Assembly: GCA_028289565.1 (NCBI GenBank)
Contig: JANQPE010000109.1
Span: forward strand, 1 to 34,931
Direction of reading: 5' to 3'
Source: Parerythrobacter sp.
Lineage (GTDB): Bacteria > Pseudomonadota > Alphaproteobacteria > Sphingomonadales > Sphingomonadaceae
DNA length: 34,931 nucleotides
A program made the translations under genes and the position numbers. This document shows, piece after piece, positions 1 through 34,931 of the stretch (positions are counted from its first letter, which is position 1; each line of letters opens with the position of its first letter). Under the pieces are notes generated by a model. It was given only the letters and a program-made list of their open reading frames with translations. It was not told the origin of the DNA and did no database searches.

Positions 1-16
1 CCCCGCTTTCGCGGGG
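1..16. repeat. Palindromic repeat element, possibly cut by the window edge
   Basis: A perfect 6-bp inverted repeat CCCCGC / GCGGGG encloses TTTC, followed by GTGAC. Read on the minus strand it gives GTCACCCCCGCGAAAGCGGGG, which resembles the element at 29158-29185 (CGTCATTCCCGCGCAAGCGGGG). Short intergenic palindromes of this type are common as dispersed repeats in sphingomonads. It could also act as part of a terminator for a gene left of the window, but no T-run is visible on either strand. Confidence 0.5.
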
Positions 17-307
17 GTGACAAGGAGGTTGGGTAGGGCGCACCCGAACCCTGGTCACGGCAGCCAGAGCCTGCCTGCGCGCCTGCGCGCCTGCGCGACT
101 GCGCGACGGCCGGTCAGGCCTAAGCCAGGCGGGCCGGACGGCCCGCGCCCGGCGTCTGAGGGCGTAAACAAAAACACGCGAGGCACAAGCCGAGCCACAG
201 GTCCACAGGGTCGCCCGCAGCCCCGCAGGGGCGGGGAAAGCCAAGGGAGCGGACGCGAACGCCGGCGCCTGAGGCTGAACAAACAGACCCCGGAACAGGC
301 AATCTCC
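17..307. other. Gene-poor GC-rich stretch before msrA
   Basis: About 290 bases with no convincing gene. Open frames exist on both strands, but they translate to Arg/Pro/Gly-rich, low-complexity sequence with no recognisable domain, and one of them runs on antisense through msrA. The stretch contains the 8-bp tandem repeat at 75-106. I see no tRNA and no clear promoter in it. Confidence 0.6.
75..106. repeat. Four tandem 8-bp units CTGCGCG(C/A)
   Basis: Four consecutive copies of CTGCGCGN, with the last base C, C, A, A, lie in the gene-poor stretch left of msrA. A half unit (CTGC) precedes them at 71-74. This is a short, slippage-prone simple repeat of unknown function. Confidence 0.7.
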
Positions 308-850
308 TCAGCTCTGCGCCTTCACCTTGCCCTGGAAACTTTTCCTGAGTTTCGTCAGCTTGGGCGGGATGGTCGCGAGACAATAGGGATTCCGCTGGCC
401 CTCGCCTTCCCAGTATTCCTGGTGATAATCCTCGGCCGGATACCATTCGGCAGGACCTTCCACCGTTGTCACGACCTCACCCGTGTTTTCGGCATTCCAG
501 CGTGCGATTGCCGCTTCGGCTTCGATGCGTTGCGCATCGCCGGTCACGAAAATGGCGGAGCGATACTGCGTCCCGACATCATTGCCTTGCCGGTTCAGCT
601 GGGTCGGATCGTGCGTACCTAGGAATACATCGTAGATTTCGGGGAGGGAAATCGTGCCTGGATCGTAAGTCACCCGGATCGCTTCGGCGTGACCGGTATC
701 GCCCGAGCAGACCTGCTTGTAGGTCGGGTCGGGAACGGTGCCGCCAATATAGCCGCTCTCGACTTCCGTCACCCCCACGACATCGCGGAATACGGCTTCG
801 GTGCACCAGAAGCACCCGCCTGCCACAATCGCTTGCTCCAAGCTGCTCAC
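308..850 (-). CDS. msrA: Peptide-methionine (S)-S-oxide reductase MsrA
   Basis: This 180-residue protein is full length for MsrA, the cytoplasmic enzyme that reduces the S-epimer of methionine sulfoxide, free or in proteins, using thioredoxin. The signature GGCFWC at residues 11-16 supplies the catalytic Cys13, with Glu18 close behind. Further family motifs follow: a GYIGG-type segment near residue 35, GHAEA at about 53-57 and the EDYHQEYW block near residue 140. The C-terminus is Lys-rich and lacks an obvious GYC-type resolving cysteine; Cys16 or the Cys near residue 156 may take that role. There is no MsrB domain and no signal peptide. The gene stands alone, divergent from the methyltransferase-like gene at 950. 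Confidence 0.95.
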   Translation of the reverse strand: MSSLEQAIVAGGCFWCTEAVFRDVVGVTEVESGYIGGTVPDPTYKQVCSGDTGHAEAIRVTYDPGTISLPEIYDVFLGTHDPTQLNRQGNDVGTQYRSAIFVTGDAQRIEAEAAIARWNAENTGEVVTTVEGPAEWYPAEDYHQEYWEGEGQRNPYCLATIPPKLTKLRKSFQGKVKAQS

Positions 851-949
851 ATGAAATCTCCTTTCTCCCGAAGATAGGTAGCCGGTGCGCCCTTGTCATC
901 GCCTGCACCGTGCGTAGAGTGCGCCGCGAACACTTACAGGGAGAAACCC

Positions 950-1780
950 ATGCGTATCCTTCTTGCCGCCACTGCTTCGCTCGCCGCCCTGACACTCGCT
1001 GCACCCGTGTCGGCGGATGGCCATATGGAAAATTCCGCGCTTGCCTCCGTGCTGGCCGATGAACGGCGCGCCGACGATCGCGCGCGCGACGAATTCCGCC
1101 ATCCCGCCGAGACGCTGGAATTCTTCCGCGTCGAGCCGACGCATACCGTGGCCGAATATGCGCCGGGTGGTGGCTGGTATACGCGCGTGATCGCGCCTTA
1201 TGTCGCGCCGCGAGGTCGCTATATCGGCCTCAACTTCGGCCCGGGCGGTGGCGTGCCCGAGCGGTTTCACGAACGCCTGCTTGCCTTTCCCGGCAGCTTC
1301 GGTGCACGGGTTGTCGAACAGACCGGCGTACCGGCAGACAGGGTTTCCGCCTATCTCGCGGCCGATGTCCCGGAGGACATGAACGGTACGGTCGACCGCA
1401 TCCTGATCATCCGCATGATGCACAATATGGTACGCTGGGGTATTGCGGATACCGAGCTGATGGCGATGCGCAAGCTGCTCAAGGATGACGGGCTGGTGGG
1501 CATAGTCCAGCATCAGGCGCCGGAAGGCATGGCCTATGAGAAAACCAACGGGAATCACGGCTACCTCCAGAAATCCGATATGATAGCCCTGATGGAACTC
1601 TACGGCTTCGAACTGGTCGACGAGAGTTTCGTCAATACCAATCCCAACGATACCGCGGACCATCCTTCGGGTGTGTGGACCCTGCCGCCGAGCTATGCGC
1701 GCGGCGAGGAGGATCGCGCGAAATATGCCGCGATCGGCGAATCGAACCGGATGACGCTGTTGTTCAAGAAGGCCGATTGA
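950..1780 (+). CDS. Exported class I methyltransferase-like protein
   Basis: The start at 950 is preferred over an upstream in-frame ATG at 893 because it follows an AGGGAGA ribosome binding site (938-944) and opens a clean signal peptide: MRIL, a hydrophobic Ala/Leu core and cleavage near VSADG (about residue 22). The mature part of about 250 residues resembles the predicted-methyltransferase group COG4798. It has a glycine motif YAPGGGWYTRVIAPY where class I enzymes bind S-adenosylmethionine, and later a conserved-looking RMMHNM segment. An export signal on a SAM-binding fold is puzzling, since SAM is not known to be available in the periplasm. The substrate is unknown. It lies 30 bp upstream of the carbamoylputrescine amidase and may be cotranscribed with it. 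Confidence 0.8.
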   Translation: MRILLAATASLAALTLAAPVSADGHMENSALASVLADERRADDRARDEFRHPAETLEFFRVEPTHTVAEYAPGGGWYTRVIAPYVAPRGRYIGLNFGPGGGVPERFHERLLAFPGSFGARVVEQTGVPADRVSAYLAADVPEDMNGTVDRILIIRMMHNMVRWGIADTELMAMRKLLKDDGLVGIVQHQAPEGMAYEKTNGNHGYLQKSDMIALMELYGFELVDESFVNTNPNDTADHPSGVWTLPPSYARGEEDRAKYAAIGESNRMTLLFKKAD

Positions 1781-1810
1781 TCCCGGTCGGCGGCGCGCGA
1801 AGAGACTGCG

Positions 1811-2677
1811 ATGACCAGCATCACCGTCGCCGCTCTACAACTGGCCCTCGGTTCGGATGACGAGCAGGAGAACATCGCCGCCGTGGCCGCGTTGGTCGAA
1901 GAGGCGGCGGGGCGAGGCGCGCAAGTCGTGCTGCCGCCGGAACTGTTTTCCGGTCCCTATTTCTGCAAGGTCGAGGATGAGGCGCTGTTTGCGCTTGCGC
2001 GTCCTGCCGCCGAGCATCCCTCGGTCATCGCGATGCAGGCACTTGCAAGAGGGCTCGGTATCGCGATTCCGACCAGCTTTTTCGAGCGCGATGGGCACCA
2101 TTACTACAACGCCCTGGCCATGGTGGATGCGGGTGGCGAAATCCTCGGCACCTATCGCAAGAGCCATATCCCCGACGGGCCCGGCTATGAGGAGAAATTC
2201 TATTTCCGTCCCGGCAATGACGGGTTCAAGGTATGGGACGTGTCGTGCGGAAACGGGGCCGGGACGCGGATCGGTGTCGGGATCTGCTGGGATCAGTGGT
2301 ATCCCGAATGCGCGCGGGTGATGGCGCTCAAGGGGGCCGAAATGCTGTTTTACCCGACCGCGATCGGCTCCGAACCCCATGATGCCGATTTCGACACCAG
2401 TCGCATGTGGCGCCGCGCGATGGTCGGTCATGCGGTATCCAATTGCATGCCGCTGGTTGCCGCCAACCGGATCGGGGTGGAAGATGCGCAGTCTTTTTAC
2501 GGCCATTCCTTCATCAGCGACGAGTGGGGCGATTTGCGCGCCGAATTCGGCAGGGAGGAGAGCGGCGTGCTGATTGCAACGCTCGACCTCGGGCAGGCTG
2601 CCAGGCACCGAGCGGGCATGGGTTTCTTCCGCGACCGGCGACCGCAACTCTATGGCCGGATTTGCGAGGACATCTGA
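1811..2677 (+). CDS. aguB: N-carbamoylputrescine amidase (nitrilase superfamily)
   Basis: This 288-residue carbon-nitrogen hydrolase should convert N-carbamoylputrescine to putrescine, CO2 and ammonia, the last step of the agmatine route to polyamines. The nitrilase catalytic triad is visible as Glu44 (PPELFSGPYF), Lys117 (YRKSHIPDGPGY) and Cys159 (GVGICWDQWYPE). The substrate-specific segments PDGPGYEEKFYF and SHFISDEWGD-like (SFISDEWGD) are typical of AguB rather than of generic nitrilases. No agmatine deiminase (aguA) is visible beside it, so the partner step must be encoded elsewhere. Its stop codon overlaps the start region of folK. Confidence 0.9.
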   Translation: MTSITVAALQLALGSDDEQENIAAVAALVEEAAGRGAQVVLPPELFSGPYFCKVEDEALFALARPAAEHPSVIAMQALARGLGIAIPTSFFERDGHHYYNALAMVDAGGEILGTYRKSHIPDGPGYEEKFYFRPGNDGFKVWDVSCGNGAGTRIGVGICWDQWYPECARVMALKGAEMLFYPTAIGSEPHDADFDTSRMWRRAMVGHAVSNCMPLVAANRIGVEDAQSFYGHSFISDEWGDLRAEFGREESGVLIATLDLGQAARHRAGMGFFRDRRPQLYGRICEDI

Positions 2678-3171
2678 CTCAGACCTATCTCATCGCGCTC
2701 GGTTCGAACATTCGCCATGTACGGTTTGGCGGTCCGTGCGCGATTCTCTCATCCGCGCTGGAAGAGATCGGGCGGCGCGCAATAACGGTCGAGGCGGTGT
2801 CGCCGATCATTTCGAGCGCTCCGGTCGGCCCTTCGCAGCGGCGCTTCGCCAATGCCGTGGCACGCATATCGACAATGCATGGGCCGGGCGCGCTGCTCGG
2901 CGAGTTGCAGGCGATTGAGCACCGGTTCGGACGGCGCGACCGGGGCGGGCAGCGCTGGCGTGCGCGTGTGCTGGATCTCGATATCGTGCTGTGGAGCGGC
3001 GGGACATGGGCAAGTCCGGATCTGCTTATTCCGCACCCAGCTTTCCGCCAGCGCGATTTCGTGCTTGGTCCCGCGGCAGGGATAGCCCCCGAGTGGCGCG
3101 ACCCGCTGAGCGGCCTTTCCCTGCGCCAGCTCCATGCCCGCTTGACCCGCCCCAAACGTCTCCCTAGGTGA
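2662..3171 (+). CDS. folK: 6-hydroxymethyl-7,8-dihydropterin pyrophosphokinase (HPPK)
   Basis: FolK transfers pyrophosphate from ATP to 6-hydroxymethyl-dihydropterin in folate synthesis. Family signatures are the N-terminal YLIALGSN, FANAV in the pterin-binding part, the RWRARVLDLDIVLW motif carrying the metal-binding DxD, and LLIPHPAFRQRDFVL. No ATG lies at a sensible place. The candidates are TTG at 2662 (169 residues, used here) and CTG at 2674, the latter placed only 3 nt after GAGGA. Either one overlaps the aguB stop, suggesting translational coupling. An ATG far upstream at 2407 would add about 85 residues that are a shadow of aguB and is rejected. Confidence 0.85.
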   Translation: MRGHLTQTYLIALGSNIRHVRFGGPCAILSSALEEIGRRAITVEAVSPIISSAPVGPSQRRFANAVARISTMHGPGALLGELQAIEHRFGRRDRGGQRWRARVLDLDIVLWSGGTWASPDLLIPHPAFRQRDFVLGPAAGIAPEWRDPLSGLSLRQLHARLTRPKRLPR

Positions 3172-3196
3172 CGCCTCCTAACATTGTCATTCCCTG

Positions 3197-3272
3197 GGGC
3201 CCTTAGCTCAGTCGGTAGAGCAACTGACTTTTAATCAGTAGGTCGCTGGTTCGAACCCAGCAGGGCTCACCA
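3197..3272 (+). tRNA. tRNA-Lys (anticodon UUU)
   Basis: A complete 76-nt cloverleaf. The acceptor stem GGGCCCT pairs with AGGGCTC (one G-T pair), the D-arm has AGCTCAGTCGGTAGAGC, and the anticodon stem ACTGA/TCAGT encloses loop CTTTTAA with anticodon TTT. The T-arm is CTGGTTCGAACCCAG, the discriminator is A, and CCA is encoded (3270-3272). A T-run (3275-3280) follows directly and probably ends transcription. Confidence 0.97.
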
Positions 3273-3290
3273 CCTTTTTTCCGGGTATCC

Positions 3291-3992
3291 TTATTCGGCT
3301 TCTTCAGTTTCGGCCCCATCCAGCCACTGAGCCAATTTCACACCAAGCGTGATCAGGAACGGGACCAGTACCAGCGACAGCACCACTTTCGCTACCACCT
3401 GGCCGATCAGCAGATTGGTGATTTCGAACTGGCCGTAAAAGGCTAGGGTAATGAAGATGACCGAATCGATCGCCTGGCTCAGCGCCGATGCGATCGCACC
3501 GCGCACCATCAGCGATATCGTGCCGCCATCGTTGCCGCCGCGCAGCTTCGAGAATATCCATACATTGAGCAGCAGCGATACGAGATAGGCGGCCGGCCCG
3601 GCGAGCCAAACGCGCCATGTCGAGCGATGGACCTGCTCGAAAGCCGCGAGGTCGTCGGGCCGGAATTCGAGCATTTCGGTCGAGGCGGGCAGGCCGAGCA
3701 CGAACCACATCAGCAGTGACGATATTCCCAGTGGCACGAAACCCCACCAGACGATGCGCGTGGCGGTTTTCTGCCCGTAAAGCTGGGCCACGGTGCTCGA
3801 AATCACGACCAGCAGCAGGAATGCGAATATGCCTGCCTCGACGGCAAGATCGGTCGGCGGGAGCTGTACCTGCTTGAAAGCCAGTACCCCGGCCAGCACG
3901 GTCATGCCGCCATACAGCAGCATATAGACGAACAGCCCGCGCGGCATTGCCAGTGCGCGGGCCATGGTTTCCTGCTTGATTTCGTCGCTCAT
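3291..3992 (-). CDS. yhhQ: Queuosine precursor transporter, YhhQ/VUT family
   Basis: An integral membrane protein of 233 residues with about six hydrophobic helices, matching the VUT (formerly DUF165) family. Members import queuosine precursors (preQ0/preQ1) for tRNA modification. Typical features are the polar RxxWAGxxAY-like segment (TWRVWLAGPAAYLVS), the SQAIDSVIFITLAFYG motif in a late helix and the final VAKVV-LVPFLITLG helix. The C-terminus is acidic (DGAETEEAE). The gene is convergent with tRNA-Lys and divergent from the nucleoside transporter. Family assignment is confident; the exact substrate is inferred from characterised homologues. Confidence 0.88.
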   Translation of the reverse strand: MSDEIKQETMARALAMPRGLFVYMLLYGGMTVLAGVLAFKQVQLPPTDLAVEAGIFAFLLLVVISSTVAQLYGQKTATRIVWWGFVPLGISSLLMWFVLGLPASTEMLEFRPDDLAAFEQVHRSTWRVWLAGPAAYLVSLLLNVWIFSKLRGGNDGGTISLMVRGAIASALSQAIDSVIFITLAFYGQFEITNLLIGQVVAKVVLSLVLVPFLITLGVKLAQWLDGAETEEAE

Positions 3993-4113
3993 GATGCAGG
4001 CCTATTCGCACCGATGGGAAAAGGAAAGGCGGGTAAGGATCTGCCCGCGGTTTGACTGTGGATGATGAAAAGGCGACAGACCGCCCGATCGAATCTTGTA
4101 AACAGGGCAAACC

Positions 4114-5367
4114 ATGCATCCGATTGTGACCAGCCTGCTTGGCATAGCGGCGATCCTGCTGATCGCGTTCCTGCTTTCGACGGGCAAGAAGCGTATCAGC
4201 TTACGTATCGTAGGTGCGGCCTTTGCGTTGCAGGCGCTGATGGCGCTGCTCGTGCTGCGTACCCCGTGGGGGGTTACGGCGATCCAGTGGCTGTCGAACG
4301 GCGTCATCGCCCTGCTCGATTTCTCCAAGGTCGGGATCGCTGCGGTGTTCGGCCCGATGGATGCGAACCCGTTCGCCAATACATTCGTGATAGCCGCTCT
4401 TCCGGTCATTATCTTCTTCGCGGCGCTGGTTTCGATCCTGTACCATTGGGGGATCATGCAGCGACTGGTGCGCTGGGTCGGGGGCGCGATCGGCTGGATC
4501 ACCGGGATCAGCAAGGTTGAGGCGCTGGGCAGCGCGGCTAATATCTTCGTCGGCCAGTCGGAAAGCCCGTTGGTCGTCCGCCCCTATCTCGCCGCACTGC
4601 CGCCTGCGCGTCTGTTCACGCTGATGAGCGTTGGCATGGCGGGTGTCGCGGGGACGATCCTGGCCGCCTATGCTTCTTTCATCGGTGAAGACGCGGTGCC
4701 GTTCCTGCTGGCGGCGGCCTTCATGTCCGCGCCGGGCGGTATCCTGATGGCGAAAATCATCATGCCCGACGATGAGGAGGAAGCTGCCAAGCACGACAGG
4801 CTGATGGCCGACGTTGCCGTGTCGGAGACGTTTGAGGAAGGGCACAAACCGGCCAATGTTATTGAGGCTGCCGCGCAGGGCACGCAGACAGGTGTCAAGC
4901 TGGCGGTCGCCGTCGGTGCGATGGTGCTGGTGTTCGTGGCGCTGGTGGCTCTTGCCAATGGATTGCTCGGTGGGATCGGAGGCTGGTTCGGCTATCCCGA
5001 CCTCAGCTTCCAGCAATTACTCGGATATATCTTCGCGCCGGTGATGTATCTGATCGGGATCGGTGACTGGGAGCAGGCCAAGCTGGCAGGCGGATTGTTT
5101 GGCACCAAGATCGTGCTCAACGAATTCGTCGCCTTTATCGATCTCGGCCAGCTTCAGGGCCTGACCGAACGCAGCCGCGCCATCGTGACCTTTGCATTGT
5201 GCGGCTTTGCCAATTTCTCCTCCATCGCCATCCAGATGGCGGTCACGGGCGGACTTGCGCCAAATCAAAGACCCGTGATCGCAAAGCTGGGATTACGCGC
5301 ACTTGCCGCCGGTTCGCTGGCCAACCTGATGAGCGCCGCGCTTGCCGGCCTGTTCCTACCATATTGA
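4114..5367 (+). CDS. nupC: Concentrative nucleoside transporter (CNT/NupC family)
   Basis: A 417-residue inner-membrane permease of the CNT family, which imports nucleosides with H+ or Na+. Expected segments are present: an N-terminal two- or three-helix region, the GxxxNPF-type segment (MDANPFANTFVIAALPVIIFFAAL), the core signature KVEALGSAANIFVGQSESPLVVRPYL, and the C-terminal ALCGFANFSSIAIQ helix that contributes to the substrate site. A hydrophilic loop (about residues 205-255, DDEEEAAKHD and beyond) separates the halves. The 2-oxoglutarate oxygenase begins 8 bp after its stop, so the two are probably one transcript. The symbol is given by family; substrate preference cannot be read from sequence. 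Confidence 0.9.
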   Translation: MHPIVTSLLGIAAILLIAFLLSTGKKRISLRIVGAAFALQALMALLVLRTPWGVTAIQWLSNGVIALLDFSKVGIAAVFGPMDANPFANTFVIAALPVIIFFAALVSILYHWGIMQRLVRWVGGAIGWITGISKVEALGSAANIFVGQSESPLVVRPYLAALPPARLFTLMSVGMAGVAGTILAAYASFIGEDAVPFLLAAAFMSAPGGILMAKIIMPDDEEEAAKHDRLMADVAVSETFEEGHKPANVIEAAAQGTQTGVKLAVAVGAMVLVFVALVALANGLLGGIGGWFGYPDLSFQQLLGYIFAPVMYLIGIGDWEQAKLAGGLFGTKIVLNEFVAFIDLGQLQGLTERSRAIVTFALCGFANFSSIAIQMAVTGGLAPNQRPVIAKLGLRALAAGSLANLMSAALAGLFLPY

Positions 5368-5375
5368 GAAGCCAC

Positions 5376-6305
5376 ATGTCCGATATTGCATCCGTTTCCA
5401 TCGCCCGACCACTGCCCGAAGTTGCCGACGAACTGGGGCGCAGTTTTTCCGAATACGGTTTTGCCGTCATTCGCGATCACGGCATCCCGATCGACCTGAT
5501 CGAACGCGCCGAGAAAATGTCGAAAGCGTTTTTCGACCTGCCGGAGGCAACCAAGCAGGCCTACCATGTCGAGGGCGGTGGTGGTGCGCGCGGCTATACT
5601 CCGTTCGGGACCGAAAAAGCCAAGGACGCCGAGGTCTTCGATCTCAAGGAATTCTGGCATATCGGCAGAAGCCTGTCCGAAGGGCATCCGCTATCCGAAT
5701 ACATGTCGCCTAATGTCTGGCCGGAGGAGATCGAGGGCTTTCGCGAGACTTTCGAGACACTGTTCTCGGAATTCGAGAAAGCCGGGGACCGGATGCTGCG
5801 CGCAATCGCGCTTCATCTCGGCCTGGCCGAAGACTGGTTCGTGGCCACGGTGGAGGATGGCAATTCGGTGATGCGCCTGCTGCATTACCCGCCTTTGCCG
5901 GAAAGCGCGCCCGAAGGGGCCGTGCGTGCCGCGGCACATGGCGATATCAATACGATCACGCTGCTGCTCGGGGCCGAGGAAGCGGGGCTCGAATTGTTGA
6001 GCAAGTCAGGCGAGTGGCTTCCGGTCAGCCCGCCTCCCGGTGCCTTGGCGGTCAATATCGGCGACATGCTCGACCGGTTGACCAATGGCCGCCTCGTCTC
6101 GACCACGCATCGAGTGGTCAATCCGAAAGGCGATGCGGCGCGCCGTTCTCGCTATTCGATGCCGTTCTTCCTTCACTTCCGTCCGGACTTCACGATCGAG
6201 ACGCTCGAATCGTGCATCGACCCCGAATCGCCCGACGATCATCCGGCACCGATTTCGAGCCACGACTTCCTTTTGCAGCGTTTGCGTGAGATCAACCTTG
6301 CCTGA
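5376..6305 (+). CDS. 2-oxoglutarate/Fe(II)-dependent oxygenase, isopenicillin N synthase-like
   Basis: A 309-residue cytoplasmic oxygenase. The N-terminal DIOX_N half (YGFAVIRDHGIP, FFDLPEATK) is followed by the double-stranded beta-helix core with the iron ligands His188 and Asp190 (AAHGDINTITLL) and His245 (STTHRVVNP), and with Arg259 in RYS as the 2-oxoglutarate carboxylate anchor. The start at 5376 is chosen because a longer frame (from 5199) overlaps the transporter and lacks homology. Close coupling to a nucleoside transporter hints at a nucleoside- or nucleobase-derived substrate; thymine 7-hydroxylase belongs to the same superfamily. That link is inference only. Confidence 0.88.
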   Translation: MSDIASVSIARPLPEVADELGRSFSEYGFAVIRDHGIPIDLIERAEKMSKAFFDLPEATKQAYHVEGGGGARGYTPFGTEKAKDAEVFDLKEFWHIGRSLSEGHPLSEYMSPNVWPEEIEGFRETFETLFSEFEKAGDRMLRAIALHLGLAEDWFVATVEDGNSVMRLLHYPPLPESAPEGAVRAAAHGDINTITLLLGAEEAGLELLSKSGEWLPVSPPPGALAVNIGDMLDRLTNGRLVSTTHRVVNPKGDAARRSRYSMPFFLHFRPDFTIETLESCIDPESPDDHPAPISSHDFLLQRLREINLA

Positions 6306-6307
6306 TT

Positions 6308-6331
6308 CTGCCGTCCGGCAGTGGACGGTTT
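6308..6331 (+). terminator. Probable terminator after the oxygenase
   Basis: A GC-rich hairpin CCGTCC / GGACGG (6311-6316 with 6323-6328) is followed by TTT just after the stop codon. An overlapping alternative palindrome, CTGCCG-TC-CGGCAG, lies at 6308-6321. The T-run is short, so the call is moderate. Confidence 0.4.
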
Positions 6332-6550
6332 GTGCATAAGCCCAGAATCTTGCATATTGTTGCAATGCGGCCACATCTGTTTGACGCTACGGAATCCTCA
6401 CTTTTTCGCATTCGGCTCCTGTGAGGACAGTGATTCCCGCTGTTTGTCATCGGCGTGTCATAAAAGCTACTTTCTAGCGTCGTCATACGTGCCTAGTCGG
6501 CCCGCATCCAAGTAACCAAATCTCTTAGCGTCACCCGAGGGAACGATTTC

Positions 6551-9500
6551 ATGAAGCTCAAATATCTCCTGGCTGCCAGCGTCGTAAGCCTTTCCGCCTC
6601 TGCCATGGTTGCCGCACCGGCTGCCGCACAGCAGATTACTTCCGGCATCGAAGGTCAGGTCACCGATGTCGACGGAGCCCCGATTTCGGGCGCCAGCGTG
6701 GTGGTCACCGATACGCGGACCGGGCAGGTGCGCACCCTGAGTGCCGATACGAACGGCACGTTCCGCACCGCTTCTCTCGTTCCGGGCGGGCCGTACACGG
6801 TCACGGTCACGGCGAACGGCTATGAGGGCCAGACCGTCGAAGGCCAGTTCATCACCGTTTCGGGCAATACCGATTACACCTTCCAACTGACCCCGACCGC
6901 AGTCGGCGGTGCGGATACGGTGATCGTCGTCACCGGCGCACGCGCCAATGTGCAGCAACTGGCGGTCGGTCCGGGTCTCGCATTCGACGAAACCACGCTT
7001 GAAGCTTTCCCGAGCCTGAGCCGCGACGTACGCGACATCATTCGTCTCGATCCGCGTGTCAGCCTCGAACGGGCCAACGAAGTCGACCGTATCTCCTGCC
7101 TTGGCGGTAACGATCGCTCGAATACCTTCACTGTCGACGGGATCGTGCAGGCGGACGTCTTCGGTCTCAACGGAACGCCATTTGCCGCTCGTAACTCGCT
7201 TCCGCTTCCCTTCGATGTAATCCGCGAGACTTCGGTCGAATTCGCGCCGTTCGACGTCGAATATTCGGACTTCACCGGTTGCCTCGTGAATGTCGTGACC
7301 AAGTCGGGTCAGAACGAATTCCACGGTTCGGCTTTCTACACCTTCTTCAACGACGATCTCCTGGCTGATACCGTTGTCCGCCCCGACGGCACCGTTTCAC
7401 CGCTTTCTTCGGGTAGCGAGAAGCGCTGGGGTGCCACGCTCGGCGGACCGATCATTCCTGACCGCGTATTCTTCTATGCCGGCTACGAGGAAGTCGATCT
7501 TGGCGATGCCAATGATGAAGGCCCCATTGGTGCCGGCTTCGCCAATGAACTCGAATTTACGACGCAGGCCGATTTCGACCGTTTCGCGCAGATCGCACGC
7601 GATGTTTACGGTCAGGATGTTGGTGGTTATCCGCGCACCCTGCCTGAAACCAGCGTTCGTTATTTTGGCCGGATCGATGCATACATCACTGAAGATCATC
7701 GTCTTGAAGCGACCTATCAGCGTCTGGAAGAGTCGAATGTCGAAAGCGATTTCGGCAATGACAACATCACCGGCCTGAACAGCTTCGAAGACGAAGGCAC
7801 CGTTTCGAATTACTACTCGGTCCGGCTCTATTCGGACTGGAGCGACAAGGTTTCGACCGAGCTGCGCCTCAGCCGTTCGGAAGTAACCGACGTTCAGGGT
7901 CCGGTCGGTTTCGGTGAAGCGCAGTCGGCCAACCCGACCGTTCGCCTCGTGGTCGGTAATATCGGCCCCAATGGCGACACCGGTACTTTTAGCACCGGCC
8001 CGGGTATCTTCCGTTCGGCCAATGCGCTCGAAAGCACAATCAACCAGGCGAAGTTCCAGATCAATATCGACGGTGGTGATCACCAGTTCAAGATCGGTGC
8101 CGAACTCAACGACCTGGAAATTTTCAACCTGTTTGCCATCAACGCAACCGGTTCGCTGTATTTCCAAAATCTCGATGATTTCGAAAACGGGATCCTGACC
8201 ACAGGTTTCTCGTTCTTCCCCGATGCCGACGATATCACCAGCGGCAATTCCTACGCTGCGGACATCAATGCGACGCCGTCGGGCGACATCAACGAAGCGG
8301 CTGCGACTTTCGGTCGTCAGATATATTCGTTCTATGTCCAGGATGATTGGCAGGCGAGCGATCAGCTTTCGATCACAGCCGGTGTCCGTGCCCAGCTTTA
8401 TGCTGGTGACGCACCGCGCCACAACCCGCTGTTCCTCCAGCGCTTCGGCTTCAGCAACGCGAATTCGTTTGGCCGTATCGACCCGGTGATCCTGCCGCGT
8501 CTTTCGGCAACTTACGAGTTCGACAATGCCGGCTTCTTCAGCAATTCACGCCTTACCGGCGGAATTGGCATGTTCACCGGTGGTGATCCGGTTGTGTTCT
8601 TCTCGAACGCGTTTTCGAACAATGGTTTCTCCTCGGCCCTGGGTACTTCGGTATTCTGCGCCAACCGGCCGACCAATGCTCTCGATGCCAATGGCAATTT
8701 CACCGGTTTCCCGCAATGTGTCACCGACTCCGGTTCGGCCAGTGCCGCGCGCGGTGCGGCAGACGTCCAGTCGACCGACCCCGACTTCAAGGTTCCGGTC
8801 GTAACTCGTGCGAATCTCGGCTTCAGCAGCGATTTCGGCACCGAGAACGGCTTCTTCAGCGACTGGCACCTGAATCTCGACTATATCTACAGCCGGTTCA
8901 ACAACCCGCTGAACTTCGTCGATCTGGTTCAGGTTCCGGATATCCGCGTCAATGGCGGTTTCACGACCGACGGTCGCCCAATCTATGCGCCGATCGATCC
9001 GTTGAATGCCGGTTGTAACGCACAGTTGCAGAACCAGGGCGGTACTCCGCCGACCTACACAAATGTCAGTGCAGCTTGCTTCGGCACCGGGCTGGATGAT
9101 TTCATCCAGCTAACCAACGGTCGCGACTATGAAAGCCATATCGCCTCGATCCTGTTGTCGAAGAACTTCCGTAGAGGCCTGTTCACCGAAGGCGGCGGTG
9201 TCAGCATGCGTTTCGGCTATGCTTATACTGATTCCGAAAATTTCCGGGACGTGGGCAGTTCGACCGCAACCTCGAATTTCGACCGTTCGGCCGCTTTTGA
9301 TCGCCAGAATCCGGCCAATTCGACCTCGAACTTCGAAACCCGGCACAACTTCACGGCGGCAGTCAGCTTCCGCGAGGAGTTTTTCGGTGATTACAAGACC
9401 AAGCTGGGCCTGTTCTTCCGCGCCCGCTCTGGCCGTCCGTATAGCCTGACCTTCGATGGAAGCGGTGTCTTCCATGATCGGAGCTCGGGTTCGGATAATG

Positions 9501-9982
9501 CACTGCTTTACGTGCCGACAGGGCCGAACGATCCGAATGTATCGGCGCTTTCGCAGGCAGGCGCCGTGCAGGAAGTGATCGACTACGTTGCCGCATCGGG
9601 CTGTGATTTCACGCCGGGTGAGACAGTGCGTCGCAACTCTTGCCGTAATCCATGGTCATATGATCTGGATCTGCGCTTTAGTCAGGAACTGCCGTTCATC
9701 GGCAGTCTGACGGGACTCGTGGATGATCGGGTCGAGTTGTTTCTCGACTTCGATAACTTCCTCAACTTCATCGACTCCGAAGCGAACCGGGTTATCTTCC
9801 GCCCGAGTCTGGTTGACGTGATTGACGGCAATATCGACCGTGCGACCGGTCAGTACATCTTCGAGGAAACCAACAATAACCCGAATGATCCCTTTAATCA
9901 CATCAATCCGGATGATGATCAGGACATTTCGATCTCGGGTTCGGTCTGGAGAATCCAGGTCGGTATCCGTTACGAATTCTGA
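6551..9982 (+). CDS. Large TonB-dependent receptor with carboxypeptidase-regulatory-like N-terminal domain (Oar-like)
   Basis: An 1143-residue outer-membrane receptor. A signal peptide (cleavage near PAAAQ, about residue 27) is followed by a carboxypeptidase regulatory-like beta domain (about 30-112; GQVTDVDGAPISGASVVVTD) and a plug region (about 120-250; DVRDIIRLDPRVS, NTFTVDGIVQ, VNVVTKSGQNEFHGSAF). A long beta-barrel ends in the outer-membrane terminal strand IQVGIRYEF. Such Oar/OmpA-related receptors import large or oligomeric substrates; the ligand cannot be predicted. The 245 bp upstream are AT-richer than the surroundings and probably hold its promoter, although I cannot pick boxes. 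A strong terminator follows, then a TonB-like gene that may serve this receptor. Confidence 0.92.
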   Translation: MKLKYLLAASVVSLSASAMVAAPAAAQQITSGIEGQVTDVDGAPISGASVVVTDTRTGQVRTLSADTNGTFRTASLVPGGPYTVTVTANGYEGQTVEGQFITVSGNTDYTFQLTPTAVGGADTVIVVTGARANVQQLAVGPGLAFDETTLEAFPSLSRDVRDIIRLDPRVSLERANEVDRISCLGGNDRSNTFTVDGIVQADVFGLNGTPFAARNSLPLPFDVIRETSVEFAPFDVEYSDFTGCLVNVVTKSGQNEFHGSAFYTFFNDDLLADTVVRPDGTVSPLSSGSEKRWGATLGGPIIPDRVFFYAGYEEVDLGDANDEGPIGAGFANELEFTTQADFDRFAQIARDVYGQDVGGYPRTLPETSVRYFGRIDAYITEDHRLEATYQRLEESNVESDFGNDNITGLNSFEDEGTVSNYYSVRLYSDWSDKVSTELRLSRSEVTDVQGPVGFGEAQSANPTVRLVVGNIGPNGDTGTFSTGPGIFRSANALESTINQAKFQINIDGGDHQFKIGAELNDLEIFNLFAINATGSLYFQNLDDFENGILTTGFSFFPDADDITSGNSYAADINATPSGDINEAAATFGRQIYSFYVQDDWQASDQLSITAGVRAQLYAGDAPRHNPLFLQRFGFSNANSFGRIDPVILPRLSATYEFDNAGFFSNSRLTGGIGMFTGGDPVVFFSNAFSNNGFSSALGTSVFCANRPTNALDANGNFTGFPQCVTDSGSASAARGAADVQSTDPDFKVPVVTRANLGFSSDFGTENGFFSDWHLNLDYIYSRFNNPLNFVDLVQVPDIRVNGGFTTDGRPIYAPIDPLNAGCNAQLQNQGGTPPTYTNVSAACFGTGLDDFIQLTNGRDYESHIASILLSKNFRRGLFTEGGGVSMRFGYAYTDSENFRDVGSSTATSNFDRSAAFDRQNPANSTSNFETRHNFTAAVSFREEFFGDYKTKLGLFFRARSGRPYSLTFDGSGVFHDRSSGSDNALLYVPTGPNDPNVSALSQAGAVQEVIDYVAASGCDFTPGETVRRNSCRNPWSYDLDLRFSQELPFIGSLTGLVDDRVELFLDFDNFLNFIDSEANRVIFRPSLVDVIDGNIDRATGQYIFEETNNNPNDPFNHINPDDDQDISISGSVWRIQVGIRYEF

Positions 9983-10006
9983 TCCTCGCGATCATTCGTA
10001 ACCTGG

Positions 10007-10038
10007 AAAACGGCGGTTCCCTCGGGAGCCGCCGTTTT
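10007..10038 (+). terminator. Rho-independent terminator after the TonB-dependent receptor
   Basis: A 14-bp stem (10007-10020 with 10025-10038; arm begins AAAACGGCGG, one T-G pair) encloses loop CTCG, and the 3' arm ends in TTTT. It begins 24 bp after the receptor stop codon. Confidence 0.85.
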
Positions 10039-10163
10039 CGGTTTCGGGATAGCTTGCCCCTGCGGCGGTGCCCGCATCATCGCCAGCCGGCATGCGATCG
10101 GCTATGCTATCGGCCGGCCGTCGGGTTGCGGCCACGGGACCGCGTTGCTTTGCTTGGGTGTCA

Positions 10164-10880
10164 ATGACCGATAACAGCCGTTTCTCGACTTCTTCACGCA
10201 AGCTGCGCCCCGGCACGCTGGTGTTGATCGGCCTGTTTCATGTGGTGGCGATCTACGGGTTGAGCAGGGCTTTCGCGCCGGGTGTGGTGCAATCGGTCGA
10301 ACGCAGCGTGATCGCGGCCTTCACGGTCACGGTGACCAGCCCGGAAGATCCGCCCGAAGAAGCGGAGCCGGTACCGGATGAGGGTGCCGCCGGCGAAGCC
10401 GGCAGGCGTGCCATCCCGAAATCGGTGACTGCGCCCCCCAATCCCGTCCGCAGCGATACGTCCATGCCCAAGGCTTCCTCGACCGGAGCGGCCGATAGTT
10501 CGGGGGCGAAGGAACAAGGTGAGGGGACCGGCGCGGTGGGAAGCGGCCTTGGCACGGGTAGCGGACGCGGTGGCGGTGGTCAGGGCGGCGGGATCGCGAC
10601 CAAGCCGGTCCATGTTTCGGGCGGGATCGACAATGCGCGCGATTACCCGATACCGCCTGGCGGTCGCGCGGCGCGGCGCGGCAGCGAGGTGATCGTGAAA
10701 GTCACCGTTGGGGTGAACGGGCGCGCCTCGAATTGCAGCGTTTACCGGGCAAGCCCCGACCCCGAGGCCGACCGGATTACCTGCAGGCTGGTGGTGGAGC
10801 GCCTCCGTTTCGAGCCCGCACGCACCCGGACCGGCGATCCGGTGGCGGCTCCGTTCTATTGGCGGCAGCGTTGGTTTTAG
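10164..10880 (+). CDS. TonB-like energy transducer protein
   Basis: A protein of 238 residues. A short cytoplasmic N-terminus is followed by one membrane anchor (about residues 17-35, LVLIGLFHVVAIYGLS). A periplasmic linker first rich in Glu/Pro (EDPPEEAEPVPDEG) and then very Gly-rich (about 135-160) leads to a C-terminal TonB fold of about 85 residues (GSEVIVKVTVGVNGRASNCSVYR, RFEPARTRTGDPV). TonB proteins pass proton-motive force from ExbBD to outer-membrane receptors; exbBD are not in the window. The start at 10164 (MTDNSR) places the anchor near the N-terminus; an earlier in-frame ATG at 10068 adds an unlikely basic extension. Position right after the receptor suggests a dedicated partner. 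Confidence 0.85.
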   Translation: MTDNSRFSTSSRKLRPGTLVLIGLFHVVAIYGLSRAFAPGVVQSVERSVIAAFTVTVTSPEDPPEEAEPVPDEGAAGEAGRRAIPKSVTAPPNPVRSDTSMPKASSTGAADSSGAKEQGEGTGAVGSGLGTGSGRGGGGQGGGIATKPVHVSGGIDNARDYPIPPGGRAARRGSEVIVKVTVGVNGRASNCSVYRASPDPEADRITCRLVVERLRFEPARTRTGDPVAAPFYWRQRWF

Positions 10881-10977
10881 TGCTGGTTCTGGAATTGCTG
10901 GTTCCGGCGTTGGTCTCTCCGGGCGGTTTTTCGGGGCATAACGCAATTCTAAGCGCTTGCTGCTACGCAGGGGCATT

Positions 10978-12015
10978 ATGACGACGATCCATCCGGTCAT
11001 ATTATGCGGCGGCAGTGGGACACGGTTGTGGCCCCGTAGCCGTGCCGATCGCCCCAAACCGTTCTTGCGGCTGCTGGACGAAAAGACCCTGTTCGAAGCG
11101 ACTCTCGCGCGGTGCGCCGATCCGGGCATGTTCGCGCCACCGATTGTCGTAGCCGGTGCGAAGCACCGCAGGCATGTCGAAGAACAGGGCGGGGATGTCG
11201 ACGGTCTGGTGCTGATCGTGGAACCGCAGGGGCGCAATACCGCTCCTGCAATCGCACTCGCTGCCGCCCGCCTGCCAGCTGATGCGGTCATGATGGTGTG
11301 CCCGAGCGACCATCATATCGCCGATACCGCAGCGTTCCGAAATGCGGCACGGCAGGCGGCGACGCTTGCCGCCGCCGACTGGCTGGTTTCGTTCGGAATT
11401 GCTCCTACCCATCCTGAAACCGGCTATGGCTATATCGAGCGAGGCGCGGCAATCGCAGGCGGGTTCGAAATCGCACGGTTCGTCGAAAAGCCGGATCTCG
11501 ACACAGCGAGAGATTTCCTGTCCGAAGGTGGATTTGACTGGAATGGCGGCATTTTCGCCTTTCGCGCCGGGGCCTTCCTCAATGAGCTGGCCGTCCATCG
11601 CCCTGCCATGGCGCGGGCGGTCGAAAGAGCGGTCGCCGAGGGCGAAGCGCAGGGAGAAGGGGTATTTTGTCCCTCCGAAACGTCTTGGAGCGAGATAGAA
11701 GGCGAGTCGGTCGATTATGCGGTGATGGAGAATACCGCCCGCGCCGCGGTAGTCCCGGTGGCGATGGGCTGGTCGGATATCGGCAATTGGCAGGCCCTGC
11801 GCGATGCGAGCGAGAGGGATGCCGCTGGCAATGTCGCCAGCGAGAATGCGGAACTGGTCGACTGCGTCAAGGTAATGGCCGTGAGCGATGGCCCGCGCAT
11901 CTCCTGCATCGGGCTTAGCGACATTGTCGTGATCGTCGATGGCGGCGAGGTGCTGGTCACGACTGCTTCCGGCGCGCAAAGGGTCGGCGCTCTCAAAGGC
12001 ACGAAGGAGCAATGA
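10978..12015 (+). CDS. manC: Mannose-1-phosphate guanylyltransferase
   Basis: The enzyme forms GDP-mannose from mannose-1-phosphate and GTP. The 345-residue product has only the nucleotidyltransferase part: the pyrophosphorylase signature LCGGSGTRLWPRSR (residues 9-22), EPQGRNTAPAIALAA, CPSDHHI, the FVEKPD sugar-binding motif and WNGGIF. The C-terminal isomerase domain found in bifunctional ManC/AlgA proteins is absent, and that activity is supplied by the separate next gene. The start at 10978 is preferred over 10957 because the protein then begins just before the first beta strand and follows a CAGGGGC ribosome binding site. Its last bases overlap the manA start (ATGA). Confidence 0.92.
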   Translation: MTTIHPVILCGGSGTRLWPRSRADRPKPFLRLLDEKTLFEATLARCADPGMFAPPIVVAGAKHRRHVEEQGGDVDGLVLIVEPQGRNTAPAIALAAARLPADAVMMVCPSDHHIADTAAFRNAARQAATLAAADWLVSFGIAPTHPETGYGYIERGAAIAGGFEIARFVEKPDLDTARDFLSEGGFDWNGGIFAFRAGAFLNELAVHRPAMARAVERAVAEGEAQGEGVFCPSETSWSEIEGESVDYAVMENTARAAVVPVAMGWSDIGNWQALRDASERDAAGNVASENAELVDCVKVMAVSDGPRISCIGLSDIVVIVDGGEVLVTTASGAQRVGALKGTKEQ

Positions 12016-12815
12016 GCGTGCGCCTGCTCCCCATGCGGAGTATCGAAAAGGTCTGGGGCCGCGATATCCTGCCGCCGCCGTTCGTGGCGCCTACGGGGAA
12101 GCGGATCGGAGAAATCTGGTTCGAACCGCCGGACGAGATCGACAGTGTGCTGGTGAAATACCTGTTCACCAGCGAGAAGCTCTCGGTGCAGGTCCATCCT
12201 TCGGACATGCAGGCTCCGCCGGGATCGACCGGCAAGGAAGAGTGCTGGCTGGTCCTCGACGCTGAACCCGATGCAAGGCTGGCGATCGGGTTCGACCGCG
12301 ATGTGGGTGCTGAAGAGATGCGTTCTGCCGCGCAGGACGGATCGATCGAGAAACTGCTGACCTGGCACAAGGCCGAAGCGGGTGATTTCTTCCACCTGCC
12401 GGCGGGAACCGTCCACGCCATCGGGCCGGGCCTCAGCCTCCTCGAGGTGCAACAGAACTGCGACATGACATATCGCCTGTTCGATTACGGTCGTCCGCGC
12501 GAACTCCATCTCGAGGATGCCATACGCGTGGCACGCGGGACGCCCCATGGAAGCGATTGCCGCCGGAAGATTTCCCGGGACGAGACTGTCACCCTGGTCG
12601 ACGGCCCGTTTTTCCGGCTTGTACAAGCGACAGGCGTTCCTGATACCTCGACCATGCAATTCTTCGATGGCCGCCTGCTGGTGCTGCCCCTCGAAGGCGA
12701 AGTCGGAGGTCCCGACGGAGCGATCGCTACTGGTTTCTGCGGGTTGTGTGACAGACTCGACACGCTTGATTTCAGCGGTGCGAAACGGACGCTGCTCGTG
12801 GCCGCGGCCTGCTGA
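12012..12815 (+). CDS. manA: Class I mannose-6-phosphate isomerase
   Basis: A 267-residue cupin-type, zinc-dependent isomerase interconverting fructose-6-phosphate and mannose-6-phosphate. Zinc and active-site motifs are QVHPSD (residues 60-65), KEECW (75-79) and PAGTVHAIG (131-139). It is shorter than the E. coli enzyme but typical of the compact alphaproteobacterial form. The start codon overlaps the manC stop by 4 bp (ATGA), indicating translational coupling. With manC it supplies GDP-mannose for surface polysaccharide or glycan synthesis; the phosphomannomutase joining the two reactions is not nearby. Confidence 0.92.
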   Translation: MSVRLLPMRSIEKVWGRDILPPPFVAPTGKRIGEIWFEPPDEIDSVLVKYLFTSEKLSVQVHPSDMQAPPGSTGKEECWLVLDAEPDARLAIGFDRDVGAEEMRSAAQDGSIEKLLTWHKAEAGDFFHLPAGTVHAIGPGLSLLEVQQNCDMTYRLFDYGRPRELHLEDAIRVARGTPHGSDCRRKISRDETVTLVDGPFFRLVQATGVPDTSTMQFFDGRLLVLPLEGEVGGPDGAIATGFCGLCDRLDTLDFSGAKRTLLVAAAC

Positions 12816-12819
12816 CGGG

Positions 12820-13122
12820 CTAGTCCTTTTCCAACAACTTCTGACCCTGTTGCCGGATAGCGCCTGAAACCATTGGTTCGATAAAGCTCAGTGCAGGCGG
12901 CAGATCGACTTCGAATACAAGCTGGCTGTCCTCGATATCGACATGGGCCTGCAAGTCCTGGCCCATCGCACTGATGGTCATGTCCATCCGGTCTTCGCTC
13001 GGCCATCGGGTGTGCACTTCGGCCATGCCGCCGGGAATATGATCGGCGATTTCGTGGCTGCGGTCGCGCAATCGTTCGCGGACCACCTCACGCTCGAGTT
13101 GGTGGGGGACTGCAACGCGCAT
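12820..13122 (-). CDS. Polyhydroxyalkanoic acid system family protein (PHA_gran_rgn)
   Basis: A small protein of 100 residues resembling the PHA_gran_rgn family, first noticed near polyhydroxyalkanoate granule genes; its biochemical role is not established. It has an N-terminal basic/acidic helix (REVVRERLRDRSHEI), alternating beta segments (MDMTISAMGQDLQAHVDIEDSQLVFEV-type pattern) and a C-terminal amphipathic stretch. The ATG at 13122 overlaps the upstream stop as TGATG and has AAGGAG about 8 nt before it; a TTG at 13125 is possible but less likely. It is the last gene of the telA operon. Its stop lies 4 bp from manA, which is convergent. Confidence 0.75.
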   Translation of the reverse strand: MRVAVPHQLEREVVRERLRDRSHEIADHIPGGMAEVHTRWPSEDRMDMTISAMGQDLQAHVDIEDSQLVFEVDLPPALSFIEPMVSGAIRQQGQKLLEKD

Positions 13123-13868
13123 CAACCGGGCTCCTTGGCGGTTTCGTCGGCTTCGCCATATTTGTATTCGAGGTAACGATTCTTGATCGCCAGGTCGTCG
13201 AGCGCGCCTTCGGCCAACTGGCGGGTAACGTGGTCGATTTCCTTGCTGATCTTGCCGAGGCTTTCGGTCAGTTGCTCGTCGGGTGTGGTGCCGGCGCGTT
13301 TCTCGTCGCGCAAATGCGCGGGAATCTTGCGATAGCTGTCGACCGTTTCAGGCAGGATCTCGCCGACGAGCTTGCGTACTTCGCGAGCCGCGGGATGCTG
13401 CTGGTCGATGGTCTCGAGCTGAACGCCGAGCGAGTCGAGTTGGACGCCCATGTCCTCGACGATCTTGGCTGCCGACGGGGGCAGGGCGGGTCGCTGGTGT
13501 TCGAGCCACAATTCGGTCCGCCCGACCATCTGCCTCACATCGCCCTTGGTCAGATCGGCCCGTTTGGGCACTTTCATTTTCGGGAACACGGTGAAGGCCG
13601 CGATGGCGGCGATAATGGCGAGGAACGTCACCATGATACCGGTAAAGCCGATTCCGTCGACGATCAGCCCCGCGACCATCGCTGCGGCGACGATCCCGCC
13701 GACCGAGAATACGACCCGCTTCAGCTTGCTCATCATATGGCGCATCTTGAGATTGGCCGAGCCGCGCCCGATCGATTCCCGGCGATGCCGCCCGCCTTGG
13801 CGGTTGTCGTCGCGCAGCATGCGGCCTTCCTCGATCAGCCGGTCGCTGTCGTGTGTCAGGTCGGGCAA
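13122..13868 (-). CDS. XpaC-like membrane protein of the telA operon
   Basis: A 248-residue protein with a basic N-terminal region (to about residue 46), two adjacent membrane helices (about 51-70 and 75-93, VFSVGGIVAAAMVAGLIVDG and IMVTFLAIIAAIAAFTVFP) and a helical cytoplasmic C-terminal part. It fits the XpaC-like (5-bromo-4-chloroindolyl phosphate hydrolysis) proteins that commonly accompany TelA; despite the name, no hydrolase activity can be inferred. The start is TTG directly after the telA stop (TGATTG), supported by GGAGG 5 nt upstream (13874-13878 on the complement). A later ATG at 13820 is the alternative. Confidence 0.7.
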   Translation of the reverse strand: MPDLTHDSDRLIEEGRMLRDDNRQGGRHRRESIGRGSANLKMRHMMSKLKRVVFSVGGIVAAAMVAGLIVDGIGFTGIMVTFLAIIAAIAAFTVFPKMKVPKRADLTKGDVRQMVGRTELWLEHQRPALPPSAAKIVEDMGVQLDSLGVQLETIDQQHPAAREVRKLVGEILPETVDSYRKIPAHLRDEKRAGTTPDEQLTESLGKISKEIDHVTRQLAEGALDDLAIKNRYLEYKYGEADETAKEPG

Positions 13869-15077
13869 TCAGTCCTCCACCGTTAGCAGGTTGGATTCGG
13901 CCACGTCCTGCTGCGCCCGTGCCTGCCCTTCGGCGCGCGCGATATAGCCCTTGGATTTTTCGACTTCGCTCGACAGCGCATCGACGGTCTGCTTCATCGA
14001 ATCGAGCGCGCGGACCTTGAAATCGTCGACCTCGTCCATCGTGTCGTAGATGTTCTGGAAAGCACGCTGGAGCGTTTCTAGCGGGATCGTGCTGGCGGCC
14101 GCCTGCTCGTGAATCTTGCCGGTCTGATCGCGCAGCAGGGTGCTGGTCGAATCGATGATCCCGGCGGTGGTTTCGTTAAGAGCAGTGATCTGACCGAGCA
14201 CCAGGCGCTGATTCGTCATCGCCTCCGAGACCGTTACTGCAGTGCGCAATGCGCCAACCGTAGTGGTGCTGGCGCGGTCGACCCCTTTCACCAGCTCGAC
14301 ATTGTTCTTCTTGACCAGATCCAGCGCGAGATATCCCTGAACGCTGACCGCCATCTGCGTGAGCAGGTCCTGCGTGCGCTGGCGGACATAGAACAGCGCG
14401 GTTTCACGGACCGCCTTCGCTTTTGCCGGGTCGGTTGCGTCGAGTTCGGTGGCTTTCTCCTCAAGCTTGGCGTCGAGCGTCTTGGAGATATGGACCATCT
14501 GCTCGAGGTCGCCCATCGCTTCCCACAGCTTGGCGCGCTCGGTATCGATCGCGGCATTATCCATCAGCAACTCGTCCTTGCCGTTGCCGAGCTTCATCAG
14601 GATCTGCTGGATATGCGTCTGCGCGCTCTGGTAGCTGCGGAAGTAGTTGGTCAGCTTGTTGCCGAACGGAATGATACCGAGGAACTTGCGCGGTCCGGTC
14701 AGCTTGCCGCGACGGCCCGGATCGAGATCTTCGACCGTGCGCCGGAGTTCGGCGAGGTTGGCGCCCACGCCCTCATCCTTGTCCATCGCCCGCAACGGGC
14801 GATCGAGGAAGCGATTGGAATGCGCAGCGGCCGCCATGATTTCCTTGCGGCCCATATTGGTCAACTGGTCGACCTTCTTGCCGAATTCGGGCGAATTGGC
14901 ATCCTGCGCGATAAGATCGGCGACGAAGCCATCGACCTTCTCGTCGAGCTTGCTCTTGGTCTCCTTCGACACGGGAACGAGACCTTCAGCTTTTTCGGGG
15001 GCGACCGCCGGTACCGGATCGGGCGGGGTCAGATCGAATTCGACATCGGTCGCGGTCTTGGTTTCGCTGGTGGCCAT
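13869..15077 (-). CDS. telA: TelA/KlaA-type toxic anion resistance protein
   Basis: A 402-residue, mostly alpha-helical cytoplasmic protein of the TelA family, named for tellurite resistance on RK2 plasmids but widespread on chromosomes and linked to envelope stress or antimicrobial tolerance. An acidic, Pro-rich N-terminus of about 35 residues is followed by long helices with the family segments LTGPRKFLGIIPFGNKLTNYFRSY, LWEAMGDLEQMV, and TVGALRTAVTVSEAM...QRLVLGQITALNETT. An AGGAG ribosome binding site lies ahead of the ATG. It is the first gene of an operon with the XpaC-like and PHA_gran_rgn-like genes and is divergent from the DUF389 gene. Confidence 0.88.
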   Translation of the reverse strand: MATSETKTATDVEFDLTPPDPVPAVAPEKAEGLVPVSKETKSKLDEKVDGFVADLIAQDANSPEFGKKVDQLTNMGRKEIMAAAAHSNRFLDRPLRAMDKDEGVGANLAELRRTVEDLDPGRRGKLTGPRKFLGIIPFGNKLTNYFRSYQSAQTHIQQILMKLGNGKDELLMDNAAIDTERAKLWEAMGDLEQMVHISKTLDAKLEEKATELDATDPAKAKAVRETALFYVRQRTQDLLTQMAVSVQGYLALDLVKKNNVELVKGVDRASTTTVGALRTAVTVSEAMTNQRLVLGQITALNETTAGIIDSTSTLLRDQTGKIHEQAAASTIPLETLQRAFQNIYDTMDEVDDFKVRALDSMKQTVDALSSEVEKSKGYIARAEGQARAQQDVAESNLLTVED

Positions 15078-15127
15078 GGCTGTAGACTTAACTCCTGAAA
15101 ACTCGATACTGTATTAGGTATCTAAGA

Positions 15128-15147
15128 CACAAACTTCAAGATTTGTG
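15128..15147. promoter_or_regulatory. Inverted repeat in the telA / DUF389 divergent region
   Basis: CACAAA (15128-15133) and TTTGTG (15142-15147) form a 6-bp inverted repeat with an 8-bp spacer inside the roughly 150-bp divergent region. It could be a regulator site acting on both genes; six-base arms also occur by chance. Confidence 0.3.
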
Positions 15148-15229
15148 CCTCATGGTGGCATCCGCGTCCAGCTTTCGTTGTCGCGGCTTTGCCGCTAGAT
15201 CGGTGTCGAGACGGAGGGGTTTGCACAAA

Positions 15230-16732
15230 GTGGACAATAATGCAGGCGTGAACAGGACGCCTTCCTTCACCCGGGTTATGCTGAGCTGGCGCCGCTGGTG
15301 GCGTGATGCGGTGATCGGCACGGTCGACCAGGCGGCAGTAATCGAAAAACGGCGCGCCGAATGCGGTCTGTCCGCCCGCTACCTGTTCATGACCGCGATG
15401 TCGGGCGGGATCGCGGTGCTCGGCCTACTACTGTCTTCGCCGGCGGTGGTCATTGGCGCCATGCTGCTTTCGCCGCTGATGGATCCGATCATGGGGATCG
15501 GCTTTGCCCTGGCTATCGGCGACTATCGCTGGTTGCGCCGGTCGGCCATCTCCCTCCTATGGGGATCGGTGATGGCGATCGGCCTGTGCGCGGTAGTGGT
15601 GTTCTTCTCACCCTTGCAGGATATCACAGCGGAGATCGCGTCGCGCACCCGGCCCAATCTGTTCGATCTCCTCGTGGCGCTGTTTTCCGCACTGGCCGGC
15701 GCCTATGCGATGATCCGCGGTCGCGAAGGCACGATTGTCGGCGTGGCCATCGCAACCGCCCTGATGCCGCCGCTGGCCGTGATCGGGTTCGGTCTTGCGA
15801 CGTTCAACTGGACGGTCTTCTCCGGCGCCTTGCTGCTTTACGTCACCAATCTGATGGCAATCGCGCTGACGGCGGCATTGATGGCCTGGCTGTACGGTTT
15901 TCGCACGACATTGTCCGAACGCCAGACCCAGTTGCAGAACTTCGTCATCGTTATCGTGTTCATCGCGCTCGCCGTGCCGCTTGGACTGTCGCTGAGGCAG
16001 ATTGCGTGGGAAGCGAACGCAGCCCGGCAGGTGCGCGGGGAACTGGTCGAGACCTTCGGGAATTCCGCGCGCCTTTCGCAGCCGGAAATCGACTTCGACG
16101 GCGAGCCGATGCAGGTATCGGCCTTCGTCTGGACGACACAATTGCGCCCGGATGCCGAGATCAGGGCAGAGGAAAGTCTGGCGCGTATCCTGGGGCGGCC
16201 GGTCGATCTGGAACTCAAGCAGTTCCTCGTCCGTGACGAGAAGAGCGCCGAGGAGGCACAACTCGCCTCCGCCAAGGTGCAGGAAGAAGCCGCCGTGAAC
16301 GAGCGCGTCGAGGATCTGGGCGAACGGCTCGCGCTTGTCGCGGGCGTTTCCGAAGATGACGTGCTCGTCGATCGGCAGAGGCGCAGGGCCCATGTACGCG
16401 CGGAAGAGCTCGATGGTGCAGGTTTGCGGACTTATTACGTCCTGGAAAGACGGATCGCTGAACTGGAACCGGAATGGCGGATCGAGCTGATCCCGCCGAC
16501 GGGCGCCTTGCCGGAAATTCCTTTCGAGGGCGGGGAACCGACAGAGGATGGCCGTGCGGCTCTCGCCCTGGTTGCGTGGGCTGCCGAACGCCTCGATGCG
16601 CCCGTCGAACTCTCTGGGCCGCAAGCGGACGCGGAACGTGCCGCGGAACTGCTGCGCGAGGAAGGAACGGAAAGCGCGATTGCCGTCGGGCGCACACCGC
16701 TCAGGGCGCGCTGGGCGACGGTCGTGCAGTAA
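15230..16732 (+). CDS. DUF389 family membrane protein
   Basis: A 500-residue protein when started at GTG 15230, which lies 10 nt after a strong GGAGGGG ribosome binding site (15213-15219); a longer frame from 15143 is unsupported. The N-terminal half holds about seven membrane helices (residues 51-256) with the DUF389 signatures GAMLLSPLMDPI (about 77-88) and ALMPPLAVIG (177-186). The C-terminal half of about 240 residues is soluble and rich in Glu and Arg. The molecular function of the family is not established. Its stop directly abuts the convergent acyl-AMP ligase. Confidence 0.85.
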   Translation: MDNNAGVNRTPSFTRVMLSWRRWWRDAVIGTVDQAAVIEKRRAECGLSARYLFMTAMSGGIAVLGLLLSSPAVVIGAMLLSPLMDPIMGIGFALAIGDYRWLRRSAISLLWGSVMAIGLCAVVVFFSPLQDITAEIASRTRPNLFDLLVALFSALAGAYAMIRGREGTIVGVAIATALMPPLAVIGFGLATFNWTVFSGALLLYVTNLMAIALTAALMAWLYGFRTTLSERQTQLQNFVIVIVFIALAVPLGLSLRQIAWEANAARQVRGELVETFGNSARLSQPEIDFDGEPMQVSAFVWTTQLRPDAEIRAEESLARILGRPVDLELKQFLVRDEKSAEEAQLASAKVQEEAAVNERVEDLGERLALVAGVSEDDVLVDRQRRRAHVRAEELDGAGLRTYYVLERRIAELEPEWRIELIPPTGALPEIPFEGGEPTEDGRAALALVAWAAERLDAPVELSGPQADAERAAELLREEGTESAIAVGRTPLRARWATVVQ

Positions 16733-18472
16733 TCAGGCCGCTTGCAACAGCGGCAGCGGTTGAATTTCGCCCGACAGGTAAAGCTTCTTCGCCTTGGCCC
16801 GGCTGAGCTTGCCCGAACTGGTGCGCGGCAGCGTGCGCGGTGGGACCAGTTCGACGACGCAGTTCATGCCGGTAATCGAGCGGACCTTGTCGCGGATCTG
16901 TTCGTGCAGGCGGGCTCTCTCTTCCGGATCGGAAACGCGGCAGTGAACCAGTACGGCGGGGGCTTCCTCGCCATCTTCCTTCTCAACCGAAAAGGCGGCG
17001 ATATCGCCGTGGTTGAAGCCCGGAAGCTGCTCGACCGCCCACTCGATGTCCTGCGGCCAGTGGTTCTTGCCGTTGATGATGATCATGTCTTTCGCCCGGC
17101 CGACGATGAACAGGTAATCCTCGGCCATGTAGCCCATGTCACCGGTATCGAGCCATCCGTCGACCAGGCAGTCCTGCGTGGCCTCTTCGTTGCGGAAATA
17201 GGAATGCATCACGCTCGGGCCGCGACACCAGACCTTGCCGATCTGGTGATCGCCTTTCGCCACGCCGTTTTCGCCGCGGATTTCGACATCCATGTCCGGT
17301 AGCGGCTTGCCGCAATTGACGATCGCCCGATAACGGGCCGGGCGCGACAAGTCGCGCCGTGTGCCGGCCAGGCGGTCCTCTTCGACCAGCTCGACTCGGA
17401 TACCTTCGCCCGGGGGCATGATAGTAACCGCCAGAGTCGCTTCGGCGAGGCCGTAGCTGGGGGTAAAGGCGCTTGCTTTGAAACCGGCATCGGCGAAGGC
17501 ATTGACGAAATTCTGCATCACATCCGGCCGGATCATGTCGGCGCCGTTGCCGGCGAGTCGCCAACGGGATAGGTCGAACCGGTCGGCAACATGGCTCTGG
17601 CTGGATATGCGACGTGCGCAAATGTCGTAGCCAAAGGTCGGCGAATAGCTGAGCGTGGTGCCCGTGTTGCGGCTGATCAGGTCGAGCCAGGCGAGCGGGC
17701 GCCGGGCGAAGTGCTCCGTCTTGAGGTAGTCGACCGACACCTGGTTGGCGACCAGCGACAGGAAGCAACCGACCAGCCCCATGTCGTGATACCATGGCAG
17801 CCAACTGACCACGCGGTCGTTGGTGCCGATATCCATCGAAGTCGCATGGCCGTAGAGATTGTGCAGCAAAGCTTCGTGCGTGACAGCAACGCCGGTGGGG
17901 AAGCGGGTCGATCCGGAAGAATATTGCAGATAGCAGATATCCTCCGGTTTCGCGTCCGGCAGCTCGCATTCGGGCGCGTCGCGGGTGCCGAAGCTCGCCC
18001 AGTCGATCCCCTCGCAGCCCTGATGGTCGGCGGCGGCCTTCGCCATTTCGGCGATTTCGGGCGGATAGATCAGAATCTTCGGGTCCGAACTGTCGAGCTG
18101 GACGGCCAGTTGGTCGATATAGCTGTCCTTGCCTCCGAACGTGGTCGGCAAGGGCAGGGGCACCGGCCATGCTCCGGCATAGATGCAGGCGCAGAACAGG
18201 GCTGCGAATTCGGGGCTGGTCTCGGCGATCAGCGCCACCCGGTCGTCCTTGCGGATTCCGGCCGCCACCAGCCGCCTGGCCATGGTCAGCGCATCCTCCC
18301 GCATTTGCGCGTAGGGATAAACGCGTTCCAGCGTCCCACGCATATCGTGGAAGTTGAGACCCTTCTCGCTGCGAGCGGCGTAATCGATCGCTTCGCTGAA
18401 GGTTGCGAAATCCGAACGCCGCCGCGGCAAGGCGCAGTCGTTAGGCGTCGGTGTCAGTTCGGTATCTGTCAT
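16733..18472 (-). CDS. Fatty acyl-AMP ligase (FAAL), acyl-CoA synthetase superfamily
   Basis: A 579-residue adenylate-forming enzyme expected to activate a fatty acid as acyl-AMP for transfer to an acyl carrier protein. The ATP-binding P-loop-like motif is YLQYSSGSTR, followed by WLPWYHDMGL, typical of FAAL enzymes, the YGLAEATLAVT motif, the hinge motif GWLDTGDMGY, and the A8-A10 region (GRAKDMIIINGKNHWPQDIEWA, RTSSGKLSRAKAKKLY) with the catalytic Lys. The start at 18472 (MTDTEL) is preferred over 18535, whose extra residues look like untranslated leader. No polyketide synthase or carrier protein lies beside it, so the product is unknown. It is divergent from recX. Confidence 0.88.
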   Translation of the reverse strand: MTDTELTPTPNDCALPRRRSDFATFSEAIDYAARSEKGLNFHDMRGTLERVYPYAQMREDALTMARRLVAAGIRKDDRVALIAETSPEFAALFCACIYAGAWPVPLPLPTTFGGKDSYIDQLAVQLDSSDPKILIYPPEIAEMAKAAADHQGCEGIDWASFGTRDAPECELPDAKPEDICYLQYSSGSTRFPTGVAVTHEALLHNLYGHATSMDIGTNDRVVSWLPWYHDMGLVGCFLSLVANQVSVDYLKTEHFARRPLAWLDLISRNTGTTLSYSPTFGYDICARRISSQSHVADRFDLSRWRLAGNGADMIRPDVMQNFVNAFADAGFKASAFTPSYGLAEATLAVTIMPPGEGIRVELVEEDRLAGTRRDLSRPARYRAIVNCGKPLPDMDVEIRGENGVAKGDHQIGKVWCRGPSVMHSYFRNEEATQDCLVDGWLDTGDMGYMAEDYLFIVGRAKDMIIINGKNHWPQDIEWAVEQLPGFNHGDIAAFSVEKEDGEEAPAVLVHCRVSDPEERARLHEQIRDKVRSITGMNCVVELVPPRTLPRTSSGKLSRAKAKKLYLSGEIQPLPLLQAA

Positions 18473-18581
18473 GTGTGGATGCGAAACCCGTCTTGCACGC
18501 CCATCGCGGCGCTGCCTGCAGTCCCATTGGCGCAATTATCATGAACCGCGCCAGATCAGGCTTTCCCATTTGAGAAGGTTT

Positions 18582-19169
18582 ATGGCACGAATAAGGCCAA
18601 TGGCGGATCGCAGTTTTTTCGGCAGGCATCGCACAAGGCCTCTCAAACCCCTCGATTCCACGCGTTTCGAGGACATGGCGCTGGCTTATGTTGCGCGATA
18701 TGCAACGACATCGGCCAAGCTGGAACGTTACCTCAAGCGCAAATTGCGTGAACGCGGCTGGGAGGGCGAAGGTGAACCGGACGTTGCCGGCCTCGTCGCG
18801 CGCTATGTCGAGCTGGGCTATGTCGACGACGAAGCATATGCCCGGGCACGCAGTGGCGGCTTGCTGCGGCGCGGATATGGTGCGCGGCGGGTGGCGCAGG
18901 TGTTGGGCGAGGCGGGAATTGCCGAGGATATCCGCGAGAAAATGCGACCGGACGAAGCCGCGGCGCGGCGAGCCGCCCTGGCGCTTGCCCGGCGGCGCCG
19001 GTTCGGGCCGTTCGGCGCGGAGCCACCCGGTCGCCATCGTCGCGAGAAGCAACTGGCGGCGATGATTCGTGCCGGGCATGGATTCGATGCCGCGCACGCT
19101 GTATTGGATGCGGCGAGTGAGGCCGAGGCCGAAGACTGGGCCGCCGACGCTTTCGAGGAGGAGAACTAG
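18582..19169 (+). CDS. recX: Regulatory protein RecX
   Basis: A 195-residue RecX family protein, a modulator that binds RecA filaments and limits their activity. The characteristic three-helix tandem repeats are visible: ALAYVARYATTSAKLERYLKRKL, the acidic GYVDDEAYARARS segment and RRGYGARRVAQVLGEAGI. The N-terminus is very basic. Two close ATGs (18582 and 18600) are each preceded by a purine-rich stretch at short spacing, so the start is uncertain by six residues. recA is not in the window. The DUF192 gene follows within a few bases. Confidence 0.85.
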   Translation: MARIRPMADRSFFGRHRTRPLKPLDSTRFEDMALAYVARYATTSAKLERYLKRKLRERGWEGEGEPDVAGLVARYVELGYVDDEAYARARSGGLLRRGYGARRVAQVLGEAGIAEDIREKMRPDEAAARRAALALARRRRFGPFGAEPPGRHRREKQLAAMIRAGHGFDAAHAVLDAASEAEAEDWAADAFEEEN

Positions 19170-19172
19170 GCC

Positions 19173-19652
19173 ATGCGTTTATTTGTCATCCCCCTGCTAT
19201 TGAGCCTCGCGGCATGTTCTCCGCAGCCCTCGGCCGAAGCTACGCCGGCTGCGAATGCGCAGGCGGCGGTGCATCCCGTGTCAGGCCTCCGGATCATCCC
19301 CCTGACCGTGATAGACAGCGACAAACGGCATGAATTTCGTGTGGAAGTGGCGGCAACGCCCGAACAGCGCGCACGCGGTCTCATGTTCCGCACCGAACTG
19401 GGGCCGGACGAAGGCATGCTTTTCCCCAACAAAACGCCGGCGCTGGAAAGCTTCTGGATGAAGAATACGCCCCTGCCGCTCGACATCATATTCATCGGTG
19501 TCGATGGACGGGTCAGCAATATCGCGGCCGAAACCGTGCCTTATTCGCTCGAATCGATACCTTCGACGGGGCTGGCCTCGGCCGTGCTCGAGCTGCCTGG
19601 GGGGCGTGCGGCCGAACTGGGGATCGCTCCCGGCGATCGCGTGGAATGGTGA
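19173..19652 (+). CDS. DUF192 domain lipoprotein
   Basis: A 159-residue predicted lipoprotein: signal sequence MRLFVIPLLLSLAAC with the lipobox LAAC and acylated Cys15, then an Ala/Pro-rich tether and a DUF192 domain (about 40-159) with FRVEVAATPEQRARGLMFRTEL, FWMKNTPLPLDIIFI and GDRVEW. The family is widespread and small; no reaction is established. It begins 3 bp after the recX stop and lies upstream of the NDUFA12-like gene, a common alphaproteobacterial neighbourhood. Confidence 0.88.
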   Translation: MRLFVIPLLLSLAACSPQPSAEATPAANAQAAVHPVSGLRIIPLTVIDSDKRHEFRVEVAATPEQRARGLMFRTELGPDEGMLFPNKTPALESFWMKNTPLPLDIIFIGVDGRVSNIAAETVPYSLESIPSTGLASAVLELPGGRAAELGIAPGDRVEW

Positions 19653-19697
19653 GTTTCCCGCTTGGCCCTCCCGGTCGAATCGGCTAACCGCCCGTCC

Positions 19698-20096
19698 ATG
19701 AGTTTCCTCGGCAAGATATTCACCTGGTGGGATGGCGCGACGATAGGCACGTTGCTCGATAGCTGGCGGACCGGCGTGCATGTCGGCACGGATGTACAGG
19801 GCAATAAATATTATCGCTCCAGAAAGAAGGCCGCAGACGGTCGCGAACGCCGCTGGGTAATCTATGACGGTGCGAACGATGCCAGCCGAGTGCCGGCCGA
19901 GTGGCATGGCTGGCTGCATGGCGCGGGCGACGATGTGCCCGAAAGCCGCCTGCCGCCGCCCAAGGTCTGGGAAGCCGAGTACACACCCAATGCGACTGGC
20001 ACCGCGAACGCATACCGCCCGCAAGGAGCGCTTGAGCGCGGCGGCAGGCGCGCCGATGCGACCGGCGATTACGAAGCCTGGTCGCCCGAAGGCTGA
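19698..20096 (+). CDS. NADH:ubiquinone oxidoreductase accessory subunit, NDUFA12 family
   Basis: A 132-residue protein when started at ATG 19698 (MSFLGKIFTWW). It matches the NDUFA12 family, a supernumerary subunit of respiratory complex I shared by mitochondria and alphaproteobacteria. Signatures are the N-terminal FTWWDGATIGTLLDSWR, VGTDVQGNKYYRS, RRWVIYDGANDASRVPAEWHGWLHG and the proline-rich tail. The 12 extra residues encoded from 19662 are not conserved-looking. The main nuo operon is elsewhere. The DUF2155 gene starts 2 bp after its stop. Confidence 0.92.
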   Translation: MSFLGKIFTWWDGATIGTLLDSWRTGVHVGTDVQGNKYYRSRKKAADGRERRWVIYDGANDASRVPAEWHGWLHGAGDDVPESRLPPPKVWEAEYTPNATGTANAYRPQGALERGGRRADATGDYEAWSPEG

Positions 20097-20098
20097 TC

Positions 20099-20617
20099 GT
20101 GCGGCGAGCGGCGATATTGGCGCTGGCGGCATTGGTTGCGAGTTGCGGGCAGGATGTTTCCGGGCCGCGTCCCGCCGAAGCGGACTTGCCTGAAAACGGA
20201 AATTCCGCGGATAGCGCCCCCGCGCCATCGCAGGCTGCCGAAGAAGCCGGTATCGGCACACCGATGCCCGAGCGTGTCGCAACCATCGGCTTGCTGAACA
20301 AACGCAACAACGTCTCACGCGATTTCGAACTCAAACCGGGCGAATCGCGCCGGGTCGACGATGTCATTCTGCGCCTGTCCGCCTGCGAGCGCACGGCACC
20401 GTGGGAATTGCCGCGGGAAACCGGCGCCTTCGTTCAGGTGCTGGTGCGCGATCGCAGCGACGAAAGCCAGTGGATCAAGGTTTTTTCGGGGTGGTTGTTC
20501 AAGAACTCGCCCTCCCTCAACGTCGTCGAGCATCCGATCTACGATGTCTGGGTCAAGGACTGCGCAATGAGCTTCCCGGGCGAGGAAGCACCGGCCTCTT
20601 CGAGCAGCAACGAATAG
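20099..20617 (+). CDS. DUF2155 domain lipoprotein
   Basis: A 172-residue protein starting at GTG 20099, 2 bp after the NDUFA12 stop. An N-terminal signal with lipobox VASC (Cys16) is followed by a low-complexity acidic/Ala/Pro segment (about 17-60) and a C-terminal DUF2155 domain (about 80-165) with RLSACERTAPWELPRETGAF-type start, WIKVFSGWLFKNSPSLNVVEHPIYDVW and a Cys near the end (VKDCAMS). The two domain cysteines could form a periplasmic disulfide. Function is unknown; the gene is a frequent neighbour of NDUFA12. Its last 79 bp overlap the convergent aat gene. Confidence 0.85.
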   Translation: MRRAAILALAALVASCGQDVSGPRPAEADLPENGNSADSAPAPSQAAEEAGIGTPMPERVATIGLLNKRNNVSRDFELKPGESRRVDDVILRLSACERTAPWELPRETGAFVQVLVRDRSDESQWIKVFSGWLFKNSPSLNVVEHPIYDVWVKDCAMSFPGEEAPASSSSNE

Positions 20618-21231
20618 GCGGCTCCAAGGCTGCTGTCGGGTTCCCCTCCTGCCTCGGTCAACAATTGGCAGTAACGTTCCTGCGTGATCGCAACGGCACC
20701 GAGCGAGGCGAGATGGTCGGTCATGAACTGGCAGTCGAGCAACTGCACGCCGCTCCGCCGTAACAGTGCCACCAGCCATGCTAGTGCGACCTTCGATGCA
20801 TTGCCGGCAAGGCTGAACATGCTTTCGCCGCAAAAGACACGATCGAAAGCCACGCCATACAATCCGCCGACCAGCCTGTTGGCCTGCCAGCATTCAACGG
20901 AATGGGCATGGCCTGCATGGTGCAAATTGCGATAGCTTGTCGCGATACGGTCGCTGATCCAGCTTTCAGGGTGGTCGGGGCGGGGCGCCGCGCAGGCCTT
21001 GACGACATCCGCGAACGCTTCGTCCACCGTGATCCGGAAGCGATCCTGCCGTACCAGCTTGCGGAGCGAGGTGGATGGTCTGAACCCGTCCAGCGGAATG
21101 ATGGCACGTTCGCGCGGTTCGATCCAGAAGATTTCGATATCGTCGCGGCTATCCGCCATCGGAAAGATCCCGCTGCGATAGGCTGCGAGCAGCATTTCGA
21201 CCGGAATCGTCTCGGGGCGGGGCGCATGCAT
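20539..21231 (-). CDS. aat: Leucyl/phenylalanyl-tRNA--protein transferase
   Basis: A 230-residue cytoplasmic enzyme that adds Leu or Phe from aminoacyl-tRNA to N-terminal Arg/Lys of proteins, marking them for ClpS/ClpAP degradation (N-degron pathway). Family blocks visible are LLAAYRSGIFPMA, WIEPRERAIIPLD, the HAHSVECW motif, LVGGLYGVAFDRVFCGESMFS, and SKVALAWLVALLR followed by LLDCQFMTDHLASLGA. The C-terminal extension of about 20 residues after the core is encoded within the overlap with the DUF2155 gene. It is divergent from tRNA-Trp. Confidence 0.93.
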   Translation of the reverse strand: MHAPRPETIPVEMLLAAYRSGIFPMADSRDDIEIFWIEPRERAIIPLDGFRPSTSLRKLVRQDRFRITVDEAFADVVKACAAPRPDHPESWISDRIATSYRNLHHAGHAHSVECWQANRLVGGLYGVAFDRVFCGESMFSLAGNASKVALAWLVALLRRSGVQLLDCQFMTDHLASLGAVAITQERYCQLLTEAGGEPDSSLGAAYSLLLEEAGASSPGKLIAQSLTQTS

Positions 21232-21295
21232 GGTATCCTCCGATACACCCGCTTGCGTTCGCTGCCCAGCACCCCTAAAGGCCGCATCCGCCTGC

Positions 21296-21371
21296 AGGGG
21301 TGTAGCTCAGTTGGTAGAGCATCGGTCTCCAAAACCGAGGGCCACGGGTTCGAATCCTGTCACCCCTGCCA
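21296..21371 (+). tRNA. tRNA-Trp (anticodon CCA)
   Basis: A complete 76-nt cloverleaf. The acceptor stem AGGGGTG pairs with CACCCCT, the D-arm has AGCTCAGTTGGTAGAGC, and the anticodon stem TCGGT/ACCGA encloses loop CTCCAAA with anticodon CCA. The T-arm contains GGTTCGAATCC, the discriminator is G, and CCA is encoded (21369-21371). A T7 run at 21374-21380 follows. In many alphaproteobacteria secE-nusG-rplK come next; here they start 4.7 kb downstream. Confidence 0.97.
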
Positions 21372-21526
21372 GCTTTTTTTGAAAGCCCGCGCAGGCGCCG
21401 GCGGCATAAACCCCCGGTTCCGGCCGATTTCCGTTTCTTCACCCACGGCATGTCGCGGCGGCATCGTGCGCCGGGGCAGATGTGCTGGGCGAGCGATCTG
21501 AGAGTGACAATCCTGTCCGGCGGTGA

Positions 21527-21904
21527 CTAGGTGTTGCCTGCCAAGGCCGCGTAAGCGGTGATCAGGGAAAGTGGCAGGAACATGATCCAGGACCTGTGCT
21601 TGGCCCGTGAAAGAAACAGCGCCAGTATTCCAGTCAGGCCGGAGCAGAACGACAAAGCCAGGAGAGTGGCGATGACGGCTTGAGCGGGAGCTACCGCAAT
21701 CACTACGAGAACCGCCGCATGCCCCCACCAGAATAACGTCAGGATGTGCCAACCCACCCATAAGGTCAGCCTGGTATTTTCCAGACTGCCCAGAATGACG
21801 GGGAGATCGGAGCGCTTCAGGAGCGGAACGATAAGGCGCTTCCCGCCAAGGAAGCTGTGCATTGCACCGACTGCGAACAGGAGTCCGGCGGCAAGAATCA
21901 GCAT
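21527..21904 (-). CDS. Small four-helix membrane protein, member 1 of a related pair
   Basis: I do not recognise a named family. The 125-residue protein has about four hydrophobic helices (roughly 3-19, 46-64, 68-95, 102-120) with little soluble sequence. It shares layout and motifs with the protein at 22606-22977: a helix-1 His followed by two glycines and a basic pair (H16...G20 G21 K R; partner H19...G23 G24 R K), PLL shortly after, and a WH pair in helix 2 (W52 H53; partner W49 H50). His residues inside helices 1 and 2 could bind heme or a metal. It is the third gene of a minus-strand operon, 49 bp after the cytochrome b-like gene. Confidence 0.75.
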   Translation of the reverse strand: MLILAAGLLFAVGAMHSFLGGKRLIVPLLKRSDLPVILGSLENTRLTLWVGWHILTLFWWGHAAVLVVIAVAPAQAVIATLLALSFCSGLTGILALFLSRAKHRSWIMFLPLSLITAYAALAGNT

Positions 21905-21953
21905 GACGTATCCTCTCGACTGCGTATTAGTGAAAAGTGTGATTGCACGGCGA

Positions 21954-22595
21954 TCAAAGCTGGTATCCGGGGACCGGATTTTTCAAATAACCGATCCATT
22001 CCGGCGGTAGCCGGATGTCGTAGAACGCACCGAGCAGGATGGCGTTGACCGTGAGCGCGATCAGAACTCCGCTGGTCGAGATCAGCCAGAAAGCGTTTCC
22101 CGCCATATTCGGAAGCTGACGCTGCAGAAGATGCAGGCGTACCGCGCATCCCAGATGTACGAACAGCGCGGAGATACCCAGAAAATAATATGGAGCGAAG
22201 TACCAGCGAAAGGGAGACGCGCTCATGACCGATGCGGGCCAGAAAAAGGTGGTGTCCAGCCCACCAACCCAGCGCGTTACTCCCATCGCGACCAGATGCT
22301 GCAGGATGAAGATCAGAAAAATGAGACCGGAAAGGGTCTGCCGGCGCGACCATTTTTCGCCCATCTTCCGAAGAAAGTTATTGGTGGCCAGGCCGAATCC
22401 GATTCCCGCCTGCACCACGAATGATGCCAGCAGCAAGGGCTCGACAATCGGGTTGCGGTAGAAATAGCGCAGCACGTTCTGGGTCGCGGCATAGGCATCG
22501 ATGCCCCAAAGGCCCGACAAATGGGTCGCCATGTGAATCGCCACAAAGGCAGTCAGGAATATCCCGTTGATGCGGTGAAAGGCCTTCTTGTTCAT
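21954..22595 (-). CDS. Five-helix membrane protein resembling a cytochrome b subunit
   Basis: A 213-residue protein with five predicted helices (about 7-30, 50-71, 88-106, 135-157, 168-190). The first begins FHRINGIFLTAFVAIHMATH, reminiscent of succinate dehydrogenase/fumarate reductase membrane anchors. Intramembrane histidines are H7, H21, H25, H100 (LQH) and H147/H155 (FVHLGCAVRLH), which would allow one or two b-type hemes. No flavoprotein or iron-sulfur partner is nearby, so it is not part of a normal Sdh operon. The resemblance is in topology and motif only. It starts 10 bp after the upstream gene at 22606, so cotranscription is likely. Confidence 0.75.
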   Translation of the reverse strand: MNKKAFHRINGIFLTAFVAIHMATHLSGLWGIDAYAATQNVLRYFYRNPIVEPLLLASFVVQAGIGFGLATNNFLRKMGEKWSRRQTLSGLIFLIFILQHLVAMGVTRWVGGLDTTFFWPASVMSASPFRWYFAPYYFLGISALFVHLGCAVRLHLLQRQLPNMAGNAFWLISTSGVLIALTVNAILLGAFYDIRLPPEWIGYLKNPVPGYQL

Positions 22596-22605
22596 CGGCC
22601 CGGTT

Positions 22606-22977
22606 TCATGCTTGAAGCGCGGCGAGAGCGCTGAGGCCCCCGATCACAGCAAAGAGCGAGGTCGAAGGGAAACGCCACGGCTGTATTTTCGCCAGCCACG
22701 CTACACCGGCGCTCAGGATCGATAGTGTGAAGCTCAACGATCCCAGGAAGATCAGTGACGGGAGATGGGGGTGGCGGGCAAGCCAGGAAAAGCCTGCAAC
22801 GTAAAAAACCAGCAGAACTGTTGTGACATGCCAGCAGTAATAGTTCAGCCATTTCGATGCCAGGGGCATGGTTTGGTCGGCAAGCAGCGGGCGTGCCGCT
22901 TTCCTGCCGCCAACGAATGCATGGACGCAAAATGTCAGGAGTGATGTTGCGGCAGCCAGCCACGTGAATGTGGTCAT
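22606..22977 (-). CDS. Small four-helix membrane protein, member 2 of a related pair
   Basis: A 123-residue protein with four predicted helices and no recognised domain. It is related to the protein at 21527-21904 by length, topology and motifs: VHAFVGGRK in helix 1 (H19), PLL following, WH in helix 2 (W49 H50), and similar spacing after that. It is the first gene of the three-gene minus-strand operon and faces the TetR gene across 49 bp that contain a clean palindromic operator. By position it is the most likely regulated target. The second and third helices are rich in Leu, Ser and aromatic residues, and the short loops have few charges. Confidence 0.75.
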   Translation of the reverse strand: MTTFTWLAAATSLLTFCVHAFVGGRKAARPLLADQTMPLASKWLNYYCWHVTTVLLVFYVAGFSWLARHPHLPSLIFLGSLSFTLSILSAGVAWLAKIQPWRFPSTSLFAVIGGLSALAALQA

Positions 22978-22992
22978 ATGACGAAGACTCTT

Positions 22993-23014
22993 TACTAGAA
23001 TTTATTTTCTAGTA
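22993..23014. promoter_or_regulatory. TetR-type operator, 8-bp inverted repeat
   Basis: TACTAGAA (22993-23000) and TTCTAGTA (23007-23014) form a perfect 8-bp inverted repeat around TTTATT, 22 bp in all. It sits in the middle of the 49-bp region between the tetR start (23027) and the divergent membrane-protein start (22977). Size, symmetry and placement fit a TetR-family dimer site that would control both directions and tetR itself. Confidence 0.75.
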
Positions 23015-23026
23015 TATCTTCATGAT

Positions 23027-23605
23027 ATGGGACGAACGTCAACCTTTTCCGACGAAAAAATTTTCTCGGCAGTCAGCTCCCAGATTGCTGAAGGGAACGA
23101 ATTCAGAATTCAGGCTCTCGCGCATGAGGCGGGGATTTCGGTTGGATCACTCTATCATCGATACGGATCGCGCGAGGAGCTTCTGGCACTGGCCTGGCTA
23201 GATGCCGTGCAAGCATTTCAACATCGGTTTTTGACTGTGCTGCGGGAAGGGGGAGCAGCCGCAGGAGAACGGGCGGCGTTGGAAACTCCCCGCTTTTGCA
23301 GGATGCAGCGTGACCGGGCGGTCATCTTATGCGTGGGGCGCCGCGAAGCATTGATGAGCGACAAGGCGCCACCCGAAATCCTGCGCAATGTCGAAGCGCT
23401 GAATGCAGACACGCACTCGGCATTGATGACATTCGCGAAACAGGAAAACTTCTCGCTGCAGGCCTGCCTGCACGGGATCGTGGCTTTCCCGCTTGCATCC
23501 GTGCGGCTGTATTTGCCGCGCCACCCCGTCCCGAGGTCGACCGACGCTTTCATCCGTGCCGCCTATCGATCGGCGATCGGGGTTTGCTCACGGGAGGCAG
23601 GATGA
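23027..23605 (+). CDS. TetR/AcrR family transcriptional regulator
   Basis: A 192-residue regulator with an N-terminal TetR-type helix-turn-helix (about residues 10-56): IQALAHEAGISVGSLYHRYGSREELLALAW, where GxSxGxxYHxxxSxEEL is the family pattern. The C-terminal ligand/dimer domain is divergent and gives no ligand. The ATG at 23027 has no good Shine-Dalgarno sequence and lies 12 bp from the operator, so the leader must be very short, possibly nearly leaderless. The gene is autoregulated and controls the divergent operon, judging from the palindrome. Its stop codon overlaps the start of the following membrane-protein gene (ATGA). Confidence 0.88.
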   Translation: MGRTSTFSDEKIFSAVSSQIAEGNEFRIQALAHEAGISVGSLYHRYGSREELLALAWLDAVQAFQHRFLTVLREGGAAAGERAALETPRFCRMQRDRAVILCVGRREALMSDKAPPEILRNVEALNADTHSALMTFAKQENFSLQACLHGIVAFPLASVRLYLPRHPVPRSTDAFIRAAYRSAIGVCSREAG

Positions 23606-23982
23606 TGGTCGACATGCCGACCGGCAAGCTACCGGGAACGATCCGGCGGATAATCATCATCGTGCTGGCTGGCCTGTTGATCTTGTATCATGGCTACACC
23701 ATCCACGAACTGCATGGCAGTTCGATCGCTTTTACCGGCTTCGATCATGTTCAGGTCAGTTTGAAGTGCATTATCATTGCAAGCCTGGCACTCGTTATCG
23801 CCAATATACGCCTGGGCTTGTGGGGCATGTGGTTCGGTATTCTCGCTCTGATCGGCACTCAGTATTGGGCCCATTTCGGGTTTCAGACGGCTGAATTTAC
23901 CGAGGGGAGGTCGCTCTTTTCATATCTGCGTGGCTTTATCGTTCCGGTCGTCGTCACCATCGTGTTTCCGGATAGGGATTAG
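23602..23982 (+). CDS. Small membrane protein translationally coupled to tetR
   Basis: A 126-residue protein with four predicted helices (about 14-30, 52-69, 72-92, 108-122). It has several histidines around helix 1 (H30, H35, H38), FDHV before helix 2 and YWAHFGF ending helix 3. No family is recognised. The start at 23602 overlaps the tetR stop (ATGA) and follows a GGGAGG ribosome binding site (23592-23597); a second ATG follows at 23605. A longer frame from 23329 is a shadow of tetR and is rejected. Coupling to the regulator suggests the same physiological task as the divergent membrane proteins, perhaps sensing or handling of a membrane-active ligand. Confidence 0.75.
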   Translation: MMVDMPTGKLPGTIRRIIIIVLAGLLILYHGYTIHELHGSSIAFTGFDHVQVSLKCIIIASLALVIANIRLGLWGMWFGILALIGTQYWAHFGFQTAEFTEGRSLFSYLRGFIVPVVVTIVFPDRD

Positions 23983-24048
23983 GGGGCGGCGACTTGCTGA
24001 ACCATGCCTGCGCGCGCCGTTCAGGAACGGTGTGGGCGAGACGTGCAT

Positions 24049-24062
24049 ATTCATCGATGAAT
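24049..24062. promoter_or_regulatory. Perfect 14-bp palindrome upstream of the 49-residue gene
   Basis: ATTCATCGATGAAT is a perfect palindrome ending 28 bp before the ATG of the small gene at 24091. It could be a dimeric regulator site. One or two such palindromes are expected by chance in 35 kb, so support is modest. Confidence 0.3.
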
Positions 24063-24090
24063 CGAAGGCGCATTGACCCAGGAGGTTGCC

Positions 24091-24240
24091 ATGTCGAGCT
24101 ATTCTTTCCGCAGCAGCCGCCCCGATGGCTGGACACAGCCGCGGCCCTATAGCGATGCCACGTTGCGCCTGATGGCGCATGGCCCGATCCAGCCGATGGA
24201 AGAGCCGGGGTTCCTCGCCCGCCTGTTCGGCAATCGCTGA
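24091..24240 (+). CDS. 49-residue protein of unknown function
   Basis: A short gene with good expression signals: a near-perfect AGGAGG Shine-Dalgarno (24080-24085), 5 nt before the ATG, and a strong hairpin terminator 20 bp after the stop. The peptide is polar and Arg-rich at the start (MSSYSFRSSRPDGW), followed by TQPRPYSDATLRLMAHGPIQPM and a C-terminal EEPGFLARLFGNR. It has no signal peptide, no membrane helix and no cysteines. The C-terminal FLARLFG could form a short amphipathic helix. I cannot assign a function. The combination of ribosome binding site, codon use like that of neighbouring genes, and its own terminator supports a real gene. Confidence 0.7.
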   Translation: MSSYSFRSSRPDGWTQPRPYSDATLRLMAHGPIQPMEEPGFLARLFGNR

Positions 24241-24260
24241 CGAATACGAAACACATGGGG

Positions 24261-24289
24261 AAAGGGCCGGTCATCGTGACCGGCCTTTT
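24261..24289. terminator. Strong hairpin terminator between the small gene and the AGCS symporter
   Basis: A 13-bp stem (24261-24273 with 24277-24289; core GGCCGGTCA / TGACCGGCC, one G-T pair) encloses a TCG loop, and the 3' arm ends in TTTT. On the other strand the 3' arm starts with AAAA, so it may stop transcription mainly from the plus strand, while also lying just downstream of the convergent AGCS gene. Confidence 0.85.
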
Positions 24290-24313
24290 GCTGTTTTCGG
24301 TCGGACGAACCGG

Positions 24314-25831
24314 TCAGTATTCGTTCGGCTCTTCCGGCGTATCGGCCGTGTGGGTTGGTCCGGCGGTTTTATCGCCTTGCGCCAGCTTGAACACGACGCC
24401 TGACAGGAGCATCAGCGCCAGGATGTTCGGCAACGCCATCGCAGCGTTGGCAATATCGCCCAGGCGCCACACCAGCGTAAGATCCTGGAAGCTGCCGATG
24501 AAAATGGCGACGCACCAAATGATGCGCCACACCAGATGGAGCACCTTTTCGCCCCCACGGGTGGAGCCTGGAATACGATCGTAAAGAAACGTAATCGCCC
24601 GCTCGCCATAGTAACTCCAGGTCAACAGCGTCGTGAACACGAACAGGATTAGCGCTGTCGAAGCGATCAGCGTGCCCACTGGGACGTTGAATACCTGGAC
24701 CGGGAAGGCCGCCGCGAAGGCGCCGCTGGTCATCGCAAAACCTTCCAGATCGGACTGCCAGGCGTGCTGGACGGCTTGTCCGCCGCCAGTGAAATCGCCC
24801 TGTACCGTCAGGATCACCAATGCGGTCATTGTGCAGATCACAATAGTGTCGATGAAAGTCCCCATCATGGCCATGCGGCCTTGCTGTTGCGGATCATCCG
24901 TTTGTGCCACGGCGTGCGCCATGGCCGTGGATCCTTGCCCTGCCTCGTTGGAGAACAATCCGCGTGCCACCCCTGCCCGGATCGCAAAGATGATCGCCGC
25001 GCCCAGGAAGCCGCCGGAGGCGCTTTGATAATTGAACGCGCCGTGGAAGATGCGGCCAAAGGTCTCCGGAATGTCCTGGATATTCAGGATCAATGCGATG
25101 ATCGCCATGATCAAATAGGCCGCCGCCATGAAGGGAACGATCTTCTCGGCCACGCTGCCGATCGACTTGATCCCGCCGATAATGACGACGAACACTGCCA
25201 CTGCCACAATGATTCCGGCGATCCATTCTTCGATCCCGAACAGTTCGTTGAAACTGTCTGCAACCGCATTGGCCTGAATCGAGTTGCCGGTAACCAGCGC
25301 CGAGAACAGCGTGCCCAGACAGAACAGGATCGCGAGCCAGGTCCATTTTTTGCCAAGCCCCATCATGATGTAACTCATCGGGCCGCCACGATAGACGCCA
25401 TCGCTTGTCTTCTCGCGATAACGGATCGCAAGACTGCCTTCTGCGAAAGCCAGCGACAGACAGACCAATGCAGTCAACCACATCCAGAAGATCGCTCCTG
25501 GCCCGCCAAGTGCGATCGCGGTAGCCACGCCGGCAAGGTTGCCGGTGCCGACCTGCCCGGAAAGCGCGGTCGACAGCGCTGCGAATGGTGAGATTTCGCC
25601 ATCGCCGCTTCCCTTACGGCTGCGAAACAGGCCTTTGAAAGCTTCGGGCAGTTTGAATATCGGATAGAGTTTCAGCCCGAACAGCATGAAAAGGCCGGCG
25701 CCAAAGAATATGATCACCATCGGAGGGAAGGGAATGACCTCCTGGCCGTCCCAGATACCGCCCCAGATGAAATCGGATATGTTGGTAATCCGGTCGATCA
25801 GGCTGACCGATCCTGTGTCGCTAGCGGCCAT
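24314..25831 (-). CDS. AGCS family amino-acid:sodium (alanine/glycine) symporter
   Basis: A 505-residue permease of the alanine-or-glycine:cation symporter family, with about ten to eleven helices. Family signatures are FAALSTALSGQVGTGNLAGVATAIALGGPGAIFWMW (residues about 83-118), the VYRGGPMSYIMMGLG motif, AGVARGLFSNEAGQGSTAMAHA and, late, FVFTTLLTWSYYGERA. It probably imports alanine or glycine with Na+, although some members carry other amino acids. It has an acidic, Pro/Thr-rich C-terminus (HTADTPEEPNEY). It is a single-gene unit on the minus strand within the stretch separating tRNA-Trp from secE, divergent from secE. Confidence 0.92.
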   Translation of the reverse strand: MAASDTGSVSLIDRITNISDFIWGGIWDGQEVIPFPPMVIIFFGAGLFMLFGLKLYPIFKLPEAFKGLFRSRKGSGDGEISPFAALSTALSGQVGTGNLAGVATAIALGGPGAIFWMWLTALVCLSLAFAEGSLAIRYREKTSDGVYRGGPMSYIMMGLGKKWTWLAILFCLGTLFSALVTGNSIQANAVADSFNELFGIEEWIAGIIVAVAVFVVIIGGIKSIGSVAEKIVPFMAAAYLIMAIIALILNIQDIPETFGRIFHGAFNYQSASGGFLGAAIIFAIRAGVARGLFSNEAGQGSTAMAHAVAQTDDPQQQGRMAMMGTFIDTIVICTMTALVILTVQGDFTGGGQAVQHAWQSDLEGFAMTSGAFAAAFPVQVFNVPVGTLIASTALILFVFTTLLTWSYYGERAITFLYDRIPGSTRGGEKVLHLVWRIIWCVAIFIGSFQDLTLVWRLGDIANAAMALPNILALMLLSGVVFKLAQGDKTAGPTHTADTPEEPNEY

Positions 25832-25936
25832 TATCGGTTTCCCCCCAATATGTGCTTGTCGTTACGGTGCACGCTAGAGCGGCCTGCCCGGCATGGCTAG
25901 CGGAAAAGTTTCGTCCGTGGCCGGCCGATCTGTACC

Positions 25937-25965
25937 TTGCTTTTGGCCGCTCTGCCGCCTAAATG
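25937..25965 (+). promoter_or_regulatory. Candidate sigma-70 type promoter for secE-nusG-rplK-rplA
   Basis: TTGCTT (25937-25942) and TAAATG (25960-25965) are separated by 17 bp, which would place transcription start near 25972, exactly at the foot of the predicted leader stem (25971-26049). The boxes match the consensus only partly and the call rests on position as much as on sequence. Confidence 0.35.
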
Positions 25966-25970
25966 GCTCC

Positions 25971-26049
25971 CCGTCTTCCGACATCGGAACATGAAAAGCC
26001 CCTCCCGGACTTGAACCGGGGCGGCGATGTCCCCATCCCGGAAGACAGG
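25971..26049 (+). promoter_or_regulatory. Structured RNA leader upstream of secE
   Basis: GTCTTCCG (25973-25980) pairs with CGGAAGAC (26039-26046). The next six bases ACATCG (25981-25986) pair with CGATGT (26025-26030), leaving only an 8-nt bulge (26031-26038) on the 3' side, so 14 consecutive 5' bases are paired. Inside is a hairpin CCCGG / CCGGG (26004-26008 with 26016-26020) with a 7-nt loop. A competing local hairpin TTCCG/CGGAA (25976-25980 with 25985-25989) would exclude the long stem. This could be a regulatory leader for the operon. Its function is inferred from pairing and position only. Confidence 0.5.
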
Positions 26050-26075
26050 AATTTTAATGTAGGGACGGCGATATC

Positions 26076-26285
26076 ATGGCCGAAGCGAAGAAAAAGAAGA
26101 CGACCCCGGGCGAATTCATCCGCCAGGTCCGCACCGAAGCGAGCAAGGTCGTGTGGCCGACGCGCGAGGAAACGGTGCGCACGGCAATCTTCGTATTCAT
26201 CATGATGGTGCTGTTGTCGCTGTTCTTTCTCGGCATCGATTCGGCTTTCGGAGCCGTCGTAAGCTGGTTGCTCACGCTGGCTTGA
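26076..26285 (+). CDS. secE: Preprotein translocase subunit SecE
   Basis: A 69-residue single-helix form of SecE, the small essential subunit that clamps SecY in the inner membrane. A basic N-terminus (EAKKKKTTPGEFIRQVRTEASKVVWPTREETVRTA) carries the conserved VxWPTREE amphipathic region, followed by one membrane helix (about residues 40-65). Length is typical of non-enterobacterial SecE. AGGGA (26061-26065) precedes the start by 10 nt. It heads the secE-nusG-rplK-rplA block. Confidence 0.95.
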   Translation: MAEAKKKKTTPGEFIRQVRTEASKVVWPTREETVRTAIFVFIMMVLLSLFFLGIDSAFGAVVSWLLTLA

Positions 26286-26323
26286 TTGTGGCGCCTGGGC
26301 GCTGACTTTACACAGGATCACCA

Positions 26324-26860
26324 ATGGCACGCTGGTACATCATCCACGCCTATTCGGGCTTCGAAAACAAGGTACGCGATGCGATCATCGCCGAGGCCGA
26401 GCGGTTGGGCCTGTCCGAAGCGGTGGAAGAGGTCGAGGTTCCGACCGAGACCGTGACTGAAATCAAGCGGGGCAAGAAGGTCCAGGTCGAACGCAAGTTC
26501 ATGCCCGGCTACGTCCTGGCCAAGCTGACCATGACCGACGATGTCTACCACCTGGTCAAGAACACGCCCAAGGTCACCGGGTTTCTCGGCAACAACAACA
26601 AGCCGCAACCGATCAGCGAGGCCGAGGCGGCCCGCTATTTCGGCGGCGTCGAGGAGGCCAAGTCCGCGCCCAAGAAGCAGATTCATGTCGATTACGAAAT
26701 CGGCGACCAGATCAAAGTGCTCGACGGCCCCTTCGCCAGTTTCAACGGTGTGGTCGAGGAGCTCGATTTCGACAAGCAGAAGGTCAAGGTTTCGGTCTCG
26801 ATCTTCGGCCGAGCAACACCTGTGGAGCTGGATTTCGAACAGGTCGAACTGGTCAAGTAA
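26324..26860 (+). CDS. nusG: Transcription termination/antitermination factor NusG
   Basis: A 178-residue protein with the two expected domains: an N-terminal NGN domain (WYIIHAYSGFENKVRDAI at the start, KKVQVERKFMPGYVLAKLTM, VKNTPKVTGFLG) and a C-terminal KOW domain (about 122-178, IGDQIKVLDGPFASFNGVVEELD, VSVSIFGRATPVELDFEQVELVK). NusG binds RNA polymerase, suppresses pausing, and links to Rho or to ribosomal S10. An AGGA-type ribosome binding site precedes the ATG. It sits 38 bp downstream of secE and 144 bp upstream of rplK. Confidence 0.97.
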   Translation: MARWYIIHAYSGFENKVRDAIIAEAERLGLSEAVEEVEVPTETVTEIKRGKKVQVERKFMPGYVLAKLTMTDDVYHLVKNTPKVTGFLGNNNKPQPISEAEAARYFGGVEEAKSAPKKQIHVDYEIGDQIKVLDGPFASFNGVVEELDFDKQKVKVSVSIFGRATPVELDFEQVELVK

Positions 26861-26900
26861 TATTGTTGCGTTTTGCAGTATCTCCGGTTAGGGGCGCCGC

Positions 26901-26951
26901 TTCCCGAAAGGGAACCCGTGCGGGAGGCGAGGAAACTCGCTGTTCGACCGC
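26901..26951 (+). promoter_or_regulatory. Probable ribosomal protein L1 binding leader (rplK-rplA autoregulation)
   Basis: Between nusG and rplK lie two neighbouring hairpins with GAAA loops. The first is TTCCC-GAAA-GGGAA (26901-26914). In the second, GCGG (26920-26923) pairs with CCGC (26948-26951) around an asymmetric loop (GAG opposite TGTTCGA), and an inner helix GCGAG/CTCGC (26927-26931 with 26936-26940) closes on GAAA. Two short helices around an internal loop containing GGGAG is the form L1 recognises in 23S rRNA and in its own mRNA. The L1 assignment is from family knowledge of the L11 operon; no binding data exist here. Confidence 0.55.
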
Positions 26952-27004
26952 TTGACATGAGGCCGTGCCGCGAGGTTCGTCCGACAGTGTGAAAGGAGGC
27001 CCCG

Positions 27005-27436
27005 GTGGCCAAGAAAATCGAAGGCTATATCAAACTGCAAGTGCCCGCGGGCACTGCCAACCCGTCACCCCCGATCGGCCCGGCCCTGGGCCAGCGTGGC
27101 GTGAACATCATGGAATTCTGCAAGGCGTTCAACGCGGCGACGCAGGACCTCGAAAAGAATGCGCCGATCCCGACGACGATCACCGTCTATGCCGACCGTT
27201 CGTTCACTTTCACGACCAAGACGCCGCCGGCGAGCTATTACCTGAAGAAGGCCGCCAAACTTAAATCGGGCGCCAACGAGCCGGGCAAGGAAGTTGCCGG
27301 TTCGGTCCGCAAGAGTCAGGTGAAAGAGATCGCCGAAGCCAAGATGGCCGACCTGAACGCGAATGATATCGACCAGGCCATGAAAATCATCGAAGGCTCC
27401 GCGCGTTCGATGGGCCTCGAAGTGGTGGAGGGCTGA
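27005..27436 (+). CDS. rplK: 50S ribosomal protein L11
   Basis: A 143-residue protein with the full L11 sequence pattern: the N-terminal domain [40 protein letters not shown] and the C-terminal rRNA-binding domain with [20 protein letters not shown] and ARSMGLEV. L11 forms the GTPase-associated centre with 23S rRNA. The start is GTG (27005), preceded by AAAGGAGG (26992-26999), a strong ribosome binding site. rplA follows 4 bp after the stop. Confidence 0.98.
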
Positions 27437-27440
27437 AACG

Positions 27441-28136
27441 ATGGCTAGGCAGACCAAGAAGCAGAAAGCGCTCGCCGAACTCGACAGCGAGAAGCTGTGG
27501 AGCGTCGACGAAGCGATCGCCACGCTGCGTGAGCATGGCAGCAAGAAGTTCGACGAAACGGTTGAAATCGCCCTGAACCTGGGCGTCGACCCGCGTCACG
27601 CCGACCAGATGGTCCGCGGCATGGTCGCGCTGCCTTCGGGCACCGGCAAGGATGTCAAGGTCGCGGTCTTCGCGAAGGGCGACAATGCCGACAAGGCCAA
27701 GGCGGCCGGTGCCGACAAGGTCGGTGCGGAAGACTTGATGGAAGACATGCAGGCCGGCAATCTCGACTATGACCGCGTGATCGCGACGCCCGATATGATG
27801 GGTATCGTCGGCCGTCTGGGCAAGGTGCTGGGTCCCAAGGGCCTGATGCCGAACCCCAAGCTCGGCACGGTGACCCCGAATGTCGAGCAGGCGGTGAAGG
27901 ATGCCAAGGGCGGCCAGGTCGAATTCCGCGTCGAGAAGGCGGGAATCGTCCATAGCGGCATCGGCAAGCTGAGCTTTTCCGACGAGGATCTGAAGAAGAA
28001 CTTCGAGGCCTTCACCGGCGCGATCGTGAAGGCCAAGCCTTCGGGTGCGAAGGGCAAGTTCGTGAAGAAGGTCTCGCTGACCACGACCATGGGGCCGGGC
28101 CTGAAGATCGACACGGCCAATATCGAAGGGGCGTAA
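27441..28136 (+). CDS. rplA: 50S ribosomal protein L1
   Basis: A 231-residue protein of normal L1 length. Recognisable blocks are [62 protein letters not shown], the conserved [26 protein letters not shown] and [23 protein letters not shown]1 forms the ribosomal L1 stalk and, in well-studied bacteria, represses its own operon by binding the rplK leader; a candidate site lies at 26920-26951. A terminator follows the stop codon. Confidence 0.98.
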
Positions 28137-28164
28137 TTCGTCCTGGCGTCTACCGCCGTGACGG

Positions 28165-28197
28165 AAAGGCCGGGGAGGGAAGCCTCTCCGGCCTTTT
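28165..28197 (+). terminator. Rho-independent terminator after rplA
   Basis: A 14-bp stem (28165-28178 with 28183-28196; core AAAGGCCGG / CCGGCCTTT, one G-T pair) encloses a GAAG loop, and the 3' arm runs into TTTT then ATTTT. It starts 28 bp after the rplA stop. Confidence 0.9.
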
Positions 28198-28272
28198 ATT
28201 TTCCCACATCGCGTGGGGATACCATTGAGAGTGATGGGGCGTCACCCTTGTCGTCTTATGATGGCAAGGCGG

Positions 28273-29034
28273 TCAGATTCCGCCGGGCGTGAAATCCCAG
28301 CCGTTCTCAGCCAGCCCTTCGCATAGCGTATACAGACAGCTTTGCAGCGCGTCGGCGTCGGTCGAGCGGATTACGAAATTGGCACCCACCCTGCCTTCGC
28401 GGAAGAAGGGATAGCTGCCGATCTGGCAGTCCTCATGCGCCTGTTCGACTTCGCGCAGCAAGCTCGAGACTTCGCTCTCGGGAATGTATCCGCCGATGGT
28501 TTCACTGAGCAGCGGTGCGCCGCCTTCGAGCGTGCCGGTCAGCGCGTCGAGCATTTGGGCGGCGATATGCGGGACTCCTGCCATCATGTGAATATTGCCG
28601 ATCTTGATCCCGGGGGCGCCCGACATGCGGTTGGGGATCAGGTCGGCGCCCTCGGGTACGCGCGCCATGCGTAGCCGGCCTTCGTTCACTCCGCCCTTGT
28701 CGGCATAGTATTTCTCGAGCACTGCGCGCGCCGCGGGATGGATGACCACGCCAACACCCAGGGCCGCAGCCACTGCATCGACGGTGATATCGTCATGCGT
28801 CGGGCCGATCCCGCCTGTGGTGAAGAGATAGTCATTCCCTTCGCGCAACGCGTTGACTGCTTCGACGATCCTTTCGAGTATGTCGGGCACCACGCGCACC
28901 TCGGAAAGGCGGATACCCTGCACTTGCAGCCAGCTTGCGACCTGCGCGATGTTTTTGTCGTGCGTGCGGCCCGAGAGAATCTCGTCGCCGATCACGACGA
29001 GCCCGGCGGTGTAGATGCGATCGGTGGCGGTCAT
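28273..29034 (-). CDS. CinA-type MoCF (molybdopterin-binding) domain protein
   Basis: A 253-residue cytoplasmic protein equivalent to the N-terminal domain of competence/damage-inducible protein CinA (COG1058). The MoCF_biosynth fold is shown by GLVVIGDEILSGRTHDKN (residues 11-28), LFTTGGIGPTHDDITVDAVA (about 70-89) and GAPGIKIGNIHMMAGVPHIA. The C-terminal PncC nicotinamide-nucleotide deamidase domain of full CinA is missing, as in many alphaproteobacterial copies. CinA homologues act on ADP-ribose or NMN; which reaction this short form catalyses cannot be decided. It is convergent with rplA. Confidence 0.85.
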   Translation of the reverse strand: MTATDRIYTAGLVVIGDEILSGRTHDKNIAQVASWLQVQGIRLSEVRVVPDILERIVEAVNALREGNDYLFTTGGIGPTHDDITVDAVAAALGVGVVIHPAARAVLEKYYADKGGVNEGRLRMARVPEGADLIPNRMSGAPGIKIGNIHMMAGVPHIAAQMLDALTGTLEGGAPLLSETIGGYIPESEVSSLLREVEQAHEDCQIGSYPFFREGRVGANFVIRSTDADALQSCLYTLCEGLAENGWDFTPGGI

Positions 29035-29157
29035 GAGGAAGAGAGAGTAGGGGAAAGGATCAAGTCACAAAACCCAAAACTCGTCATACCGTCTTCCGAC
29101 GTCCGCTTCCCTTTTTGCCAAACTCGCACCTTTTTCCGTTATTCCCATCGCTCCTCT

Positions 29158-29185
29158 CGTCATTCCCGCGCAAGCGGGGATTCAG
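29158..29185. repeat. Dispersed palindromic repeat element
   Basis: CGTCATTCCCGC, loop GCAA, then GCGGGGATTCAG. The stem is ATTCCCGC / GCGGGGAT with one T-G pair (29162-29169 with 29174-29181). It lies in the 215-bp gap between the MoCF gene and the monooxygenase and resembles the element at positions 1-16 read on the minus strand. I see no gene in the rest of this gap. Confidence 0.6.
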
Positions 29186-29249
29186 TATGGCTGGTACTGC
29201 GCCTTGCGGCCCTGCTTGCGCGGTGATTGCGAAAGATCGGATGTCAGAT

Positions 29250-30752
29250 TTACTCCGCCGCTTCGAGTTGCTCTTCGGCCTGCATCGCATCCGCGCCCCT
29301 TTGGCGTAGCGCCAGTATCCCGTCGTCGACCGGGCTATCGCGCATGATCTTGCGATCGGAAATATATTCCTGATTGAGCCGCCAGGGATAGGCGAGCGCA
29401 CTCTTGGGCATGATGTCGAGCGCGCGCTGGATATAGCCGGAAGAGAAGTCGAAAATATCGTCTTCTTCCAACCCGTGATCCTCGGGCAGGACGGGAACCG
29501 CGATATCCGCGCCCCTGGCGTTCATTTCGTTGAGAACGCGGCAGATATAGTCGGAATTGACATCCGCCCGCAGAGTCCAACTGGCGTTGAGATAGCCGAA
29601 CACTACCGCCAGGTTGGGCAGGTTCGAGAACATGCAGCCCTTGTAATAGAAACGCTTGGCGAAATCGACCGGGCGACCGTCCTGGCTGATCGCGATCTTG
29701 CCGCAGACGGCCAGCTTCAATCCGGTGGCGGTGACGATGATATCCGCTTCGATCACCTCGCCGTTCTCGAGCTCGATGCCTTGCTCGACGAAGCGCGCGA
29801 TCCTGCCGGTAACGACGCTGGCCCTGCCCGCTTTCATCGCCTCGAACAAATCGTCGTCGGGGACCAGGCACAGGCGCTGGTCCCACGGGTCATAAGGCGG
29901 AGTGAAGGTTGTCTCGTCGAACTGTTCGCCCATGATCTTGCGGATGCGCTTGTGGAGCATCGCTTTCATTTTTTCGGGCTGGTTGCGTGCTCTCTTGAAA
30001 CTCCAGTCCTGCAGCTTGATGTTCTTCCACCTTGTGACCCTGTAAGCGAGTTCGTCGGGCAAGATCCTGCGCAGGAAATTCGCAATCCCGTCCTTCGCGG
30101 GACGCGAGAACATCCAGGTGGGCGTGCGCTGGAGCATGGTGACGTGATTGGTCTTGTCGCTCATCGCGGGGACGATGGTAACGGCCGTGGCGCCGGAACC
30201 GATCACTACGACTTTCTTGCCGGAATAATCGAGATCTTCGGGCCAGAATTGCGGGTGGATCACCCGGCCCTTGAAATCGGCGAATTCGAAGCCGGGATCG
30301 TAGGGCTGGTCGTAGTCGTAATAACCGGAGCCGAGATAGAGGAAACTGGCGGTCAGGTGCTTACGCTCGCCATCGGCGAGTTCGACCGTGACATGCCAGC
30401 ATGCCTCGTCGCCGCGCCAGTCGGCTGAGACGACCTTGTGCCCGTGGCGGATATGCTGGCGGATGCCGCGTTCATCGACGATGCGGTTGAGATAATCGAG
30501 GATCGCAGGTCCGTCGGCAATACTCTTCTCGTGCCTCCATGGCTCGAACACGAAACCAAGCGTATGCATGTCGCTGTCCGAGCGGATTCCGGGATAACGG
30601 AACAGGTCCCAGGTGCCGCCGAGGTTCTCGCGCCGTTCGACAATGCCGTAGCTGCGGCCGGGACAGCGCATTTCCATATGCGCGGCCATGCCGATGCCGG
30701 ATATGCCGGCGCCGACGATCAGCACATCGAAATCGGTCTCGATCTTGGCCAT
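29250..30752 (-). CDS. Baeyer-Villiger-type flavin-containing monooxygenase
   Basis: A 500-residue FAD- and NADPH-dependent oxygenase. The first Rossmann motif VGAGISGIGMAAHM (about residues 13-26) binds FAD. The Baeyer-Villiger fingerprint FKGRVIHPQFWP (FxGxxxHxxxW[P/D]) is present, directly followed by the NADPH motif VVVIGSGATAVTIVP. The closest described type is the EtaA/ethionamide-activating group that oxidises ketones to esters, or sulfides. The start at 30752 (MAKIETDFDVLIVGAG) follows a CGGAGAA ribosome binding site; the frame open to 30896 adds a non-homologous leader. It is divergent from a TonB-dependent receptor. Substrate unknown. Confidence 0.9.
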   Translation of the reverse strand: MAKIETDFDVLIVGAGISGIGMAAHMEMRCPGRSYGIVERRENLGGTWDLFRYPGIRSDSDMHTLGFVFEPWRHEKSIADGPAILDYLNRIVDERGIRQHIRHGHKVVSADWRGDEACWHVTVELADGERKHLTASFLYLGSGYYDYDQPYDPGFEFADFKGRVIHPQFWPEDLDYSGKKVVVIGSGATAVTIVPAMSDKTNHVTMLQRTPTWMFSRPAKDGIANFLRRILPDELAYRVTRWKNIKLQDWSFKRARNQPEKMKAMLHKRIRKIMGEQFDETTFTPPYDPWDQRLCLVPDDDLFEAMKAGRASVVTGRIARFVEQGIELENGEVIEADIIVTATGLKLAVCGKIAISQDGRPVDFAKRFYYKGCMFSNLPNLAVVFGYLNASWTLRADVNSDYICRVLNEMNARGADIAVPVLPEDHGLEEDDIFDFSSGYIQRALDIMPKSALAYPWRLNQEYISDRKIMRDSPVDDGILALRQRGADAMQAEEQLEAAE

Positions 30753-30847
30753 GGTGGGTTCTCCGCTCTTTCCGTAAGCGTAACCTACCCGGGCGACCCA
30801 TGCCAGCCCCGTTGCGTCCTGCAACCGAATTGGAGTAGCGCGGCCCG

Positions 30848-32878
30848 ATGAGGTCGCGAAGATTCCCAACCGCCACTGCGTTCGCCGCTGCTGCAATGAC
30901 GGGGCCGTTCCCGCTGTCAGCGCAAGACGATGCCGCCGGGCAAGATCAACCGGTTATCGTCGTGACCGGGCAAGGCCTGCCAGATTCACCCGCGATCCCG
31001 GCCTATGCCAATGTCGAACTCGATCGCGAGCAAATCGTCACAGTGCCTTCGGGCCGGATCGAGGAAGCACTTGGTGCGGTCGCCGGCTTCCAGCAGTTTC
31101 GCCGCTCGGACAGCCGCTCGTCCAATCCCAGCGCACAGGGGGTGACGTTGCGCGCTTTGGGCGGGAATGCGACGAGCCGGGCGCTGGTGCTGCTCGACGG
31201 CGTGCCGATGGCCGATCCGTTCTTTGGCTATATTCCGCTCAGCGCCATCGTGCCTGAGCGGCTGGACACTATCCGGGTGACGCGTGGTGGTGGGTCAGGT
31301 CCGTTCGGGGCAGGGGCACTTGCGGGCACGATCGAGCTGACCAGTGCCGATATGTCGGCACTGGAGCCGGTCATGGCAAGTCTGCTGGTCAATGATAGGG
31401 GCGAGACCGAGGCCAGCGGTACGATCGCGCGGGAACTGGGCGGAGGGTTTGCCGTGCTCAGCGGGCGCTGGGACCAGGGGAAGGGCTTCTTCACCACGCC
31501 TGAGGTCCAGCGCGTTCCCGCCAGTGCGAGAGCTGCTTTCGACAGCTGGTCGGTGGGCGCGCGCGTGGCTACCCCGCTTTCGGAGAGCATCGAATTGCAG
31601 GCACGCGGCTTGGTCTTCCGCGACGAGCGCACTTTACGCTTCGATGGAGCAGATTCTTCCAGCGAAGGGCAGGATGCCAGTATCCGTCTGGTGGGTCGGG
31701 GTGTCTGGCAATTCGATGCGCTGGCTTATGTTCAGGCGCGCAATTTCTCCAACATGGTGATCAGTTCGACCCGCTTCGTGCGTGTGCTCGATCAGCGCAA
31801 TACGCCATCGACCGGGCTGGGCGGAAAGCTGGAAATACGTCCACCTGCGGGATCGGATCATGTCCTGCGGCTGGGTGTTGACTACCGCCGGTCGTCGGGT
31901 GAATTGCAGGAGGAGGCGTACAGCGCTTTCACCGGCAATTTGCGCGAGCGCCGCCGTGCAGGTGGGCGCAATTCGGATCTCGGCTTCTTCATCGAGAACG
32001 ACTGGTCGCTGGGTGCGCTGGTGCTGACCGGCGGGTTGCGTGCGGATCGGACGGTAATCGAAGGCGGGTTCTTTCGTGCCGTCGATGCAAATGGAGCCCT
32101 GGTCAGCGAAGCCATCGCTCCGGATCGCTCGGACTGGTCGCTTTCCTACCGTGCGGGCGCGACTTACCGGGTGAGCAATGTACTGCGCCTGCGTACTGCG
32201 ATCTATAGCGGTTTGCGCCTGCCTACGCTCAACGAACTCTACCGGCCGTTCGTCGTGTTTCCCGTCGTCACGCAAGCCAATGCCGCGCTTGGGAACGAAC
32301 GGCTGGAAGGCTTCGAGGCGGGGATCGATCTGATGCCTGCGAATGGCGTGGAATTTTCGCTGACCGCATTCGACAACCGGGTCGAAAATGCAATCGCCAA
32401 TGTGACGCTAACACCGACCTTGCGTCAGCGGCGGAACCTTCCGGCGATCGAAGCACGCGGGATCGAAGCGGGACTGTCGGTGACACGCGGTCAGGTGAGC
32501 CTCACCGGTTCGCTCGTGCTTACCGATGCCGAGGTGGACGGGCGCGGGGCATCGGCGGCTCTCGACGGCAACCGCCCGCCGCAAACGCCTGAATTTGCCG
32601 CCGGGACAACGCTGGCATGGCGGCCGGCCGCTGGCTGGCTGCTGTCCGCGACGCTGCGCCATGTCGGCAAGCAGTTCGAAAGCGACCGGGAAACCGATGT
32701 CCTGCCCGCTGCCACGACTGTCGGTGCTTATGCACAGGTGCCTATTACCGGGAAGCTCGCCCTGGTCCTGCGCGGCGAAAACCTGTTCGACGAAACCATC
32801 GTCACGCGCAATTCGAACGGCGCGATCGATCTTGGAGTGCCGCGCACGCTGTGGGCCGGATTGCGCTGGGGCTACTGA
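30848..32878 (+). CDS. TonB-dependent receptor
   Basis: A 676-residue outer-membrane receptor. A signal peptide (about 1-25, ending PLSAQ) is followed by the region QPVIVVTGQGLP, typical of the TonB-box area. A plug domain (about 40-165) contains EEALGAVAGFQQFRRSDSR, GVTLRALGGNATSRALVLLDGVPM and DTIRVTRGGGSGPFGAGALAGTIEL. A beta-barrel contains the LRLPTLNELYRPF motif and ends NSNGAIDLGVPRTLWAGLRWGY. The layout resembles siderophore/cobalamin receptors; the ligand is not predictable. It is divergent from the monooxygenase, and its final 7 bp overlap the convergent acyltransferase stop. Confidence 0.9.
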   Translation: MRSRRFPTATAFAAAAMTGPFPLSAQDDAAGQDQPVIVVTGQGLPDSPAIPAYANVELDREQIVTVPSGRIEEALGAVAGFQQFRRSDSRSSNPSAQGVTLRALGGNATSRALVLLDGVPMADPFFGYIPLSAIVPERLDTIRVTRGGGSGPFGAGALAGTIELTSADMSALEPVMASLLVNDRGETEASGTIARELGGGFAVLSGRWDQGKGFFTTPEVQRVPASARAAFDSWSVGARVATPLSESIELQARGLVFRDERTLRFDGADSSSEGQDASIRLVGRGVWQFDALAYVQARNFSNMVISSTRFVRVLDQRNTPSTGLGGKLEIRPPAGSDHVLRLGVDYRRSSGELQEEAYSAFTGNLRERRRAGGRNSDLGFFIENDWSLGALVLTGGLRADRTVIEGGFFRAVDANGALVSEAIAPDRSDWSLSYRAGATYRVSNVLRLRTAIYSGLRLPTLNELYRPFVVFPVVTQANAALGNERLEGFEAGIDLMPANGVEFSLTAFDNRVENAIANVTLTPTLRQRRNLPAIEARGIEAGLSVTRGQVSLTGSLVLTDAEVDGRGASAALDGNRPPQTPEFAAGTTLAWRPAAGWLLSATLRHVGKQFESDRETDVLPAATTVGAYAQVPITGKLALVLRGENLFDETIVTRNSNGAIDLGVPRTLWAGLRWGY

Positions 32879-33918
32879 CCGGTCGCCAGGCCGCGCTGCT
32901 CGTCCATGCCCATTGCGACAAGCAGCGGGTTTTCATCCTGCCGCGTCTTGAAGGTAGCCTTGTCGCCCATGCCGCGCCAATCGGTCAGGATCAGCGATTG
33001 CGCGACGGCGCCGCCCAACGTTGTGCCAGGTCCGGTGACGATAAACAGGTCGGGTGCGAACTCGCGGGCTGCAACGGCGATGGCGCGGGTAAAGTCGTAA
33101 CTCTCGGTCACCTGGTGGCCGAGTGTGTAATCCCATAGCGCTTCGGTATCGCTCGCATGCGGCCACCAGATCGCACCGCGCCCATCGATCATCGGCAAGA
33201 CGGGCTGGCCGAACAGATCCGGCGGCAGTTTCGCACGCCCTTTCTCGGCAACGGGCCGCTGCAGGTGGGTGTGAAAGGCAGCGTGGTTGCCGAGCCGCAT
33301 CGGGAAGCGACCGTGGATCGGCTCCGCCGTTTCCTCGAAGGCCTTCAGCCCGGCTTCGTTGCCGGCGAGGACCAGCATCCCGCCCAGGTTGATCGAAAGG
33401 GCAAGGACGCAATCGGCCCGTCCGTCGATTTCGGCGACGATGGTGGACAATTGCGCCTTTCTCGCGGAGTCCGGTCGCCAGTCGTCACCAAGGAAAGGAT
33501 AGACCAGTTGGCCGCCGATCAGTGCCTCCTGCATCAGCGTTCCCATCGTGTTGGCGATGCTGAACCCGTCTTTCGGTGAAACCGCCCCGGCACAGGTGAG
33601 CGCGGAATACCAGCCCATCGAATTGCCGGTTACCGCGACTACGTCGATTATTTCGCGGTTGATCGACAGGAAATCACCCAGAGTCGCGACGAAAATCAGG
33701 CCCGAAGCGTTGTCGCCGCGTGTATGCCCGGCGAGGCTGAAGCGTTCCGCGCCATCGAGAGCGGTCAGCGTTTCCTGCCCCTCGGCTCCGCGCTGCGCAT
33801 CGAATGCAGCAAGCAAGCCCGCATCGGGGAAATAACGTGACAGATAGCCCAGTTCGGCCTTGTTGTATGTCCCGCGGCCCGGACAAATGATAACGGCTGT
33901 TTTTCTTGGCGCGGTCAT
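32872..33918 (-). CDS. FabD-like acyltransferase lacking the malonate-binding arginine
   Basis: A 348-residue member of the acyltransferase (malonyl-CoA:ACP transacylase) fold. By eye it aligns to FabD at GNSMGWYSALTCAGAV, with catalytic Ser100, and at FHTHLQRP, with catalytic His216. Two key positions differ: the oxyanion-hole Gln of GQGSQ is Arg15 (PGRGTY), and the Arg that binds the malonyl carboxylate (E. coli R117, in MRGKFMQEA) is Met125 (TMGTLMQEA). A non-carboxylated acyl group is therefore the more likely substrate. The ATG overlaps the stop of the E1 gene (ATGA), so the two are translationally coupled. The frame continuing upstream to 34176 is an antisense-style extension and is rejected. 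Confidence 0.82.
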   Translation of the reverse strand: MTAPRKTAVIICPGRGTYNKAELGYLSRYFPDAGLLAAFDAQRGAEGQETLTALDGAERFSLAGHTRGDNASGLIFVATLGDFLSINREIIDVVAVTGNSMGWYSALTCAGAVSPKDGFSIANTMGTLMQEALIGGQLVYPFLGDDWRPDSARKAQLSTIVAEIDGRADCVLALSINLGGMLVLAGNEAGLKAFEETAEPIHGRFPMRLGNHAAFHTHLQRPVAEKGRAKLPPDLFGQPVLPMIDGRGAIWWPHASDTEALWDYTLGHQVTESYDFTRAIAVAAREFAPDLFIVTGPGTTLGGAVAQSLILTDWRGMGDKATFKTRQDENPLLVAMGMDEQRGLATGQ

Positions 33919-34931
33919 GCCTTGTCTCCGGCCAGTTTGCATGCGGCTGCCACGATGCCGGCCACGGACGGCATGGTCGCGGCATAGGCTGGGCCGGTCG
34001 GGATGAAACTGTCCTCGGCGCAATAGCGCGCATGCGGCTTGTCGATGCGTTCGGCGAGCAGCGCCATCAGCGCTTCGGCCAGGCCACCCGTCCGGCGTGT
34101 TTCGTCGACGATCAGCACACGGCTTGCATCTCCGATAGCATCGATCAGTGCATCCCCGGGCAGCGGGTTGAGCCAATGCAGGTCGATCACGCGCACTGCG
34201 ATACCGTCATCGGCCAGCCGTTTTCGCGCCTGCAAAGACAGATGCAACCCGTTGGCATAGCTGACAATGGCAAGGTCCGTCTCTTTGCCATGCGTGGTCA
34301 CTTCGCCCAGTCCGATCCGTTCGGACGGCTCGGGATAGGTTCGCAGCCATGCGCCATCGCCTGCCTCGTGCAGGTCGCGCATCGGATAAAGTGCGATCGG
34401 CTCAAGGAATACGACCAGCCGCTGTTCCTCGCGCGCCAGGCGCACGCATTCGCGCAGCAACTTCGCGGCGTCCGCCCCGTTGGACGGGCAGCACAGGATC
34501 AGTCCCGGCACGTCGCGTAAGGCGGCGAAACTGTTGTCGTTATGGAAGTGCCCACCGAAGCCGCGCTGATAGCCGAGCCCGGCGATGCGGACGACCATCG
34601 GATTGGCATATTGGCCATTGGAAAAGAACGGTAATGTCGCGCCTTCGCCGCGCAGTTGATCCTCGGCATTGTGGTAATAGGCGAGGAACTGGATTTCCGT
34701 GATCGGCAGCAGCCCGTTCTGCGCCATGCCAAGCCCCAGCCCGAGGATCGACTGCTCGTCGAGCAGCGTATCGATCACCCGCGCCCGCCCGAAGCGCCCG
34801 GAAAGCTTCTGGGTCACCCCATAGACCCCGCCCTTGGCCTCGATATCCTCGCCCATCAGCGCGATCTCGCGATGTACGAGCATCAGGTCGGTCAGCGCCC
34901 AGTTAATCAGCCTGGTCATGATCTGCGGTTG
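33915..34931 (-). CDS. Thiamine-dependent 2-oxoacid dehydrogenase E1, C-terminal (beta-like) part; N-terminus outside the window
   Basis: A transketolase-type pyrimidine-binding domain (GEDIEAKGGVYGVTQKL, LDEQSILGLGLGMAQNG, EIQFLAYYHNAEDQLRG, VRIAGLGYQRGFGGHFHND) is followed by a transketolase C-terminal domain (DLAIVSYANGLHLSLQA, VRVIDLHWLNPL, VDETRRTGG). There is an ATG at 34919, but the frame stays open to the window edge (QPQI precedes the Met). The Met lies just before the beta domain, so this is probably the second half of a fused alpha-beta E1 like those of branched-chain 2-oxoacid dehydrogenases. Its stop overlaps the acyltransferase start. Confidence 0.85.
   Translation of the reverse strand, partial: QPQIMTRLINWALTDLMLVHREIALMGEDIEAKGGVYGVTQKLSGRFGRARVIDTLLDEQSILGLGLGMAQNGLLPITEIQFLAYYHNAEDQLRGEGATLPFFSNGQYANPMVVRIAGLGYQRGFGGHFHNDNSFAALRDVPGLILCCPSNGADAAKLLRECVRLAREEQRLVVFLEPIALYPMRDLHEAGDGAWLRTYPEPSERIGLGEVTTHGKETDLAIVSYANGLHLSLQARKRLADDGIAVRVIDLHWLNPLPGDALIDAIGDASRVLIVDETRRTGGLAEALMALLAERIDKPHARYCAEDSFIPTGPAYAATMPSVAGIVAAACKLAGDKA

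Follow-up and report, generated by a model that had tools for sequence, protein, structure and literature searches.

The locus examined here lies in a 34,931-nucleotide stretch of Parerythrobacter sp. DNA, called the window throughout, and it consists of five genes and a candidate operator (Table 1). Genes A, B, and C are oriented divergently from tetR, with intergenic gaps of 10 bp between A and B and 49 bp between B and C, and tetR overlaps gene D through the sequence ATGA. The ORFs, protein sizes, gaps, and overlap listed in the initial annotation were all recovered at the same positions. The GC content of the locus is 56%, compared with 61% in the remainder of the window. The initial annotation knew of no described system with this content; the family libraries give the operon no name, and a literature search for this combination of genes returned nothing relevant.

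Table 1. Features of the locus and its flanks, numbered from the first nucleotide of the window
Feature	Position	Strand	Description	Basis
Gene A	22606..22977	-	123 aa four-helix membrane protein	ORF; 48-member family alignment
Gene B	21954..22595	-	213 aa, five-helix, putative remote SdhC/b558-type cytochrome b	TIGR02046 and 6lum profile matches
Gene C	21527..21904	-	125 aa, distant paralog of A	ORF, alignment, AlphaFold model
TetR operator candidate	22993..23014		Between gene A and tetR	Perfect inverted repeat, conserved core
tetR	23027..23605	+	192 aa, putative local repressor of the module	PF00440
Gene D	23602..23982	+	126 aa membrane protein, optional accessory	ORF
tRNA-Trp	21296-21371		Flanks the locus on one side
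Sodium:alanine-type symporter gene	24314-25831		Flanks the locus on the other side	Named from its own sequence

A conserved palindrome between tetR and gene A

The tetR product matches the N-terminal helix–turn–helix model PF00440 with 28 bits against a cut-off of 24 (E = 1.9e-6), and its C-terminal half has no match to a named subfamily. A single operator had been assumed in the initial annotation, and such a site does exist: the 49-bp gap between tetR and gene A contains TACTAGAA-TTTATT-TTCTAGTA, whose two 8-bp arms form a perfect palindrome around a 6-bp spacer. Of 24 orthologous TetR/A gaps, 19 preserve the core of this site, TAGAA-N6-TTCTA, and eight have all 16 arm bases. A base-shuffled control for the core gave a mean of 0.006 and a maximum of 2 of 24, where the 24 gap sequences span several families and shuffling leaves their relatedness in place. 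When up to three mismatches are allowed, the full-length TACTAGAA-N6-TTCTAGTA site occurs once in the assembly from which the window comes (incomplete, 2.2 Mb in 148 contigs), and the bare core is found at one further place. Because the palindrome is conserved and, at full length, unique in the assembly, it provides strong evidence for a local switch in which TetR presumably binds this site and represses the genes beside it.

Divergent operons under TetR control are commonplace. The locus shares with other TetR-family local repressor systems the PF00440 helix–turn–helix and a palindromic operator between divergent genes, but its targets include neither a pump nor a catabolic enzyme. The gap between A and tetR contains no match to the sigma-70 promoter consensus, a result that is uninformative in bacteria of this class. 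The idea that TetR acts generally as a cysteine-based redox switch was rejected, because the conserved residue Cys91 is Ser in the nearest relatives (L049, L050, and L096).

Genes A and C encode a pair of small histidine-containing membrane proteins

The initial annotation had placed histidines in helices 1 and 2 of the two smaller proteins. This is borne out, with His19 and His50 of A and His16 and His53 of C located within or at hydrophobic segments 1 and 2, and the residues prove to be invariant in the joint alignment. In the 48-member alignment of the A family, His19 is kept in at least 90% of members and the pair Trp49–His50 is invariant, His50 being part of the conserved motif SKWLNYYxWH. 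Four residues are invariant across 57 A and C sequences (His16, Gly20, Trp52, and His53 in C numbering), and the alignment of C alone adds His103, where the last helix begins, and Trp106. By this alignment A and C are distant paralogs of each other, a relationship that the initial annotation had missed.

Searches of A, C, and D against Pfam and NCBIfam gave no usable match, and a sequence search of the PDB with A and C gave no convincing one. An AlphaFold model of C built from 57 sequences (pLDDT 96, pTM 0.83) contains four helices, of which the first three are long and the last is shorter. In this model His16 and His53 are carried by helices 2-29 and 41-71 at approximately equal distances from the turn between helices 1 and 2, and from these helix boundaries we infer that the two side chains face each other. 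A fold search with the model yielded a best Foldseek E of 1.9 and a best VIA Z of 8.3, the latter to a designed bundle. Receptors and generic helix bundles were matched only weakly, and a Z of 5.6 to Escherichia coli SdhC was taken as background. A parallel is offered by cytochrome b561, including the superoxide oxidase CybB (PF01292), which like A and C is a small four-helix membrane protein with intramembrane histidines. However, neither A nor C matches PF01292, and the locus has two paralogs where cytochrome b561 is one protein.

The invariant histidines could also be taken as ligands of a metal ion rather than of heme, which would make A and C a small metal sensor, chaperone, or channel. 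His103 of C would suit such a site, as would the histidines of helices 1 and 2, but the proteins have no Cys- or Met-rich motifs, no known metal gene adjoins the module in the loci read, and gene B is of the cytochrome type. We therefore regard metal binding as very improbable and retain heme b as the preferred ligand. The A/C family reaches several phyla and has no named family in the libraries searched; the A/C pair is the part of the locus most likely to prove new.

Gene B resembles a respiratory cytochrome b that has lost a heme ligand

The protein encoded by gene B has five hydrophobic segments and histidines at positions 7, 21, 25, 100, 147, and 155. It matches TIGR02046, the SdhC b558 family, with E = 6.3e-6 and 25.9 bits against a curated cut-off of 96 bits, and this model is also matched by nine of the 16 members of the B family (best E = 2.5e-11). 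The scores of B for TIGR02046 and for PF01127 are both far below the curated cut-offs. In addition, a profile of the B family finds the SdhC subunit of PDB entry 6lum over helices 1–3 (E = 0.0013). Judged by these matches, B is a remote member of the SdhC/b558-type cytochrome b group. An AlphaFold model of B (pLDDT 51, with two sequences in the alignment) was too poor for a fold search.

Invariant in the B family are His21, His25, His100, His147, and Gln62, the last of which is opposite the helix-2 His of SdhC in the 6lum alignment. In Bacillus subtilis SdhC and Wolinella succinogenes FrdC, the histidines of helices 1 and 3 bind one heme and those of helices 2 and 4 bind the other. This four-His set is incomplete in B: with His retained in helices 1, 3, and 4, one heme site would be intact and the other reduced to half. 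Beyond helices 1–3 of the 6lum alignment, this comparison is with the B. subtilis and W. succinogenes proteins; a search of 200 genomes of the phylum yielded no true TIGR02046 members (E of 1e-20 or better).

The initial annotation likened this protein to a cytochrome b anchor. The relationship stands, on the evidence of TIGR02046 and the invariant histidines, but B falls short of a complete anchor, since an invariant Gln takes the place of one expected heme ligand. Like the diheme b558 proteins SdhC and FrdC (TIGR02046, PF01127 superfamily), B has five helices, comparably spaced histidines in helices 1, 3, and 4, and a sequence-profile match over residues 2-149. It differs from them in Gln62, in its low score, and in its genetic setting. 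As the initial annotation had remarked, the locus holds no flavoprotein or Fe–S partner gene, and none was seen near B in L096 or L128; B instead accompanies A and C under TetR or stands alone beside an Rrf2-type gene.

Conservation of the gene neighborhood

The gene A alignment was scanned against genome contigs and the ORFs of the resulting loci were then searched with profiles. This gave 54 loci, two of which (L086 and L094) come from the same genomes as L033 and L034. An orthologous TetR gene is divergent from A in 22 of the 54, all assigned to the alphaproteobacteria by record title or taxonomy; C directly adjoins A in 20; and the order TetR|A-C occurs in 16. The A and C profiles behind these counts were iterated and cross-trained, with labels assigned by the higher score and by position, and the labels agree with separately built alignments and profiles. 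The exact order TetR|A-B-C was found in two other genomes, an uncultured member of the Rhodobacteraceae (L096) and an alphaproteobacterium (L128), whose B proteins are 54% and 57% identical to that of the window. In Nitratireductor soli (L100), a shortened B follows TetR|A. Cultured carriers of the module include Parasphingopyxis lamellibrachiae and Maricaulis maris, in the A-C version. Three Thalassotalea loci have the order C-A, and most other gammaproteobacterial loci have A alone. Gene A is rare: of 385 genomes sampled from the class, 12 match its profile, and the strong matches among these are restricted to the window's own genome and G834.

These results show that the gene cluster recurs across marine alphaproteobacteria and that the conserved module consists of TetR, A, and C; B is an optional member, and linkage of D is occasional. 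A neighborhood search showing the genes apart would have counted against the initial annotation, and this outcome was not observed. Because A and C occur without B at most loci, and A occurs alone at most gammaproteobacterial ones, neither of the two can require B. The survey also bears on the idea that the five genes are unrelated small membrane genes that are neighbors by chance. This idea gains something from the optional status of B and from the failure of D to be conserved with the rest. It is nevertheless refuted for TetR, A, B, and C, because TetR and its operator recur with A and C in many genera and TetR|A-B-C recurs in L096 and L128. As an account of all five genes we consider it extremely improbable; D alone may be a chance neighbor.

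Two further arrangements were observed. In Zongyanglinia (L049, 5453-5860), A is followed by a gene for a 135-aa four-helix protein that has a sub-threshold match to DoxX_2 and is neither B nor C. On plasmid pP97_b of Phaeobacter porticola (L104, 2980-4411), a distant A-like gene, a different TetR-type gene, and a gene for a 170-aa hypothetical protein form one close run.

Evidence for horizontal transfer

In a tree of TetR sequences, the window groups with Rhodobacteraceae (L096, L049, and L050) with support of 100/99 and is apart from the other sphingomonad copies (L086 and L094). The gene A tree agrees (support 95/80). These placements, together with the lower GC content of the locus, imply that it was acquired by horizontal transfer. 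No evidence of an integrase was found. The tRNA-Trp gene was considered as an integration site and rejected; site-specific insertion is unsupported because the 3' end of the tRNA is not repeated within the window.

Inspection by eye revealed attC-like palindromes (TAACAA...GTTA) flanking A in some gammaproteobacterial and other genomes (L069, 4903-5477; L071, L072, L063, and L080), suggesting that some copies of gene A may have spread as integron gene cassettes.

Such mobility would suit the main rival to a redox function, namely, inducible resistance to a membrane-active compound. TetR would then sense a lipophilic toxin, and A, B, C, and D would alter the membrane or would expel or sequester the compound without redox chemistry. 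A local TetR with one operator and membrane proteins only is the usual layout of a drug- or solvent-response operon, and gene A is rare and patchy, moves between taxa, and in some gammaproteobacteria resembles an integron cassette. However, no member of the locus matches a transporter family, and four-helix proteins of 123-125 aa with invariant intramembrane histidines, encoded beside a cytochrome-type B, are unlike pumps. We judge resistance of this kind unlikely, and a redox role remains the preferred reading.

Redox context of relatives

Standalone relatives of B in the window's family (L002-L015) have an apparent Rrf2-type regulator with a three-Cys motif nearby in nine of 14 cases, a count that leaves out a spurious long ORF (L006) from the Cys-motif search. 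Six of the nine Rrf2-type proteins were tested and all scored above the Rrf2 superfamily cut-off. Rrf2 proteins of this kind sense Fe–S status, iron, or NO. The pairing of standalone B relatives with Rrf2 represents a second, different regulation of this cytochrome-like family.

Two other neighborhoods involve redox-related genes, although the first is seen with two distant TetR relatives and the second in one genome. TetR relatives directly adjoin NnrU-family genes in G308 and G151 (L111, 3692-5110, and L112, 4536-5902), and in Brevundimonas sp. AAP58 gene A lies 87 bp after a cytochrome b561 gene. The NnrU and b561 neighbors are each a weak clue, and together they point to membrane redox chemistry.

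In Ensifer meliloti, nnrU is a target of NnrR (PMC6710368), and Z-ISO, a member of the NnrU domain family, is a heme-b isomerase (PMC9505123). By analogy, the locus could encode a membrane-bound enzyme for a lipid-like substrate, with heme in a structural or catalytic role. The NnrU/Z-ISO family (PF07298) is likewise a family of His-containing membrane proteins, and its members adjoin relatives of the locus TetR. Yet A, B, and C have no NnrU match in Pfam, D has no sequence match to NnrU either, and the link consists of the neighborhood of distant regulators only. We consider an enzyme of this kind quite improbable compared with the redox module that we prefer.

A possible membrane redox module

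Because B is a stripped-down relative of a respiratory cytochrome b anchor, the locus most likely encodes an undescribed membrane redox device that can be induced. More specifically, we tentatively favor, at not quite an even chance, a TetR-derepressed, heme-b, quinone-linked membrane redox module that is used under stress. The repression, inducer, heme, substrate, complex formation, electron transfer, and physiological role that we infer can be arranged as follows. A TetR dimer on the palindrome would keep the A-B-C operon and tetR-D alike from being transcribed until it is released by a small ligand that is lipophilic or reactive. Together A and C would make a paired four-helix complex, and heme b or a metal would be bound there by the two invariant histidines of helices 1 and 2, lying at the same membrane depth. 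Where B is present, it would contribute an extra heme through the histidines of helices 1 and 3 and would exchange electrons with the quinone pool in one direction or the other. The module would then probably serve to clear the membrane of a reactive species, for example superoxide, nitric oxide, lipid radicals, or an electrophilic quinone, in a mode resembling the cytochrome b561-type superoxide oxidase and not a dehydrogenase anchor.

A bolder version, which is doubtful as a whole, is that A and C constitute a new minimal four-helix heme-b family acting as an obligate pair, which has recruited a degenerate SdhC-type B to make a TetR-controlled, quinone-linked stress oxidoreductase without counterpart among described systems.

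The locus is of interest as a conserved, transferable operon of uncharacterized membrane proteins whose defined operator and repressor should make the inducer findable by a reporter screen. The A/C family is without a family model or a solved structure. B provides a natural example of an SdhC-like cytochrome that is detached from its dehydrogenase and has one heme ligand substituted.

Gene D

The initial annotation treated all five genes as a unit. This view survives for TetR, A, and C, which are kept together in other genomes, and in part for the optional B, but not for D, which is adjacent to tetR in the window only. D is linked with C and A in two Pseudoalteromonas records (L032 and L065) in the order C-A-D, and elsewhere it occurs without linkage to A or C. 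It is a loose accessory at most. In L039, L041, and L042 (∼5000-6600), relatives of D in the same family, unlinked to A or C, adjoin a gene for a multi-helix membrane protein of 356-380 aa.
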